NCBI RefSeq assembly: GCF_024741795.1
Contig: NZ_CP102950.1
Location: 1-64,000 of the forward strand
Length of the DNA stretch: 64,000 nt
Direction: 5' to 3'
Source of the DNA: Arthrobacter sp. CJ23
Lineage (GTDB): Bacteria; Actinomycetota; Actinomycetes; Actinomycetales; Micrococcaceae
The notes under the pieces are model-generated. The model saw nothing but the letters and a program-made list of their open reading frames with translations. It was not told the origin of the DNA and searched no databases. The translations under genes and the position numbers were made by a program. This document shows positions 1 to 64,000 of the stretch, one piece after another (position 1 is the first letter of the stretch; every line of letters starts with the position of its first letter).

Positions 1-1422
1 ATGACAGTAGACGAAGCAAACCACGCCAATACTGTCGGAAGTTCCTGGCGAAGGGTGCTGAGCCTGCTTGAACAGGACGAGCGGGTCAGCCCCCGGCAGC
101 GCGGCTTCGTCATCCTTGCCCAGGCGCAGGGCCTGATCGGCTCCACCCTTCTGGTGGCCGTTCCCAATGAACTCACCCGGGAGGTCCTCCAGACCCAGGT
201 CAAGGACGCCCTCGACGACGCCCTCCGCAGTGTCTTCTCCGACGACATCCGCTGCGCAATCGACGTCGACACCGATCTGGTGCCCCTCCACAAGGAGCCG
301 GAAGCCGCCGTCGAGCTTTCCGCGGTGCCTGACCTCGCCGCAGAACCGAAGCCGCAGCCCACTCCGCCGAGCACCTCGCACGAATTCGGCCGGCTGAACC
401 CGAAGTACATCTTCGATACCTTCGTGATCGGTTCCTCCAACCGCTTTGCCCACGCGGCCGCCGTCGCCGTCGCGGAGGCACCAGCCAAGGCGTACAACCC
501 GCTGTTCATCTACGGCGACTCGGGGCTGGGCAAGACGCACCTGCTGCACGCGATCGGCCACTACGCCCGGCGGCTCTACAGCGGCATCCGCGTCCGCTAC
601 GTCAACTCCGAAGAGTTCACCAACGACTTCATCAACTCGATCCGTGACGACGAAGGCACCAGTTTCAAGACCACGTACCGCAACGTGGATGTGCTGCTGA
701 TCGACGACATCCAGTTCCTGGCGGGCAAGGACCGCACGCAGGAAGAGTTCTTCCACACGTTCAACGCCCTGCACAACGCCAACAAGCAGGTGGTCATCAC
801 CTCGGACCAGCCGCCCAAGATGCTGGCCGGCTTCGAGGACCGCATGACCTCGCGCTTCGAATGGGGCCTGCTCACGGACATCCAGCCGCCGGAGCTCGAG
901 ACCCGCATCGCGATCCTGCGCAAGAAGGGCCTCAGCGAAGGACTCTCGGCGCCGGACGACGCCCTGGAGTACATCGCGTCCAAGATCTCCAGCAACATCC
1001 GCGAACTCGAGGGCGCCCTCATCCGCGTCACCGCGTTCGCCAGCCTGAACCGCCAGCCGGTGGATGTTGCCCTCGCCGAGATGGTCCTCAAGGACCTCAT
1101 CACCGACGACGGCGCCCAGGAGATCACTGCCAAGCAAATCCTCGACCAGACCGCAGACTACTTCAAGCTCAGCATGGAAGAGCTCTGCAGCAAGTCCCGC
1201 ACGCGCACCCTGGTGACGGCGCGGCAGATCGCCATGTACCTCTGCCGCGAACTGACGGACATGTCCCTGCCCAAGATCGGACAGGAGCTGGGCGGCCGCG
1301 ACCACACCACCGTCATTCACGCGGACCGCAAGATCCGCGAGCTGATGGCCGAGCGCCGTGTGATCTACAACCAGGTCACCGAGCTGACCAACCGCATCAA
1401 ACAGCAGCAGCGAAACTCCTGA
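1..1422 (+). CDS. dnaA: Chromosomal replication initiator DnaA
   Basis: DnaA binds 9-bp boxes at oriC, melts the origin and helps load the replicative helicase. The 473-residue protein has an N-terminal domain (about 1-95), a short Pro-rich linker (about 96-128), and an AAA+ core with Walker [10 protein letters not shown] at 172-180 and Walker [12 protein letters not shown] near 230-240. The C-terminal domain IV carries the DnaA signature [11 protein letters not shown] at about 431-441, which contacts the box. The linker is short compared with Streptomyces DnaA. The gene starts at base 1, so its promoter and ribosome binding site are outside the window. dnaN follows on the same strand after the origin region. 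Identification is secure. Confidence 0.99.
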
Positions 1423-1963
1423 ATCCACAGCGCGGCCGCCACCACATACCTTATTAACAGGCACATGTGGATAAGCCTGTGGATACTTAAGGGGACAAGC
1501 GCGGTTAATGGGCTTAAAACCCTTAAGCCGTCTGTGGATCGTTAAAAACGGGCCTGAAGGTTGTCCCCATCCACACCCTGTTTAAAACCCGGTTAACGCA
1601 CATCTCGTGAACAGGGCTTAACTGCGGAACGGCGCGTCGAAACGGGGTTATCCACAGTTTCCACAGCAGTTATTAACACTACGAATCCCAAAAAATTGAA
1701 ATTCCTCAAATAACAATCTCCCTCCACCGCCCGCCGGGCCCAGCCAACGGCTGTGCCGAAGCACCGGCCGGAAACCTGGGGATGGGTTAATCGCGGATCT
1801 TCCGGCTAAGCTGTCAGCAGCGCTCCCATCCCTGGGTCTGTTTTGTGGTTCGCACAGCGTTGACCATGCAGCTTCCGGTGCCGGAGCGCGACGATTTTGG
1901 CGGGTTCCAGACAGGGATCCGCGGTTTGGACATGGCAGCAGCAATGAAAGGCGGCACCCTTCC
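1423..1963. other. oriC: Chromosomal origin oriC (dnaA-dnaN intergenic region)
   Basis: This 541-bp gene-free stretch between dnaA and dnaN is the classical actinobacterial origin location. Matches to the DnaA box TTATCCACA (or its complement) are perfect at 1466-1474 and 1648-1656. Near matches lie at 1478-1486 (TGTGGATAC), 1533-1541 (TGTGGATCG), 1567-1575 (CCATCCACA) and 1657-1665 (GTTTCCACA). Several TTAA-rich words lie between them. An AT-rich run at about 1668-1715 next to the strongest box is the best candidate unwinding element. The dnaN promoter must lie in the right part. I infer origin function from box clustering and position; no replication data are available. Confidence 0.9.
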
Positions 1964-3088
1964 GTGAAGTTCAGAGTCGAACGGGACGTCCTGGCAGAAG
2001 CCGTAACCTGGACCGCCCGATCGTTGTCTCCGCGGCCGCCTGTTCCGGTGCTCTCGGGTCTTCTCCTCAAGGCTGAAGCCGGGACAGTCACCCTCTCGAG
2101 CTTTGACTACGAGACCTCCGCACGCCTGGAAATCCCGGCTGACATCACCACCGAGGGCACCATCCTGGTCTCCGGCCGCCTGCTCGCAGACATCTGCCGC
2201 AGCCTGCCCTCCGCCCCAGTGGACGTCGAAACCGACGGCAGCAAAGTCACACTGAGCTGCCGCCGAAGCAGCTTCCACCTGGCCACCATGCCGGAGTCCG
2301 AATACCCGGCCCTGCCGGCACTCCCGGAAATCAGCGGAACCCTCCCCGGTGACGCCTTTGCCCAGGCCGTTTCCCAGGTGATCATCGCCGCCAGCAAGGA
2401 CGACACTCTCCCGATCCTCACCGGTGTCCGGATGGAGATCGAGGATGACATGATCACCCTCCTGGCAACAGACCGTTACCGGCTGGCCATGCGCGAAGTG
2501 CCCTGGAAGCCCGTCACTCCGGGCATTTCCACGAGTGCCCTGGTGAAGTCCAAGACGCTGAACGAAGTAGCCAAGACCCTTGGTGGCAGCGGCGACATCA
2601 ACCTCGCCATCGCCAGCGACGACAGCCGCCTTATCGGCTTCGAAAGCGGCGGACGCACCACCACCTCGCTGCTCGTTGACGGCGACTACCCCAAGATCCG
2701 CTCGCTGTTCCCGGACTCCACTCCGATCCACGCCACTGTGCAGACCCAGGAACTCGTGGAAGCCGTCCGGCGCGTGTCCCTCGTGGCCGAACGCAACACC
2801 CCAGTCCGCCTCGCCTTCACACAGGGGCTCCTGAACCTCGACGCCGGCACCGGCGAAGACGCCCAGGCCTCCGAAGAGCTCGAAGCCCAGCTGTCCGGTG
2901 ACGACATCACCGTGGCCTTCAACCCGCACTACCTGGTGGAGGGCCTCAGCGTCATCGAAACCAAGTACGTCCGGTTCTCCTTCACCACCGCGCCCAAGCC
3001 GGCCATGATCACCGCCCAGGCCGGGGCCGACGGCGACGACCAAGGCGACTACCGTTACCTCGTGATGCCGGTCCGCCTCCCCAACTAG
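1964..3088 (+). CDS. dnaN: DNA polymerase III beta subunit (sliding clamp)
   Basis: DnaN forms the ring-shaped dimer that tethers DNA polymerase III to DNA and recruits repair factors through clamp-binding motifs. The 374-residue product has the usual family length and three repeated clamp domains (about 1-120, 125-245, 250-374). Recognisable blocks include PVLSGLLLKAE near 28, the middle-domain LPILTGVRMEIE near 146, and the C-terminal YRYLVMPVRLPN end, where the peptide-binding pocket is completed. The start is GTG at 1964, the first codon that gives the conserved MKFRVERDVLAEAV opening. It lies between oriC and gnd, with a perfect 30-bp palindrome 10 bp after its stop. Confidence 0.99.
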   Translation: MKFRVERDVLAEAVTWTARSLSPRPPVPVLSGLLLKAEAGTVTLSSFDYETSARLEIPADITTEGTILVSGRLLADICRSLPSAPVDVETDGSKVTLSCRRSSFHLATMPESEYPALPALPEISGTLPGDAFAQAVSQVIIAASKDDTLPILTGVRMEIEDDMITLLATDRYRLAMREVPWKPVTPGISTSALVKSKTLNEVAKTLGGSGDINLAIASDDSRLIGFESGGRTTTSLLVDGDYPKIRSLFPDSTPIHATVQTQELVEAVRRVSLVAERNTPVRLAFTQGLLNLDAGTGEDAQASEELEAQLSGDDITVAFNPHYLVEGLSVIETKYVRFSFTTAPKPAMITAQAGADGDDQGDYRYLVMPVRLPN

Positions 3089-3097
3089 CTGGCAGTT

Positions 3098-3127
3098 GTG
3101 GTTGTTCTGAGCGCTCAGAACAACCAC
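3098..3127. promoter_or_regulatory. Perfect 30-bp palindrome after dnaN (terminator or protein-binding site)
   Basis: The left arm GTGGTTGTTCTGAGC (3098-3112) is followed directly by its exact reverse complement (3113-3127), with no central spacer. It sits 10 bp after the dnaN stop and about 65 bp before the gnd start. As RNA it could fold into a strong hairpin with a tight loop, but no T-run follows, so factor-independent termination is only one reading. A dimeric repressor site controlling gnd is another. Confidence 0.55.
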
Positions 3128-3191
3128 TAATGCGAGTCAGTTGGGCCTTCCGCAGCCACCACCGCCACCTCCGCAGAAAAGAGTTCACGTC

Positions 3192-4076
3192 GTGCATATC
3201 GGACTGATCGGCCTTGGAAAAATGGGTTTCAACATGCGGGAACGCATGCGAAACGGCGGCATTGAAGTCACCGGCTTCGACCGCAACCCGGACATCACCG
3301 ACGTCTCGTCCGTGGATGAACTCATCGCCGCGCTTCCGACGCCGCGGCTGGTCTGGATCATGGTTCCGGCCGGCGACATCACCGATGCCGTGGTCACCGA
3401 GCTCGGCGCCAAGCTCAGCCCCGGCGACCTCGTGATCGACGGCGGGAACTCGCGCTTCACCGAGGACCAGAAGCACGCTGCTGCACTGGCCGAGAAGGAC
3501 ATCCGCTTCGCCGACTGCGGCGTGTCCGGCGGGGTCTGGGGCCTGCAGAACGGCTACGGCCTCATGGCCGGCGGCTCGGACGAGGACATCGCTTTGGCCA
3601 TGCCCGTGTTCGATGCCCTCCGCCCCGAAGGCGACCGCGCCGACAGCTTCGTCCATGTGGGCGGCGTCGGCGCAGGCCACTACGCCAAGATGGTCCACAA
3701 CGGCATCGAGTACGGCCTGATGCAGGCTTACGCCGAAGGCTACGAACTGCTCGCCGCCAAGGACATCGTCAACGACCTCCCCGGCACGTTCCGCGCCTGG
3801 CAGAAAGGCACCGTGGTGCGCTCCTGGCTGCTGGACCTCATGGTCAAGGCCCTGGACGAGGATCCTGGCCTGGCCTCGATCGATGACTACGTGGAAGACT
3901 CCGGCGAAGGCCGCTGGACCGTGGAGGAAGCCATCGCCAACGCGGTCCCGGCACCGGCCATCACGGCCGCGCTCTTTGCCCGGTTCTCCTCCCGCGAGGA
4001 CAGCTCCCCGGCCATGAAGATGGTCTCGGCGCTGCGCCATCAATTCGGTGGCCACGCCACGCGTCCGTCCAGCTAG
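3192..4076 (+). CDS. gnd: 6-phosphogluconate dehydrogenase, short decarboxylating form (GndA/YqeC type)
   Basis: This enzyme oxidatively decarboxylates 6-phosphogluconate to ribulose 5-phosphate in the pentose phosphate pathway, producing a reduced nicotinamide cofactor. The 294-residue form belongs to the short family (about 300 residues, against about 470 for the E. coli type). An N-terminal Rossmann motif IGLIGLGKMG begins at residue 3, the substrate-binding block CGVSGGVWG lies near 114, and the catalytic block AGHYAKMVHNGIEYG lies near 161. GTG at 3192 was chosen because upstream in-frame codons encode an unconserved Pro-rich stretch. Its place between dnaN and recF is typical of Arthrobacter relatives. 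Cofactor preference cannot be decided from sequence inspection. Confidence 0.95.
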   Translation: MHIGLIGLGKMGFNMRERMRNGGIEVTGFDRNPDITDVSSVDELIAALPTPRLVWIMVPAGDITDAVVTELGAKLSPGDLVIDGGNSRFTEDQKHAAALAEKDIRFADCGVSGGVWGLQNGYGLMAGGSDEDIALAMPVFDALRPEGDRADSFVHVGGVGAGHYAKMVHNGIEYGLMQAYAEGYELLAAKDIVNDLPGTFRAWQKGTVVRSWLLDLMVKALDEDPGLASIDDYVEDSGEGRWTVEEAIANAVPAPAITAALFARFSSREDSSPAMKMVSALRHQFGGHATRPSS

Positions 4077-4100
4077 GCCGCGGGGAGTCCAGCAGCAGGC

Positions 4101-5294
4101 GTGTACCTAGAACATCTTTCGCTCACCGACTTCCGCAGCTACGCGCAGGTCGACCTCAAGCTCGGCCCCGGGGTCACCGTCCTGGTGGGTGCCAACGGCA
4201 TCGGCAAGACGAACCTCATGGAGGCCATCGGCTATCTGGCGAGCCTGAGTTCGCACCGTGTCAGCACCGACGGGCCGCTGTTGCGCTTCGGAACCGAACG
4301 CGCCCTGATCCGAGCCAAGCTGGTGCGCGGCGAACAGTCAACGGTGATCGAGCTCGAAATCAACGCCGGCCGGGCCAACCGGGGGCGCATCAACCGCGGC
4401 AATCCGGTGCGTGCACGGGATCTCCTGGGCATCTGCCAGACCGTGCTGTTTGCCCCCGAGGACCTCGCCCTGGTCAAGGGCGATCCGTCCAACCGGCGCC
4501 GTTTCCTCGATGAACTCCTGGTCAGCCTGGTTCCGCGGCACGCTGCCACCCGCAGCGACTACGACCGTGTGCTCAGACAGCGCAACGCCCTGCTGAAATC
4601 GGCCCGCGTCGGCAAATTCTCGGCCGGCCACGAAGCCACCCTTGATGTGTGGGACCAGCACATGGCCCGGGCCGGCGCCGAGCTGCTGCACGCCCGCCTG
4701 GAACTGGTGGAGCGGCTCCGCCCGCACCTGGACGGCGCGTACGCCCAGCTCACGGACGGCTCCAAGACGGCCGGCGCCGTGTACCGCTCCACGATCCAGG
4801 GCGTCCTGGACGACGACGGCGGTCCGGCCGAGCGCGCAACTGAGGCTCCGGCGTCGGGCGAGGACCTCCGGCTGCTGTCCGTGGACCAGCTCACCGAACG
4901 CTATGTCCAGGCGTTCGCGGCGTCCCGCCGCAGGGAACTGGAGCGCGGGATTTCGCTGGTGGGCCCGCACCGTGACGAGCTCGAACTGGTCCTTGGCGAG
5001 GCCCCTGCCAAGGGCTACGCCTCGCACGGCGAAACCTGGTCCATGTGCCTTGCCCTGCGGCTTGCCTCCTACTACGTGATGCTGGATGACACCAGGACCG
5101 GCGGCACCGCGCCGATCCTGATCCTGGACGACGTGTTCGCCGAACTGGACGTGCAGCGTCGGCGTAAACTGGCAGCAATAGTTGCCGGAGCCGAACAGGT
5201 CCTGGTGACAGCCGCCGTCGACGCCGACATCCCGGAGGAGCTGGCCGGACGGCGCGTAACCGTTGTTCCGGGAGGCATCGATGGCGAAGGATAG
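4101..5294 (+). CDS. recF: DNA replication/repair protein RecF
   Basis: RecF is an SMC-like ATPase that helps load RecA onto gapped single-stranded DNA and assists restart of stalled forks. The 397-residue product carries Walker A GANGIGKTN at 30-38, an ABC-type signature region SHGETWS near 308-314, and Walker B ILILDDVFAELD around 339-350. The start is GTG at 4101, which yields the typical MYLEHLSLTDFRSY opening. The gene follows gnd by 24 bp and its last 14 bases overlap the next gene, so recF and dciA are probably translationally coupled. Confidence 0.98.
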   Translation: MYLEHLSLTDFRSYAQVDLKLGPGVTVLVGANGIGKTNLMEAIGYLASLSSHRVSTDGPLLRFGTERALIRAKLVRGEQSTVIELEINAGRANRGRINRGNPVRARDLLGICQTVLFAPEDLALVKGDPSNRRRFLDELLVSLVPRHAATRSDYDRVLRQRNALLKSARVGKFSAGHEATLDVWDQHMARAGAELLHARLELVERLRPHLDGAYAQLTDGSKTAGAVYRSTIQGVLDDDGGPAERATEAPASGEDLRLLSVDQLTERYVQAFAASRRRELERGISLVGPHRDELELVLGEAPAKGYASHGETWSMCLALRLASYYVMLDDTRTGGTAPILILDDVFAELDVQRRRKLAAIVAGAEQVLVTAAVDADIPEELAGRRVTVVPGGIDGEG

Positions 5295-5835
5295 CCGCGA
5301 CGGACTCCAGCCCGGCCGGGATCCCGACGAAATCGACGCCGCCCAGGCCGCGCTGAACCGCATGCGCGACGCCGCCGCGGCCCGTGGCGAAGTCCGGCAG
5401 CGCGCCCCGCGCTCCGGGGAGGCGCCCAAGCGGAAGGGCATGCGGGATACCCGCGGCTTCGCCCAGTTCCACGGCAGCGGCCGGGATCCCCTGGGCCTGG
5501 GCAAGGTGGTGGGCCGGCTCGTGGCCGAGCGCGGCTGGACCTCGCCGGTGGCCGTGGGCTCCGTCATGGCGGAGTGGGCCACCCTGGTGGGTCCGGAAAT
5601 CTCGGCCCACTGCACCCCCGAAAGCTTCACCGACACCACCCTCCATGTGCGCTGCGATTCCACGGCCTGGGCCACCCAGCTCCGGCTGCTGAGCATGAGC
5701 CTGCTGGAGATGTTCCGCAATGAACTGGGCGACGGCGTGGTCACGAGCATCCAGGTGCTGGGACCCTCGGCGCCGAGCTGGCGCAAGGGCGGACGCAGCG
5801 TCAACGGACGCGGCCCCCGCGACACCTACGGCTGA
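5281..5835 (+). CDS. dciA: DUF721 protein, DciA-type helicase-loading factor
   Basis: DUF721 proteins are the DciA family, shown in mycobacteria and other bacteria to interact with the replicative helicase DnaB and support its loading. The 184-residue product has a basic, disordered N-terminal half (about 1-60). The conserved DUF721 fold covers about 70-160, with recognisable blocks LGKVVGRLVAERGW and WATLVGPEISAHCTPESF and a later TWATQLR-like strand. ATG at 5281 follows a GGGAGG ribosome site and overlaps the end of recF; an in-frame TTG at 5263 is less likely. Family assignment is firm. The helicase-loading role here is by homology. Confidence 0.9.
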   Translation: MAKDSRDGLQPGRDPDEIDAAQAALNRMRDAAAARGEVRQRAPRSGEAPKRKGMRDTRGFAQFHGSGRDPLGLGKVVGRLVAERGWTSPVAVGSVMAEWATLVGPEISAHCTPESFTDTTLHVRCDSTAWATQLRLLSMSLLEMFRNELGDGVVTSIQVLGPSAPSWRKGGRSVNGRGPRDTYG

Positions 5836-6191
5836 GGAGAACCGGCGGAGGCTGGACGCCGTGCAGAGCGATTCAACGCCCGCGGGCCGTATAGGCACCC
5901 ATCTGACCCACCACAGGGCCCTTCCAGTGGGGGCCAACGGCCTCCCAAGGGCACTTTCCCGGCCCGGCTGGCCCCGTATTGGCGGGGAAAGGCCCTATTT
6001 CACGGTAGAATCGGCATAGATAACTGGGCGCCGGTGCGATGTTGACGGGGTCGGATTTCCAGAGAATGGGACCGGACCACCAGCCAACCGATGCATCGGC
6101 GCTATCAGTCACGTCCCTGTTGGCGCCTGCGGTTCACCGCGGGCAGATCCGGGAACGGCCATCATCGAGTACAGAGGAGTCGACAGCGCCT
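5836..6191 (+). promoter_or_regulatory. gyrB leader with two stem-loops and candidate promoter
   Basis: This 356-bp gap holds no plausible gene. Two stem-loops lie back to back: 5918-5952 (outer arms GCCCTT/AAGGGC, inner GGGGGCC/GGCCTCCC) and 5954-5991 (outer arms CTTTCCC/GGGAAAG). The first may end the recF-dciA transcript. Directly after them are -10-like hexamers TAGAAT at 6006-6011 and TAGATA at 6017-6022. I could not pair either with a well-spaced -35 box. A transcript starting just downstream would have a leader of roughly 170 nt before gyrB. Confidence 0.35.
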
Positions 6192-8270
6192 GTGGCTAAC
6201 GACAATGCAGAGACCTTGGCAGTAGAGCCCGTGGCGGAGAATGCCTCCACACCGGAAACGACGGTCGAGGCACCCAGGGAATACGGCGCCAGCGACATCA
6301 CCGTCCTCGAAGGCCTCGAAGCGGTGCGCAAGCGCCCCGGCATGTACATCGGTTCCACCGGTCCGCGCGGCCTCCACCACCTGGTGTACGAAGTGGTGGA
6401 CAACTCCGTGGATGAGGCCCTGGCCGGCTACTGCAGCCACATCGAGATCACCCTCCGCGCCGACGGCGGCGTGAAAGTAGTGGACGACGGCCGCGGCATC
6501 CCAGTGGACATCCACCCCAGCGAGGGCAAGCCCACCGTTGAAGTGGTCATGACCATCCTGCACGCCGGCGGCAAGTTCGGCGGCGGCGGCTACGCCGTCT
6601 CCGGCGGCCTCCACGGCGTGGGCATTTCCGTGGTCAATGCCTTGTCCCGCCGCGTGGACACCGAGGTCCGCCGCCAGGGTCACGTTTGGCGCATGTCCTT
6701 CGCCGACGGCGGCAAGCCGCAGGGCGAGCTCGTCCAGGGCGAAGCCACCACGGAAACCGGAACCACGCAGACGTTCTACCCGGACGGCACGATCTTCGAG
6801 TCCACGGTCTTCGACTTCGAGACACTGCGCGCACGCTTCCAGCAGATGGCCTTCCTCAACAAGGGCCTCAAGATCACTCTGACGGACGAACGCCCGGTGC
6901 AGAGCGCCTCCGTGGACGACCTCGACCTGGACGTGGTGACCACGGAAGGCGAAGTCGCTGCCGAGCACCGCACCGTTGTCTATCAGTACAACGACGGCCT
7001 GCTGGACTACGTCAAGCACCTGAACTCGAACAAGAAGGTGGAGGTGGTCCACGAGGACGTCATCGCCTTCGAAACCGAGGACACCGAGCGGCACATCGCC
7101 GTCGAAATGGCCATGCAGTGGACCACCGCGTACTCCGAGAGCGTCCACACCTACGCGAACACCATCAACACCCACGAGGGCGGCACGCACGAAGAAGGCT
7201 TCCGCGCCGCGATGACCTCGCTCATCAACCGCTATGCGCGCGAGAAGAGCATCATCAAGGAAAAAGAAGACAACCTCACGGGTGACGACATCCGTGAAGG
7301 CCTCACCGCCGTCATTTCGGTCAAGCTCGCCGAACCGCAGTTCGAAGGCCAGACCAAGACCAAGCTCGGCAACTCCGAGGTCAAGGGCTTCGTGCAGCGC
7401 GTGGTCACCGACCAGCTCGGCGACTGGCTGGAGCGCAACCCCGGCCCCGCCCGGGATGTCATCCGCAAGGCCATCCAGGCCTCCCAGGCACGCATGGCTG
7501 CCCGCAAGGCCCGCGACAACGCCCGCCGCAAGAGCCCGCTGGAGTCCTTCGGCATGCCGGGCAAGCTCTCCGACTGCTCCTCCAAGGATCCTTCGCGCTG
7601 CGAGGTCTACATCGTGGAGGGTGACTCGGCAGGCGGTTCCGCCAAGCGCGGCCGCAACCCGGAAACCCAGGCCATCCTGCCGTTGCGCGGAAAGATCCTG
7701 AACGTGGAGCGGGCCCGGCTGGACAAGGCCCTGGGCAATGCCGAGGTCCAGTCCATGATCACCGCGTTCGGCACGGGCATCGGGGAGGACTTCGACCTCG
7801 CCAAGCTGCGGTACCACAAGATCGTCCTGATGGCCGATGCCGACGTTGACGGCCAGCACATCACCACCCTGCTGATGACGCTGCTGTTCCGCTACATGCG
7901 CCCGCTGATTGAGAACGGCTACGTCTACCTGGCCCAGCCGCCGCTGTACCGGATCAAGTGGTCGAATGCCCCGCACGACTACGTCTACAGCGACCGCGAA
8001 CGCGACGCCAAGCTGCTCTCCGGCCAGGCTGCCGGCCGCCGCATTCCGAAGGACAACGGCATCCAGCGTTACAAGGGCCTCGGCGAAATGGACTACACGG
8101 AACTGTGGGACACCACCATGGACCCGGACCACCGGACCCTGCTTCAGGTGACCATGGATGACGCCCTGGCCGCGGACCAGATCTTCTCCACCCTGATGGG
8201 CGAGGACGTCGAATCACGCAGAAACTTCATTCAGCAGAACGCCAAGGACGTTCGGTTCCTCGACATCTAG
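6192..8270 (+). CDS. gyrB: DNA gyrase subunit B
   Basis: GyrB is the ATPase subunit of DNA gyrase, which introduces negative supercoils ahead of forks. The 692-residue product has the GHKL ATPase motifs ([42 protein letters not shown]), a transducer domain with an invariant-type Lys/Gln segment, and the TOPRIM block [13 protein letters not shown] with DADVDGQHI further on. GTG at 6192, preceded by AGAGGAG, gives [13 protein letters not shown]; the frame stays open upstream to 6039 but that part is not conserved. gyrA follows 60 bp later, so the two subunits are probably cotranscribed. Identification is certain; the start is likely but not proven. Confidence 0.98.
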
Positions 8271-8330
8271 CGGCTATCGCCGACGAAATAGTCCTGGACC
8301 GACATATACCTGAAACGGAAAACATAGACA

Positions 8331-10999
<2,669 letters not shown>

Positions 11000-11003
<4 letters not shown>

Positions 11004-11644
11004 GTAATCCAGACTCATATCCCAAGCCGAGCACTGACGTCCCCGGCGGGATCCGGCAGCCGACCGGCGCCCCGCAGGCAGGCGCACCTGCCCGCCCGCA
11101 GCAGCGGCCCGCGGCCGGCCCCGCAGGTGCACGCCCGGCGGTCCCGGGCCAGCGTCCGGCGCCGGCAGGAGTGCGCCCGGCGGGCCAGAGGCCGGCACAG
11201 CCCGGCCAGCGGCCCCTCCAGCCCGGGCAGCGGCCTGCGCAGGGCAACCCGGGGCTCGTGAAGCCCGCACCGAAGGCCAAGGTGCGCCGTGCGCGCCTGC
11301 TGGTCAGCAAGGTGGACCCGTGGTCGGTGCTGAAGATGGCGTTCCTGCTGTCCGTGGCACTGGGCATCGTCACCGTGGTGGCCGCGATCGTGCTGTGGAC
11401 CGTCCTGGACCTCACCGGCATCTTCAACCAGGTGGACAGCCTCCTGGGCACCCTCGCAGGCTCGGAAGGCGGCGCCTTCGAACTGAAGAAGGTTGCTTCC
11501 CTGGGCCAGGTGGCGTCCTTCGCCACCATCATCGCCGTGGTGAATGTGGTGCTCCTGACGGCGCTGTCCATGCTCTCGGCTGTCTTGTATAACATTTCGG
11601 CAACGTTGGTTGGCGGAATCGGCGTCACCCTCACGGACGACTAG
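11000..11644 (+). CDS. DUF3566 membrane protein downstream of gyrA
   Basis: The 214-residue protein has a cytoplasmic Pro/Gln/Arg-rich N-terminal third with repeated PGQRP units (about 25-90). It ends in a DUF3566 domain with two membrane helices (about 110-135 and 170-195) connected by a loop containing [17 protein letters not shown]3566 genes sit directly after gyrA in most actinobacteria (Rv0007 in M. tuberculosis is the family example). Their function is not established. The GTG start overlaps the gyrA stop (GTGA), so it is part of the gyrase transcript. Codon use matches its neighbours. Confidence 0.85.
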
Positions 11645-11702
11645 CCAAAAACCCCGGAAACAAGCCGGAATCGCCGCAAAACAGCGGTGAAAATGCCTCG
11701 AT

Positions 11703-11732
11703 TTGAGATCGGGCCGGGATGTGCTGTACAGT
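11703..11732 (+). promoter_or_regulatory. Candidate promoter of tRNA-Ile
   Basis: A -35-like TTGAGA (11703-11708) and a -10-like TACAGT (11727-11732) are separated by 18 bp and end 25 bp before the tRNA gene. Both match housekeeping-sigma consensus at the key positions. This is a reading by eye and unsupported by mapping data. Confidence 0.45.
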
Positions 11733-11757
11733 CATATCTCGGCCCGATGAGGCATCG

Positions 11758-11831
11758 GGGCGTATAGCTCAGGCGGTTAGAGCGCTTCGCTGATAACGAA
11801 GAGGTCCCAGGTTCAAGTCCTGGTACGCCCA
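11758..11831 (+). tRNA. tRNA-Ile (anticodon GAT)
   Basis: The 74-nt gene folds into a cloverleaf. Acceptor arm GGGCGTA pairs with TACGCCC, followed by discriminator A. The D arm is AGCTCAGGCGGTTAGAGC and the anticodon stem CTTCG/CGAAG presents GAT. The T arm contains the GGTTCAAGTCC signature. CCA is not encoded: the bases after the discriminator are CGG. No rRNA genes adjoin it. Confidence 0.98.
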
Positions 11832-11878
11832 CGGAACCAAAGCAGGTTCAGGTAACACTGAACCGGAATGAGGTGCTT

Positions 11879-11995
11879 GTGAAGAAGTTGCTGATTGTTG
11901 CAGCTGCGATCGCAGGTGTCCTGCTCTATAAAAAGGTGCAGGAATCCGAAGCCCGGAAAGAAGTCTGGAGCAAGGCAACCGACACGGTTGACTAG
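11879..11995 (+). CDS. DLW-39 family small protein between tRNA-Ile and tRNA-Ala
   Basis: This is a 38-residue reading frame from GTG at 11879, preceded by GAGG at about 11870. The product starts with a short hydrophobic segment (KKLLIVAAAIAGVLLY, residues 2-17) and ends in a charged amphipathic tail containing QESEARKEVWSKATD. Size, sequence and position between these two tRNA genes match what I recall of the actinobacterial DLW-39 family, whose function is unknown. The hydrophobic start suggests a single membrane helix with the tail on one face. It is too short for gene callers with a 60-codon cut-off. I see no other candidate reading for this interval. Confidence 0.8.
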   Translation: MKKLLIVAAAIAGVLLYKKVQESEARKEVWSKATDTVD

Positions 11996-12068
11996 CGAAG
12001 GGGCCCGCAAAGGCGGATGGTGAAAACCATCGGTACGGCTGGTGTATGATTGACGGGTTGCTTCTTAT

Positions 12069-12144
12069 GGGGGCATGGCGCAATTGGTAGCGCACCTGCT
12101 TTGCAAGCAGGGGGTTCGGGGTTCGAGTCCCCGTGCCTCCACCA
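12069..12144 (+). tRNA. tRNA-Ala (anticodon TGC)
   Basis: The 76-nt gene includes an encoded CCA end. The acceptor arm GGGGGCA/TGCCTCC contains a G3-U70 wobble pair, the known identity element for alanyl-tRNA synthetase. The anticodon stem CCTGC/GCAGG displays TGC. The T arm carries GGTTCGAGTCC. A -10-like TATGAT at 12045-12050 lies 18 bp upstream. Confidence 0.98.
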
Positions 12145-12148
12145 TAAG

Positions 12149-12179
12149 AAAGTCCCGGTCAGAAATGACCGGGACTTTT
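12149..12179 (+). terminator. Rho-independent terminator after tRNA-Ala
   Basis: The hairpin has AAAGTCCCGGTCA and TGACCGGGACTTT arms around the loop GAAA, and the T-run is formed by the 3' arm itself. It starts 4 bp after the tRNA CCA end and closes the tRNA unit before the next gene at 12221. Confidence 0.85.
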
Positions 12180-12220
12180 GCATTTAAGCGGCACCTGCCT
12201 GCTCCCGATAGGGTTTGAAC

Positions 12221-13141
12221 GTGAATCTTCTTATTGCCGCCCTGGGCGTGCTGGGGGTTGCATCGTCCGGCCCGCTGATTGCCGGCACGCTGGGGGCAAC
12301 GTCCGTGAGCGCCCTGGCCATCGCCTTCTGGCGCAATGCGATCGGCGCGGCGGTCATGTCCGCCCCCGTCCTGGTCCGCGAACCACGCCAGTTCGGCAAG
12401 GTGACCCGGCACGAGTTCACCTGGTCCGCCGTCGCAGGCACCGCCCTGGCCCTGCACTTCGCCTGCTTCATCACCTCGCTGCAGCTGACCTCCGTGGCGG
12501 CCGCCAGCGCCCTCGTGTGCCTGCAGTCGGCCTGGATCGCCGTCTTCCAGCTCTTCCGCGGCACCCGGCACCGCTGGCCGGTCCTGGTGGGCCTGGGGAT
12601 CGCCTTCGGCGGCGTCGTGGCCATCACAGGCTTCGACATGGGTTCCTCCCCCGAGGCCCTGCTGGGCGACCTCCTGGCCCTTGCCGGCGGCGCCCTGGCC
12701 GGCCTCTACACACTGGCCGGAGGCAGGGCCCGCCAGACGATGGGCGTGGGGGTCTACACAACGCTCTGCTACGGCCTGTGCGCCGCCATGGTGGCCGTGC
12801 TGGCCCTCTTCATGCGCCAGCCGCTCACAGGGTTCGACGCCGGCGGCTGGCTGGGGATTCTCGCCATCACCGTCTGTGCGCAGCTGGTGGGGCACACCGC
12901 GTTCAACCATCTCCTGGCGACCATGAGCCCGTTGCTGGTCTCCATGATCATCCTGCTGGAGATCCCCGGAGCCGCGATCCTTGCAGCGATCTTCCTGCAC
13001 GAGACGCTGCCGGCCGGGACCTACGCCGGCCTGGCGCTCATCCTGGCCGGACTCGCCGTCGTGGTGGTGGGCCAGATGCGGAACAAGGGTGGCGAGGCGG
13101 ACGCTGCGGCTCCGAAGATCGCCGGGCTCGGCACCGACTGA
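12221..13141 (+). CDS. EamA/DMT-superfamily transporter
   Basis: The 306-residue integral membrane protein has about ten hydrophobic helices in two homologous halves, the layout of the EamA (drug/metabolite transporter) family. Features include an N-terminal helix rich in Gly/Val, a conserved AFWRNAIGA-type block at the end of helix 2, and AGGALAGLYTLAGG at the start of the second half. The C-terminal helix reads LALILAGLAVVVVGQ. GTG at 12221 is preferred over TTG at 12215. These proteins usually export amino acids or other metabolites; the substrate cannot be read from sequence. It stands alone between a tRNA terminator and a convergent glycosyltransferase gene. Confidence 0.85.
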   Translation: MNLLIAALGVLGVASSGPLIAGTLGATSVSALAIAFWRNAIGAAVMSAPVLVREPRQFGKVTRHEFTWSAVAGTALALHFACFITSLQLTSVAAASALVCLQSAWIAVFQLFRGTRHRWPVLVGLGIAFGGVVAITGFDMGSSPEALLGDLLALAGGALAGLYTLAGGRARQTMGVGVYTTLCYGLCAAMVAVLALFMRQPLTGFDAGGWLGILAITVCAQLVGHTAFNHLLATMSPLLVSMIILLEIPGAAILAAIFLHETLPAGTYAGLALILAGLAVVVVGQMRNKGGEADAAAPKIAGLGTD

Positions 13142-13166
13142 CGCCGGCTGCAGGCCGCAGCCGGCG

Positions 13167-14042
13167 TTACTGGCCGCCCCGGCGGGCCACCTGGCTGGAG
13201 TTGGCCGTGTGGATGGCACGCAGGATCTTGGCCGGGAAGTAGACGGAGAAAAACACCACCATGGGTGCCTTCAATGCCATCTTCTTGACGTTGTGGGCCT
13301 TGTACGTGCGGTCGAAGCGCGTCACGTAGTAGCGGTAATCGCGCGGGGAGTCTTCCAAGCGCCGCGCGGACATGCCGGAGACCATCTGCGGCCAGTACTG
13401 CACCTTGAGGTCGTGCTCGGCAAGGTGCAGCGAGAGGTCGATGTCCTCGTGCATCTCGTCCTTCTCGTCCAGGCAGGCTTCATCGCGGATGGTTTCCCAG
13501 GCGGAGCGGCGCAGCGCCATGTTGGAGCCGAAGAGGAAGTGGTACTGGTGCTTGGCCAGGCGGAGCATGAGCTGGCGCATCTTGTCATCGGCCTTGAGTC
13601 CGAAGCGGCGCATGGGCATGTCGTAGTAGACCACGGGGCCGGTGGCGGCCTGCACGGAGGCATCCATGAACGCGATCTGCACCTGTTCCACCCAGTCCGG
13701 TTCGAGCACGGAATCGGCGTCGATGCGGCCCAGGACCTCACCGGTGGCATGGTTGAGGCCGAAGTTGCGGGTGGGGATCAGGCCCTGGGATTCGTCCTGG
13801 CTGAGCAGGATGATGGGGCTCTCCGGATACTCCTGCTGCATCTGGCGGACGATCGAAGCCGTGCGGTCCGTGGACATGTTGTCCACCACGATGATCTCGT
13901 CAGCCGGAGCCGACTGGTAGATGGCAGCGATGAGGCACTGCCGGATGACGGATTCCTCGTTGTAAGCCGGGATGACGATGGAAACGCCCGGCCTGGCGGG
14001 GGCGTCACTGAGTACATCTTGGGTGGATCCATCGGCTGACAT
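13167..14042 (-). CDS. Family 2 glycosyltransferase
   Basis: The 291-residue GT-A fold enzyme transfers a sugar from a nucleotide donor to an unknown acceptor. The donor-binding start SIVIPAYNEE lies near residue 18, the family block IIVVDNMSTDRT near 46, and the metal-binding motif DADS (GRIDADSVLEPDW) near 107. An acidic EDIDLS motif in the acceptor half is a good catalytic-base candidate. There is no multi-helix membrane domain; the C-terminal stretch MALKAPMVVFFSVYFPAKI could lie at the membrane surface. ATG at 14042 was chosen because the frame upstream is Arg-rich and unlike the family, although GGAG lies unusually close to it. A strong hairpin separates it from the next minus-strand gene upstream. 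Confidence 0.8.
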   Translation of the reverse strand: MSADGSTQDVLSDAPARPGVSIVIPAYNEESVIRQCLIAAIYQSAPADEIIVVDNMSTDRTASIVRQMQQEYPESPIILLSQDESQGLIPTRNFGLNHATGEVLGRIDADSVLEPDWVEQVQIAFMDASVQAATGPVVYYDMPMRRFGLKADDKMRQLMLRLAKHQYHFLFGSNMALRRSAWETIRDEACLDEKDEMHEDIDLSLHLAEHDLKVQYWPQMVSGMSARRLEDSPRDYRYYVTRFDRTYKAHNVKKMALKAPMVVFFSVYFPAKILRAIHTANSSQVARRGGQ

Positions 14043-14107
14043 CTCCACAAATCTAACATCACGCCGCGGGACATTGCCGGAGGTCCGGGTTACGTCTGGA
14101 TAAACAC

Positions 14108-14140
14108 TGAGGGGATTCCGGCGGTGCCGGAATCCCCTCA
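14108..14140 (-). terminator. Strong stem-loop downstream of the amphipathic-repeat gene
   Basis: Arms TGAGGGGATTCCGGC and GCCGGAATCCCCTCA are exact complements around a 3-bp loop (GGT). The element lies between the minus-strand gene ending at 14184 and the glycosyltransferase starting at 14042, so it probably ends the transcript of the former. No clear T-run follows on the minus strand. Confidence 0.6.
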
Positions 14141-14183
14141 CATTGTTTGCTGGCGCGGGCTACAGGGCCCGTCCGCCGTGCAG

Positions 14184-15203
14184 CTACTTGCCGTCAGCGT
14201 CCCCTGAAGCGGTGCTCCCGGCGGCCTTGGCGTCGCTTTCCTTGTGCAGGCTCGCCGCGATGTTCTTGACCGCGGTCTTGGCGTCGGTGGCAACCTTGGC
14301 GGCTGTCTCTTTGGCTTCCTCGGCGGCGTGCTGGACTTTCTCGGACACCTCTTCGGCGGCGTGCTGGACTTTCTCGGACACCTCTTCGGCGGCGTGCTGG
14401 ACTTTCTCGGACACCTCTTCGGCGGCTTCCTTGATGGCTTCCTTGGCTTCGGCCACGGGGCCGGCCACCGGAGCGGCGGGGGCAGCAGGAGCGGCGGGCA
14501 CCGGGGCCGGAGTGACAGGTACCGGGGTCTTCCACGGGTCCTCGACCGGCTTGGAAGCCTTCCACGCGGCAACGCCCGCAGCCACGGCTGCGGCGATGAC
14601 GGTAACGATCAGCAAGCCCCGCTTCTTGGGCTTGCGCGGCCGGGTGAGTTCGGCGCTGACTGCCTTGGACGCTTCCCCGGCCACGGCCTTCAGCTGGGAT
14701 CCGGCCGTCTGGGCCTGGTCCTGCAGGGTGTGCACCACTCCGGAATCCACCAGTTTCTGGGCTACGGCATCAACCTGGGCAGGGGCGTTCTCCAGGGCGT
14801 GGTGGACCACCTCGGAGGCGTGGCCGAGCTGTTCGGAGAGCTTGGGCAGGTACTCGTCCACCACCTTGTCGCGTGCAATGCCCAGGGCAGGGGTGGCCTT
14901 GTTGAGGGCTTCCTGGATTTTGGGCGTGGCGTCATCCACGGCGTCATGGATCTTCGGCGCGAGGTTCGCCAGGCCTTCCTGGAGGCGCGGCGTGACGGTT
15001 GCGACGCCGTCGGCGAGGTTGTGCGCTGCCGTCTTCAGACCCTCCTGGATCTTCGGGGAAGCACTGTCAATACCGTGCTGCAGGCGGGGAACAGCCCAGT
15101 TCACGGCTGCTTCGACGCGGGGCGCAGCCCAGTCGCGGGCGTTGTCCACACCCGCGGCGACGGAGTGTTCAAGTTCACGGGCAATCCGGTCTGATTTTTT
15201 CAC
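14184..15203 (-). CDS. Amphipathic-repeat protein with one central membrane helix (apolipoprotein-like)
   Basis: I do not recognise a characterised family. The 339-residue protein has an N-terminal half (1-190) built of amphipathic helices with recurring P-K/R-I/L-Q-E-G/A-L units about every 11-22 residues (for example near 50, 72, 83 and 94). This periodicity is like exchangeable apolipoproteins. A basic stretch RPRKPKKR precedes one hydrophobic helix (197-214). A Pro/Ala linker (230-250) follows, then a C-terminal coiled coil containing three exact EEVSEKVQHAA repeats (262-294). GTG at 15203 has a good GGGAGG site. It could act in envelope or lipid-surface organisation, but that is inference. 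It is followed by a strong stem-loop. Confidence 0.7.
   Translation of the reverse strand: MKKSDRIARELEHSVAAGVDNARDWAAPRVEAAVNWAVPRLQHGIDSASPKIQEGLKTAAHNLADGVATVTPRLQEGLANLAPKIHDAVDDATPKIQEALNKATPALGIARDKVVDEYLPKLSEQLGHASEVVHHALENAPAQVDAVAQKLVDSGVVHTLQDQAQTAGSQLKAVAGEASKAVSAELTRPRKPKKRGLLIVTVIAAAVAAGVAAWKASKPVEDPWKTPVPVTPAPVPAAPAAPAAPVAGPVAEAKEAIKEAAEEVSEKVQHAAEEVSEKVQHAAEEVSEKVQHAAEEAKETAAKVATDAKTAVKNIAASLHKESDAKAAGSTASGDADGK
14318..14416. repeat. Three tandem copies of a 33-bp coding repeat
   Basis: Units at 14318-14350, 14351-14383 and 14384-14416 are nearly identical at the DNA level, with one difference in the first copy. They encode an 11-residue coiled-coil repeat on the minus strand. 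Nucleotide identity rather than just amino-acid identity points to recent slippage expansion, and copy number may vary between strains. Confidence 0.9.
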
Positions 15204-15356
15204 AATTACCTCCCGATACACATGCTGATTAATTGTTAGCCTACGTCGCCTGACCCGCACGGGCCATTCATCTGAAGGATTGTCGGGAGATTTCACCGAG
15301 CGCGGAACCGCCCCCACGGCTCCTTTGGCGTTGACCCTGCATGAAAGAATGTGGCT

Positions 15357-15899
15357 ATGACCATCGCAACAGCAAAAGCAACCATCCACACGAACCTCGG
15401 CGACATCGTGGTTGACCTCTTCGGCAACCACGCCCCCAAGACGGTCGCCAACTTCGTCGGCCTGGCCACGGGCGAAAAGTCCTGGACGCACCCGGAAACC
15501 GGCGAAGACAAGACCGGTACCCCGCTGTACAACGGCACCATCTTCCACCGCATCATCAAGGACTTCATGATCCAGGCCGGCGATCCGCTGGGCCGCGGCG
15601 TGGGCGGACCGGGCTACAAGTTCGACGACGAAATCCACCCGGAACTGAACTTCAACTCCCCCTACAAGCTGGCCATGGCCAACGCCGGCATCCAGATGGG
15701 CAAGGGCACCAACGGCTCGCAGTTCTTCATCACCACCGTCAACACCGACTGGCTGTTCGGCAAGCACAGCATCTTCGGCGAGGTTGTGGATGAAGAGTCC
15801 CGCAAGGTTGTCGACGCCATCGAAGCCGTCCGCACCGGCATGGGCGACCGCCCTGTTGAAGACGTCGTCATCAACAGCATCGACGTCGTACAGCTCTAG
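15357..15899 (+). CDS. ppiA: Peptidyl-prolyl cis-trans isomerase, cyclophilin type
   Basis: Cyclophilins speed the cis-trans isomerisation of X-Pro bonds. The 180-residue cytosolic protein has no signal peptide and spans one cyclophilin domain. Active-site blocks are FHRIIKDFMIQAGDP near 62-76, GSQFFITT near 120-127, and LFGKHSIFGEV near 134-144. The catalytic Arg is in FHRI, and the Phe and Gln of DFMIQAGDP are present. His replaces the Trp that confers cyclosporin sensitivity in human CypA (LFGKHSIFGEV), as in many bacterial forms. ATG at 15357 was chosen over the GTG two codons upstream. The ppiA-rhomboid order is common in Micrococcales. Confidence 0.95.
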   Translation: MTIATAKATIHTNLGDIVVDLFGNHAPKTVANFVGLATGEKSWTHPETGEDKTGTPLYNGTIFHRIIKDFMIQAGDPLGRGVGGPGYKFDDEIHPELNFNSPYKLAMANAGIQMGKGTNGSQFFITTVNTDWLFGKHSIFGEVVDEESRKVVDAIEAVRTGMGDRPVEDVVINSIDVVQL

Positions 15900-15950
15900 T
15901 CACAGCAGGCCGGCGCCACTGGCCGGCTGCCAACTAAGAGAACTGAGCAA

Positions 15951-16832
15951 ATGAGTTACGGAATCCCGGCGGCAGAGCCGTCCGCAGACATCCCGGTGTG
16001 TCCCCGGCACCCGGACAGGCCTTCCTATGTCCGGTGCCAGCGCTGCGGGCGCCCTGCGTGCCCCGAATGCCAGCGGGCGGCCGCCGTCGGGTTCCAATGC
16101 ATTGACTGCGTCAATGAAACAAAACGCACGACGCCAGGCGTCCAGTCCGTCTACGGCGGCACCTTGGCCGCTGGCCGGCCCTTGGCGACGTACCTGATTA
16201 TCGCGCTTTGCGTTGTGGTCTACGTGCTGCAGTGGCTGGTCCCGGGCGACGTTCTGGCTGATCAGTTTGCCTTTGCCGCCGGATATGTCCAGCCAGACGT
16301 TGGTCAGTTCGAACCATGGCGGATGCTGACTGCCGCCTTCCTGCACTCCCAGGGTTTCCTGCTCCACATCGTGCTCAACATGTACACGCTCTGGATCTTC
16401 GGGCAGGCCCTTGAACCGATCCTGGGCCGCTTGCGGTTCCTTGCGGTCTATGTTCTTTCCGCCATCGGTGGATCCGTGGGCTTCCTGCTGCTCACCCCCT
16501 TGTTTGCGCCCGGCCACCCGACCAGTCCGGTAGTGGGTGCCTCGGGAGCCATCTTTGGCCTGTTTGGCGCCATGCTGGTGGTCCAGCGGCACCGCGGTGG
16601 CGACACCAGGCAGCTCTGGATCCTGATCGCCATCAACGGCGTGATCGGATTCATGGTGCCCAGCATCGCCTGGCAGGCCCACTTGGGCGGCCTGGTGACT
16701 GGTGCGCTGAGCGCCGCGGTCATCGCCTACGCCCCGCGGGGCAAGAACCGCAGCCTGCTGCAGGCCGCCGGGCTGGTCCTGGTGCTCGTCCTGCTGGCCC
16801 TGGCCGCCTGGATCCGCGTCACGACGGGCTAG
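15951..16832 (+). CDS. Rhomboid intramembrane serine protease with N-terminal zinc-finger-like domain
   Basis: Rhomboids cleave substrate proteins within the membrane. The 293-residue protein starts with a Cys/His-rich cytosolic module (C17, H20, C29, C32, C37, C40, C50, C53) resembling a B-box-type zinc finger. Six or seven membrane helices follow from about 78. The catalytic dyad is Ser198 in GASGAIFG and His244 in WQAHLGG; the accessory HIVLNMYTL block around 139-147 is also conserved. ATG at 15951 lies 51 bp after ppiA, so cotranscription is possible. Its substrates are unknown. The class E sortase further downstream is one of several single-pass proteins encoded nearby, but no link is visible. 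Confidence 0.9.
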   Translation: MSYGIPAAEPSADIPVCPRHPDRPSYVRCQRCGRPACPECQRAAAVGFQCIDCVNETKRTTPGVQSVYGGTLAAGRPLATYLIIALCVVVYVLQWLVPGDVLADQFAFAAGYVQPDVGQFEPWRMLTAAFLHSQGFLLHIVLNMYTLWIFGQALEPILGRLRFLAVYVLSAIGGSVGFLLLTPLFAPGHPTSPVVGASGAIFGLFGAMLVVQRHRGGDTRQLWILIAINGVIGFMVPSIAWQAHLGGLVTGALSAAVIAYAPRGKNRSLLQAAGLVLVLVLLALAAWIRVTTG

Positions 16833-17633
16833 TTCTCCTCACCCCCGCATCCCCTGCTTGTATCTCCGCCTGCACCTCTGCACGCGGCCGTTCAGTGCTG
16901 CCCGGAAGTTTTCCACAGCCGTTATCCACACTGTGCGTAACTTACATGGTTGTAGTTCTGGCGCCGCCGCCCCGCAAGGAGCCTAAGTTAGCCCGCACAG
17001 CCGCTTTTCCCTGAGCCAGAGTCCACAGCTGTGGATAACTTTCGCCCACAGCCTCCTGTTTTTGTGGACAACCGCGGGTTTGGCGGGACTGCTGTGGACA
17101 ACGTCGGCGACTCGGGGTGGAACAGGCTGCTATCAACAGGGTTATCAACAATGTTAATAACTTCCATGGCTGTAGTTTGAGTCTTGCGAAGGGCCCCGGA
17201 TCCCAGTACTGGGGCGGATTGTCATCGTTCAGCCGGATGTTTGTCCCCATCTGTGGATAACTTGTGGGTAGTGGCTTGTTGTTAAGTGGGTAACACCGCT
17301 TGCCTCCCCGGCTGCACCCCGAGCGCCTCGCGCGGGCACGCAAGCAGCGGCCGCTGGATGAAGAATTCAATCCGTCCGGGGTGAACAATCCATGAAGCCG
17401 CAGACACTATCCACAGCGTTGTTCACATTGGGCATAACTCCTCTGACGGGGTGGAGGTGATGGAAACTCCCGCAATGCCGGTTCTTTTCCCCAGGAATGC
17501 GTGGATGTCCACACGAGTTATCCACGCCTGTGGATAAAGTTACGCACTTCTGTGGACAGCAGCTGTGGAGATCCCGGCCCTGCGCAGGCCCAAACCGTGC
17601 ACAGCCCAAACCCCACCCAGCTCCAAACGCCGC
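16833..17633. other. 800-bp gene-free region with a dense DnaA-box cluster
   Basis: No credible gene fills this gap. Exact TTATCCACA boxes (either strand) lie at 16922-16930, 17030-17038, 17252-17260 and 17529-17537. TGTGGACAA variants, the form favoured in actinobacteria, lie at 17063-17071 and 17093-17101. One-mismatch boxes include 16909-16917, 17142-17150 (TTATCAACA), 17407-17415, 17419-17427 and 17518-17526. That is more boxes than the dnaA-dnaN origin, 15 kb away. An AT-rich run at about 17130-17162 lies inside the cluster. It could be a DnaA-titrating or DnaA-reactivating locus, or a second part of the origin; function is inferred. Confidence 0.75.
16921..17177. repeat. Repeated 37-bp module inside the DnaA-box cluster
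   Basis: Copies at 16921-16957 and 17141-17177 agree at 30 of 37 positions by eye. Each starts with GTTATC(C/A)ACA, that is a DnaA box, and ends with AACTT(A/C)CATGG(T/C)TGTAGTT. The spacing between box and tail is the same in both copies, which suggests a composite binding site used twice. Confidence 0.7.
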
Positions 17634-18233
17634 TCAGGCCCAGACGCCCGAGCTTCCCCGGCGGTGGCTGTCCACCAGGTGCGTGTCGATGATCCCCACG
17701 GCCTCCATCAGCGCGTACATGGTGGTGGGCCCGACGAAGGCGAAACCCTTCTTGCGCAGCGCCTTGGAGAGGGCCACGGATTCCGGTGACTGCGTGGGAA
17801 CCTCGCCGAGGGTCCGCGGCTCCGGCGTGGTCTCCGGGCGGAACGACCAGACGAAGTCCACCAGGCCGCCCTCTTCGCGCAGGGCGATGGTTGCCTTGGC
17901 ATTGGTGATGGTGGCCCGGATCTTGAGCCGGTTCCGCACGATGCCGGCATCCAGCATGAGCCGTTCGACGTCGTCCTCGGTGAAGGCAGCGACACTCTCC
18001 GGGTGGAAGTCCAGGAAGGCCGCCCGGAAGCCGGGGCGCTTGCGCAGGATAGTGGCCCAGGACAGTCCTGCCTGGAAGCCTTCGAGGCTGATGCGCTCGT
18101 ACATGCCCTGCTCGTCGCGGACCGGCATGCCCCATTCATGGTCGTAGTACTCGCGCAGGAGCGGATCCACAGACGCCCATGCCGGGCGGGCCAGGCCGTC
18201 GTCGCCGAGGATGGTGCCGTTCTCCGGGGTCAT
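17634..18233 (-). CDS. tag: DNA-3-methyladenine glycosylase I (Tag-like), zinc ligands lost
   Basis: Tag excises 3-methyladenine from alkylated DNA. The 199-residue protein shows the family blocks DPLLREYYDHEWGMP (23-37), EGFQAGLSWATILRKR (51-66), LMLDAGIVRNRLKI and DFVWSF, then GFAFVGPTTMYALMEAVG near 163-180. Compared with E. coli Tag, the zinc ligands Cys4, His17 and Cys179 are replaced by Pro17, Tyr30 and Ser189, and only His185 remains, so it should not hold that zinc. It is the last gene of a minus-strand alkylation-repair run, 56 bp after alkB. Family membership is strong; retained activity is assumed. Confidence 0.88.
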   Translation of the reverse strand: MTPENGTILGDDGLARPAWASVDPLLREYYDHEWGMPVRDEQGMYERISLEGFQAGLSWATILRKRPGFRAAFLDFHPESVAAFTEDDVERLMLDAGIVRNRLKIRATITNAKATIALREEGGLVDFVWSFRPETTPEPRTLGEVPTQSPESVALSKALRKKGFAFVGPTTMYALMEAVGIIDTHLVDSHRRGSSGVWA

Positions 18234-18289
18234 GCGCGCTCCTTCTGCAGTTGGGACAAATCCCTTGTGGTGACCAGTGTGCCTGCCGG

Positions 18290-18991
18290 CTACGACATTC
18301 CCGTGACGCGCATGGTGATGTTGATCCGGCCGTGCTCCAGCCCGCAGTCCTGGGGTGCCGTACCGGGGCGCACCCTGGGGATGCCGTGGTACGCGAAACG
18401 GGAGGGCCCGCCGAACACGAACAAGTCGCCCGATCCGAGCTCGACGTCGGTGTACGGCTTGGTGCGGGTCTCCGTGTTGCCGAAACGGAAGACGCAGCCG
18501 TCACCGATGCTCAGGGAGACCACAGGGGCGCTGGAGCGCTCGTCCTTGTCCTGGTGCATGCCCATGGTGGCCGCGTCGTCGTAGAAGTTCACCAGGGCCG
18601 TGTCCGGGGTGTAGGCGGCAGTGTCATATCCCTCGCCGTAGGCCTCGGCCAGCGCCTTCCGGCCCAGACGCACCATCCACTCCGGGAAGTCGAGCACCCG
18701 CAGGCCGTTCACGTCGCCGGCGTCGCGGGTGTACTTGTACGGCTGCCAGTGCCAGCCAAGGCACACGGTGCGCACGGACATCCGGTGGCCGCCCGGCAGG
18801 GCGGCGGCCCGCAGGGGAACGGGACCTTCGGCCCATTCGTGGAAACGGGCCACGATCCAGCGTTGCTGCTCCGGGCTCAGCCAGCCCGGCACGTGCACCG
18901 CACCCGGAGCGATGACCCGGGGACCGGCGTCGGGCATTCCGTCCTGGACCAGCGAGAGCGGAAACAGCGGCGGGGTTTCGCCGGCACTCAT
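18290..18991 (-). CDS. alkB: AlkB-type Fe(II)/2-oxoglutarate DNA dealkylase
   Basis: AlkB oxidatively removes methyl groups such as 1-methyladenine and 3-methylcytosine from DNA. The 233-residue protein carries the iron-binding triad H146-x-D148 (MHQDKDE) and H202 (RFAYHGI). The 2-oxoglutarate-binding Arg222 and Arg228 lie in GRINITMRVT. NFYDDAATMGMHQDKDE matches the AlkB block, and VVSLSIGDGCVFRFG follows. ATG at 18991 overlaps the stop of the upstream methyltransferase gene (ATGA), so the pair is translationally coupled. The length is close to the E. coli enzyme (216). It belongs to the five-gene alkylation-repair run. Confidence 0.95.
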   Translation of the reverse strand: MSAGETPPLFPLSLVQDGMPDAGPRVIAPGAVHVPGWLSPEQQRWIVARFHEWAEGPVPLRAAALPGGHRMSVRTVCLGWHWQPYKYTRDAGDVNGLRVLDFPEWMVRLGRKALAEAYGEGYDTAAYTPDTALVNFYDDAATMGMHQDKDERSSAPVVSLSIGDGCVFRFGNTETRTKPYTDVELGSGDLFVFGGPSRFAYHGIPRVRPGTAPQDCGLEHGRINITMRVTGMS

Positions 18992-19623
18992 GCGGCGGCC
19001 TCGAGCGAGAGGAGGGCGCGCTTGGCCTCGGTCCCGCCCAGGTAGCCGCCGAAGGAGCCGTCCGATTTCACCACCCGGTGGCACGGGACGATCAGCGGGA
19101 GCGGGTTGGTGGCGCAGGCCGTGCCGACCGCGCGCACCGCGCGGGGGCTGCCTGCCGCCTGGGCCACCGCGGCGTAGCTTTCCGTGTGCCCGTAGGCGAT
19201 GTGCGGCAGGTGCTGCAGCACGCTGAGCCGGAAACCGCGGGAGAGCCGGAAGTCCAGGGGAAGGTCGAACTCCCGGCGGGTGCCTGCGAAGTATTCGTCC
19301 AGCTCCCGCGCCGCGCCATCAAGCCGGGCGGGAACGCGCAAGATCCGCGGACTGATCTTTTCGGCGAGCAGTTGCAGCACGGCGTCGTGGTCCTCCCGGG
19401 CGAAGGCGACGCGCACGATTCCCTGTTCAGTTGCGGCGAGCAGCAACTTGCCCAGCGGTGACTCCACCACCCGGTACGCGATGTCCAGGGCGCCGATGTC
19501 CCGTGCGTCCGCGGCGAGGCGCTGGTGCAGGCGGTCCAGGGCCGCGGTGTCCGTGGAGGCGGCGGTCAGGGGGGCGAAGAGCGTGGCGGCGTCCGTCTCC
19601 GTGAATTCCGTGTCGATGCTCAT
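18988..19623 (-). CDS. Methylated-DNA--protein-cysteine methyltransferase with N-terminal extension
   Basis: This suicide enzyme transfers O6-alkyl groups from guanine to its own cysteine. The 211-residue protein has the active site VPCHRVV with Cys181, preceded by the NPLPLI block, and the recognition-helix region RAVGTACATNPL. Unlike the 169-residue paralogue in the same operon, it carries about 45 extra N-terminal residues (LFAPLTAASTDTAALDRLHQRLAADARD and surroundings), predicted helical and acidic. Its start overlaps the stop of the sigma-factor gene (ATGA), the position usually occupied by an anti-sigma factor gene. Methyltransferase identity is secure; any regulatory role is inference. 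Confidence 0.92.
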   Translation of the reverse strand: MSIDTEFTETDAATLFAPLTAASTDTAALDRLHQRLAADARDIGALDIAYRVVESPLGKLLLAATEQGIVRVAFAREDHDAVLQLLAEKISPRILRVPARLDGAARELDEYFAGTRREFDLPLDFRLSRGFRLSVLQHLPHIAYGHTESYAAVAQAAGSPRAVRAVGTACATNPLPLIVPCHRVVKSDGSFGGYLGGTEAKRALLSLEAAA

Positions 19624-20117
19624 GGGGTCACTCCTGTCGAAAGCGGTGCCGCGAGGACGGTGCGCAGCGCCTTCACGCCGTCTGCGGCGGCCCGTCGGGC
19701 GGCCTCGGGGGTGCCGCCAAGGATGGCGGCGATGTCCTTGTAGGGCAGCCCGGCCAGGTAGTGGTACGCCACCGCCTGGCGCTGCTTGGGCGGCAGCTGC
19801 CCGACGGCGTCGAGCAGTTCCGCTTGCCCGTCACCCGGGATGCCCAGCCGGGAATGCTGCTCCGGCGGTTCCTCGACCGGCACGGCACGCCGGTTGCGGG
19901 AACGGATGAGGTCGATGGCCTTGCGGTGCGCGATGGTGACCAGCCAGGCCTCCACATTGGCACCGGCCGGCAGCTCCGGGTAGGCCTGCAGCGCGGACAG
20001 GAAGGTCTCGGACCAGCCGTCCTCGGCATCATGGGGGCCGAGCACCGCCCGGCACACCCGCAGCACGGTGGGGCCGTGCTCCTGGACAATGGCTTCGAAC
20101 GGCTTCCTGGGCTCCAT
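19620..20117 (-). CDS. ECF-type RNA polymerase sigma factor of the alkylation-repair operon
   Basis: The 165-residue protein contains sigma region 2 (about 5-75, with FLSALQAYPELPAGANVEAWLVTIAHRKAIDLIRSR-like content) and region 4 (about 103-155, with LPPKQRQAVAYHYLAGLPYKDIAAILGGTPEAARRA as the helix-turn-helix). It has no region 1.1 or 3, as in ECF sigma factors. It overlaps both neighbours by ATGA, between two O6-alkylguanine methyltransferase genes. The context suggests it directs transcription of DNA-alkylation repair genes, replacing the Ada activator, which is absent from this window. No cognate anti-sigma gene of a known type is visible. Confidence 0.85.
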   Translation of the reverse strand: MEPRKPFEAIVQEHGPTVLRVCRAVLGPHDAEDGWSETFLSALQAYPELPAGANVEAWLVTIAHRKAIDLIRSRNRRAVPVEEPPEQHSRLGIPGDGQAELLDAVGQLPPKQRQAVAYHYLAGLPYKDIAAILGGTPEAARRAAADGVKALRTVLAAPLSTGVTP

Positions 20118-20626
20118 CAGAAGAGCTTGCTTTCCTTCACGGCCGCGGGTTCCTCGAGCTCGAGCAGGAACCGCTTGTTCTCCAGGCCGCCCGCGTAGCC
20201 GGTGAGGCTGCCGTCCCGTCCCACCACCCGGTGGCAGGGGACCACGATGCTCAGCGGGTTCCGGCCGACGGCCGAACCGACAGCCTGGGCCAGATTGGGG
20301 TCGCCGAGTTCGGCGGCTATTTCGCCGTAGCTGACGGTCTCCCCGAAGGGAATGAGGTCCAGGCGGGCCCAGACCTTCTCCTGGAACGGATTTCCGCTGG
20401 CCTTGTACGGGAAATCGAAGCCCGTGCGTTCGCCGCGGAAGTATTCGGCCAGCTCCGCCGCGGCACGGGCAAAGACAGGATCTTCGGCAGGAACGGCGGC
20501 GCCGAAGTATTCCGGTGGCGGCATATGCCAGTGCCCCTTGAAGAAGATGCCCTTCAGGACCTCGCCGTCGGCAACCAGGGTCAGCTGTCCCAGCGGCGAA
20601 TCAATGATGGTGTGCCTGGTGCTCAT
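20117..20626 (-). CDS. ogt: Methylated-DNA--protein-cysteine methyltransferase (Ogt type)
   Basis: The 169-residue enzyme repairs O6-alkylguanine by accepting the alkyl group on Cys131 in VVPCHRVV. The minimal Ogt layout is present: an N-terminal alpha/beta domain, ALD-type helix FQEKVWARLDLIPFGETVSYGEIA near 81-104, and the AVGSAVGRNPLSI block before the active site. ATG at 20626 is used because upstream in-frame sequence overlaps crgA antisense-like codons. It is the first gene of the alkylation run, 44 bp after the crgA stop, and its stop overlaps the sigma-factor start. Read-through from crgA is possible. Confidence 0.95.
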   Translation of the reverse strand: MSTRHTIIDSPLGQLTLVADGEVLKGIFFKGHWHMPPPEYFGAAVPAEDPVFARAAAELAEYFRGERTGFDFPYKASGNPFQEKVWARLDLIPFGETVSYGEIAAELGDPNLAQAVGSAVGRNPLSIVVPCHRVVGRDGSLTGYAGGLENKRFLLELEEPAAVKESKLF

Positions 20627-20670
20627 GTCCTGTAGACGGTCCGGGCGGCGGAAATGTGAGGTGGGGGCCG

Positions 20671-20922
20671 CTAGGAGCGCCAGCGCGTGGTCATGAGGAA
20701 GCCCACGATCGCGATGCCGAAGCCTGCCACGATGTTCCAGGAACCCCAATCGCGCACCGGGAAGAGACCTTCACTGATGTAGAACGTGATGATCCAGATC
20801 AGGCCGACGATCATGAGTCCGAACATGACAGCCTTGTACCAGACGGGGTTCGGCGTGTTCTGCGCCGCCGACGTCTGCTGGGCCTGGCGGGCAGGCCTCT
20901 TGCGTGGCTTGGACTCGGGCAC
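20671..20922 (-). CDS. crgA: Cell division protein CrgA
   Basis: CrgA is an actinobacterial membrane protein that helps coordinate septum assembly; in mycobacteria it interacts with FtsZ, FtsQ, FtsI and Wag31. The 83-residue product has a basic N-terminus (PRKRPARQAQQ), the conserved NPVWYK block before the first membrane helix (about 31-48), a short DWGSWN-type loop, and a second helix (about 63-78) ending in TRWRS. GTG at 20922 follows GGAGG. Length and topology match the family. It is divergent from the sortase gene, the usual arrangement in Arthrobacter relatives. Confidence 0.93.
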   Translation of the reverse strand: MPESKPRKRPARQAQQTSAAQNTPNPVWYKAVMFGLMIVGLIWIITFYISEGLFPVRDWGSWNIVAGFGIAIVGFLMTTRWRS

Positions 20923-21096
20923 GGATCCTCCTTGGCTGGCTGAACAAAATGCACACGCGCGCACCCTTGATATCCTGCAGGAAGGAAAATTCCAGCGGTT
21001 CAATGCGCGCGGTAATTCTGGGTTCTTACTAGCTGCCAAGTCTAGCCGGAAGTCAGGCACCGCCAGCGCCTCCCGCGCCTGTGAAGAGGAGACCCT

Positions 21097-21921
21097 GTGG
21101 CTCAGCAGCAGACGGACGGATCCGCTGTCATGACCACCGGCGGCGGAACTCCGGCATCGCTGCCCAAGCGGCGCATCACAGCAGGCGACGTGGTCCGCAA
21201 GATCGCGGAGATCCTCGGCGAACTGCTGGTGACCGCCGGCGTCGTCCTGCTGCTGTTCGTGGCCTGGGAACTGTGGTGGACCAACGTGGAAGCCGATGCC
21301 AAGCAGAGCGAGGCGATCAAGAGCTTTGCGCAGGACTTCGACGGCCCGCTGGCACCCGTGGCACCGCCGTCGTCCTCGGCCGCGCCGGTCAACTACGGCC
21401 CTCCCGCGGTGGCGGAGGCCCCCGGACACGGCGGCATGATCGGCATCATGTACATCCCGCGCTTCGGCCCCGACTACACGCGCCCCATCATCGAGGGCAC
21501 CAGCAGCGACATCCTGGACACGCTCGGGCTGGGCCACTACGCCAACACCACCATGCCGGGCGCACCCGGAAACTTTGCCGTTGCCGGCCACCGGCAGACG
21601 CACGGTGCCGTGCTGGACAACATCCACCTCCTGGTGCCCGGCGACCGGATCTACATCCAGACCACGGACGGCTACTACACGTACGTTTTCCGGAACAACC
21701 AGATCGTCATGCCGGAGCGGACGGACGTGCTGCTCCCGGTTCCGACACAGCCCGGCGCGGATCCCACTGAAAGCTTCCTCACCATGACCAGCTGCAATCC
21801 CCGCTTCGGCGCCCAGGAACGGATCATCGCCTACTCCCTCCTGGAAGGCTGGCAGCCGGTCTCCGCCGGGCCGCCGTCGGAGATCGCCCCACAAGTCGCC
21901 CAGGCCCACGGAAAGGGATAA
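21097..21921 (+). CDS. Class E sortase
   Basis: Class E sortases anchor surface proteins to peptidoglycan in high-GC actinobacteria, usually recognising LAXTG. The 274-residue protein has a cytosolic N-terminus, one membrane helix (41-58), a Pro/Ser linker, and the sortase domain from about 112. Catalytic residues are His165 (AVAGHRQTHG), Cys233 in TMTSCNP and Arg242 in QERII. GTG at 21097 follows AGAGGAG. It leads a plus-strand run with a small membrane protein and trpG/pabA. No obvious LAXTG substrate is encoded in the window. Confidence 0.93.
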   Translation: MAQQQTDGSAVMTTGGGTPASLPKRRITAGDVVRKIAEILGELLVTAGVVLLLFVAWELWWTNVEADAKQSEAIKSFAQDFDGPLAPVAPPSSSAAPVNYGPPAVAEAPGHGGMIGIMYIPRFGPDYTRPIIEGTSSDILDTLGLGHYANTTMPGAPGNFAVAGHRQTHGAVLDNIHLLVPGDRIYIQTTDGYYTYVFRNNQIVMPERTDVLLPVPTQPGADPTESFLTMTSCNPRFGAQERIIAYSLLEGWQPVSAGPPSEIAPQVAQAHGKG

Positions 21922-21924
21922 GCA

Positions 21925-22095
21925 ATGTACGGATGGATTTTCCGCCACTTGCCGGGACCCCTGTGGGTGCGGATCCTGACTTCTTTGGTGCTGCTGGCCG
22001 GCGCCCTGGTGCTCATGGTCCAGTTCCTGTTCCCCTGGTTTTCACAGTTCACCACCCTCACCGACTCAACGATTGGTTCAGCGCAGCAGCCATGA
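21925..22095 (+). CDS. Small single-pass membrane protein between sortase and trpG
   Basis: ATG at 21925 opens a 56-residue frame that begins 3 bp after the sortase stop and overlaps the next start by ATGA. The product has a short amphipathic beginning (MYGWIFRHLPGPLWVR) and one strong membrane helix (about 17-38, ILTSLVLLAGALVLMVQFLF). A short polar tail containing FTTLTDSTIG ends it. Small proteins of this kind occur at the same place in related actinobacteria; function is unknown. Tight packing on both sides supports a real gene. Confidence 0.75.
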   Translation: MYGWIFRHLPGPLWVRILTSLVLLAGALVLMVQFLFPWFSQFTTLTDSTIGSAQQP

Positions 22096-22733
22096 GCACA
22101 ACAAAAATCCTCGTCGTGGACAACTACGACAGCTTCGTCTACACCCTTGTCGGCTACCTCCAGGAACTCGGCGCCGAAACCACCGTGGTCCGCAATGACG
22201 ACGTGACCCTCGCCGAGGCCACCGAACTGGCCGCGGCACGCGACGGCATCCTGGTCTCGCCCGGCCCGGGCACACCTGCCGAGGCAGGCGTCTGCATCGA
22301 GCTGATCAAGTGGTGCGGCGACAACAACAAGCCGATGTTCGGCGTCTGCCTGGGCCACCAGGCCCTCGCGGAGGCCTACGGCGGCGTGGTGACGCATGCC
22401 CCGGAGCTCATGCACGGCAAGACCTCGCCCGTGCTGCACGAGGGAAAGAGCGTCTTCGCGGGGCTGCCCTCCCCCGTCACGGCCACCCGCTACCACTCAC
22501 TGGCCGCCGTCCGGGAATCCATCCCCGACGTCCTGGAAATTACCGCGGAAACGGCCAGCGGGGTGATCATGGGCCTGCAGCACCGGACGGCACCGCTGTG
22601 CGGTGTGCAGTTCCACCCGGAGTCCGTGCTCACCGAGGGCGGCTACCAGATGCTCGGCAACTGGCTAGAGTCGCTTGGCATGGCAGGCGCCGCGGAGCGC
22701 GCCTCGAAGCTGAGCCCGCTGATCCAGCACTGA
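22092..22733 (+). CDS. trpG: Aminodeoxychorismate/anthranilate synthase glutamine amidotransferase
   Basis: This class I glutamine amidotransferase supplies ammonia to a chorismate-using partner for anthranilate or 4-amino-4-deoxychorismate synthesis. In the 213-residue protein the nucleophile is Cys86 in FGVCLGHQ, with His175 and Glu177 in VQFHPES completing the triad. DNYDSFVYTL and SPGPGTP are further family blocks. The larger TrpE/PabB partner is not in the window, so the choice between folate and tryptophan pathways is open; pabA is an equally possible name. It ends the sortase run and converges on pknB. Confidence 0.93.
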   Translation: MSTTKILVVDNYDSFVYTLVGYLQELGAETTVVRNDDVTLAEATELAAARDGILVSPGPGTPAEAGVCIELIKWCGDNNKPMFGVCLGHQALAEAYGGVVTHAPELMHGKTSPVLHEGKSVFAGLPSPVTATRYHSLAAVRESIPDVLEITAETASGVIMGLQHRTAPLCGVQFHPESVLTEGGYQMLGNWLESLGMAGAAERASKLSPLIQH

Positions 22734-22803
22734 CTGGCGGGCTCGGGTCCGCACGGCCCCCGGGCGCGGCGGGCCGTGGGCCCTACCCGGCCCGCGCACC
22801 CGG

Positions 22804-24717
22804 CTAAGGTTTGGCGGGCTTGGTTTCCGTAGCGGTGGGCGTCGGCGTCGGAGTGGGCGCCGGGGCCTTGGCCACGGTCACCGTGATGGTCTTGCCCTGT
22901 TCCACCAGGCTGTCCGCCGGGTCGCTCTGGTGCGTGACGGTGCCGGGCGCCACGATGGCGTTTTCCTGCTCGACGACCGACATTGCCAGGCCGTTAGCCT
23001 TCAGCAGCGCGTCCGCGTCGTCCTTGGGCAGGTTCCTGAGCTCGGGAACGGCCACCTTGCCCGAGGAAATGAGGAGCTCCACCTCTGCTCCGACCGAGAC
23101 CGCGGCTCCGGGGGACGGGCTGGTGTTGATGACCAGGCCGCTGGGAACGCTGGCGCTGTTGGTGATTTTGGCCGAGATCACGCCGGTCATGCCCATCTGC
23201 CGCAGGGCGTCGCGGGCCGAGGATTCGGTCTTTCCGAGGATGTCCTGCGGGATGGTCACCGAACTGGGGCCGTTCGAGATGTTCAGGACCACCTCGGAGT
23301 TCTGTTCCAAGGACGTCCCGGCGTCAGGGATGGTGCCGATCGCCGTGCCCTTGCTGATCTTGTCGTGCGGGAGCCCGTTCGTTTTGGGGACCAGCTTGGC
23401 GTTGTAGATTTCCTGGATGGCCTGCGCTTCGCTCATGCCGCTCACCGAAGGCACAGCGGACTGCGGCGGCGGCGGTGCCTTGAAATTCACGGTGCTGTAG
23501 ATCCAGAATCCGCCGCCGGCCAGCACCAGGAGCGTGAAGATCACCAGCGTGGCTGCCCATGCCCGGCGCCGGCGCTTTTGGGCCTTGCTCCGCTCGCGTT
23601 CGGGCGGCAGTCCGAGGGGCAGTGCTTCCTCCTCGGCGAAGTCGTCCACGGCGTGCATCGCCATCAGGGTGTCCTCCGCGGTGTCCCCGGAGTCGGCTCC
23701 GGCCTCGCGCAGCGGCGAGGCCAGGAATCCTGCGGGGGTGCCGTCAAAGCCGGTGGAAGGGACGACGTCGGTGGGGTCCGTGGGCGCCTCGGCGGCGGCG
23801 GGTTCCGGCACGGCTATGCCGTTGCTCGCCGCCCGCAGGGCGCGTCGGAAGGCGGCGGCATCCTGGAAGCGGTCCGCGCGGTTCTTCTGCAGGGCCTTCG
23901 CCAGGACGCTGTCCAGTGCCTCGGACACCTCGGGGTTGAAGGTGCTGGCCGGTTCCGGGATCTCGCGGACATGCTGGTAGGCGACCGAGACGGGGCTGTC
24001 GCCCAGGAACGGCGGCCGGCCGGTCAGGGTTTCATACAGCAGGCATCCGGCGGAGTACAGGTCGCTGCGGGCATCGACGGTCTCGCCGCGGGCCTGCTCG
24101 GGCGACAGGTACTGGGCCGTGCCCACCACTGCCTGGGTCTGCGTCATGGTGGCCGAGGAATCCGCCATGGCACGGGCAATGCCGAAATCCATGACCTTCA
24201 CGCCGTCCGTGTTCCCGCACACCATCACGTTGGCCGGCTTGATGTCCCGGTGCACGATGCCGGCCTTGTGGCTGTATTCCAGGGCCGACAACACGCCGAG
24301 GGTGAAGTTGACGGAGTCCGCGATGGTCAGTTCCTTGGCCTTGACCATGTCGCGCAGCGTCCGCCCGGAAACAAACTCCATCACGATGTATGGCACCGGA
24401 ACGCTCTCGCCGGAGTCGCCCGGCACCTCGAACTCGCCGGTGTCGTAGATCGCCACGATGGATGGGTGGTTCAGCGCCGCGACGGCCTGGGCCTCCCGTT
24501 TGAACCGTGCCTGGAACTGCGGGTCGCGGGCAAGGTCCGCGCGCAGGATCTTGACCGCGACGGTCCGCCCCAGGAGGGTGTCCACGCCACGGTGGACGTC
24601 CGCCATGCCGCCACGCCCGATCAGCTCGCCAAGTTCGTAGCGGCCATTGAGGACATGCTGCGGCTTCGCCGGGGAGCGGTCCTCCCTGTGCGCTGGGCTG
24701 GGGCGTGGCGTGGACAT
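22804..24717 (-). CDS. pknB: Serine/threonine protein kinase PknB with PASTA domains
   Basis: PknB senses cell-wall fragments and phosphorylates cell-division and wall-synthesis proteins. The 637-residue protein has a cytosolic kinase domain (about 27-290) with catalytic Lys56, HRDIKPAN (155-162) and DFG (176-178). An acidic juxtamembrane linker, a basic stop (AQKRRRR) and a membrane helix (386-407) follow. About three extracellular PASTA repeats (roughly 419-485, 486-555, 556-620) precede a Thr/Pro tail. M. tuberculosis PknB has four PASTA domains, so this one is shorter. It is the last gene of the fhaA-to-pknB operon, 6 bp after pknA. Confidence 0.97.
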   Translation of the reverse strand: MSTPRPSPAHREDRSPAKPQHVLNGRYELGELIGRGGMADVHRGVDTLLGRTVAVKILRADLARDPQFQARFKREAQAVAALNHPSIVAIYDTGEFEVPGDSGESVPVPYIVMEFVSGRTLRDMVKAKELTIADSVNFTLGVLSALEYSHKAGIVHRDIKPANVMVCGNTDGVKVMDFGIARAMADSSATMTQTQAVVGTAQYLSPEQARGETVDARSDLYSAGCLLYETLTGRPPFLGDSPVSVAYQHVREIPEPASTFNPEVSEALDSVLAKALQKNRADRFQDAAAFRRALRAASNGIAVPEPAAAEAPTDPTDVVPSTGFDGTPAGFLASPLREAGADSGDTAEDTLMAMHAVDDFAEEEALPLGLPPERERSKAQKRRRRAWAATLVIFTLLVLAGGGFWIYSTVNFKAPPPPQSAVPSVSGMSEAQAIQEIYNAKLVPKTNGLPHDKISKGTAIGTIPDAGTSLEQNSEVVLNISNGPSSVTIPQDILGKTESSARDALRQMGMTGVISAKITNSASVPSGLVINTSPSPGAAVSVGAEVELLISSGKVAVPELRNLPKDDADALLKANGLAMSVVEQENAIVAPGTVTHQSDPADSLVEQGKTITVTVAKAPAPTPTPTPTATETKPAKP

Positions 24718-24723
24718 GGCTTC

Positions 24724-26529
24724 CTAGTTGCCCGGGCTGGTGCTGGGGCCGTTGGACGGCACCAGCGGCTTGGAGAGGTGGTAGGTCACCACGGAGCCGG
24801 CGGCCAGCTTGGTGCCTGCTACAGGATCCGAACTCACGAAGGTATTCGGTGCCTGGCCGATGGCGCCGTTGACCGGGGCGCCCGCCACCCAGCGAAGGTT
24901 GGCGCCCTCGATGGCAGCCTTGACCTGGGCCTCAGTGGCGCCTTGGCCGATGGCCGGAACCGACACCATTTCCGGTCCCTTGGAGTAGGTGACCGTGATC
25001 GGTGTGCCCTCGTCGACGAGTCCTGACGGATCGATATCCGTCACGGTGCCCACGGGTGCGCTGTTGAAGACTTCCACGCCCTTCACCTGAAGCTTCAGGC
25101 CAATGAGTTCGCTGCGGACAGCGTCATACTGCTGACCCAGGTAGGAAGCCGGGATCAGGTTGATCTTTGCGGCGGTCGACTGGCTGGGCGTCGCGGAGGG
25201 GCTCGGCGAGGACTGTGTGGGGCTGGCCGAGGATTTCGTGGGGCTGGCGCTGCTCTGGGTGCTGGGCGGCGCCGAGGAGCTGGAGGTGCCCTGCGGTCCG
25301 AAGACGCCTGACTGTGAGATCAGGAAGCCCACCAGCACGAAGAGGACCAGCAGGATCAGGGCGACCAGCGGCCACGTCCACGGGCTGCGCTTCTTGCGCT
25401 CGGGCTCCGGCTCGAAGTTGTCATCGTCGTCGTAATGGCCGGTTTCGTCGTCGCTCCAGCTGCGCTCGGCGGCCATGGCGTTGGCGCGGGACAGGGCTGA
25501 ACCGGCACCGGCACCGGCACCTGCGGCCGCGCCCGCACCGGCGGCGCCGATCACGGGCAAGGCGGAGGTCGCCGTCGCCCCCTGCTCCCTGCCGTACGGG
25601 GAGCTGACGACGCCGGTGGGCGCCGTCGGGGTGTCCACCGGGGCGGTGATGGGGCCGGTGGCTGCCTCGTACAGCAGCATGCCGGGCACCGCGGCGTGGG
25701 CCGCGGCGATGTCGCCGTTGCGGATGGCTTCGGCCGCCTCGGCCAGCACGATGGCGTTGGCAGGACGGTTCTTGGGGTCCTTGGCGAGCATGGACATCAG
25801 AAGGGCCCGCACCGGCTTCGGCAGGGTTTCGGGCAGCGGCGGCGGAGCGTCGTTGACCTGTGCCAGGGCGATCGCGATCTGCGATTCGCCGGAGAACGGG
25901 CGGTGGCCCGTGAGGCACTCGTAACCGATAACGCCCAGGGAATATATGTCCGAGGAGCCCGTGGCCGTCTGCCCCGTGGCCTGTTCGGGGGCCAGGTACT
26001 GGGCGGTGCCCATGACCTGACCGGTCTGCGTCAGCGGGACCTGGTCGGCCAGGCGGGCGATGCCGAAGTCCGTGACCTTGACCCGGTTGTCCGGCGTGAT
26101 CAGCAGGTTGCCCGGCTTCACGTCACGGTGCACCAGGCCCTGCGCGTGCGCGATGGCCAGGGCCCGGGCTGTCTGCGCGATGATGGACATGGTCCGGTCC
26201 GGGGACAGGACCTGCTCGCGCTCCAGGATGCCGCTCAGCGGGGCGCCCGGCACGAGCTCCATGACCAGGTACGCGGAACCGTCTTCCTCGCCATAGTCGA
26301 AGACGTTGGCGATGCCCACGTGGTTCAGGAGCGCAGTGTGGCGGGCCTCGGCCCGGAAGCGCTGGAGGAAGCCGGGATCGCCCGTATATTCCTCTTTGAG
26401 CACCTTAATGGCGACAATCCGGCCCAGGATCTGGTCCTTGGCCTTCCAGACTTCGCCCATGCCGCCAATCGCAATACGACTGGTCAGCTGGAACCTGCCG
26501 CCGAGGGTGATTCCTGAAGTAGGTCTCAC
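24724..26529 (-). CDS. pknA: Serine/threonine protein kinase PknA with PASTA-like repeats
   Basis: The companion kinase of PknB acts in cell-shape and division control. The 601-residue protein has its kinase domain at about 10-275 (Lys42, HRDVKPGN at 134-141, DFG at 154-156). A long Ala/Gly/Glu-rich cytosolic linker leads to a basic KKRSPWTWP stop and a membrane helix (about 385-405). A Ser/Thr/Pro-rich outer linker follows, then two PASTA-like repeats (about 462-595). Mycobacterial PknA lacks extracellular PASTA repeats, so this form has a sensor of its own. GTG at 26529 overlaps the pbpA stop by 4 bp. Confidence 0.95.
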
Positions 26530-27983
26530 TTGTTCAACACCGCCTCAAAAATCTTCTTCGCGTTCGGACTGGTTAGCTTTGCGCCGGTGATCACGTCTAC
26601 GCCTTCAATGACGATGGTGACGGCCACCTGCGGGTCGTTGGCCGGGGCAAACCCGGTAAACCATGAGTTGTTCAGGCCTGAATCCCCCAGCTGCGCGGTG
26701 CCGGTCTTGCCGGCCACCTGCACTCCGGGAATCGCGGCGCCTGAGGCGATGCCTTTGGACACCGCGCCGGTCATCCACTGCGTGATCTGGGCAGCAATGG
26801 AGGTGCTGGTGGAGGTCCGCAGGACCTCGGGCTTGGCCTCGCTGATGACGCGCAGATCGGGGGCACGCACGGTCTTGATGAGGTTCGGTTTCATCTGCAC
26901 CCCGCCGTTGGCGATGGCGGCGGTCATCATGCCGATCTGCAGGGGCGTTGCCTTGACGTCGCGCTGCCCGACGGCGGACTGGGCCAGTTCTGCCTGGTCC
27001 AGGTCGGCGGGGAAGACGCTCTCCGCCTGCCCCAGCTTGAGCTGATCGCCGAAGGTCTCGCCGAAGCCGAACTTCTTGGCCTGGTCCGCGATGGCTTGCT
27101 GCCCGAGGTCCAGCGCAATGCTGGCGAACGGGGTGTTGCAGGACTGTTCCAGGGCGAACGCGAAGTCTGCCGTCTCGCGGACATTGCAGTTGCCGCCGGC
27201 GTAGTTGGGCAGCACGGCGTTGGAGCCGGGCAGCGGCAGGCTGCTCGGATTGGGCAGCTGGCTGTCCTTGTTGTACTTGCCGGAGTTGAGTGCCGCTGCC
27301 GTGTCCACGAGCTTGAACACCGAACCGGGCGCGAGCAGGTTGCCCGTGGGGCCACTGACACTCTGGTTCAGGTTGATGCCGGGAATCTGGTTGAGTTTCT
27401 GGTAATTGGCTTCCGAGGCCGCTGCGTCATGGGTGGCGATCAGGTTGGGATCGTATGACGGCTTGGAAACCATGGCCAGGATGGCGCCGGTCTTCGGGTT
27501 GGTGACCACGATGGAGCCGCGTTGGCCGTCCGGAATGAGGTCGTAGGCAAGTTTCTGCAGTTCCGGATCGAGGGTCAGTTCCACCGAGGCGCCCTTGGGC
27601 TCCTTGCCGAGGAACATCTGACTCATGCGGTCCAGGAACAGCTGGTCCGAGTTTCCGCCGAGCTGGTCCTGCAGGGAAAGCTCCAGGCCGGTGGAGCCAT
27701 AGCCCCTTGAGAAAAAGCCGGTGATTCCCGCATAGAGCTCCGGCTGGGTGTACTTGCGCTGGAACTGGCAGGTCTCCGTGCCCGGGGCAGACTCGGCGAT
27801 CGGTTTCCCGGCCACGATGATGGCGCCGCGGTCGTTGCAGAAACTGGCCAGGATGGCGCGCTGGTTCCACGGGTTGGCATTGAGCTCGTCCGCGCCGATG
27901 ACCTGCACATAGCTGATGGCACCGAAAATGAGGGCGAACATGGCCACGGCGGCCAGCCAGGAGCTTCGAATGGCCTGGTTCAC
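26526..27983 (-). CDS. pbpA: Penicillin-binding protein PbpA (class B transpeptidase)
   Basis: PbpA crosslinks peptidoglycan outside the membrane, with RodA as glycan polymerase partner. In the 485-residue protein an N-terminal membrane helix (about 8-28) is followed by the PBP dimer region. The transpeptidase domain has S221-V-F-K224, SCN (281-283) and KTG (426-428). GTG at 27983 overlaps the rodA stop (GTGA); the long in-frame extension upstream is Arg-rich and lies inside rodA, so it was rejected. The two cysteines near 49 and 72 and a third pair in the catalytic domain are not unusual for this family. Confidence 0.96.
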
Positions 27984-29425
27984 TGGTGCTTCACCGCCTC
28001 CGTGGTGGTGGTGCTTGCGGTCCTCGGTGCGGCGGCGGCGGCGTTGGCGGCTGCGGGTGCAGCGGCCGTTGCAGGTGCGGCCGGGGCGGGCGCCATGGGG
28101 GTGGTGTCCACGGGTCCGCGGGCCGTGTGCGAAATCATCAGCAGCAGGCCCACGATGATCCAGTTGGCCAGCAGCGAAGAACCGCCTGCCGCGAGGAACG
28201 GGGTTGTGAGGCCCGTCAGGGGGATGAGGCGCGTGACGCCGCCGATCACCACGAAGCACTGGAGCGCGATCGCGAAGGACAGGCCACAGGCAAGCAGCTT
28301 GCCGAAGGCATCCCGCGTACCCAGGGCAGCACGGAATCCGCGGGTGAACAGGAGCAGGTAGAGCATCACCACGGCGAACAGGCCGATCAGGCCGAGCTCT
28401 TCACCGATGAGGGCAATGATCATGTCGCTGTTGGCGAACGGCACCAGGTCCGGCCGGCCCTGGCCCAGGCCCGTGCCCACCAGGCCGCCGTCGGCCATGC
28501 CGAAGAGGCCCTGCACGATCTGGCCGCTGCCGCCCGGGGAGCGGCCGAAGACCTCGGGAGTGAACGCGTTGATCCAGCTGTCGATGCGGAAGGCCACATG
28601 GGAGAAGATCCGGGAGGCAATGAAGCCGCCGCCAAGGATCAGTCCAAGGCCGATCACCACCCAGCTGATGCGGCTGGTGGCCACGTAGATCATGACGATG
28701 AAGAGCCCGAAGAACAGCACCGAGGAACCGAGGTCGCGCTGGAAGACCAGCACGCCGATGCTCACGAGCCAGGCCGTGATCATGGGGCCGAGGTCCTTGA
28801 ACCGCGGGAACTGCATGGGGCCGATCTTGCGGCCGGCCAGCAGGATCAGGTCCCGGTTGGAGGACAGATACCCGGCAAAGAATATGGCGAGCGTGATCTT
28901 GGCGATTTCGCCGGGCTGGAAGGTCATGGGCCCGATCCGGATCCAGACGCTGGCGCCCAGGATTTCGCCGGCGGAAATGCCCGGAACCAGCGGGAGGATC
29001 AACAGGAAGGCGCTGGCGGCCAGTGAAATGAACGTGAAACGGCGCAGGATGCGGTGGTCCTTCAGGAACCAGATCACCGCAATGGACACCGCCATCGCGA
29101 TGAGGGTCCAGCGGAGCTGGTTGTTGCCGGTATCGTCCGCGGGGCCGTCCATCCGGTGGATCAGCGCCAGGCCGAGGCCGTTGAGGGCCACCACGATGGG
29201 AAGTATTACCGGATCGGCATACTTTGCGCGGAGGCGGAGAACGATGTGGAAGGCAAAGGCTGCCACGGCCAGCAGGCTCGACTGGAACCAGAAATCGCTG
29301 TCAAAGGCCACGGCGGAGGTCAGGCCCACCATGGCGCTGGCGCCGATGCCCACGGCAAGGGCCAGGATGAGCAGGAGGAGCTCGATGTTCCGGCGCGGCT
29401 TGGGGACTGCTTCTGACTGGATCAT
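27980..29425 (-). CDS. rodA: SEDS peptidoglycan polymerase RodA/FtsW
   Basis: SEDS proteins polymerise lipid II into glycan strands together with a class B PBP. The 481-residue protein has about ten to twelve membrane helices. The family region GASVWIRIGPMTFQPGEIAKITLAIFFAGYL begins near 160, and the GEELGLIGLF block lies near 345. An Ala/Pro/Thr-rich cytosolic tail of about 45 residues ends it. Position between pstP and pbpA fits RodA more than FtsW, which normally lies in the dcw cluster. Start and stop overlap neighbours by 4 bp, so this is one tightly coupled operon. Confidence 0.95.
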   Translation of the reverse strand: MIQSEAVPKPRRNIELLLLILALAVGIGASAMVGLTSAVAFDSDFWFQSSLLAVAAFAFHIVLRLRAKYADPVILPIVVALNGLGLALIHRMDGPADDTGNNQLRWTLIAMAVSIAVIWFLKDHRILRRFTFISLAASAFLLILPLVPGISAGEILGASVWIRIGPMTFQPGEIAKITLAIFFAGYLSSNRDLILLAGRKIGPMQFPRFKDLGPMITAWLVSIGVLVFQRDLGSSVLFFGLFIVMIYVATSRISWVVIGLGLILGGGFIASRIFSHVAFRIDSWINAFTPEVFGRSPGGSGQIVQGLFGMADGGLVGTGLGQGRPDLVPFANSDMIIALIGEELGLIGLFAVVMLYLLLFTRGFRAALGTRDAFGKLLACGLSFAIALQCFVVIGGVTRLIPLTGLTTPFLAAGGSSLLANWIIVGLLLMISHTARGPVDTTPMAPAPAAPATAAAPAAANAAAAAPRTASTTTTEAVKHQ

Positions 29426-31095
29426 TTAGCCGCCTCGCAGGGAGCCGGAACCGGCGTTGATGTGGGCGAGGGCGGCGAGCTCGCGATGGCCGCCGTGCTC
29501 GGAATGGCCGCACTGGGCGAGGCCGTCGGCGAGGCCGTGCCCGAAGGTGAAGGCTTGGGGCACTCCTGCGTGGTGCCGGTGTCCCGGAGGTTCTTTACGA
29601 TGCGCTGTGCGTCGGCAAGGTCCCTGGCAGGTACCGTCTGGCGGACGCTCTGCTGCGAGAACTCGGTCAGCGAATCCATGCTGATTTCCGTCACCGACTC
29701 CAGCCGGGACAGCTGGATGGGGCCAAGCCGCTGGGAGATGCCGTTGAAGATGGCAACCTTGTGATCGGATTCGCCCACGTAGTACCGCGTCTGGGTCCAG
29801 GCGTAGCCCAGCCAGAGCCCCGCCACCACGCCAACGGCAAGGATGGCGGCGATGGCAGGCATGAGCCAACGGTTCCGCCGGGGGGCCGTGTCGGCAACGT
29901 CCTGCCGGTCCTGCTCGGCCTTGTGCGTCAGCACTGTGGCGGCGCGGCGGGCCACGCTGCGGCCTGCCACCGTGGGGATCGAGCCGGTCTCTGCCGCGGT
30001 TGCGGCAGCGCCCACGAGTTCGTGTGGGCGGCTCGCCAGCTCTTCGCGCAGAACTGCGGCGGAGAGGTGTTCGCCGAGGTGTGGATCGGTGGTGGTGGCC
30101 GGTTCAGCGGCGGAACCGTTGCCGGACCCGTCGGCGGATCCTTCAGCCGGTACGGCAGCTTCCGCGGCGGCCTTCGCAGCAGCGCCCGCTCCGCTGCCGG
30201 GGGCATCCGGGGCGGCGGAAGGGGCCACCTTCTTGGTGGCAGCGGCCGCCTGGGCGGCGAGGGCGTCAGCCGCGGCAAGTGCCGTGGGAGTGACGATCTC
30301 GACGGCGGCCGTGCTGACGTCGTCGTCGTTTTGCTCGACGATCTCCAGCAGCACCACGGTGACGTTGTCCGGGGCGCCGGCTTCAAGGGTGAGGTCCACC
30401 AGCAGTTTCGCGCATTCGCGCAGGTCCTTGGTTTCACGGACCACGCGCTCCACCACGTGGCCGGCCACGTAGTTCAGTCCATCGGAGCAGAGGAGCCAGC
30501 GTTCACCCGGTTCCACGTCCAGGACATCGAGGTCCAGCTCGGGGCTGGCATCGACGTCGCCCAGCACGCGCATGAGGACGTTCTTGTGCGGGTGGGACTC
30601 GGCTTCCTCGGGGCGCAGCCGGCCTTCGTCGATGAGGCGCTGGACGAAGGTGTGGTCGATGCTGATCTGCTCGAACACCTTGTTGCGCAGCCGGTAGGCC
30701 CGGGAATCGCCGATGTGCGCGAAGTGCAGCTTGCGCCCCTCAAGCAGCAACGCCGTGACGGTAGTGCCCATGCCGGAAAGCTTCGGGTTCAGGTGCACCA
30801 GCTCGGACAGGAGCGAGTTTGCGGTCTGGATCTCGTCCGCCAGGACCGTGTCGGCGCCGTCGTCGTAGTCGTTGTGGTCGAGGTGGATCATGTCCAGCAC
30901 GGTGGACGCCGAGGCGACATCGCCGCCGGCGTGGCCGCCCATGCCGTCGGCCACGACGGCCAGGTGGCGGCCCACGTAGGCGGAATCGTCGTTCTTGGAA
31001 CGGATGCGGCCCACGTCGGAGCGCGCCGCGTAGCGCATGATCAACGGGCGCTCCGCGGGTGTTTCCTTTTTCTCGCTGGTCTCGGGGGAGGCCAT
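29422..31095 (-). CDS. pstP: PP2C-family Ser/Thr phosphatase PstP
   Basis: PstP reverses phosphorylation by PknA and PknB. In the 557-residue protein the PP2C catalytic domain covers about 18-255, with metal ligands in VVADGMGGHAGGD (Asp50, Gly51), a GTT motif in LSGMGTTVTALL, GDSRAY near 126, and LCSDGL plus DNVTVV blocks. A long Ala/Glu-rich linker follows, then one membrane helix (about 403-425), and an extracellular domain with a Ser/Pro tail. The phosphatase faces the cytosol. It is cotranscribed with fhaB upstream (3 bp gap) and overlaps rodA. Confidence 0.96.
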   Translation of the reverse strand: MASPETSEKKETPAERPLIMRYAARSDVGRIRSKNDDSAYVGRHLAVVADGMGGHAGGDVASASTVLDMIHLDHNDYDDGADTVLADEIQTANSLLSELVHLNPKLSGMGTTVTALLLEGRKLHFAHIGDSRAYRLRNKVFEQISIDHTFVQRLIDEGRLRPEEAESHPHKNVLMRVLGDVDASPELDLDVLDVEPGERWLLCSDGLNYVAGHVVERVVRETKDLRECAKLLVDLTLEAGAPDNVTVVLLEIVEQNDDDVSTAAVEIVTPTALAAADALAAQAAAATKKVAPSAAPDAPGSGAGAAAKAAAEAAVPAEGSADGSGNGSAAEPATTTDPHLGEHLSAAVLREELASRPHELVGAAATAAETGSIPTVAGRSVARRAATVLTHKAEQDRQDVADTAPRRNRWLMPAIAAILAVGVVAGLWLGYAWTQTRYYVGESDHKVAIFNGISQRLGPIQLSRLESVTEISMDSLTEFSQQSVRQTVPARDLADAQRIVKNLRDTGTTQECPKPSPSGTASPTASPSAAIPSTAAIASSPPSPTSTPVPAPCEAAK

Positions 31096-31098
31096 GGA

Positions 31099-31587
31099 CT
31101 ACGGCCTCAATTCGATGACCGTCTTGCCGATTCTCACGGGGACTCCAAGCTCCACCGGCAGGGCGCGGGTGAGCTGCTGATCGGCCAGATAGGTGCCGTT
31201 GGTGGAGCCGAGGTCCTCAATGAACCAGCGGCTGCCTTGCGGGAACAGGCGGGCATGGCGGCCCGAGGCGTAGTCGTCCTCCAGGATCAGGGTGGCCTCC
31301 TGGGCGCGGCCCAGCAGGATGGGGCTGGCGGACAGCGGCAGGGTGGTTCCCTTCAGGGGCCCCTCGACGACGACGAGCTGGCGGGCGTGCTGCTTGACCG
31401 GCTGCGGCGCGCGGGCCAGTTCCGGGTGCTTGCGCATTTCGCGGGCGGTCGGGGTGCCGGTCACGGCCTTGCGGCCGATCATGAAGTCGCGGCGCATCGT
31501 GGAAACGATGCTGAAGATCAGGATCCACAGCAGCAGCAGGAATCCGAACCGCAGCGCCGTGATGGTCAGTTCGCTGATGTCGTTCAT
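31099..31587 (-). CDS. fhaB: FHA-domain membrane protein FhaB (FipA type)
   Basis: FHA domains bind phosphothreonine, here presumably on PknA/PknB targets. The 162-residue protein has an N-terminal membrane helix (about 9-30), a short basic linker, and a C-terminal FHA domain (about 70-162). The domain shows the loop residues G-R-A (LLGRAQEATLIL), S-G-R-H (YASGRHARLF), and DLGSTNGTYL. The mycobacterial homologue takes part in divisome assembly under oxidative stress. It overlaps fhaA by 4 bp and precedes pstP by 3 bp. Confidence 0.95.
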   Translation of the reverse strand: MNDISELTITALRFGFLLLLWILIFSIVSTMRRDFMIGRKAVTGTPTAREMRKHPELARAPQPVKQHARQLVVVEGPLKGTTLPLSASPILLGRAQEATLILEDDYASGRHARLFPQGSRWFIEDLGSTNGTYLADQQLTRALPVELGVPVRIGKTVIELRP

Positions 31588-32342
31588 GCGTTGCCACCGG
31601 TGTTCAGCGGGATGAGGCGGAAGATGATCTTGGTCCGTCCCATGGTGATCGTGGAGCCGTCCATGAGTTCCACGCTGCCGTTCACCTTGTGGCCGTTGAC
31701 GTAGCTGCCGTTAGTGGAGCCGAGGTCCACCGCCCAGGCGCTGCCGCCCTGGGTGCGTACTTCCAGGTGTTTGCGGGAGACTCCGGTATCGTCCACCAGG
31801 ATGTCGGCCTCGGAGGAGCGGCCCAGCACCACGCTGGGCGCGTTGAGGGAGTAACGCTGCCCGGCAATGTCCAGGACTGGCTGGAGCCGGACGGGTTGGC
31901 GCGCGGGCGGCATGGGGACGTTGGCGCGCGGGGCCGGCGGGGCCTGTGGGGCCGGCGCGGCACCGCCCGTGGACTTTTCGGTCCTCGAGGCGATTTCGAA
32001 GTGCCCGGCACGCTCGCTCGGTTCCTGGCGGAAGGAAATCCGCACGGGTCCCTGGAGGGTGTAGCCCTGGCTGCGCACATGCTGGATCACCACGTCGCAA
32101 AGCTCTTCCGCCAGCGGCGTTCCCCATTCCTGGGCCCGGCCGAAGTCCTCCTCGCTGAGCAGGACATCGAAGACGTTCGGGGCAAGGGTGCGCCCGGCGG
32201 CGATGGTCATGGACTTGTTGTCCAGTTCGCGGCGCAGCTTGCTCGCAATTTCCACCGGTTCAACACGCGCCCGCGACCCCGTGGAGAAGACGTTGCGGAC
32301 GGCCTTTTCGATGCCGCGCTCGACTTTGTCCAGCAATCCCAT
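31584..32342 (-). CDS. fhaA: FHA-domain protein FhaA (DUF3662 plus FHA)
   Basis: The 252-residue soluble protein starts with a DUF3662 domain (about 1-125, beginning MGLLDKVERGIEKAVRNVFS). A Pro/Ala linker (about 135-165) leads to a FHA domain (about 168-252) with LGRSSEADI, SRKHLEV and DLGSTNGSYVNG motifs. Mycobacterial FhaA binds the phosphorylated pseudokinase domain of MviN and so touches lipid II flipping. ATG at 32342 is preceded by GGAGAGG; in-frame codons further upstream are not conserved. It is the first gene of the seven-gene minus-strand operon ending with pknB. Confidence 0.95.
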   Translation of the reverse strand: MGLLDKVERGIEKAVRNVFSTGSRARVEPVEIASKLRRELDNKSMTIAAGRTLAPNVFDVLLSEEDFGRAQEWGTPLAEELCDVVIQHVRSQGYTLQGPVRISFRQEPSERAGHFEIASRTEKSTGGAAPAPQAPPAPRANVPMPPARQPVRLQPVLDIAGQRYSLNAPSVVLGRSSEADILVDDTGVSRKHLEVRTQGGSAWAVDLGSTNGSYVNGHKVNGSVELMDGSTITMGRTKIIFRLIPLNTGGNA

Positions 32343-32685
32343 GGTCCCTCTCCTTTCCTTGCCGCGGCACGTGCGGTGCCTGCTTTGATGGCCGTTCCCC
32401 CGCACACGCCGAAGTGAGCGCCGGGAGGCCCTTCCTCATCCCGATACTACTGGGCATGACTGCGAAAGGCCTTAATCCATAACGCCCGGCGGTCCGGAAA
32501 AGTTCGACGCCGGCCGCTCCGATCGGGTGTGTCCGGGCACGGCGTTTCCGCGGGAATCCGCGGTTTTCGGGGGCCTCCCGGGCCCGATTGGTGTTTTGCC
32601 GTAATTGTCCGTTATGCTTGATCTCGCTGCTTTTGAAGGAAGCGAAGCCGGGGAAACCTGGTGAGGCTCCCTCGAAAGAAGTTGC
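32343..32685. other. Intergenic region between fhaA (minus) and tRNA-Leu (plus)
   Basis: No gene is visible in these 343 bp. A candidate tRNA promoter is TTGGTG (32588-32593) with TATGCT (32613-32618), spacing 19 bp. The promoter of the fhaA operon must also lie here; TAGTAT on the minus strand (32444-32449) is a possible -10 box. Both are weak readings. Confidence 0.35.
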
Positions 32686-32768
32686 GCGCGAGTGGCGGAA
32701 CGGCAGACGCGCTGGCTTCAGGTGCCAGTATCCGAAAGGGTGTGGGGGTTCAAATCCCCCCTCGCGCA
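32686..32768 (+). tRNA. tRNA-Leu (anticodon CAG)
   Basis: The 83-nt class II tRNA has acceptor arm GCGCGAG/CTCGCGC and discriminator A. The anticodon stem CTGGC/GCCAG presents CAG. A long variable arm follows, as expected for tRNA-Leu, and the T arm contains GGTTCAAATCC. CCA is not encoded. Confidence 0.97.
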
Positions 32769-32776
32769 CGCAATTG

Positions 32777-32809
32777 AAAGAGCCCCGGTCTTAGGATCGG
32801 GGCTCTTTT
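32777..32809 (+). terminator. Rho-independent terminator after tRNA-Leu
   Basis: Arms AAAGAGCCCCG and CGGGGCTCTTT lie around an 11-nt loop, and the T-run TTTTGTTT follows. It lies 8 bp after the tRNA end. Confidence 0.85.
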
Positions 32810-32810
32810 G

Positions 32811-32858
32811 TTTAAGCCGCGGGCAGCCGGCCCTGTTTAAGCCGCGGGCAGCCGGCCC
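32811..32858. repeat. Short tandem duplication after the tRNA terminator
   Basis: The 23-bp segment starting TTTAAGCCGCGGGCAGCC occurs at 32811-32833 and again, exactly, at 32836-32858. It lies between the terminator and the 3' end of the TetR gene. It looks like a local duplication and has no visible function. Confidence 0.85.
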
Positions 32859-32875
32859 GCCCCGGGCGGGACGTC

Positions 32876-33553
32876 CTAGACGCGCAGCGCGCCGAATCCC
32901 GCGATCAAGGCATCCAGTCCCATGCTGAACGCCAGGTCGGAGGGGTAGTTGCTCTTGCTGTCGCCTCCCAGGCTGCGGACGGCCGAGCTGAAGTGCGGCG
33001 TGGAGTCGGCCAATTGGCCGGAGTCGAAGATGTCGGCCGGGGCAGTGGCGTCGAAGGCGGCTCCGAAAACGTAGGCCTCAAGGGCCACGATGCACGGAAT
33101 GATCCGCTCTTCCGGGAAGCCGGCGCGGAGGAACCCTTCGGTCACGGCCTCGTACATGCTCAGGGTTTGCGGGGCGTCGGTCACGGGGAGCACCGCGATG
33201 ACCGAGATCAGGGGGGTGTGCCTGGCGAAGATCCCGCGGTAGGAATAGGCCCATTGGCGGACGGCGTCCTCCCACGGGAGGGTGCGGAACCCGCTGAAGT
33301 CCACCTTGGACATCACTTCCTCTTCCACCAGCCTCAGGACATCGTCCTTGGAGGCCACGTGGTTGTACAGGGCCGACGGGGCAACGCCCAGGCTGCGGGC
33401 CAGCGCGGCCATGGTGAGCCCGTCGTAGCCCTTCCTGTTGATGAGTTCCAGGGCTGCCAGGGTGATGCCGGCGTGGTCCAGGATGGCGGCCATCGGCCTG
33501 CCGGCGCGCCGCCGTGACTTGCTCTCGCCGGAAGCCGGGGTGGGTGCGGGCAT
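32876..33553 (-). CDS. TetR-family regulator of putrescine oxidase (predicted)
   Basis: The 225-residue repressor-type protein has a basic N-terminal arm (SKSRRRAGRP) and a TetR helix-turn-helix at about 46-67 (LTMAALARSLGVAPSALYNHVASKD). A C-terminal ligand domain of the TetR_C type follows. ATG at 33553 was chosen because in-frame codons further upstream run into the operator. It is divergent from the putrescine oxidase gene. The only conspicuous element between them is a perfect 23-bp palindrome, so it probably represses both itself and puo. The inducer may be putrescine or a related amine; that is inference. Confidence 0.85.
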   Translation of the reverse strand: MPAPTPASGESKSRRRAGRPMAAILDHAGITLAALELINRKGYDGLTMAALARSLGVAPSALYNHVASKDDVLRLVEEEVMSKVDFSGFRTLPWEDAVRQWAYSYRGIFARHTPLISVIAVLPVTDAPQTLSMYEAVTEGFLRAGFPEERIIPCIVALEAYVFGAAFDATAPADIFDSGQLADSTPHFSSAVRSLGGDSKSNYPSDLAFSMGLDALIAGFGALRV

Positions 33554-33631
33554 CGCTGGCCTTTCTCTGCCGGGGTCTCCAGCATTATTCCATTGCTCTT
33601 CACAGCCGCGCCCAAGGCAGCTATTATCGAT

Positions 33632-33654
33632 ATAAATGAATGGCATTCATTTAT
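33632..33654. promoter_or_regulatory. Perfect 23-bp palindrome, predicted TetR operator
   Basis: ATAAATGAATG (33632-33642) and CATTCATTTAT (33644-33654) are exact reverse complements around a single central G. It lies 37 bp before the oxidase start and 79 bp before the regulator start. Arm length and dyad geometry fit a TetR dimer pair. Confidence 0.75.
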
Positions 33655-33690
33655 TGGTCAGCCACCACGGACGGCCACGGAGAGGACATC

Positions 33691-35064
33691 ATGCAGAATC
33701 TTGATCGCGACGTTGTGATCGTCGGTGCCGGACCGTCAGGGCTGACGGCGGCACGTGAACTGAAGAAGGCCGGACTGAGCGTTGCAGTGCTGGAGGCGCG
33801 GGGACGCGTCGGCGGCCGCACCTGGACGGACACCATTGACGGGGCCATGCTCGAAATCGGCGGCCAGTGGGTCTCGCCGGACCAGACGGCCCTCATGGAG
33901 CTGCTCGGCGAGCTGGGCCTGGACATGTACTCGCGCTACCGCGACGGTGAGTCGGTCTACATCGGCGCGGACGGCACCCGCACCCGTTACACCGGTGACT
34001 CCTTCCCGGTCAGCGACACCACCAAGGCCGAGATGGACAAGCTCATCGCCATCCTGGACGGCCTTGCCGCCGAAATCGGCCCCACCGAGCCCTGGGCTCA
34101 CCCCAAGGCCCGCGAGCTGGACACCATTTCCTTCCACCACTGGCTGCGCGCCAACTCGGACGACGAGGAAGCCTGCAACAACATCGGCCTGTTCATCGCC
34201 GGCGGCATGCTGACCAAGCCGGCCCACGCCTTCTCGGCCCTGCAGGCAGTGTTGATGGCCGCCTCCGCCGGTTCCTTCTCCCACCTGACGGACGAGGACT
34301 TCATCCTGGACAAGCGCGTCATCGGCGGCATGCAGCAGGTCTCCCTGCGGATCGCCGCAGAGCTCGGGGACGACGTCGTCCTTAACAGCCCGGTGCGCAC
34401 CATCAACTGGGACGGCAACGACGTGACTGTGGTGTCCGAGCAGGCAACGGTCAACGCGCGCTTCGTCATCATGGCGGTGCCGCCGAACCTGTACTCCCGC
34501 GTCTCGTTCAACCCGCCGCTGCCGCGCCGCCAGCACCAGATGCACCAGCACCAGTCCTTGGGCCTGGTCATCAAGGTGCACGCCGTCTACGGCACGCCGT
34601 TCTGGCGCGAAGAAGGCCTGTCCGGCACGGGCTTCGGCGCCGGCGCGCTGGTCCAGGAGGTCTACGACAACACCAACCACGGCGACACCCGCGGCACCCT
34701 GGTGGGCTTCGTGTCCGACGAAAAGGCCGACGCCGTGTTCGAGCTCAGTGCCGAGGACCGCAAGAAGGCCATCCTCGAGTCGATCGCCGGCTTCCTGGGC
34801 GAGAAGGCCCTGGACGCCGAGGTCTACTACGAATCCGACTGGGGTTCCGAGGAATGGACCCGCGGCGCCTACGCCTCCAGCTATGACCTGGGCGGCCTGC
34901 ACCGCTACGGCAAGGACCAGCACGCCAACGTGGGACCGATCTACTGGTCCTCCTCCGACCTCGCGGCCGAGGGCTACCAGCACGTGGACGGCGCGGTCCG
35001 GATGGGCCAGAAGACGGCCGCCCGGATCGTGGCAGCCAACGATCGGGCCCTCGTCCGGAAGTAG
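33691..35064 (+). CDS. puo: Putrescine oxidase (flavin monoamine oxidase family)
   Basis: This FAD enzyme oxidises putrescine to 4-aminobutanal with release of ammonia and hydrogen peroxide. The 457-residue protein opens with the FAD-binding dinucleotide motif VVIVGAGPSGLTAAREL. The GG doublet RVGGRTW, EIGGQWVSPDQ and the C-terminal FAD contact block EGYQHVDGAVRMGQK follow. Similarity by eye to the Kocuria (Micrococcus) rubens enzyme is close from the first residues, including TEPWAHP and SFHHWLR. ATG at 33691 follows GGAGAGG; an in-frame codon at 33640 lies inside the operator and is rejected. It has no signal peptide. Polyamine use as carbon and nitrogen source is the likely role. Confidence 0.9.
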   Translation: MQNLDRDVVIVGAGPSGLTAARELKKAGLSVAVLEARGRVGGRTWTDTIDGAMLEIGGQWVSPDQTALMELLGELGLDMYSRYRDGESVYIGADGTRTRYTGDSFPVSDTTKAEMDKLIAILDGLAAEIGPTEPWAHPKARELDTISFHHWLRANSDDEEACNNIGLFIAGGMLTKPAHAFSALQAVLMAASAGSFSHLTDEDFILDKRVIGGMQQVSLRIAAELGDDVVLNSPVRTINWDGNDVTVVSEQATVNARFVIMAVPPNLYSRVSFNPPLPRRQHQMHQHQSLGLVIKVHAVYGTPFWREEGLSGTGFGAGALVQEVYDNTNHGDTRGTLVGFVSDEKADAVFELSAEDRKKAILESIAGFLGEKALDAEVYYESDWGSEEWTRGAYASSYDLGGLHRYGKDQHANVGPIYWSSSDLAAEGYQHVDGAVRMGQKTAARIVAANDRALVRK

Positions 35065-35150
35065 GCCATTCATTCATAGGTGAGATCTCGACCCTTCCGT
35101 TCGCTGAAGAGGCCGAGATCCCACGTCTGGATGCCTGTGCAGGCCGCTGT

Positions 35151-35720
35151 CTAGGTCCGGGCCTGGCTGCTGAGGATTTCGGCCGGCACCCCGGCTGCAT
35201 GTTCGGCGTCGGCCAGTGCCTGTTCAAGGCGCCCGACGGCGGCCGCGTAGTCGGTGCCGGCCGTCAGCCGGCAGTTTTCGGCTTCCCGCATGGCCCGCAG
35301 GAGCGCCGCTGTCCGGGGGTTCGCCACATCGCTCATGGCGGGGAAGAGGATGGCCTGGCCGGGGTCCAGTTCGTAGCGCCGCCAGCGGGCCAGGACCTCC
35401 TGGTGCCGGGCCGCGGCGTCGGCGAATCCTGGCCGGCGGTGCGGTTGGGCGGCGTGGACGCGTTCAAAGCGCCGCTCGCCGAGAATCGTTCCGCCGGCCG
35501 TGGCCGCGGCCAGCAGCAGGAGGAACAGCCCGGCCGGTGGCCAGGCCAGTGTGGGCACCAGGATGGCGGGGACAATCACCACCAAACCCGCGAAGGCATC
35601 CCAGAAAACGCCGTCCGGTTCGGGGCCGGTTCCGTGCGCGAGCTTCTTCTGGAGGGCGTGGGTGGTGGCTGCGACGGCCAGGACCAGCGCAACTACCCAC
35701 ATGATCATCATGGCGGGCAT
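35151..35720 (-). CDS. Membrane protein of unknown function
   Basis: I do not recognise the family. The 189-residue protein has three hydrophobic helices (about 5-20, 42-58, 62-80) followed by a cytosolic or periplasmic helical domain of about 110 residues. That domain contains FERVHAAQPHRRPGF and paired helices rich in Ala, Arg and Glu. ATG at 35720 follows GGAGGTGGTCAA, a good ribosome site. It stands between puo and a VOC gene, on the opposite strand from both. Codon use matches the surroundings. Confidence 0.65.
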   Translation of the reverse strand: MPAMMIMWVVALVLAVAATTHALQKKLAHGTGPEPDGVFWDAFAGLVVIVPAILVPTLAWPPAGLFLLLLAAATAGGTILGERRFERVHAAQPHRRPGFADAAARHQEVLARWRRYELDPGQAILFPAMSDVANPRTAALLRAMREAENCRLTAGTDYAAAVGRLEQALADAEHAAGVPAEILSSQART

Positions 35721-35841
35721 TTGACCACCTCCAGGCGAATTCGCGCCGCTTCACTTTCAGTATGCGCCGACGCGGCGACGGACGCGAGGGCCCGGTCCGC
35801 GGGTGCTGCGCAGGAGTGGTGTGGCCGCGTAGCGTAGGCCC

Positions 35842-36222
35842 ATGAGACTGAAAATGTGCAGCATCCACGTCCAGGATCCGGCGGCCGCCCACGCTTTCTA
35901 CACCGGGACGCTGGGCTTCGAGACCCTGATGGCCATGCCCGAGTACAACCTTTTCATCGTCAAGGATCCCGGTGCCGATGCCGGATCGGTGGGGCTGCTG
36001 CTGGAGCCCAGTGACAACCCGATCGGCGCGGACTACATGAACGCACTGTACGACGCCGGGATGCCGGCCATCGTCTTTGGCGTCCCCGACGTGCAGGCCG
36101 AGTACGAGCGGCTGCTCGCCGCCGGCGTGACGTTCAAGGGCGAACCGTCCGAGGACCCCTCCGGGATCAGCGCCGTGTTCGACGACGGCTGCGGCAACTT
36201 CGTCCAGCTGCACCAGGACTAG
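35842..36222 (+). CDS. VOC-family (glyoxalase/dioxygenase fold) protein
   Basis: The 126-residue protein is one VOC module pair. It starts with MCSIHVQDPAAAHAFYTGTLGFE and ends with FDDGCGNFVQLHQD, the usual metal-site strand positions (His9 and a C-terminal Gln/His region). The middle strand GSVGLLLEPSDNP is typical of single-domain VOC proteins of unknown substrate. No enzymatic assignment is possible from sequence. It is followed by a strong bidirectional terminator shared with the DUF5997 gene. Confidence 0.85.
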   Translation: MRLKMCSIHVQDPAAAHAFYTGTLGFETLMAMPEYNLFIVKDPGADAGSVGLLLEPSDNPIGADYMNALYDAGMPAIVFGVPDVQAEYERLLAAGVTFKGEPSEDPSGISAVFDDGCGNFVQLHQD

Positions 36223-36257
36223 CTGAGCCAGGACCGAATCCCGCCGGGAACGACAAA

Positions 36258-36306
36258 GGCTTGTTTGCGGTCCCGGACCATCAAGGTCCGGAACCGCAAA
36301 CAAGCC
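36258..36306. terminator. Bidirectional terminator between VOC and DUF5997 genes
   Basis: A long stem-loop has arms GGCTTGTTTGCGGT/ACCGCAAACAAGCC, continued by CCGGACC/GGTCCGG after one mismatched position, with loop ATCAA. It lies between convergent genes, 35 bp and 20 bp from their stops. Confidence 0.8.
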
Positions 36307-36326
36307 CCGGTATGCCTGGGTGAAGC

Positions 36327-36776
36327 CTAGGCGTGGTCGCGCTTGGACGCCTTGGGAGCGTCGCGCTTGGCGGCCGCGTTGTCTTTGGCCTCCTTGGTGG
36401 CGCCCTTCTTGGCGGCAGCCTCCTTGACGCGCTGCGCCTCGGCCCGCACTGCGGCGTGCGTGGCGCGCTCGGTCACCAGCCACTGCGGCGGAGACTGCAG
36501 CAGCGCGGTGATGTCCGCCGTCGTGAGCGCATCCTCCACGCCGCCGCGGGCGAGGCCGCTGATGGAGACGTTCAGCTTGTGCGCAACAACGGGGCGCGGG
36601 TGCGGGCCGTTGCGGCGGAGCTCAGCCAGCCACTCCGGCGGGTTGGCCTGGAGTTCGGCGAAATCGGCGCGTGAAATAGCCGAATCCTGGAACTCCTGGG
36701 GTGTTGCGGGCAGGTAGATGCCGAGTTTCTTGGCAACGGTTGCCGGCTTCATGGACTGGGAGTTCTCAGAGGTCAT
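36327..36776 (-). CDS. DUF5997 family protein
   Basis: The 149-residue protein starts with the family block SMKPATVAKKLGIYLPATPQEFQ. A helical body contains the repeated NPPEWLAELRRNGPHPRPVVA and SPPQWLVTERA segments, two copies of a short (N/S)PP(E/Q)WL motif. The C-terminal 40 residues are Lys/Ala-rich and likely disordered, with several KEAK/KRDA units. In my recollection DUF5997 genes in actinobacteria are usually next to a LysR-type ligand-domain gene; here that gene is 1.9 kb away, beyond a permease. Function is unknown. The basic tail suggests nucleic-acid contact, which is inference. Confidence 0.8.
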   Translation of the reverse strand: MTSENSQSMKPATVAKKLGIYLPATPQEFQDSAISRADFAELQANPPEWLAELRRNGPHPRPVVAHKLNVSISGLARGGVEDALTTADITALLQSPPQWLVTERATHAAVRAEAQRVKEAAAKKGATKEAKDNAAAKRDAPKASKRDHA

Positions 36777-36853
36777 GATTCAAGGGTATCGCCGCCTGCA
36801 AGTTGCCGGCGCCGCCGGTGAAAAGTCAGTCGGCGCCGGCAGTGCAGTTCGAA

Positions 36854-38359
36854 CTACGCCCCGACCTCCACGGGAAGCTCCTTCTTCGCTTCCTCGCTGG
36901 CAAGGCCGTCGGCGCCCGGCACGGTTTCCTGGGCCGGGCCCCGGCGTCCCTTGCCATACCTGAAGTGGAAGAAGAGGTAGCAGGCGATCACGAAGGGAAC
37001 GCCGAAGTAGAGCGCCGGGGCCTGGGTGGGATCGAAGCCGATGCCGATCATCGAGCCCAGGCAGGCCACGAACGCCAGGATCGGAACCAGCGGGAACAGC
37101 GGGGCCTTGTACGGCAGGCTGGAGAGGTCCCCGCCGTTCCGGATGAAGGCGCGGCGGTGGAAGTAGTGCGAGGCCACGATCGACATCCACACGGCCACCG
37201 TGGCGAAACCGGCAACCGAGGTGAGCACCAGGTACACGGTGGTGGGCGCCACGATGCTGCTGATCAGTGACGCGAGGCCGCCGAAGATGCTGACGATCAG
37301 GGCCACCATGGGGATGCCCCGCTTGGTCAGCTTGCCGAACACCTTGGGCGCCTGCCCCTCTGCGGACAACGAGAACAACATGCGGGCACAGGAGTACAGG
37401 CCGCTGTTGCCCGCCGAGAGCAGCGCGGTGATGACCACGAAGTTCATGATGTCCGCGGCGTAGGGGACGCCGATGCTGGAGAAGACCGTGACGAAGGGGC
37501 TTTCGTCGAGGCCGGCCTTGTCGTAGGGGATGGTGGCGGCGATGACCACGATTGCACCGATGAAGAAGATCACCAGGCGCAGGACCGTGGTCCTCATGGC
37601 CTTGGGGATGTTCCTGGCCGGATCGGCGGTCTCGCCGGCGGCCACGCCGATCAGTTCGGAACCGGAGAAGGCGAAGAACACCACAAGCACAGTGACCAGC
37701 ACGCCGGTGAAGCCGTTCGGGAACAGGCCTTCCGCCGTCGAGAAGTTCTCAAACAGGTGCGGGTAGCCGCCGCCCGCCATCGGGTGGAAGCCGAGAAGGG
37801 CCGCGCCGCCCAGGATGATCAGGCCGACGACGGCGGCGACCTTGATCATGGCGAACCAGAATTCGCTTTCGCCGAAGACGCGGGAGGAAATCGCGTTCAT
37901 CCCGAAGAGCACTGAGGCGAAGGCCAGGCACCAGATCCAGACCGGCACCTCGGGGAACCAGCGCTGCATGAGCAAGCCGGCGGCGGTGAATTCGGAGCCG
38001 AGGGCTACGGCCCAGGTCAGCCAGTAGAGCCAGGCAGTGGTGAAGCCCGTGGCCGGGCCGATGGACCTTGCGGCGTAGATGTGGAACGCGCCGGACACGG
38101 GGTACGCGATGGCCAGTTCGCTCAGGCAGGACATCACCAGATAGACCACGACGGCGCCGATCAGGTAGGCGATGACGGCACCGAGGGGCCCGGCCTGGGA
38201 GATCGTGTAGCCGGAGCTGACGAACAGGCCCGAGCCGATCACGCCGCCCAGCCCGATCATCACCAGGTGGCGGGCCTCCATCGACCTCCGGAGGCCGGGC
38301 TTGTCTGGGTCCGCCAGGGCGCTGGGCGCATCGGCTTCTTGGGGCAAAGCAGCTCGCAT
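36854..38359 (-). CDS. Amino acid permease (APC superfamily)
   Basis: The 501-residue transporter has about twelve helices. It contains the APC signature around the first helix, MIGLGGVIGSGLFVSSGYTISQAGP, and helix 6-like VFFAFSGSELIGVAAGETADPARNIPKAM, both involved in substrate binding. This profile fits the GABA/aromatic/lysine permease (AAT) branch that imports amino acids with protons. The specific substrate is uncertain. ATG at 38359 follows CCGGAGGATCC. The gene is divergent from the LysR-type ligand-domain protein, with 339 bp between starts. Confidence 0.9.
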   Translation of the reverse strand: MRAALPQEADAPSALADPDKPGLRRSMEARHLVMIGLGGVIGSGLFVSSGYTISQAGPLGAVIAYLIGAVVVYLVMSCLSELAIAYPVSGAFHIYAARSIGPATGFTTAWLYWLTWAVALGSEFTAAGLLMQRWFPEVPVWIWCLAFASVLFGMNAISSRVFGESEFWFAMIKVAAVVGLIILGGAALLGFHPMAGGGYPHLFENFSTAEGLFPNGFTGVLVTVLVVFFAFSGSELIGVAAGETADPARNIPKAMRTTVLRLVIFFIGAIVVIAATIPYDKAGLDESPFVTVFSSIGVPYAADIMNFVVITALLSAGNSGLYSCARMLFSLSAEGQAPKVFGKLTKRGIPMVALIVSIFGGLASLISSIVAPTTVYLVLTSVAGFATVAVWMSIVASHYFHRRAFIRNGGDLSSLPYKAPLFPLVPILAFVACLGSMIGIGFDPTQAPALYFGVPFVIACYLFFHFRYGKGRRGPAQETVPGADGLASEEAKKELPVEVGA

Positions 38360-38568
38360 GGATCCTCCGGGGGAAGTCAGGGGTCGGGCAAAGGGGCACG
38401 CAGAATGAACCCGGTGGGGGGACCGGTACCTGCGTGAAGGAGATCGTTCGGGGCTCCGCAAAGCCATCCGTTCGGACCGTGGTGATCAAGCTAACACGGA
38501 GGAACCATCGCCAATGCTGCGGGCCAAACAGGCAAAGAATCCTCATCGTTGAACTGTGACGAAGCTCT

Positions 38569-38595
38569 CCTAGCGACAGCCGTGCTGTTGCTAGG
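38569..38595. promoter_or_regulatory. Inverted repeat between permease and LysR-like genes
   Basis: CCTAGCGACAGC and GCTGTTGCTAGG are complementary except at one position, around CGT. It lies in the 339-bp divergent region 38360-38698, which holds no gene. Promoters for both directions must be here. A dimeric regulator binding this dyad is plausible but the regulator is unknown. Confidence 0.45.
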
Positions 38596-38698
38596 AAGTA
38601 ATTATTGCAAGTATTGCTTGGGTATCGTCGCGGCCGCGCCCGCGGGAACCGCCGGAATGCTGCTGCTGCGGCGGCGTGCCGGGCGGTACTGTGAACTG

Positions 38699-39454
38699 GT
38701 GCCAGCCGATCAAGAACCCACCGCCGCCTCCGACGCCGAGCCCCAGCAGGACCCGGGCGAGGCCAGCCGTCCCGGCCTGAGCTTCGCCTACGTTGCCGGC
38801 GTGACGCCGGGGAAGTGGATCCGCCGCTGGGCAGAGCGCATGCCGGACTTCCCGCTGCACGCCTTCATGTCCGACGCCGGAGCGCAGCTTTCGGTGCTGG
38901 CCGACGGTTCCGCGGAGCTGAGCTTCGTCCGGCTGCCGATCGAGCGCGAAGGCCTGAATGTCATCCCGCTCTACGAAGAGCAGCCCGTGGTGGTGGCGCC
39001 CAAGGGTCACGAGATCTCGGTTTTCGAGGAAGTCGATCTGGCGGACCTGGCCGAGGAGAACTTCCTGGACGTCGAGGAAATGGGCGGCCCGGAGATGGCC
39101 CTGCAGGTGGTGGCCTCCGGTGCCGGGCTGGTGATCCTGCCGATGTCGGTGGCCCGGCATTTCAACGTCAAGGACACGGTGGCCCGCCGCCTGACGGGCG
39201 CGCCGAGCACCCAGATCGCGCTGGCCTGGCCGAGCGGCACCGACAATCCCGTCATTGAGGAATTCATCGGGATCGTCCGCGGCCGCACCGCGCAGAGCTC
39301 GCGCCAGCCCTCGGCCCAGCAGGAAGCGCCCAAGAAGGCGCCTAAGCCGGACCGCCGCGGGAGTGGCGCCAAGAAGCCCTCCGTGCCGCAGCGCTACGCA
39401 CCAAACCCGGACAAAGGCCGCGGCAAGGGTTCGCGCAAGAAGGGCAAGCGGTAG
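38699..39454 (+). CDS. Orphan LysR-type substrate-binding domain protein (no DNA-binding domain)
   Basis: The 251-residue protein resembles only the effector-binding half of LysR regulators. LSFAYVAGVTPGKWIRRWAERMP begins the first alpha/beta lobe near 25, ending in VLADGSAELSFVRLP. PLYEEQPVVVAPKGHEIS follows, then GLVILPMSVARHF. No helix-turn-helix precedes it. The last 45 residues are Lys/Arg/Pro-rich (KKAPKPDRRGSGAKKPS) and could bind nucleic acid. GTG at 38699 gives MPADQEPTA; the start is uncertain because no good ribosome site is seen, and the frame is open back to 38549. It may act together with DUF5997. Confidence 0.7.
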   Translation: MPADQEPTAASDAEPQQDPGEASRPGLSFAYVAGVTPGKWIRRWAERMPDFPLHAFMSDAGAQLSVLADGSAELSFVRLPIEREGLNVIPLYEEQPVVVAPKGHEISVFEEVDLADLAEENFLDVEEMGGPEMALQVVASGAGLVILPMSVARHFNVKDTVARRLTGAPSTQIALAWPSGTDNPVIEEFIGIVRGRTAQSSRQPSAQQEAPKKAPKPDRRGSGAKKPSVPQRYAPNPDKGRGKGSRKKGKR

Positions 39455-39463
39455 GAGTCCGGC

Positions 39464-40168
39464 CTATTCGCCGTGCACGGCCCGCTGTTGGGCTTCCGAG
39501 CGGTCCAGGTAGGCGCGCAGGAGTTCGCCGGCATGGTCGAGTTCGCCTGCTTCCAGGGCCGAGCAGATCTCGTCGTTTTCCGTGAGGTACCCGCTGTAGA
39601 ACCGGGCGTCCACGCTGGCCTTATGAAAGAACAGCCGCATTTCCGCCAGTATGTGGGCCATGATCGTGTTGAGCCGGTTGCTTCCGGCCAGGGCGACGAT
39701 GGCGCCGTGGAAATGCTGGTTGGCGCTGCCCAGGCCCTCGTTGTCTTCCAGGGCGGCTGCGCGCCTGCCTTCCTCCACCGCGGCGCGGACCGCGGCAATG
39801 CGTTCCGGCGTGCCGCCGCCGCGGATGGCGCTGACTTCGATGGCCCGGCGCACGGTGTAGACATCGTGGATGTCCCCGGCTTCCAGGGTGGCCACGAAGA
39901 CGCCCCGGTTCGGATGGCGGACCACCAGGCGCTCGCTGGCGAGCTCCGCGAAGGCCTCCCGCACGGTGTTGCGTGAGACGCCCAGTTCCTCCGCGATGGC
40001 TGCTTCGGTCAGCCGTGTCCCGGGGACCAGCATTCCCTCGGCCAATTGGAAGCGGAGTTCATCGGCCACCCGCTCCGCCACGGAGGGTACGGCCACGCGC
40101 AGGCGGGCGCTGCCGCCCCGTCCGGCGCCGTTAGCAGGGTCGCGGAGTCCTTCATCTGAACTGGCCAT
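39464..40168 (-). CDS. GntR/FadR-family regulator of the 5-oxoproline cluster (predicted)
   Basis: The 234-residue regulator has a GntR winged helix at about 27-95, with RLTEAAIAEELGVSRNTVREAFAELASERLV as recognition region. A C-terminal FCD all-helical ligand domain contains the metal-site type motif HFHGAIVALAGS and a later FHKASVDARFY segment. It is divergent from pxpA, and the 106-bp gap between them contains TTGTTGAACAA, an exact fit to the FadR-subfamily consensus TNGTNNNACNA. It probably represses the pxp-transporter-carboxylase operon until an acid ligand is present. Confidence 0.85.
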   Translation of the reverse strand: MASSDEGLRDPANGAGRGGSARLRVAVPSVAERVADELRFQLAEGMLVPGTRLTEAAIAEELGVSRNTVREAFAELASERLVVRHPNRGVFVATLEAGDIHDVYTVRRAIEVSAIRGGGTPERIAAVRAAVEEGRRAAALEDNEGLGSANQHFHGAIVALAGSNRLNTIMAHILAEMRLFFHKASVDARFYSGYLTENDEICSALEAGELDHAGELLRAYLDRSEAQQRAVHGE

Positions 40169-40208
40169 GAACCGAACTTACACGATTGCCAAATAATTGA
40201 ATCGCTGA

Positions 40209-40221
40209 ATTGTTGAACAAT
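40209..40221. promoter_or_regulatory. FadR-type operator upstream of pxpA
   Basis: ATTGTTGAACAAT is a perfect dyad with one central G and contains TTGTTGAACAA (40210-40220), matching TNGTNNNACNA. It lies 41 bp before the GntR start and 53 bp before pxpA. Confidence 0.7.
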
Positions 40222-40274
40222 CCGACATTTTGATGCATCCTTGATCTAAGGCACTTCATGAGACAGGGATCACA

Positions 40275-41033
40275 ATGGCAAGCATCGACCTGAACAGCGA
40301 CGTTGGTGAGTCGTTCGGACGCTGGACGCTCGGCGACGACAACGCCATGTTCCAGTCCGTTTCCAGCGCCAATGTGGCCTGCGGATTCCATGCCGGCGAC
40401 CCCACCGTCATCCGCACCACCTGCCAGCAGGCGGCGGAGGCCGGCGTCGTGATCGGTGCCCATGTGGGCTACCGGGACCTTGCCGGATTCGGCCGCCGTT
40501 TCCTGGACATCGATCCCCTGGAACTGGCCGACGACGTCGTGTACCAGATCGGCGCCCTGCAGGCCCTGGCGGCCACCGCCGGAACGTCCGTGGCGTACGT
40601 CAAGCCGCACGGCGGCCTGTACAACGCAATCGTCAAGCACACCGCCCAGGCCCAGGCCGTCGTCGACGCCGTCAAATCGGTTGACCCCAACCTTCCGATC
40701 CTCGGGCTCCCGGGCTCCGAGGTCCTGCGGCTGGCCGAGGCAGCCGGGCTGCGTGCCGTGACCGAAGCTTTCGCGGACCGCGCCTACAACCCGGACGGAA
40801 CGCTCGTATCGCGTGCGCTGCCCGGAGCGGTCCTTCACAACCCCGCCGAAGTGGCGGAGCACGTGCTGCGGATGGCCACCGAACAGTCCGTCCGGACGAT
40901 CGATGGTTCCATCCTGAATATCCGCGCGGAGAGCATCTGCGTGCATGGTGACTCACCGGGGGCCGTTGCAATGGCCACCGCCGTGAAGTCCGCTCTCAGC
41001 GACGCCGGCGTCAGCATCGGCACCTTCGTCTGA
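40275..41033 (+). CDS. pxpA: 5-oxoprolinase subunit A (LamB/YcsF family)
   Basis: PxpA works with PxpB and PxpC to hydrolyse 5-oxoproline (pyroglutamate) to glutamate with ATP. The 252-residue protein shows the family opening [14 protein letters not shown], the CGFHAGDP block near 36-43, [18 protein letters not shown] near 112-120, and [19 protein letters not shown]. Length matches the family (about 250). ATG at 40275 is the conserved start. It is the first gene of a four-gene operon with an MHS transporter, fused PxpBC and a biotin carboxylase, under a predicted GntR operator. Confidence 0.93.
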
Positions 41034-41093
41034 TCCCCCCGGCCGGTCACCGGCCTCCCGCACCAAACCCCACCTCATCCCCCGGAGGAACAC

Positions 41094-42431
41094 ATGAGCA
41101 CCAACAGCAAGGCAGCACAGGCCGTGACAAGGAAGCCACCGGCCGGCGCCCTCAAGGCATACATCGCCAGCCTCACCGGCACTTCGCTTGAGTACTACGA
41201 CTTCGCCATCTACTCGGTGGCATCCGCCCTCGTCTTCCCGAAGATCTTCTTCCCGGGAAACGATGAGTTCGTCTCGCTCATCCTGTCGTTCTCGACGTAC
41301 GCCGTCGGCTACTTTGCCCGCCCGATCGGCGGCATCGTCTTCGGCCGCCTGGGCGACAAGATCGGCCGCAAGTACGTCCTGGTCTTCACCTTGCTGCTGA
41401 TCGGCATCGCCACCGTCCTCATCGGTGCGCTGCCGGACTACTCCGTGATCGGCATCGCAGCCCCCGCCATCCTGGTGCTCCTGCGCCTGGCCCAGGGCAT
41501 CGGCGTCGGCGGCGAATGGGGCGGCGCGGTACTGCTGTCCAGCGAATTCGGCGACCCCAACAAGCGCGGCTTCTGGTCCTCCGCGGCCCAGATCGGCCCG
41601 CCCGCCGGCAACCTCATGGCCAACGGCGTCCTGGCCATCCTGGCCGCAAGCCTCAGCAGCGAAGCATTCCTCTCCTGGGGTTGGCGCGTAGCCTTCCTGG
41701 CCTCCGCCCTCCTGGTGGTCTTCGGCCTGCTGATCCGCCTCAAGCTCGAGGAAACCCCCGTCTTCAAGGCCATCCAGGCCCACGGCGACCGCCCCAAGGC
41801 TCCCATCAAGGAGGTCTTCACCACCCAGCCGAAGGCCCTGATCGCCGCCGCGCTCTCCCGCATCTGCCCTGACATCCTGTACTCGCTCTTCACCGTGTTC
41901 GTGGCCGTGTACGCCACCAAGGAACTGGGCATGACCACCGGCAACGTCCTGGCCGCCATCCTCATCGGCTCGGCCTTCCAGTTGTTCCTCATCCCGCTGG
42001 CCGGCGCCCTCACGGACCGCTTCAACCGTCGCCTCGTGTACGGCATCGCAGCAGCCGGCACGGCCGCCTACATCCCGGTGTTCTTCCTGATGATCCAGGA
42101 CAAGTCCGTGCTGACGCTGACCATCGGCGTGGTGATCGGCCTGGCGTTCCACGCCTTCATGTACGGCCCGCAGGCAGCCTTCATTACCGAGCAGTTCCCG
42201 GCCCGCCTCCGCTACGCCGGCAGCTCGCTGGCCTACACCCTGGCTGGCGTGATCGGCGGCGGCTTCGCTCCGATCATCTTCACCGCCCTCTACGGCTCGG
42301 CCCACGGCGGCTGGCTCCTCATCGCCGGGTACCTGCTCCTGGCCGCCATCGTCACGATCGTGGGCATGGCCATCGGCCGCGACCCGCACATCGAAGAAGA
42401 AGAGCGCCTCCTGCAGGAGTCGCACGCCTAA
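41094..42431 (+). CDS. MFS transporter, metabolite:H+ symporter (MHS) type
   Basis: The 445-residue protein has twelve predicted helices. The MHS opening SLTGTSLEYYDFAIYS lies near 22-37, the MFS loop GRLGDKIGRKYVL near 85-97, and RLAQGIGVGGEWGGAVLLSSEF near 125. MHS proteins such as ShiA, ProP and citrate carriers import organic acids or zwitterions with protons. Position between pxpA and pxpBC suggests 5-oxoproline or a related lactam as substrate, which is inference. ATG at 41094 follows GGAGG. Confidence 0.9.
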   Translation: MSTNSKAAQAVTRKPPAGALKAYIASLTGTSLEYYDFAIYSVASALVFPKIFFPGNDEFVSLILSFSTYAVGYFARPIGGIVFGRLGDKIGRKYVLVFTLLLIGIATVLIGALPDYSVIGIAAPAILVLLRLAQGIGVGGEWGGAVLLSSEFGDPNKRGFWSSAAQIGPPAGNLMANGVLAILAASLSSEAFLSWGWRVAFLASALLVVFGLLIRLKLEETPVFKAIQAHGDRPKAPIKEVFTTQPKALIAAALSRICPDILYSLFTVFVAVYATKELGMTTGNVLAAILIGSAFQLFLIPLAGALTDRFNRRLVYGIAAAGTAAYIPVFFLMIQDKSVLTLTIGVVIGLAFHAFMYGPQAAFITEQFPARLRYAGSSLAYTLAGVIGGGFAPIIFTALYGSAHGGWLLIAGYLLLAAIVTIVGMAIGRDPHIEEEERLLQESHA

Positions 42432-42445
42432 TCGGCTGCGAGCGG

Positions 42446-44170
42446 ATGATGGAAACCGAAATGCAGACTAGGACCGCAAGCAAGGTCCGCTCCGTGCGGC
42501 CGGTTGGCACCCGTGCGGTACTCGCAGAGCTGGACGGCCTTCAGGACGTCCTGACCCTGCAGGCCATGCTCTTCGAATCGCCGCTCCCCGGCCAGGTGGA
42601 CGTCCTGGCCGCGGCCGAAACGGTCATGGTGGTGGGCGAATCCGCCCAAGCCACCCGTGCCATCGGCGCCCTGCTTCTGGACCTTGAGCTCACCGGGCCG
42701 GTGGAGAACCACGGCGGCCTGGTGGTCATCGACACCGTGTACGACGGCGATGACCTCGCCGACGTCGCGGAGCTGACCGGCCTGGGCGTGGACGGCGTCA
42801 TTGCCGCCCACACCGGCCAGATCTGGACCGTGGCCTTCGCCGGCTTCGCCCCCGGATTCGGCTACATGGTGGGCGAAAACGATGCGCTGGACGTTCCCCG
42901 CCGTTCCTCCCCGCGCACCGCGGTGCCTGCCGGTTCCGTGGCCCTTGGCGGCCAGTACTCCGCCGTCTATCCCCGCCGTTCGCCCGGCGGCTGGCAGCTG
43001 ATAGGGCGCACCGGCGCCCGCATGTGGGACCTTGACCGGCCCCAGCCGGCCCTGGTCCGCCCGGGGAACCGGGTGCAGTTCCGGGCCGTCCGCGACGTCG
43101 TCACGGTGGCACCGGCCGAGGCCGTCGCCCCGGTCCCGGACGCCGGCACCGAGCCTGCCGCTGCCGCGTACGCCGCTGCCGCGTCCGCCGGCATCCGCAT
43201 CGTGGCCCCCGGCGCGCTGAGCCTCATCGAGGACCTGGGCCGCCGCGGCTACGGACCCCTGGGCGTCTCCGCCGCGGGTGCCCTTGACCGGGAGTCGCTG
43301 CGCCGCGCCAACCGCCTGGTGGGCAACAGCCCCACGGCGGCCGCCGTCGAGACCGTCAACGGCGGGCTCGTGGTGGAAGCTGTCGGAGACCAGGTGATTG
43401 CCGTGGCCGGTGCGCCGGCAACGCTGACCATCCAGTCGCCGTCGGGCATTTGGGTGGAGAACGGCGAGACGTTCGACGGCGAGGCCTCCGAGGGCGAGCT
43501 GCAGCCCGGCCCGCAGCGCACGGTTTCCATGGCCACACCGTTCGCGCTCCTGGACGGCGAGGTGCTGGCCATCGGCGCGCCGGAGAGCGGCTTCCGCACC
43601 TATCTGGCCATCCGTGGCGGGGCCGACGTTCCGGCCGCGCTGGGCAGCCGCTCCTCGGACACCATGTCCGGGATCGGACCCGCACCGCTGGCGCCCGGCC
43701 AGTTCCTGCCCGTCGGCACGGACACCGCGTCCGCGGCCGTGGGCAGCCCCGAACTCCAGCCCGGTTTCCCGGAGCTTGGCGGCGAATCCGGCATCACCGT
43801 CCTGGACATCATTCCGGGCCCCCGCGAGGACTGGTTCGAGCCCTCCGCCCTGGACTCGCTCTGCAGCCAGTCCTGGCAGGTCACGCCGCAGTCGAACCGG
43901 GTGGGCATGCGCCTGGCCGGCGAACCGCTGCGCCGCAGCCGGGACGGTGAACTCCCCAGCGAGGGCACCATGGCCGGCGCCATCCAGATCCCCCCGGCCG
44001 GCCTCCCCGTGCTGTTCCTCGCGGACCACCCCATCACCGGCGGCTACCCCGTGATCGGCGTCGTGGCCGACGAACACCTGGACCGGGCCGCGCAGGTCCC
44101 CATCGGCGGGAGCATCCGCTTCCGCATTTCCCCGAACTACGAAGTACCTTCAAGAAAAGTGAGTATCTGA
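42446..44170 (+). CDS. Fused 5-oxoprolinase subunits B and C (KipI-KipA fusion)
   Basis: The 574-residue protein joins two families normally encoded separately. Residues about 15-225 are PxpB/KipI, with [14 protein letters not shown] and [17 protein letters not shown] blocks. Residues about 248-574 are PxpC/KipA, with [26 protein letters not shown] at the start and MRLAGEPL and [17 protein letters not shown] late. These folds are also found in the carboxyltransferase part of urea carboxylase. ATG at 42446 is one of two adjacent codons. Its stop overlaps the next ATG (TGATG), coupling it to the biotin carboxylase. Function as 5-oxoprolinase BC is likely; a carboxylation role is possible. Confidence 0.9.
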
Positions 44171-45948
44171 TGCGCAAGGTCCTGATCGCGAACCGCGGCG
44201 AAATCGCCGTCCGCATCGCCCGCGCCTGCGACGACGCCGGCATCGGCTCCGTGGCCGTCTACGCCGACATCGACGCCGACGCCATGCACGTGGGTGCCGC
44301 AGGCGAGGCCTGGAGTCTGGGCGGCAACAGCCCCGCGGACACCTACCTGAACATCGGCAAGCTCCTCGAGATCGCCGCCCGCTCCAGCGCCGACGCCGTG
44401 CACCCCGGCTACGGCTTCCTCTCCGAGAACGCCGACTTTGCGCAGGCAGTGCTCGACGCCGGACTCACCTGGATCGGCCCCGCACCGGAGTCCATCCGCC
44501 AGTTGGGCAACAAGATCACCGCCCGCGAAATCGCCGTCCGCGCCGGAGCCCCGCTCGTGGCCGGCAGCGACGGCCCCGTGGCCACGGCCGCGGAAGCCCG
44601 CGCCTTTGCCGAACAGCACGGCCTGCCCGTCGCCATCAAGGCGGCCTTCGGCGGCGGCGGACGCGGCCTCAAGGTGGTCCGCGAACTCGCGGAAATCGAG
44701 GAAGCCTTCGACTCCGCCGTGCGCGAGGCCGTGGTGGCCTTCGGCCGCGGCGAATGCTTCGTGGAGCAGTACCTCGACCGACCCCGCCACGTCGAGGCCC
44801 AGGTCATCGCGGACGTCCACGGCAACGTCGTCGTGGTCGGAACCCGCGACTGCTCCCTGCAGCGCAGGCACCAGAAGCTCGTGGAAGAGGCCCCCGCGCC
44901 GTTCCTGCGCGCCGGCCAGCAGGAACAGATCTACCGTGCCGCCAAGGACATCGTCCGCGAGGCCGGCTACTACGGCGCCGGAACCGTGGAGTTCCTCGTC
45001 TCGGCCGATGGCGCCGTCGCCTTCCTGGAGGTCAACACCCGCCTGCAGGTGGAGCACCCCATCACCGAGGAAACCGCCGGAATCGACCTCGTCCAGGAAC
45101 AGTTCCGCATCGCCGCCGGTGAAAAGCTGAGCATCTCCGAGGACCCGGCACCGCGCGGGCACTCCTTCGAATTCCGCATCAACGCCGAGGACGTGGGCCG
45201 CGGCTTCCTGCCTTCCCCGGGCACCGTTGCCTCGTTCGGCGTTCCCACCGGGCCGGGCGTTCGCCTGGATTCCGGCGTTCGTGCAGGCTCCTTCGTACCG
45301 CCGCAGTTCGACTCGCTCCTGGCCAAGCTGATCGTCACCGGCGCGGACCGCCAGCAGGCGCTGCGCCGGGCCCGCCGGGCACTGGCCGAAATCAACATCA
45401 CCGGCCTGGCCACGGTCCTGCCCTTCCACCGCGCCGTGCTCGAGTCCCCGGACTTCACGGCCGAGGACGGCCTGCACGTCCACACGCGCTGGATCGAAAC
45501 CGACTTCGCTGACCAAATCCCCGTGGATCCCGAATACAGTGCCGTGGCCCCCTCCGGCGAGCGGCGTACCGTCACGGTGGAGCTCGACGGCAAGCGCCTC
45601 GCCGTCGGCCTGCCCGCGGATCTGCTGGACGGCTGGGCCCGCTCCGGCCAGGGGCTGCCGTCCGCTGCGCACGTCTCGGGCCTGGGTTCCGGACTGCCCG
45701 ACGGCGGTTCTGCGGCTTCCGCCGCTGCCGTCGCCGAATCTGCCCTTGTGTCCCAGATGGCCGGCACCGTGGTGAAGTGGCTGGTGGAGCCCGGCACCGA
45801 GGTTGCCGTCGGCGACCCCCTGGTGGTCCTCGAGGCCATGAAGATGGAAACCCAGGTTTCCGCTCACCGCGCCGGAACGCTCTCCGCCGTGCTGTCCGGA
45901 GCCGGCGGCGTGGTCAGCGCCGGAACTGTCCTGGCACACATCGAGTAG
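44170..45948 (+). CDS. Biotin carboxylase with C-terminal biotin carrier domain
   Basis: The 592-residue protein has the biotin carboxylase N-domain ([20 protein letters not shown]) and ATP-grasp domain ([10 protein letters not shown] near 157, HPITEET near 296). A C-terminal carboxylase domain ends near 445. A variable linker leads to a biotinyl domain with the attachment site EAMKMET, Lys558. The layout resembles acyl-CoA carboxylase alpha chains, but no acyl-CoA carboxyltransferase beta chain is adjacent. Instead it is coupled to fused PxpBC, whose folds match the carboxyltransferase of urea carboxylase. It may therefore carboxylate a lactam or amide substrate. That is a hypothesis from context. 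Confidence 0.88.
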
Positions 45949-46046
45949 CACGACTGCCTTAAGCACTGCTGCTTTAAGCACTGCTGCCTTAAGCGTCGCG
46001 GCGGCCGCGCATCCCTGCCAGGGTGCGCGGCCGCCGTCGTTGTTTG
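45949..46046 (+). terminator. Terminator of the pxp operon, with short direct repeats before it
   Basis: Three imperfect copies of CTGC(TGC)YTTAAGCA occupy about 45953-45994. A strong GC-rich hairpin follows (45999-46036; arms CGGCGGCCGCGCATCCCT and AGGGTGCGCGGCCGCCG with one bulged T) and then TCGTTGTTT. A closely related element ends the next two-gene unit at 47225-47279. Confidence 0.7.
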
Positions 46047-46147
46047 ACTTGCATCATGGGGGTCGGGTCACTAGCTTGGCTGCACGCAGTGCTACCACCA
46101 GGCGGCACTACGGATTGCTGTTCAGCAGAATTAGATGAACTAGAAAA

Positions 46148-46813
46148 TTGGGGATTCAGAATGGTCACACAACAACCCGTTGGATACATCTATTGCGCGT
46201 GATCACCACGCTCGTGGCGGTCATTGCGGTTTTCTCCACGTCTGTCGCACCGGCCAGTGCTGCGGGGCCAAGGACCGTATCCGCGGCCGAAACTGGGGTC
46301 GCGCTACTTCAGCCAACGGAGGCCCAGAAAGCCGAGGCTCTGCAGCGACTCGAGCAGTCTCGATCAGCCGACCCGGCCGGCTTCGCCGAGCGACTTCGCA
46401 TAATCAAGGGCTCCAAGCCACTTACCACGTTCCTGGCGTCCGATAGCCGATTCGACAGCGGGCTTCAACAGAGGTTCCTGGCAGCTTCCATGCCGACTGA
46501 TGTTCTTGAGGCCCTGGTTGAACTCACCGATACTGGATATCTGACCCTCGAAGTAAAAGACGGGCCCAACGGCACCAAGGTAGCGAAGCTTTCCAAGGCA
46601 AAGCCGTCCATGGTCGGCGGCGGCAAAGGCGGCATGTCTATGAAGCCCATGTTCCCTCAGTGCCCATCGGCTTGGGCAGCTCTATGGGCATGGTGGGGCA
46701 CTAACGCTGCTTTCTGTGGGGCCATGGGGTTCTTTGGACCGATGGCTGCACTTGGGTGTTCTGCAGCAATGGCGATCGCAGGCTCAGTTATCGACTTCAA
46801 TCGAGGCTGCTGA
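46148..46813 (+). CDS. Secreted precursor with four-cysteine hydrophobic C-terminus (bacteriocin-like)
   Basis: I do not recognise a named family. The 221-residue product begins with a Sec-type signal peptide (h-region VITTLVAVIAVFSTSVAP, cleavage near ASA-A38). A polar helical stretch (about 45-155) follows, then Gly/Met/Lys residues (155-168). The C-terminal 55 residues are hydrophobic and rich in Trp, Ala and Gly, with Cys172, 190, 204 and 221, the last as terminal residue. This pro-region plus Cys-rich end resembles processed antimicrobial precursors such as halocin C8 in layout only. The start is uncertain: TTG 46148 gives a normal signal peptide, GTG 46199 a shorter one. Base composition looks lower in GC than flanks. 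Confidence 0.6.
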   Translation: MGIQNGHTTTRWIHLLRVITTLVAVIAVFSTSVAPASAAGPRTVSAAETGVALLQPTEAQKAEALQRLEQSRSADPAGFAERLRIIKGSKPLTTFLASDSRFDSGLQQRFLAASMPTDVLEALVELTDTGYLTLEVKDGPNGTKVAKLSKAKPSMVGGGKGGMSMKPMFPQCPSAWAALWAWWGTNAAFCGAMGFFGPMAALGCSAAMAIAGSVIDFNRGC

Positions 46814-47190
46814 TGAACACGAAGACAACGACGATCGCACGGAACTACTGGTTGGGCTTGGCCGCCATGTACGGCCTGACATTAAGCGTTGTGGCGATGG
46901 CAGCGCCTCCATGGTCTTTGGTCATGGTGGCATCCTTCGTCCTGTTCGCGGTACTGCAGGGCATTCGTTACCGGCAGATCGCTCGCAATATTCAGGGAAA
47001 ACTTGCCACAGCCAGCCCAGGAGTTGGTGTTGTAGGGGGCCTATTTGGGGTCGGCGCGATACTGATTCACGGAACGGCAGTAGCCATGTGGGCAGGGCCC
47101 CTTCTGGGATTGGTCACGTTCATCGCCATGTACCTGTACCTTCAGCGCTTCGGACGCTTCCACGAAGATTCTTCCGAAACGGCAGCGTAG
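46813..47190 (+). CDS. Four-helix membrane protein coupled to the precursor gene (immunity/export candidate)
   Basis: The 125-residue protein has about four membrane helices (13-30, 33-50, 71-90, 92-110) and short charged ends. The basic loop IRYRQIARNIQGK lies between helices 2 and 3. ATG at 46813 overlaps the precursor stop (TGATG), so the two are translated together. Small multi-helix proteins in this position often give immunity to, or help export, the upstream peptide. No family match is apparent to me, so the role is inferred from context. A terminator hairpin follows at 47241. Confidence 0.6.
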   Translation: MNTKTTTIARNYWLGLAAMYGLTLSVVAMAAPPWSLVMVASFVLFAVLQGIRYRQIARNIQGKLATASPGVGVVGGLFGVGAILIHGTAVAMWAGPLLGLVTFIAMYLYLQRFGRFHEDSSETAA

Positions 47191-47224
47191 GGCCTGCGCC
47201 TGAAACTCATTCAGTAGTAGTCCG

Positions 47225-47279
47225 ACTGCCGTAAGCACTGCGGCGGCCGCGTATCCCCTACAGGGGTACGCGGCCGCCG
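47225..47279 (+). terminator. Terminator after the two-gene precursor unit
   Basis: The hairpin at 47241-47279 (CGGCGGCCGCGTATCCCCT / GGGGTACGCGGCCGCCG, loop ACA) is preceded by GACTGCCGTAAGCACTGC. It is almost the same sequence that precedes and forms the hairpin at 45953-46036. A TCTTCGTT tract follows. Confidence 0.7.
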
Positions 47280-47326
47280 TCTTCGTTCGGGGGCTCGGGC
47301 AAGCCGGGCACCTGGCCTGCCGCCGA

Positions 47327-47842
47327 TCAGTCGCGCTCAGGCGCTCCCGTGCGCAGGACCTGGAAATCGGCTCCCAGTTCAACGTCAGCTTCAGAGCCGT
47401 CCGGAAGGATGATCTCCACCTCAAAGGCGGAGCCGCCTTCGTTCTCGCGTTCCACTTCGCCAACTCGGCCTTGGCCGACCTTCGCCAGCGCGGCTTGTCC
47501 TGCCCTGTCGCGGTCAGCAGCGCTCAGCGGCTGTCCCGAGTCGTCATCCTGGCCCTCCACCGTGACAACCTGGAACGAGCTATCAAGCTCCACCTCAACC
47601 CGGCTGCCGCTGTTCAACTGCACGTTCACTTCATACGAAGTATTCGCATCATGGTCAGTCTTCGCGCTTGTTACGGTGCCCGGACCGGTTCGAGCAAGGG
47701 CCGCGTCGCTGGCCTGCTGCAGGGAAGCTCCGCTCAAGGGCTGGTCATCGCCAGGCGTGGTGCTGGCAGCCGCAATGGACGCTCCGCTGATTGCAGCTGC
47801 TGCGGTGGCAATGCCGGTGATCAATAGGGATTTCTTATGCAT
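47327..47842 (-). CDS. Secreted protein with two PepSY domains
   Basis: PepSY domains are small extracytoplasmic modules often found next to two-component systems and peptidases. The 171-residue protein has a signal peptide (about 1-27, KKSLLITGIATAAAAISGASIAAA). Two PepSY units follow at about 36-95 and 105-165, each with an A-x-x-A-A-L helix and an EV(N/E)V or FEVEI strand pair followed by DSSFQVV or GADFQVL. ATG at 47842 was chosen because it opens the signal peptide. It is divergent from the sensor kinase, so it may modulate or report to that kinase outside the membrane. Confidence 0.85.
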   Translation of the reverse strand: MHKKSLLITGIATAAAAISGASIAAASTTPGDDQPLSGASLQQASDAALARTGPGTVTSAKTDHDANTSYEVNVQLNSGSRVEVELDSSFQVVTVEGQDDDSGQPLSAADRDRAGQAALAKVGQGRVGEVERENEGGSAFEVEIILPDGSEADVELGADFQVLRTGAPERD

Positions 47843-47975
47843 GGCAGTCTCCTGTTTTGTGACCCCAGCAAAACCTGATGATGTAAAACCAGTTTGCTCC
47901 CAAGGCTTCTCCGCCTGCAAAATCCGCTGGACAAATCTCAGCTAAAACACAGCCTGTCTCAGCCAACCCACAGCC

Positions 47976-48006
47976 TGCTCGCCGACACCGCCTTGCTCGC
48001 CGACAC
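47976..48006. repeat. Direct repeat in the PepSY-kinase divergent region
   Basis: TGCTCGCCGACAC occurs at 47976-47988 and 47994-48006, an 18-bp period. It lies in the 261-bp gap between divergent starts and could be a response-regulator binding site. The spacing is not the usual 10-11 bp of OmpR-type sites, so this is weak. Confidence 0.4.
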
Positions 48007-48103
48007 AGTCCAACCCAGTCGGTGGGGCAGGTTTGCCTATCTATGCCAGTGGGCTATCGGCGAGGGGTTTGTTTCAGGCGGGACCGGGACGCATTCTTGG
48101 AGC

Positions 48104-49579
48104 ATGGATGCTGTTAAGGCGCCCCCGCACTCCGGAAAAGTGCGCACCCGCCGCTGGGGCGTGCGCAAACGGGCAACGGCCACGGCGGTCGCCTTTGTGG
48201 CGGCCGCGCTGCTCGTAGGCGGACTGATCCTGCTGCTCCTGCTTCAGAGAGCTCTGGTGGCGTCCACGGAATCACTCACCCGGCTTCAGGCCGAGACCGT
48301 GGTTGCCCACATCGTAGAACACGACCTGGATGAAGCGAGCCAATACCTCAGGTCCGCAGTGCGCCCTGGCCAATACATCCAGATCCTGAATCCCGATGGA
48401 TCGGTCTTTGCCGCGTCCGTTGCTGCCACCGCCGCGACGCCGATCACGACGCTGCGTCCAGAAGCCAAGCAAACGCTCTTCCAGCGTATTTCCGGGCTGA
48501 AGAACCTGTTTGACGATGAACTGTACGTTGTTGCCACGGGTGTCAAAGTGGAGGAGAAGGTCTACACCGTCGCTGTTGCCGCCACGGTGCGGGTGCAGTC
48601 CGAGACGGTTTCCACGGTGGCTTGGTTCATGCTTGGCGCCGCACCGCTATTGCTGGCAGGGGTCGGCGTCGGGGTCTGGATGCTTGTGGGACGGTCGCTG
48701 CGCCAGGTTGAGCGGATCCGCAGCCAAGTCGCGGACATTGACGCCCGGAGCCTGGACGGCCGCGTCGACGTGCCTCAGACGTCCGACGAGATCCGGGCCT
48801 TGGCACTGACGATGAATATGATGCTGGACCGGCTACAGGCTTCGGACCTGGAACAGCGACGCTTCATCTCGGATGCAAGCCATGAATTACGCAGCCCTTT
48901 GGCGACACTCAGCGCCGCGGTGGAGATCGCGGCCGCTGATTCATCCGGGGCCACCTGGGAGGCGATGAAAGAGGTCCTGGCCGGGGAAACGGCGCGGATG
49001 CGCTACCTGGTCCAAGACCTGCTGACCTTGGCCAGGACCAACGACGATGGCCTGCGCCTGGACGTGAAAGACGTGGATCTGGACGACGTGCTGAATGACG
49101 AAGTCCGCCGTCTACGTTCCACGAGCAAACACGAGATCGAGGCCCTGCTTGAACCGGCCCGGGTTACAGGCGACGTCCGGCGCCTCGGCCAAGCCGTCCG
49201 GAACGTCTTGGACAACGCGGAGCGTTACGCGCAGTCCCGGATCAGCATCCAAGTACGAAACTCCCTTGACGGCGTCCTGCTCACCATCGACAACGATGGT
49301 CCACCGGTGCCGATTGCCGAACGCGAGCGGATCTTTGAACGGTTTGTACGACTTGATGAAAGCCGGTCCCGCGAAAGCGGTGGCAGCGGGCTGGGTTTGG
49401 CCATCGCGGACGCCATCATGAGCGCCCACGGGGGCCGGATCCTCTCTACGGCAACTCCCGGCGGCGGCTGCCGGTTCGAGCTGGCTTTCCCGGGTCAAAC
49501 AGAGTCCCCCGGGCAAGCCACGCCTCAGCGACTCAATCTACTGCCGAGGCAGGGGAATCCGCAGGGCGGTCGGGGCTGA
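48104..49579 (+). CDS. Sensor histidine kinase
   Basis: The 491-residue kinase has a membrane helix (about 27-48), an extracytoplasmic domain (about 49-168), a second helix (about 171-195), and a HAMP domain (about 196-250). The dimerisation region carries phospho-acceptor His260 in FISDASHELRSPLATL, and the ATPase domain has NVLDNAERYA, DNDGPPVP and GGSGLGLAI motifs. ATG at 48104 follows TTGGAG. The likely partner regulator is encoded on the opposite strand with convergent, overlapping 3' ends. A PepSY protein gene is divergent upstream. The stimulus is unknown; the neighbourhood suggests the envelope. Confidence 0.92.
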   Translation: MDAVKAPPHSGKVRTRRWGVRKRATATAVAFVAAALLVGGLILLLLLQRALVASTESLTRLQAETVVAHIVEHDLDEASQYLRSAVRPGQYIQILNPDGSVFAASVAATAATPITTLRPEAKQTLFQRISGLKNLFDDELYVVATGVKVEEKVYTVAVAATVRVQSETVSTVAWFMLGAAPLLLAGVGVGVWMLVGRSLRQVERIRSQVADIDARSLDGRVDVPQTSDEIRALALTMNMMLDRLQASDLEQRRFISDASHELRSPLATLSAAVEIAAADSSGATWEAMKEVLAGETARMRYLVQDLLTLARTNDDGLRLDVKDVDLDDVLNDEVRRLRSTSKHEIEALLEPARVTGDVRRLGQAVRNVLDNAERYAQSRISIQVRNSLDGVLLTIDNDGPPVPIAERERIFERFVRLDESRSRESGGSGLGLAIADAIMSAHGGRILSTATPGGGCRFELAFPGQTESPGQATPQRLNLLPRQGNPQGGRG

Positions 49580-50237
49580 GCATGTACCCCATTCCCCGGA
49601 CAGTGGTGAGGGTGCGCAGCCCGAAAGGCGTGTCGATTTTCCGTCTCAAGTAGCCCACGTACACCTCGACGACGTTGTCCCCTCCCTCGAAGGCTGAATC
49701 CCAGACGTTGTCGAGAATTTCGGACTTGGAAACCACCTGCTCGTGCCTGCGCATCAGGTAGTGCAGCAGCGCGTATTCCTTTGCCGTGAGCCAGATGGGG
49801 GTGTCACCGCGGCGAACACCGCGACTCACGGAATGCAGGGTCAACGTTCCGACGGCGAGGACGACCGGCCGCTCGGGGGCACCGCGGCGTATCAAGGCCC
49901 GGATCCGAGCAACCAGCACCAGGAAGCTGAATGGCTTGGTGAGATAGTCATCCGCCCCGAGATCGAATGCGTCCGTCTGGTCGTACTCACCGTCCTTTGC
50001 TGTCAGCATCAGGACCGGAGTCCAGATCCGATGTTCCCGGATTTCCTTGAGCACGTCGTATCCATTTTTCAGGGGCAGCATCAGATCCAGCAGGATCACA
50101 TCATAGGGATTCTCCATCGCGGCCCTCATGCCGCTGACGCCGTCGTGTGCCAGATCAACGACGAACCCCTCATTGCGGAGTCCGCGGCGAACTGTCTCGG
50201 CCAGCACCTTTTCGTCTTCGACGATCAAGATCCTCAT
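49533..50237 (-). CDS. OmpR-family response regulator
   Basis: The 234-residue regulator has a receiver domain (1-120) with acidic pocket E7/D8, phospho-acceptor Asp51 (ILLDLMLPLKNG) and Lys102-type PFSF switch region. A C-terminal winged helix (about 130-225) shows WLTAKEYALLHYLMRRHEQVVSKSEILDNVW and ends with RTLTTVRGMGYML. ATG at 50237 gives the standard MRILIVEDEK opening. Its 3' end overlaps the kinase gene by 47 bp in convergent orientation, unusual for a cognate pair, which is normally one operon. Confidence 0.92.
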   Translation of the reverse strand: MRILIVEDEKVLAETVRRGLRNEGFVVDLAHDGVSGMRAAMENPYDVILLDLMLPLKNGYDVLKEIREHRIWTPVLMLTAKDGEYDQTDAFDLGADDYLTKPFSFLVLVARIRALIRRGAPERPVVLAVGTLTLHSVSRGVRRGDTPIWLTAKEYALLHYLMRRHEQVVSKSEILDNVWDSAFEGGDNVVEVYVGYLRRKIDTPFGLRTLTTVRGMGYMLSPDRPADSPASAVD

Positions 50238-50542
50238 GACCGCGCCTCCCGGTTCATGACGACAGTATCCCCGACCTCGGTTGGGCGGCACCAGAGACGT
50301 CGTGGGTGTCGTTCTCCATTGCCTCGCGAATCCTGCCGCGTCAGGGGCCAGGCCGCCCAATCAGGCGGCGCGCACCCGGGTGCGCGGCCGGCGTCGTCGT
50401 CTGCGGCCCCGGATTCCGGAGCCGGTGCCTTACAGGCGCTGTTCGGGGCGCCGGCGGGGCCGGATAGAGTACATCGAAACGGGCATTCGGTCCCGGCGTT
50501 GTCACCCGCCCGGCTGAGGGCAGCACAGAACAGGACGCAGAC
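50238..50542. other. Divergent region between response regulator and LacI gene
   Basis: There is no gene in these 305 bp. A perfect 18-bp palindrome CGCGCACCCGGGTGCGCG lies at 50369-50386. Promoters for both divergent genes must be here; none is clear by eye. Confidence 0.4.
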
Positions 50543-51553
50543 GTGAGGCAAGGATCCAAGCCGACCATTCGGGATGTCGCCGAACGCGCAGGCGTTTCGC
50601 TGACCACGGTGTCCTATGTGCTCTCCGGGCGCCACGGGGGAACCACCCGCATCAGCGAGCCCACGCAGGAGCGCGTCAAGGATGCCGTCCGCGAACTCGG
50701 GTACGTCCCCAACCAGGCGGCCCGCGGCATGCGGCGGGGCAAGACGGACCTGGTGGCCGTGGCCATCGGCGATCTCGAATGGCCGTGGGACCGCGCGCTC
50801 GCCGCGGCGGCCGCCAAGATCCTCCCCGAGCACGGCTACCAGCCTGTCATTCTGCTGGGCAACGCATGGCGGCAGTTCATGCTGTCCGGCGGGGCGGACG
50901 GCGTCATTCTCGGCTTCATCCCGGAGGACGTCCTGGAGGACGAAACCATGACGGAACTGGCCCGTCGCGGGGTGGCCCAGGTGGTCATCTCCGAGTCCAT
51001 GCAGCCGGCCGGTTTCGACGTCCTGGCCCCCGAATCGGAGGACGGCATCGCCCAGGGCATGGACTTCCTCACCGCGAACCACACCCGGATCGCCTGCATC
51101 CGGCGCGGCGAGGAGGGCCGCCGCACCAGGCCCTCCCGGTACAGCGGCTACGCGGCTGGCCTGAAGCGTGCCGGGATTCCCGTGGACGATGCCCTGGTCC
51201 GCACCTCACACCACCGGCGCGACGTCGCCTACCAGGCTGCGCTCGACCTCCTGCGGCTCCCCGAACCGCCCACGGCCATCTTGGCCACGGACGACATGGA
51301 GGCCCTGCAGGCCGTCCGTGCCGCCTTCCGACTGGGGCTCCGCGTGCCCGAGGACGTGCAGATCGTGGGCGTCGGCAACTCCACGGAAGGCCAGGAATCG
51401 GACCCCGCGCTGACCACCGTGGGCCCGGACCCGATCTTCGACCGCGTGGTCACCATGCTGGTGGACCGGCTCGAGCAGCGCTCGCCTGCCGAGGGCACCA
51501 GGGTCCCCGCGCCGTGGACCCTGCAGCTGCGCGGCACCACCCTCCAGGACTGA
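50543..51553 (+). CDS. LacI-family transcriptional regulator
   Basis: The 336-residue regulator has an N-terminal helix-turn-helix (about 8-30, TIRDVAERAGVSLTTVSYVLSG) with a hinge helix region RVKDAVRELGYVPNQAARGM. A periplasmic-binding-protein-like sensor domain follows (about 65-330). It ends with the usual PTAILATDDMEALQAVRAA and DVQIVGVGNS segments. GTG at 50543 is the start. No sugar-utilisation operon adjoins it, so its targets lie elsewhere; the PfkB kinase 3.6 kb away is too distant to assign. It converges on the SulP gene. Confidence 0.88.
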   Translation: MRQGSKPTIRDVAERAGVSLTTVSYVLSGRHGGTTRISEPTQERVKDAVRELGYVPNQAARGMRRGKTDLVAVAIGDLEWPWDRALAAAAAKILPEHGYQPVILLGNAWRQFMLSGGADGVILGFIPEDVLEDETMTELARRGVAQVVISESMQPAGFDVLAPESEDGIAQGMDFLTANHTRIACIRRGEEGRRTRPSRYSGYAAGLKRAGIPVDDALVRTSHHRRDVAYQAALDLLRLPEPPTAILATDDMEALQAVRAAFRLGLRVPEDVQIVGVGNSTEGQESDPALTTVGPDPIFDRVVTMLVDRLEQRSPAEGTRVPAPWTLQLRGTTLQD

Positions 51554-51560
51554 CGCTCCC

Positions 51561-53057
51561 TCAGCCGTTCAACTTCCCTGCCAGGCGTTCGCGCATCCGG
51601 ACGCTGGCCGCGTTCAGGCCGATCAGCTCCACGTCACGCCCGTGGTTCCGGTACTTCTCGGTCACGGAATCCAGTACGGCGATGGTGGACGCATCCCAGA
51701 GGTGCGAGGCATGCAGGTCAATGACCACCCGGTCTATTCGCTCTGCGGAATCCTTCGCGTAGTCAAACTGCGTGTAGAGGTCGTTGGACGAGGCGAAGAA
51801 CAGCTCCCCGTCCACGGTGTAGGTGGCCACGGTCTCGCCGTTGAGCTCAAGTTCCGTCCGTTCCACGGTGGCGAAGTGGGCCACACGCCGGGCAAACAGC
51901 ACCATGGCCGTCAGCACGCCCACGCCCACGCCGATGGCCAGGTTGTGGGTGGCTACCACGGCAGCCACCGTCACCAGCATGGTGCCGGTTTCGGATTTGG
52001 GCAGCCGCTTCAGGGTGGAGGGCCTGATGGAGTGCCAGTCGAAGGTGATGAGCGAAACGAAGATCATTACAGCCACCAGGGCCGCCATGGGGATCATGCC
52101 CACCACATCGCCCAGGACCACCACCAGCACCAGCAGGAACACGCCTGCAAGCAAGGTGGAGAGACGGCTGCGGGCACCCGATCCCTTGACGTTGATCATG
52201 GTCTGCCCGATCACGGCGCAACCGCCCAGCCCACCCAGGAAGCCGGTGACGATGTTCGCCGCGCCCTGCCCCCAGGAGACCCGGGTCTTGTTGGAGCGCG
52301 TGTCCGTGATGTCGTCCACCAGCTTGGCCGTCATCAGCGATTCCAGGAGACCCACCATGGCCATGGACAGGGCGAACGGGGCAATGATCTGGAAGGTTTC
52401 CAAGGTCAGGGGCACCTGGGGCAGGAAGAAGCCGGGCAGGCTGTCCGGGAGTTCGCCCTTGTCGCTGACGGTCGGCACGTCGATGTGCCCCAAGGCGGTA
52501 ACAAGCGTGATGGCCACAATCGCTACCAGTGGTGCCGGCACCGCGGTGGTCAGGCGTGGGAGCCCAAACACGATCAGCAGCCCCACGGCCACGATCGGAT
52601 AAACCATCCAGGGCACGTTGAAGAGCTCAGGCATTTGGGACATGAACACCAATATCGCCAGCGCGTTGACGAAGCCGATCATCACGGACCGGGGAATGAA
52701 GCGCATGAGCCGGGTGACGCCCAGGGCGGCCAGGATGATCTGGAAGACGCCCGCCAGAATGATGGTGGCAATCAGGTAGTGCAGGCCGTGATCGCGCATC
52801 ACCGGCGCGATCACCAGGGCCACCGCACCCGTTGCCGCGGAGATCATCGCAGGGCGGCCACCCACGATCGCGGTCACCACGCCCATGGTGAAGGACGCGA
52901 AGAGGCCGATGCGGGGGTCCACGCCGGCGATCACGGAGAACGCGATGGCCTCCGGGATGAGGGCCAGGGCCACCACCAGGCCCGCCAGCGACTCCGTCAG
53001 GAGCCGCCGCGGGGAGCGCAGCGTGAGGCGGAGGGACTGGAGCTGCTCTGGTGTCAT
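51561..53057 (-). CDS. SulP-family anion transporter with STAS domain
   Basis: SulP proteins carry sulfate, bicarbonate or dicarboxylates. The 498-residue protein has about ten to fourteen helices, starting with LTESLAGLVVALALIPEAIAFS. SulP features GLFASFTMGVVTAIVGGRP and GLLESLMTAKLVDDITDTR are present. The C-terminal cytosolic STAS domain (about 395-495) includes VVIDLHASHLWDASTIAVLD. ATG at 53057 follows AAAGGA at good spacing; a TTG at 53093 lies inside the upstream gene. Eight bp separate it from the alarmone-synthetase gene, so the two are likely cotranscribed. The anion is not determinable here. Confidence 0.9.
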   Translation of the reverse strand: MTPEQLQSLRLTLRSPRRLLTESLAGLVVALALIPEAIAFSVIAGVDPRIGLFASFTMGVVTAIVGGRPAMISAATGAVALVIAPVMRDHGLHYLIATIILAGVFQIILAALGVTRLMRFIPRSVMIGFVNALAILVFMSQMPELFNVPWMVYPIVAVGLLIVFGLPRLTTAVPAPLVAIVAITLVTALGHIDVPTVSDKGELPDSLPGFFLPQVPLTLETFQIIAPFALSMAMVGLLESLMTAKLVDDITDTRSNKTRVSWGQGAANIVTGFLGGLGGCAVIGQTMINVKGSGARSRLSTLLAGVFLLVLVVVLGDVVGMIPMAALVAVMIFVSLITFDWHSIRPSTLKRLPKSETGTMLVTVAAVVATHNLAIGVGVGVLTAMVLFARRVAHFATVERTELELNGETVATYTVDGELFFASSNDLYTQFDYAKDSAERIDRVVIDLHASHLWDASTIAVLDSVTEKYRNHGRDVELIGLNAASVRMRERLAGKLNG

Positions 53058-53064
53058 GGGTCCT

Positions 53065-54171
53065 TTACGTGGCGCTTTGGCGGTAGCGCTCAATCTGTTT
53101 CAGGCGCCGCTGGAGGCTGTCGCGCCGCGGGTGCGGGACGACGTCGGGCTCCTCCGCGGTGAGGTCGATGTGGGCGGTGCCGTACTGCCACAGCAGGAGG
53201 TCATCCAGGAGGCGGTCCGGCCCGGGGGAGTAGCGGTGGTCCAGGGCCTTGCGGACCTCGGTGATCCGGTTGGCGCTGAGGAGGCCGGCAAGCTCCACCG
53301 TGGTGGTGAGGCCGTGCGCCGCCAGGAGTTCGGCGGCCCAGCCCCAGTCGTCATCCACTTTACGGTCCACGTGGGGGAGCAGGGTGCGCCAGACGTCGCG
53401 GATCCGGTTGGGCGTCAGGGCCATGCCGCCCTCGCCCTCCAGGTCCCAGTAGCTACGGACTTCCGCGTAGCGCTCGTTGAGGTCGGCGAAGGCGCCCTCA
53501 ACGGTCTCGAGCATGGCGGCGGTGGCCGTGAACTGGCGGTCGAAGTGCGGCGTCCAGGCCCGCGGGTCCTCGGCCTTGAAGCGGATGTCGTGCTCGATCT
53601 CGCTCCAGGCGTGGGCGAACACGGTGCGGATCTGGCATTCGAAGAAGTAGCTGCCGTTGGCCTGGATGTCCGGGTTGAAGGCGTGCTGGTATTCCTTGAC
53701 GGTCTCGTTCTGGATGGTGCGCAGGATCAGGTGCCGGCTGGAGTACCCGTAGGTGCCGGATTCGATGGAGCCGATGTCCTTCTCGCGGTCCCCACGGCAG
53801 TCGAACAGCTGCCGCTGGCGCTTGATGATGTTGGCCACGGCAGCGTTTTCGGCCGGCAGCTTGGTGATGACGCGGATGCCCACCATGTCATTGAGCGTCC
53901 GGAAGGGGTCCGGGAACTTGAGCACGCGGGGACCGCCGGGCTCCAGCGGGTCATCCGTGCGTGAAATCTTCTCGCGGAAGGACTCCACGGTCTTGGTGCG
54001 GCCCGTCACGAACAAGGGCGTGACTTCCGATTCCTTGAGCATGGTCCGCAGTGTCAGCAGAACGTCCCGCGTGACCAGCTTCAAGGCCGGCCGGACGCGT
54101 TCATAGAGTTCCACGTTGGCCTGCACGGATTCGCGCAGGTCCGGATCCAAGCTGTCCCAGTTGCTCGCCAT
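53065..54171 (-). CDS. RelA/SpoT synthetase-domain protein (small alarmone synthetase-like)
   Basis: The 368-residue protein has only the synthetase part of the Rel family, without HD hydrolase, TGS or ACT domains. Motifs seen are VTGRTKTVESFREKI (substrate phosphate contacts), NDMVGIRVITKL (the D..G.R catalytic strand), YGYSSRHLILR, and FFECQIRTVFAHAWSEIEHDI. A C-terminal region of about 130 residues (240-368) without clear homology follows, longer than in RelP or RelQ. It may make (p)ppGpp or pGpp-like nucleotides, or be a toxin-type synthetase. Activity is inferred. Confidence 0.82.
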   Translation of the reverse strand: MASNWDSLDPDLRESVQANVELYERVRPALKLVTRDVLLTLRTMLKESEVTPLFVTGRTKTVESFREKISRTDDPLEPGGPRVLKFPDPFRTLNDMVGIRVITKLPAENAAVANIIKRQRQLFDCRGDREKDIGSIESGTYGYSSRHLILRTIQNETVKEYQHAFNPDIQANGSYFFECQIRTVFAHAWSEIEHDIRFKAEDPRAWTPHFDRQFTATAAMLETVEGAFADLNERYAEVRSYWDLEGEGGMALTPNRIRDVWRTLLPHVDRKVDDDWGWAAELLAAHGLTTTVELAGLLSANRITEVRKALDHRYSPGPDRLLDDLLLWQYGTAHIDLTAEEPDVVPHPRRDSLQRRLKQIERYRQSAT

Positions 54172-54282
54172 GCCCCCAGCTTACGGGGAAGGGCTGACAG
54201 CGAAAACGTGCCACCCGCCGTCGACGTGCCCTACCCCACAGTACCCGCGGCACGCGATAGGCTCGCTACAAAGGAGGGCGCA

Positions 54283-55104
54283 ATGATGCGGCACAAGTAC
54301 TTCTACGGCGATCACCCAAGCCAATGGGGGGAGCTGTTCATTCCGGAAAACCATGGGGCCAAACACCCCGGGTTCTCGGCTTTGGCGGACGGCGTGGCCG
54401 TGGTGATCCACGGCGGCTACTGGCGCTCGCAGTACGGTGCCGAACTTGGTGAGCCCATCGCCCGCGACCTCGCAGCCAGGGGCATTCCCGCCTGGAACCT
54501 CGAATACCGCCGCGCCGGCAATGGCGGTGGGTGGCCGCACACCTTCGAGGACGTCCTGGCCGGCATCGACCACCTCTCCGACATCGCGGAGGAGCACGGC
54601 CTGAAGCTCGGCAAGGTGGTGGCCCTGGGCCACTCCGCTGGCGGGCACCTGGCCGTCTGGGCCGCGGGCCGGCGGCGCCTCTCTTCCATCGGAGCGCAGG
54701 ACGCCGAGCGCCAGCTCCAGCGCAATCCTGAGGAAACTGCCGTGCACCTGACTGGTGTGGTCAGCCAGTCCGGCCTGCTCAACCTGGCCGAAGCCGAACG
54801 CCTGAACCTGAGCAACGGCGCCGTCTGCAACCTCATGGGCGGCGATTCCGTTAGATACCCCAAACGGCATAGATTCGCCGATCCCATGAGCACCCTGCCC
54901 ATCGACGTCCCTGTTTTCGCCGTGCATGCCGCCGATGATGACGACGTTCCCGTCAGCCAGTCGGAGGGCTACGTTGCGGCGTCCACCGCTTCCGGCGGCA
55001 CGGCGCAGCTCCTGCGGGTTCCCGGGGACCACTACGACCTCATCGACACCAAGTCCGTGAGCTACAAGAAATGCCGGGAACTGGTCCAGCGTCTGCTGGC
55101 CTGA
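54283..55104 (+). CDS. Alpha/beta hydrolase (esterase / arylformamidase-like)
   Basis: The 273-residue cytosolic enzyme has an alpha/beta-hydrolase fold. The oxyanion region VVIHGGYWRSQYG matches the HGGxW motif of kynurenine formamidase-type esterases. The nucleophile elbow is GHSAGGHLAVW, with Ser near 115; the acid is probably in AADDDDVPVSQ and the catalytic His in GDHYDLID. ATG at 54283 follows AAAGGAGGG. No kynurenine-pathway genes are nearby, so a substrate cannot be given. It leads a plus-strand series with a sugar kinase and PEBP protein. Confidence 0.85.
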   Translation: MMRHKYFYGDHPSQWGELFIPENHGAKHPGFSALADGVAVVIHGGYWRSQYGAELGEPIARDLAARGIPAWNLEYRRAGNGGGWPHTFEDVLAGIDHLSDIAEEHGLKLGKVVALGHSAGGHLAVWAAGRRRLSSIGAQDAERQLQRNPEETAVHLTGVVSQSGLLNLAEAERLNLSNGAVCNLMGGDSVRYPKRHRFADPMSTLPIDVPVFAVHAADDDDVPVSQSEGYVAASTASGGTAQLLRVPGDHYDLIDTKSVSYKKCRELVQRLLA

Positions 55105-55161
55105 TCCCTAGTCCGGCCTGATCCCTAGTCCGCGATACCTCTCCTCTGGCAGAGTGGTCCC

Positions 55162-56127
55162 ATGCTGACAGTCATTGGCGAGGCATTGGTGGACGTGGTT
55201 CAGCGCTCCGGCGGAGTCGAGGCGCACGTGGGCGGCAGCCCCCTGAATGTTGCTGTGGGCCTGGCCCGCCTGGACCATGCAGTGCAGTTCGTGGGGCGCT
55301 TCGGCCGCGACACCTACGGCGACTCGGTGGCCGCGCACCTGCGCGCTAGTTCGGTCATGGTGCCGCTGCCGCCGGACGACAAGCCAACCAGCGTGGCCAC
55401 CGCCGTGATTGACGACGACGGCGCCGCCAGCTACTCCTTCGACCTCGCCTGGGAGCTTCCCGGCTTGGCGGGGCGGCTGCCGTTCATGCTGCAGGGGGCC
55501 ACCCTGCTGCATACGGGCTCGATCGCCACGATGCTGGAGCCGGGCGCCGCCGAGGTGCTGGCCGCCGTCGAGCACGCCCACCCGAGCGCCACCATCAGCT
55601 TCGACCCCAACTGCCGCCCCAGCATCATCACGGACCGGAAGTACGCGCGGGCGCAGACCGAGCGCTTTGTGGTGCTCGCGGACGTGGTCAAGGCCTCGGA
55701 CGAGGACCTCGAATGGCTCTACCCCGGCGTGGACGCCCTGGAATCGGCCCGCCGCTGGCTCAGCCTGGGCGGGTCGGAGGGTCCCGCCGTCGTGGTGGTC
55801 ACCCGCGGCGCGGTGGGACCGTGGGGCGTCACGGCGGCCGGCGAGGCCCAAGTGGCCGCGCCTGCCGTGGACGTGGTGGACACGGTGGGTGCGGGCGATT
55901 CCTTCATGGCCGCGCTGCTCTCCGGCATCGTGGACCGCGGCCTGGCCGGCGCGCAGAACCGCGGCGATCTGCGGGCCATGCCCGCCGAGGTCCTTGCGAG
56001 GATCCTCGAGCACGCCGCCCGCGCGGCAGCCGTCACCGTTTCCCGGGCCGGCGCCAATCCGCCCACCCGGGCGGAACTCAACCATTCCGCGGCGGGTGCG
56101 GCGGCAGCAGCAGAGGAGGACGAGTGA
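55162..56127 (+). CDS. PfkB-family carbohydrate kinase
   Basis: The 321-residue kinase phosphorylates a sugar, probably fructose or another ketose. Features include the N-terminal GEALVDVV opening, the glycine-rich HVGGSPLNVAVGLARL substrate block, GRFGRDTYGD, and the C-terminal signature VDTVGAGDSFMAALL with catalytic Asp in GAGDS. Typical length is about 320. The Ala/Glu-rich C-terminal end is not conserved. It overlaps the PEBP gene by 1 bp, so the two are translated together. The exact sugar is unknown. Confidence 0.88.
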   Translation: MLTVIGEALVDVVQRSGGVEAHVGGSPLNVAVGLARLDHAVQFVGRFGRDTYGDSVAAHLRASSVMVPLPPDDKPTSVATAVIDDDGAASYSFDLAWELPGLAGRLPFMLQGATLLHTGSIATMLEPGAAEVLAAVEHAHPSATISFDPNCRPSIITDRKYARAQTERFVVLADVVKASDEDLEWLYPGVDALESARRWLSLGGSEGPAVVVVTRGAVGPWGVTAAGEAQVAAPAVDVVDTVGAGDSFMAALLSGIVDRGLAGAQNRGDLRAMPAEVLARILEHAARAAAVTVSRAGANPPTRAELNHSAAGAAAAAEEDE

Positions 56128-56657
56128 TGGCCGGGCTCGACCCCTACGCCGGACTTCCTCCCGTGGCGTCCTTCGCAGTCCGCAGCGCATCGTTCAAGGA
56201 CGGCGAGACGCTGCCCCGGGACCAGCGCAGCGGCCTCTTCGGTGCGGGAGGAAAGGACATCTCCCCGCAGCTGAGCTGGAGCGGCGCACCGCAGGGCACC
56301 AGGAGCTTTGCGGTCACGCTCCTGGACCCGGACGCCCCCGGTGCCGGCAGCTTCTGGCACTGGGCGGTGCTCAACCTTCCCGCGGACACCGCCGAACTCC
56401 CCGCCGGGGCCGGCAGCAGGGACGGCAGCCTGCTGCCAGCGGGCGCCTTCCAGTTGAAGAACGACGGCGGGTTCCCGGGTTATCTGGGCGCCGCGGCTCC
56501 CCCGGGGCACGGCCCGCACCGGTACATCGTGGCCATCCATGCCCTGGATGTTGAAGACCTCGGCCTCGATGCGCGCGCCGCACACGCAAAGCTCGCGTCC
56601 GCGCTGGTCCGGCACACGCTGGGCCGGGCCATCATCACGGGCATGTTCGAGCGGTGA
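56127..56657 (+). CDS. YbhB/YbcL-family PEBP (Raf kinase inhibitor-like) protein
   Basis: The 176-residue phosphatidylethanolamine-binding-protein fold shows SPQLSWSGAPQGTRSFAVTLLDPDAPGAGSFWHWAVLNLP, the DPDAP and WHW anion-pocket motifs. GPHRYIVAIHALDV follows, with the second conserved pocket motif. Function in bacteria is undefined. ATG at 56127 was chosen over the adjacent GTG 56124; both overlap the kinase stop. No signal peptide is present. Confidence 0.88.
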   Translation: MAGLDPYAGLPPVASFAVRSASFKDGETLPRDQRSGLFGAGGKDISPQLSWSGAPQGTRSFAVTLLDPDAPGAGSFWHWAVLNLPADTAELPAGAGSRDGSLLPAGAFQLKNDGGFPGYLGAAAPPGHGPHRYIVAIHALDVEDLGLDARAAHAKLASALVRHTLGRAIITGMFER

Positions 56658-56732
56658 CGGCGCGCTTCCCGGTCGCATCCCACTCCGCATCCGGCGATCC
56701 GGACGAGGGGCCCTGCCACGTAGACTGGCGTG

Positions 56733-57542
56733 ATGCGCCTTGTAGCTAGCGATATCGACGGCACCATCCTTGGCCACGACGGCAAGATCAGCGACCGCAC
56801 CGTCCGTGCGTTCCACGCGTGCCGCGACGCCGGCGTCGAGCTGGTCTTCGTGACCGGCCGCCCGCCGCGCTGGCTGACGCCCCTGCAGGAGCAGCTGGGG
56901 CACAGCGGCAAGGTGATCTGTTCCAACGGCGCCGTGGTCTGGGATCTCGCCGCGGACAAGGTCCTGGCCTCGCGTGCCCTGGGCCTTGAGGCCATCCTGG
57001 AAGCCAGTAGGATCATCAAGTCCATCCGCCCCGACGCCCTGTTCGCAGCGGAGACGCTGACCGGATTCCACCTCGAGCCCGGGTTCATCGAGAATGCCAC
57101 CAGCGAGCTGCTGTCGGAGGTCACCCCCGCTCCGCTGCGCCAAACGCTCACCGTGGATGACGCCGTCGTGAAGTTCCTGGCCATCAGCCGCTGCGTCACC
57201 CCGGACGAATTCCTGGCGGAAATCCAGCCCGCCGTGGCGCACCTGGTGACCACCACCCACTCGGCACCGCGCACGGCGCTGCTGGAAATGTCCGTTCCGG
57301 GCGTCAACAAGGCCGTGACACTGGCCGAGTACGCGGCGTCGCTGGGGATCGACGCCGCGGACGTGGTGGCCTTCGGCGACATGCCCAACGACATCGAGAT
57401 GCTCCGCTGGGCCGGCGAAGGCTACGCCATGGCCAGCGGCCACCCCGAGGCGATCAGTGCCGCCGGTCAGCAGGCCCCGCACTTCGACGACGACGGCGTG
57501 GCCCAGGTCCTCGAGGCGAAGCTCGCCGCCCAGCGGGTTTAG
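56733..57542 (+). CDS. HAD-superfamily phosphatase (Cof type)
   Basis: The 269-residue HAD hydrolase has motif I ASDIDGTILGHDG (nucleophile Asp near 7), motif II VFVTGRPPR and ICSNGAVV. The Cof C2 cap domain lies at about 85-185, and motifs III and IV are in PGVNKAVTLAEYAASLGI and VAFGDMPNDIEML. Cof enzymes dephosphorylate sugar or vitamin phosphates. ATG at 56733 was chosen over the adjacent in-frame GTG 56730. It has its own short upstream gap of 75 bp after the PEBP gene. Confidence 0.88.
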   Translation: MRLVASDIDGTILGHDGKISDRTVRAFHACRDAGVELVFVTGRPPRWLTPLQEQLGHSGKVICSNGAVVWDLAADKVLASRALGLEAILEASRIIKSIRPDALFAAETLTGFHLEPGFIENATSELLSEVTPAPLRQTLTVDDAVVKFLAISRCVTPDEFLAEIQPAVAHLVTTTHSAPRTALLEMSVPGVNKAVTLAEYAASLGIDAADVVAFGDMPNDIEMLRWAGEGYAMASGHPEAISAAGQQAPHFDDDGVAQVLEAKLAAQRV

Positions 57543-57685
57543 TTATGGGCGGCTCCGACCATATGCCCCGCAAGGTATGTTTCATCCTTTTCCCAGCTGG
57601 CATACAACTGGCGTTCAACTTCCGCCCGTAGGCTTCCAGCCACGGGCCTGTGGAACCACGGCCCGCTGAACCTGCAGGGGGACAC

Positions 57686-57934
57686 ATGGGAAAGCGCCGA
57701 AACCAGGCTACGAACACCGCACCGCTGAGGCGCGTGCAGCCGGACCACCACTGGAAATCCCTGCGCCAGGGCGATCGCGTCAGCGTCACCCTTGAGCCGG
57801 GCTACGAATCGGTGGGAGTGGTGGATGCCGTCACCGGCGACGCCACGGCAGTGTGGGTGCACCTCGACGGCGGCCGCGGCCGCACGCTGGTGCACTGCAG
57901 CGACGGCGTGGCCGTCGTCCCCAAGGATTCCTGA
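57686..57934 (+). CDS. Small conserved-looking protein of unknown function
   Basis: An 82-residue frame from ATG at 57686 (GGGGG just upstream). After a basic N-terminal tail (GKRRNQATNTAPLRRVQPDHHW) there is a compact beta-rich part (about 25-80). Its strands, RVSVTLEPGYESVGVVDAVTGD, TAVWVHLDGGRGRTLVH and DGVAVVP, suggest a small barrel similar to SH3-like or KOW-type folds. No motif identifies a function. It stands alone before the GDPD gene. Confidence 0.55.
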   Translation: MGKRRNQATNTAPLRRVQPDHHWKSLRQGDRVSVTLEPGYESVGVVDAVTGDATAVWVHLDGGRGRTLVHCSDGVAVVPKDS

Positions 57935-58009
57935 GCCCCGCCAGGATCTTCGCCAGGACCCCGCCGGGCCCTCCGCAAGCCCGCACCGGCGGCGGGATAG
58001 GCTACGGAT

Positions 58010-58795
58010 GTGAACCATCCGCTGCCCTATTTCAGCCGCCCGGACGGGAGCGCGGGACCGCTCGCCCTGGCCCACCGCGGCTACTCGCGGGACGGTTTGG
58101 AGAACTCCATGGCCGCCTTCCGCGCTGCCGTGGAGCTGGGTATCGGCCATCTCGAAACGGATGTCCACACCACCGCCGACGGCGTCCTGCTGCTGTTCCA
58201 CGACGACTCCCTGGACCGCGTCACGGACCGCAGCGGCCGGATCGCGCACCTCACCGCGGCCGAGGTGGCGCAGGCCAGGATCGGCGGCCGCGAAGCCATT
58301 CCCACCTTCGATCAGCTGGCCACGGAGTTCCCCCGGGCAAGGCTGAACCTGGACGTCAAGGACTGGAACTCGGTCCGAACCCTGGCCGCGGCCATCGAGA
58401 AGCACCAAGCCCACGGCCGCGTCCTCGTCACAAGCTTTTCGGACCGCCGGCGCCGCGCGGTGCTGCGCCTGCTGAGCCGCCGCACGGCGTCGTCCGCGGG
58501 CATGTTCCTTACAGCCGCCTTCGTGCTGCTGGGCCCGCTGCTGCCGACGGGCCTGCTGCGGCGGCTTCTGCACGACGTGGACGCCTTCCAGGTCCCCGTC
58601 GGCTTCGGCCCGGTCCGGGTCATCACCGCCGGGTTCCTCCGGCGCGCCCACCGTCTGGGCATCCTGGTGCACGTCTGGACCATCAACGATCCCGCGCACA
58701 TGCGGGAACTCCTGGACCTCGGCCTGGACGGGATCGTCACCGACCGCTCGGACCTCCTCAAAGACGTCCTGCTGAGCCGCGGGGAGTGGGACTAG
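58010..58795 (+). CDS. Glycerophosphodiester phosphodiesterase
   Basis: GDPD enzymes cleave glycerophosphodiesters to glycerol 3-phosphate and an alcohol. The 261-residue TIM-barrel protein shows the catalytic blocks [18 protein letters not shown] (His24 region), [26 protein letters not shown] with the metal ligands Glu and Asp and the second His, and [38 protein letters not shown] closes the barrel. No signal peptide is present, so it acts in the cytosol. GTG at 58010 gives [10 protein letters not shown]. It converges on the ECF sigma factor gene with a 4-bp stop overlap. Confidence 0.92.
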
Positions 58796-60042
58796 CCCAG
58801 GGCATCGATGCGGTGTTCGAGGAACTCCCGTTCCGCGGCATTCCCCGCCAGCTCCAGCGCCGCCCGGTAGGCGGCCAGAGCCTCGGCGTTCCGGCCCAGC
58901 CGGCGCAGCAGCTCCGCGCGCACCGCATGGAACAGGTAGTACCGCCCCAGCGGGAGATCGTCGACGGCGGTGAGCGCCGCCGTCGGGCCCTCCACCTCGG
59001 CAAGGGCCACCGCGCGGTTGAGCGCCACCACGGGCGTGGGGGAGAAGGCCAGGAGCTGTCCGTAGAGTGCCAGGATCTGCCGCCAGTCCGTGGCCGCGGC
59101 CGTTGCTGCGTCCGCATGGACTGCGTTGATGGCCGCCTGCAGCTGGTACGGGCCCGGCTGGTTGCGGCGCAGGCACTGCCGGACGAGGGCCTGGCCTTCC
59201 TCGATAAGCCCGCGGTCCCAGCGGCCGCGGTCCTGATCGGACAACAGCACCAGAGCGCCGGCCCGGTCCGTGCGGGCCGCCCTGCGGGATTCGAGGAGCA
59301 GCATGAGCGCCAGCAGGCCCGTGGCCTCGGGCTCGTCCGGCATCAGCTCCACCAGGATCCTGCCCAGCCTGATCGCCTCCCGGCAGAGCTCCGCCCGTAC
59401 CAGCCGCTCCCCGGAACTGGCCGAGTAACCCTCGTTGAAAACCAGGTAGACGACGGCGAGCACGGACTTCAGCCGCTCCGGCAGTTCCGCTCCCGCCGGG
59501 ACACGGTACGGAATGTGGGCGTCCCGGATCTTGGCCTTGGCACGGACCAGCCGCTGGGCCATGGTGGCTTCGGGGACAAGGAAGGCGCCGGCGATCTCCG
59601 CCGTCGTGAGGCCGCCCAGCAGCCTGAGGGTCAGCGCCACCTGGGCGCCGCTGTTCAGGGCAGGGTGGCAGCAGGTGAAGATCAGCCGGAGGCGCTCGTC
59701 CTGCACAGGGTGGGCCACGTCGTCCTCCTCGCCTGCTGGATCCGGCGCGGTGGAGCCGGCGAGCTGTTCCGCCAGCAGGGCCGCCTCTTCATGTTTGTGC
59801 CGGCCGGTGGCCTCGCGGCGCAGCCGGTCGATGGCCCGGTTGCGGGCGGTGGTGATGATCCAGCCGGCAGGGCTCGGCGGGAGCCCGGTGTCCGGCCAGC
59901 GCTGGACGGCCTCGGTGAAGGCGTCCTGGACCGCATCCTCGGCGGTGTCGATGCTGCCGAAAATACGGACCAGGACGGCCACCGATCGTCCATACTCCTC
60001 GCGGAATATACGCTCGATTTCCGAGAGCGGAACGGCCGGCAT
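58792..60042 (-). CDS. ECF42-type RNA polymerase sigma factor with long C-terminal extension
   Basis: The 416-residue protein has sigma region 2 (about 10-75, [43 protein letters not shown]) and region 4 (about 118-175, [38 protein letters not shown]). A roughly 220-residue helical C-terminal extension ends in tetratricopeptide-like helices ([25 protein letters not shown]). This architecture with an adjacent YciI/DGPF protein defines the ECF42 group, which has no classical anti-sigma factor. ATG at 60042 overlaps the YciI stop (ATGA). Its regulon is unknown. Confidence 0.9.
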
Positions 60043-60392
60043 CAGTCGATGTAGCCCGCGAACGGCCGTACCTCGATGGGCAGGGTGGTGGCCTTCGCGG
60101 CCTTGCCGGCCCAGGCCAGGGCGGCGTCCAGGTCGGGGGCCTCGATGACCCACAGGCCGCCGACGTGCTCCTTGGCTTCGGTGAAGGGCCCGTCGGTGGT
60201 GAGGATCTCGCCGTCGGCCGCCCGGACCACGGTTGCCGTGTCCGCCGGGTGGAGGCCGCCGGTGAAGACCCAGGCCCCGGCGTCGCGGATTTCCTGGTTC
60301 AGGACCTCGAGTTCGGCCATGACCTTGTCCAGGACCTCGGGCTCCGGGGTGCCTCCGTCGGGCTGGTAGATGCTGAGCAGATAGCGTGACAT
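60042..60392 (-). CDS. YciI-family (DGPF domain) partner of the ECF42 sigma factor
   Basis: The 116-residue protein has the YCII-related fold, with opening [13 protein letters not shown] and the [19 protein letters not shown] block (about 63-81) containing the eponymous DGPF motif. The conserved [10 protein letters not shown]-terminus follows. ATG at 60392 follows AAGGAGG. It is translationally coupled to the sigma factor. DGPF proteins are the standard genomic partners of ECF42; their biochemical function is unsettled. No other gene precedes it, so the promoter lies in the 395-bp gap upstream. Confidence 0.9.
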
Positions 60393-60787
60393 TTCGGGTT
60401 CCTCCTTGATGCAGGGGCGGCTTGTGCGCCGCCTTTCACCCTCTAGACGAACGGGCAGCACCCGGATCGACACCGCGGCCGGAAAAATCCCGCGCCGTGT
60501 TGGCTGCCAGCCTAGGGGCGACGGTGGCGCGGCGCCAGATTTGGGTGGCCCCGGCCCTCTCGCATGTTTAGGTTGAGAGACGCCGGAGGTGTTGCAGTTG
60601 GGGCACCTTCACCGGGCAGTTTTGCGGGCGGGTCCTACGGGAATCGCGGAATACGGGAATGGCCGGCTTTGATGAAGTAAACCATGTGCCTCAAGGGCGG
60701 CCGCTGGAGGACCGTCTTACGGGCGCGCCAATGGCGATTTGCTGAGGTTCCGTTACTTCCTGCGCCAACGGTCACCGAGTGGATGCT
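60393..60787. other. Intergenic region with no recognised feature
   Basis: I see no gene, tRNA or clear repeat in these 395 bp. They contain the promoter side of the YciI/sigma pair and lie downstream of the DJ-1-type gene. Short runs lower in GC at about 60650-60690 mark the change towards the accessory region that follows. Confidence 0.5.
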
Positions 60788-61471
60788 TTAGAGGAGTGCG
60801 GCGACTTTCTGGGCAGTCGCCTTGGCCGATCCCGGGTTCTGGCCAGTGACGAGATTACCGTCCGCGATGGCGTAGGAGACGAATGGGAGCAGGGATTTCT
60901 CGTAGAGTGCTCCACGTCCTTTCATCTCATCCTCCGCGTTGTATGGCACGAGCTTGTTCACCCGAGCTAACACTTCTTCCTTCCACGCGAAGCCGGTCAC
61001 TTTCCGGCCCTCAACGAGGAGGCTGCCGTCCGAAAGCCTTGTATTGAGCAGACCGCAGTACCCATGGCAGACCGAGGATACGATGCCGCCTCGTTCCCAG
61101 ATTTCACGCGTGATCCTTTGCAATCCTTCGCTGTCAGGGAAGTCGTACATCACCGCATGGCCACCGGTGAAGTAAATGGCATCGTAGTCAGCCGAATTGA
61201 TTTTCTCCGGGCTGGCGGTGTTGTCAAGAAGGGCCATTCGCGCAGGGTCGTTGTGCCAGGATTTAGCCGCCTTGTCGTAGCTGGGGAATTTCAGTGAGCG
61301 TGGTTCCAAAGGAACCCGTCCGCCTTGTGGGCTGACAATGGCCTGTTCGAAACCGTGCGCCTGGAATACCTCCCAGGCGTGAACCAGCTCGGACAGCCAC
61401 AGGCCGGTCGGATGGGAAGGGTCATCGTAGTGGCTGACATTGGTGACGACGTGAAGGATGCGTTTTGTCAT
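60788..61471 (-). CDS. DJ-1/PfpI-family protein (Hsp31-like)
   Basis: The 227-residue protein has the class I glutamine-amidotransferase-like DJ-1 fold. The nucleophile is Cys135 in VSSVCHGYCG with His136; the supporting Glu28 lies in LSELVHAWEVF, and FTGGHAVMYDFPDSEGL forms the oxyanion side. This Glu-Cys-His arrangement with the family's GGHG-like loop suggests Hsp31-type glyoxalase or deglycase activity against reactive carbonyls. ATG at 61471 overlaps the TetR stop, so the two genes are one operon. The base composition here is lower in GC than in the core genes. Confidence 0.85.
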   Translation of the reverse strand: MTKRILHVVTNVSHYDDPSHPTGLWLSELVHAWEVFQAHGFEQAIVSPQGGRVPLEPRSLKFPSYDKAAKSWHNDPARMALLDNTASPEKINSADYDAIYFTGGHAVMYDFPDSEGLQRITREIWERGGIVSSVCHGYCGLLNTRLSDGSLLVEGRKVTGFAWKEEVLARVNKLVPYNAEDEMKGRGALYEKSLLPFVSYAIADGNLVTGQNPGSAKATAQKVAALL

Positions 61472-62103
61472 GCTTTTTCTCCTCGAGGTCTAAGCGGAAC
61501 GGGATAGTTAGCTGAATTCTTGGTATTGAGCGCGAAGATCGCCCCAACCGCCGACTTCACGCGAGCAGCAACGTGCTCGCTGGTTTGCGGCCGTAACTTA
61601 CCGTCGAGATGGAGGAACGCTAGGCCGTGCGCCATGCTCCACAGCGCGATGGACAGGTCGGAATTATTCGCGCCCGGGAAAAGTCTCTCGATCGACTGGC
61701 TCAACATCTCGTGAAGCTGCTCCGAAGCCTGCACGCGTTCGCTGTCCTTCTCGTCGCATTCGTTGCCGAACATCAACCGGAATACAGCCGGGCGTCTCAA
61801 AGCGAACGCAACATAGGCCACTCCGAGTGCCGCGATCACGTCTTCGGGCGCAGCAAGCCTCATCGATCCGGCCAGCGCGGCCTCAAGATACGAGCGGAGA
61901 TCCTTGAATCCCTCAACGGCAACCGCACTGTCGAGCGCTTCCCTGTCAGCGAAATGCCGGTAGGGAGCGGTGGGAGATACTCCTGCACGGCGGGCAACGG
62001 CCCGCAACGAGAATGGTTCGCCCGCTTCAAGGCCCTCTATGGCGGCGGCGATCAGGGCCGCGCGAAGATCACCATGGTGGTAACTCCTGGCCGATGTTGA
62101 CAC
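61468..62103 (-). CDS. TetR-family regulator
   Basis: The 211-residue regulator has a helix-turn-helix at about 33-52 (SLRAVARRAGVSPTAPYRHFADREALD) and a TetR_C_33-like helical ligand domain with FRLMFGNECDEKDSERV. It is divergent from the epimerase gene and upstream of the DJ-1-type gene in the same operon. The 86-bp divergent region holds an imperfect dyad that suits it. Likely role: repression of both transcripts until a reactive electrophile or other ligand is present, inferred from context. Confidence 0.85.
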   Translation of the reverse strand: MSTSARSYHHGDLRAALIAAAIEGLEAGEPFSLRAVARRAGVSPTAPYRHFADREALDSAVAVEGFKDLRSYLEAALAGSMRLAAPEDVIAALGVAYVAFALRRPAVFRLMFGNECDEKDSERVQASEQLHEMLSQSIERLFPGANNSDLSIALWSMAHGLAFLHLDGKLRPQTSEHVAARVKSAVGAIFALNTKNSANYPVPLRPRGEKA

Positions 62104-62127
62104 TGCTAACTTCGCCTCCTACGCTGA

Positions 62128-62144
62128 TGTAAGCATTGCAAACA
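62128..62144. promoter_or_regulatory. Imperfect dyad, candidate TetR operator
   Basis: TGTAAGCATTGCAAACA fits the dyad TGTnnGCAnTGCnnACA. A second GCATTGC at 62149-62155 repeats the core 16 bp on. It lies between divergent tetR and epimerase starts. Confidence 0.5.
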
Positions 62145-62189
62145 TACCGCATTGCGAATCCCATGTCACCCGATCAGCGGAGGTTAGTA

Positions 62190-63131
62190 ATGCAGACCAT
62201 ACTTGGCGCCAACGGCCAGATCGCCGTGGAGCTCGCCCGCGAGCTACGCCGCGAATACACCGAGGATCTGCGGCTTGTGAGCCGTAATCCCCGCAAGGTC
62301 AACGAGTCAGACTCCCTCGTAAAAGCGGACCTACTCGACGCCGAGCAGACGGCGGCGGCCGTCAATGACAGCGACGTCGTCTATTTCACCGCCGGGCTAC
62401 CAGCGAATACCGAGCTGTGGGAAGCCCAGTTCCCGACGATGCTGCGGAATGCGCTTGATATGACTCGGGCGGCCGGCGCAAAGTTCGTCTACTTCGATAA
62501 CACCTACATGTATCCCCAGGACGATCGCGTCCAGACTGAGGAGACGCCTTTCGCTCCCAAAGGGCGCAAGGGCAAGGTCCGTGCGTCGATGGCCTCGATG
62601 GTGCTTGAGGAGATGGCCAGGGGCGACATTCCCGTCCTCATCGCGCGCGCTCCTGAGTTCTATGGACCGGGTCGGACTCAAAGTTTCACAAACTCCCTTG
62701 TCATCGATCCCCTGAAGTCTGGCAGGAAACCCCGCGTCCCGGTGCGGGATGATCGGTTACGAACACTCATCTGGACGCCCGATGCCAGCCGCGCACTAGC
62801 GCTTCTGGGCAACACGCCAGACGCCTACGGTCAGACTTGGCATCTTCCGGTCGCCGAAGAACGGCCGGACTACCGGCATTTCGCCATCATGGCCAGCCAA
62901 GCGTTCGGCCAGGAACCCGGGCACACCGTCGTTCCCGGGTGGGTTCTCAACGCTGCTGGGCTATTCTCTCCGCAGGTACGGGAACTCAGAGAACTACTGC
63001 CGCGCTACGAGCACCACAATCGCTTCGACTCCACGAAGTTCACCTCGCGCTTCCCAGAGTTTGCAGTGACCCCCTATCGCGAGGGCCTCGCTATCATCCG
63101 ACGAGAAACCGACATCAAACGGGCCCGATGA
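62190..63131 (+). CDS. NAD(P)-dependent epimerase/dehydratase-type SDR protein
   Basis: The 313-residue atypical short-chain dehydrogenase has a Rossmann start QTILGANGQIAVELARELR, with GxxGxxx form, and a FDNTYMYPQ segment. APEFYGPG is the epimerase-family block. The usual YxxxK catalytic pair is not clear: the stretch after KGRKGKVRASMASM lacks Tyr at the expected position, so activity may differ from true epimerases. ATG at 62190 follows GGAGG. It is divergent from tetR, and the trio looks like one regulatory unit. Confidence 0.8.
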   Translation: MQTILGANGQIAVELARELRREYTEDLRLVSRNPRKVNESDSLVKADLLDAEQTAAAVNDSDVVYFTAGLPANTELWEAQFPTMLRNALDMTRAAGAKFVYFDNTYMYPQDDRVQTEETPFAPKGRKGKVRASMASMVLEEMARGDIPVLIARAPEFYGPGRTQSFTNSLVIDPLKSGRKPRVPVRDDRLRTLIWTPDASRALALLGNTPDAYGQTWHLPVAEERPDYRHFAIMASQAFGQEPGHTVVPGWVLNAAGLFSPQVRELRELLPRYEHHNRFDSTKFTSRFPEFAVTPYREGLAIIRRETDIKRAR

Positions 63132-63254
63132 CCACGTCCCATGCCTGACCTTTGACGATCCACAGGAAACCAAGCCGGGGCGGGCAGTGCGAGTAGTTAC
63201 TCCTCGCGGAGCTGCTACCACAGCCGCCCGCTGGGGGTTCCTCAAACGGGACGC

Positions 63255-63395
63255 TCACAATGAGAAGGCCTCCCGGATTTGCCTCCACGCCTGGGCGCGG
63301 ATCAGGTTGACCACTATGCCGTCGGCGTTCGCGAACCACCTTGCCGGAGCCCTGAAGAAAGTTGTCCGCTGCCCGGTAAAGGATCGGCTTGCGGA
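63255..63395 (-). pseudogene. VOC-like 3' gene fragment
   Basis: The minus strand ends at a TGA (63255-63257). Before it, one frame reads FFRAPARWFANADGIVVNL and then IRAQAWRQIREAF, which looks like the last strand of a VOC-family protein (WFADPDG-type ending). Upstream the frame loses similarity, and another frame looks more protein-like, which suggests an indel. The assignment is tentative. Confidence 0.3.
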
Positions 63396-63473
63396 CACTC
63401 TCTCAGCTTCCTCGTTTGCCGGGGCAGGCACCCCACGTGAGGCGGTCCCAAACCGGTATCAGGTCGACGTGAA

Positions 63474-63690
63474 TCAGAGCTGGCCCGTGGCCTTCCGTAC
63501 CAGCTCCGCGATGACCTTCTCGTAGGCCGGAGAGAGCTCGGTGATGGCGTAGGACGTGGCCCACATCGTGCCATCGTCGAGCTGTGCCGGCCCGAGGAAC
63601 GCGAGGTGCCGTAGCGACTCTTGAACCTCGCGCGCTCCTGGTAGAACAGCACGGACTTGCCGTCCGCTTGCCAGATCCTGTCAGATTGGA
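63474..63690 (-). pseudogene. Frameshifted DUF1801-like gene remnant
   Basis: Reading the minus strand, WQADGKSVLFYQERARFKSRYG is followed, in a different frame, by LAFLGPAQLDDGTMWATSYA and then ITELSPAYEKVIAELVRKATG before a TGA at 63474-63476. Together these match the C-terminal half of DUF1801 (iron-chaperone-like) proteins, with one frameshift near 63610. The 5' half is missing. Confidence 0.55.
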
Positions 63691-64000
63691 CCCCGTTTTA
63701 GGTTTCCTGAAGTCCAGGAGTCTATTCATCCTCACGCAACGCGACTGGAAAAATCCTCTGAAGCATGCGGGACTTCTCGCTACTTGGCGGCTAGGTACGT
63801 CCGTCCTCGGACGCAGAAACCCACACAAAACTGGACTCTTACACGGGACCCAACCGATGTCCATTTGGTCGCGGTGCGCACCGGGTGCAGTTACACCCGT
63901 TCGTGCTTTGTTCCGGAATCTTCCGCGCCTGACAGGATTGCGTAATATCCCGGAACCCACTGAGAAAGACCGCCGGGGTTCATCGGGACCACTTCGATGT

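What the first reader, a model, noticed from the sequence alone, without database searches (positions are those of the whole stretch)
16909..17560. Second DnaA-box cluster, 15 kb from oriC
The gap between the rhomboid and tag genes carries four exact TTATCCACA boxes, two TGTGGACAA boxes and at least five one-mismatch boxes in about 650 bp. That is denser than the dnaA-dnaN origin. Known loci of this kind are E. coli datA and DARS and the B. subtilis DnaA-box clusters, which tune initiation. I know of no described equivalent in Arthrobacter-type bacteria. It could titrate DnaA, recharge it, or be part of a split origin.
Basis: partly seen in the sequence, partly recalled or inferred. Interest (0 to 1): 0.82.

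Follow-up and report, generated by a model that had tools for sequence, protein, structure and literature searches.

The report
Conserved DnaA control site near origin
Close to the replication origin, this soil bacterium and many of its relatives keep a patterned patch of binding sites for the replication-starting protein DnaA, which probably helps set when the chromosome is copied.

Summary
The cluster is real. The 801-bp gap between the convergent genes rhomboid and tag holds 4 exact and 6 one-mismatch DnaA boxes; 2000 shuffles average 0.12, maximum 3. It is the densest group in the closed 4.63-Mb genome.

All 78 usable genus loci have a triad; reversed-box and upstream controls have none. 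A profile search of the class, blind to place, led back to ppiA-rhomboid: 43 of 60 fetched hits lie 0-1.5 kb downstream of it. Anchored on rhomboid instead, 53 of 80 class genomes have a triad, reversed control 0.

The triad has the topology of E. coli DARS cores (spacing 12/14 there, 11-13/10-11 here); datA has none.

Reading: an origin-proximal DnaA-control locus of the datA/DARS/Streptomyces-cluster kind, with an arrangement I found undescribed for Actinomycetes. Sign of action unknown; binding untested; a split origin is not supported.

The parts
16833..17633 (.). Gene-free gap between convergent rhomboid (+) and tag (-) that holds the DnaA-box locus
   Evidence: box counts
16909..16940 (+). 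Triad 1: boxes 16909+ (TTTTCCACA), 16922+ (exact), 16932- (TTACGCACA); spacing 13/10
16938..16957 (+). Palindrome element TAACTTACA-N4-TGTAGTT after triad 1 (core 16942-16955)
17030..17038 (-). Exact inverted box, 108 bp after the box at 16922
17063..17101 (-). Two TTGTCCACA boxes, 17063- and 17093-
17130..17160 (+). Triad 2: boxes 17130+ (CTATCAACA), 17142+ (TTATCAACA), 17152- (TTATTAACA); spacing 12/10
17158..17177 (+). Second palindrome element, one mismatch (TAACTTCCA-N4-TGTAGTT)
17241..17271 (-). Triad 3, on the minus strand: boxes 17263-, 17252- (exact), 17241+ (TTGTCCCCA); spacing 11/11
17407..17437 (+). Triad 4: boxes 17407+ (CTATCCACA), 17419+ (TTGTTCACA), 17429- (TTATGCCCA); spacing 12/10
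17505..17537 (+). Triad 5: boxes 17505+ (ATGTCCACA), 17518+ (TTATCCACG), 17529- (exact); spacing 13/11
15351..15899 (+). Cyclophilin-type PPIase (ppiA-like), conserved neighbour
   Evidence: Pfam PF00160; neighbours in relatives
15951..16832 (+). Rhomboid gene, the anchor of the locus in relatives
   Evidence: Pfam PF01694
1423..1963 (.). dnaA-dnaN gap (presumed oriC), for comparison: three boxes with at most one mismatch and one triad spaced 12/15

Best explanation
A non-coding, origin-proximal DnaA-assembly locus that controls how much initiation-competent DnaA is available after oriC fires. SHOWN by sequence: five convergent (→→←) box triads with near-fixed spacing, two followed by a palindrome, conserved beside ppiA-rhomboid through the genus and in many families of the class. 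INFERRED: DnaA binds the triads, and the facing boxes bring DnaA molecules head-to-head as at E. coli DARS cores. Lying about 15 kb from oriC, the locus is doubled very soon after initiation, and the DnaA complex on it then changes the free amount or the nucleotide state of DnaA. My guess for the sign is net restraint of re-initiation, by analogy with the S. coelicolor and B. subtilis clusters; a recharging role is the main rival. In lineages that carry the palindrome, an unidentified protein bound there would play the part IHF and Fis play in E. coli.
For: Box density far above chance. Box order, strand and spacing repeat across 80 loci; at least one triad in 78 of 78 usable genus loci, 283 convergent against 62 all-tandem and 4 divergent, 0 with the reversed box and 0 in the 2.5 kb upstream of rhomboid. 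Unit in 101 of 295 family genomes, reversed pattern 0. Profile hits found blind to place lie 0-1.5 kb downstream of PPIase/rhomboid in 43 of 60 fetched class hits. Rhomboid-anchored sample: 38 of 80 genomes with two or more boxes, control 0; 53 of 80 with a triad, control 0. Facing boxes are called essential at DARS. Clusters near oriC are cited as repressing untimely initiation in S. coelicolor and B. subtilis. Convergent neighbours in the window rule out a promoter of either.
Against: No binding or functional data. 27 of 80 anchored class genomes show no triad in the stretch read, and 17 of 60 profile hits lie elsewhere than 0-1.5 kb downstream. The palindrome is in only 14 of 80. oriC of the window has a triad too, spaced 12/15, so the triad is not exclusive to this locus. 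Facing-box geometry would predict recharging, not restraint, if E. coli rules hold. Four family genomes carry a second copy elsewhere.
Confidence: 0.5

Rival explanations
1. A DARS-like recharging site: ADP-DnaA on the facing boxes releases ADP, so the locus promotes initiation.
For: Same triad topology as both E. coli DARS cores, absent from datA; facing boxes I and II are described as characteristic of DARS and essential.
Against: Box II to box I distance is 10-11 bp, not 14. E. coli DARS lie between oriC and terC, and moving DARS2 next to oriC moderately inhibits timely initiation (passage). No IHF consensus with at most one mismatch in the gap.
Confidence: 0.25
2. A simple sink: the boxes only titrate DnaA, and their geometry does not matter.
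For: Many strong boxes (6 of the 71 strong boxes of the genome) that double soon after initiation.
Against: Strand and spacing are conserved far beyond need (283 convergent against 4 divergent triads). A dozen or so sites bind few DnaA molecules compared with the usual cellular pool (recalled).
Confidence: 0.1
3. A DnaA-dependent structural or segregation site, or a regulator of distant transcription, with no direct role in initiation.
For: Near oriC; another box group of the same genome lies among two parS-like sites; an extra palindrome suggests a second protein.
Against: Nothing specific links it to segregation; in the window the neighbours converge, so no promoter faces out of the gap.
Confidence: 0.1
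4. Part of a split or second replication origin.
For: Triads of boxes close to dnaA; oriC of the window has a triad too.
Against: No AT-rich unwinding stretch outside the boxes; 15 kb from dnaA, whereas divided origins are described as up to about 2 kb (passage). GC skew was too noisy to decide.
Confidence: 0.02
5. A structured RNA or another transcribed element made of inverted repeats.
For: The + strand folds somewhat better than shuffles (z -2.5, 0 of 100 shuffles as good). In first units box and inverted partner are complementary in 68 of 73 cases with an exact partner, though both are then simply the DnaA consensus.
Against: - strand z -1.1. Rfam finds only two tRNAs in 1-30000. In later units the + box differs from its exact inverted partner in 67 of 67 cases with an exact partner, so pairing is not kept.
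Confidence: 0.02

Closest known systems
E. coli DARS1 and DARS2 cores (DnaA-reactivating sequences)
   Same: Three boxes, two tandem and one facing them; exactly one such triad in each E. coli stretch scanned; intergenic
   Different: 12/14 spacing against 11-13/10-11; one core each against five triads; far from oriC; IHF/Fis sites against an unrelated palindrome in some lineages
E. coli datA
   Same: Intergenic DnaA-box cluster outside oriC, downstream of genes; acts on DnaA supply
   Different: datA's essential boxes share one direction and need IHF; no triad found in the datA stretch
Streptomyces coelicolor DnaA-box clusters near oriC (Smulczyk-Krawczyszyn 2006; names H69, H24, D78 and the D78 results are recalled)
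   Same: Same class; clusters near oriC cited as repressing untimely initiation (passages). One of them (H69) may be the same locus, to be checked
   Different: Paper not held; no sequence of it compared; triads, palindrome and class-wide conservation are not mentioned in the citing passages I saw
Bacillus subtilis DnaA-box clusters (Okumura 2012, cited)
   Same: DnaA-box clusters outside oriC cited as repressing untimely initiation
   Different: Another phylum; sequences not compared here; known from recall to be several loci

Membership tests
DARS | Three boxes I-III with box I facing II and III (head-to-head) | tested here: met
   Five such triads in the window cluster; at least one in 78 of 78 usable genus loci
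DARS | Same inter-box spacing as DARS1/DARS2 (12/14 in the E. coli stretches) | tested here: not met
   Mostly 13/10, 11/11, 13/11, 12/10 and 11/10
DARS | Stimulates ADP release from ADP-DnaA | not testable with these tools
   Needs biochemistry
DARS | IHF and Fis sites (DARS2) | tested here: not met
   IHF consensus TAAnnnnTTGATW: none with at most 1 mismatch, three with 2, in the gap; Fis not tested
datA | Essential boxes all in one direction | tested here: not met
   Boxes on both strands with facing pairs
datA | IHF site between boxes | tested here: not met
   None with at most 1 mismatch
S. coelicolor type DnaA-box clusters near oriC | Cluster of strong boxes outside oriC but close to it | tested here: met
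   6 strong boxes, about 15 kb from the dnaA-dnaN gap
S. coelicolor type DnaA-box clusters near oriC | High DnaA affinity; deletion raises initiation | not testable with these tools
   Needs experiments; the S. coelicolor result is recalled and cited in passages
Bipartite (split) oriC | Second box cluster flanking dnaA within about 2 kb | tested here: not met
   About 15 kb from dnaA-dnaN; size limit from a passage
Bipartite (split) oriC | AT-rich unwinding element next to boxes | tested here: inconclusive
   None seen by composition in this gap (lowest 30-bp G+C 0.27, within boxes); the element could sit in the dnaA-dnaN half

The most novel reading that the evidence does not exclude
A DnaA switch of the class Actinomycetes: a convergent DnaA-box triad fixed beside ppiA-rhomboid and close to oriC, multiplied to several copies in Arthrobacter, assembles DnaA head-to-head and converts it between active and inactive nucleotide states in step with fork passage. 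In many lineages an unknown dimeric protein on AATTACA-N4-TGTAATT works with it. It would be an actinomycete counterpart of datA/DARS with its own geometry, possibly matched to the DnaA domain I dimer reported for this class (abstract and passages).
Probability: 0.33. Interest if true: 0.88.

Novelty: new variant of a known kind. Interest (0 to 1): 0.74.

Why it matters
How actinomycetes keep replication to once per cycle is poorly known; E. coli regulators such as Hda and SeqA are, from recall, absent there. A DnaA-box element kept in geometry and place over much of a class is a concrete candidate for part of that control. It names a DNA segment to delete, turn round or move in laboratory actinomycetes, and a bait for an unknown partner protein. 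It would also show that the facing-box arrangement of E. coli DARS recurs outside proteobacteria.

Tried and rejected
GC skew around dnaA was too noisy to speak for or against a second origin. RNA reading: folding, Rfam and box-pair counts gave no support. Promoter of a neighbour: rejected because the genes converge. IHF site: none with at most one mismatch. Palindrome elsewhere in the genome: TTACA-N4-TGTAR occurs at 16942 and at one other place (1305664, listed on both strands), reversed control 2 + 2 listings, so no regulon is visible; the longer form has two further copies with 2 and 3 mismatches, reversed control 5 listings. A strict triad pattern gave 5 of 346 phylum genomes (4 of 32 in the class, 1 of 314 outside it), too strict to set limits of distribution. 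Palindromic sites known to me (parS, BldD, LexA, IHF) were compared from recall only; none fits AATTACA-N4-TGTAATT. Literature searches found nothing on this locus: (library of open-licence papers only). Papers: passages only of PMC4285127, PMC5742627, PMC4585315, PMC4210621, PMC10950094, PMC3219685; reference-list hits only in PMC3411110 and PMC13121528; no hits in PMC13220808; outline and passages of PMC13270200; passages and one section of PMC10380432.

Full report
OBSERVATION. The window starts at dnaA of a closed 4,628,024-bp contig. Between rhomboid (15951-16832, +) and tag (17634-18233, -; Pfam) lie ten boxes with at most one mismatch to TTATCCACA, four of them exact. Two thousand dinucleotide shuffles of the 801-bp gap give mean 0.12, maximum 3. 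The genome has 36 exact TTATCCACA and 35 TTGTCCACA; six of these 71 lie here, and the other groups have two or three. The genes converge, so the gap is the promoter of neither.

CONSERVATION IN THE GENUS. A rhomboid query returned 80 loci from named records: Arthrobacter, Pseudarthrobacter, Paenarthrobacter and one Sinomonas, two genomes giving two loci each. In the 77 loci with at least 0.9 kb downstream, the first kilobase holds on average 7.7 boxes with at most one mismatch and 3.5 exact, against 0.45 and 0.16 per kb in the rest of the loci. In eight loci the first kilobase has none or one box and the cluster starts 1.0-2.2 kb downstream; one locus ends at the gene. Order, strand and spacing repeat from species to species.

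THE UNIT. Alignment of 14 sequences, anchored on the first box, shows a composite unit: TTATCCACA-N-TGTTnnTAACTTACA-N4-TGTAGTT. The window has it at 16922 and 17142; the palindrome part has no copy as good elsewhere in its genome. In 177 genus units and 36 units of other genera most box and palindrome positions are 72-100% conserved (weaker at columns 14 and 34 outside the genus), while the N positions and the flank vary freely; these units were picked by at most five mismatches to the motif, which flatters the figures. With at most three mismatches the unit occurs in 101 of 295 family genomes, 15 of 32 genera and 24 of 24 same-genus genomes; the reversed pattern gives none. Of 20 stretches fetched around hits in other genera, 19 have rhomboid beside the hit.

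THE TRIAD. Allowing weaker boxes, the cluster resolves into five triads: two tandem boxes 11-13 bp apart and a third facing them 10-11 bp further. In 78 genus loci (two of the 80 dropped for under 700 bp downstream) there are 283 convergent triads against 62 all-tandem and 4 divergent; all 78 have at least one and 77 have two or more; the reversed box and the 2.5 kb upstream of rhomboid give none. The same scan finds one triad each in the E. coli stretches holding DARS1 and DARS2, both spaced 12/14, none in the datA stretch, and one spaced 12/15 in the window's own dnaA-dnaN gap. Reviews say that in DARS box I faces II and III with equal spacing in both loci and that this head-to-head arrangement is essential, while datA's essential boxes share one direction (passages; section).

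BEYOND THE GENUS. A sequence-only profile of 50 units hit 50 of 248 genomes of the order at E <= 0.001 and 96 of 296 of the class at E <= 0.01; the tool's stricter filters make these low estimates, and both samples include members of the genus. Of 35 stretches fetched from 31 of the order genomes, 28 hold rhomboid. From the class search I fetched the best hit of the 60 best-scoring genomes outside the order: 52 have PPIase or rhomboid in the stretch of up to 12 kb, and 43 lie 0-1.5 kb downstream of it, 37 of them on its strand. The other 17: eight with neither gene, three on the gyrB side, six overlapping the gene end or 1.6-2.5 kb downstream. gyrA or gyrB is in the stretch in 18 of 60, which places those near the origin region. 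Distance to oriC was measured only in the window's genome.

GENE-ANCHORED TEST. To avoid choosing by motif I searched 89 class genomes with a rhomboid alignment; 85 had a match and 80 were used (dropped: two truncated at the contig end, two with only weak matches, one with under 500 bp downstream). 38 of 80 have two or more boxes in 1.2 kb, reversed box 0 of 80; 121 boxes against 4. With a looser rule (sum of mismatches at most 4 to TTRTCCACA) 53 of 80 have a triad within 1.4 kb (29 genomes) or up to 3 kb (51 genomes), reversed box 0; 36 of the 59 triads are spaced 13/10. 27 of 80 have none. The palindrome is in 14 of 80, control 0: the triad is the wide core, the palindrome belongs to some lineages. 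In one family (f22) motif hits sit beside PPIase without rhomboid (for example L235, L250, L285), so rhomboid anchoring undercounts. Aligned class hits suggest TTATCCACA-n-TGTGGATAA followed by AATTACA-N4-TGTAATT, but the profile that chose them contains the palindrome.

WHAT IT IS NOT. No AT-rich stretch outside the boxes, unlike the dnaA-dnaN gap. RNA folding z -2.5 on +, -1.1 on -. In later units the plus box differs from its exact inverted partner in 67 of 67 cases that have one; in first units both are exact in 68 of 73, which says nothing about pairing. No IHF consensus with at most one mismatch.

HOW IT PROBABLY WORKS. Shown: box content, geometry, place and conservation. Inferred: DnaA binding, head-to-head assembly, early doubling after initiation, an effect on DnaA supply. 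Conserved orientation and spacing argue against a mere sink. Nearness to oriC and the S. coelicolor and B. subtilis precedents favour restraint; the geometry favours nucleotide exchange. I put restraint ahead. A 2026 paper reports a DnaA domain I dimer conserved across the same class (abstract and passages); a match to the facing boxes is speculation.

NOVELTY. Extra-oriC DnaA-box control loci are known. An origin-proximal array of convergent triads conserved over much of Actinomycetes I found in none of my searches, which cover an open-licence library only. The key Streptomyces paper was not held, and one of its clusters may be this locus.

Noticed in passing
G000:C1:4530857-4531303 (L286 7858-8304), 97 kb left of dnaA: A second group of boxes (two exact, one TTGTCCACA, two weaker) at the 5' end and upstream of dnaB (L286 6296-7894 -, Pfam DnaB_C 1.4e-107): the replicative helicase gene may be under DnaA control.
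   Followed up: partly
G000:C1:4619129-4619456 (L287 7130-7457), 9 kb left of dnaA: Two exact boxes and a weaker one among two GTTTCACGTGAAAC sites, which match parS as I recall it.
   Followed up: no
L287 15802-15949, within about 225 bp before dnaA: Four boxes with at most one mismatch (one exact) just upstream of dnaA, as for an autoregulated dnaA promoter.
   Followed up: no
L204 (G151), L206 (G206), L209 (G174), L212 (G181): Four genomes of the family have a second profile hit away from rhomboid, near sodA/MarR, a homocysteine S-methyltransferase, no Pfam match, and an amino acid permease: possible duplicates of the locus.
   Followed up: partly
L254, L258, L284 (and L261, without PPIase in the stretch): In four genomes of 1.3-1.4 Mb of one family the profile hit lies just before gyrB rather than after rhomboid.
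   Followed up: no
window 15993-16073 (rhomboid N-terminus): The rhomboid has an N-terminal B-box zinc-finger match just over its cut-off (24.3 against 24.1 bits, residues 15-41), and cysteines there are kept in the class consensus.
   Followed up: no
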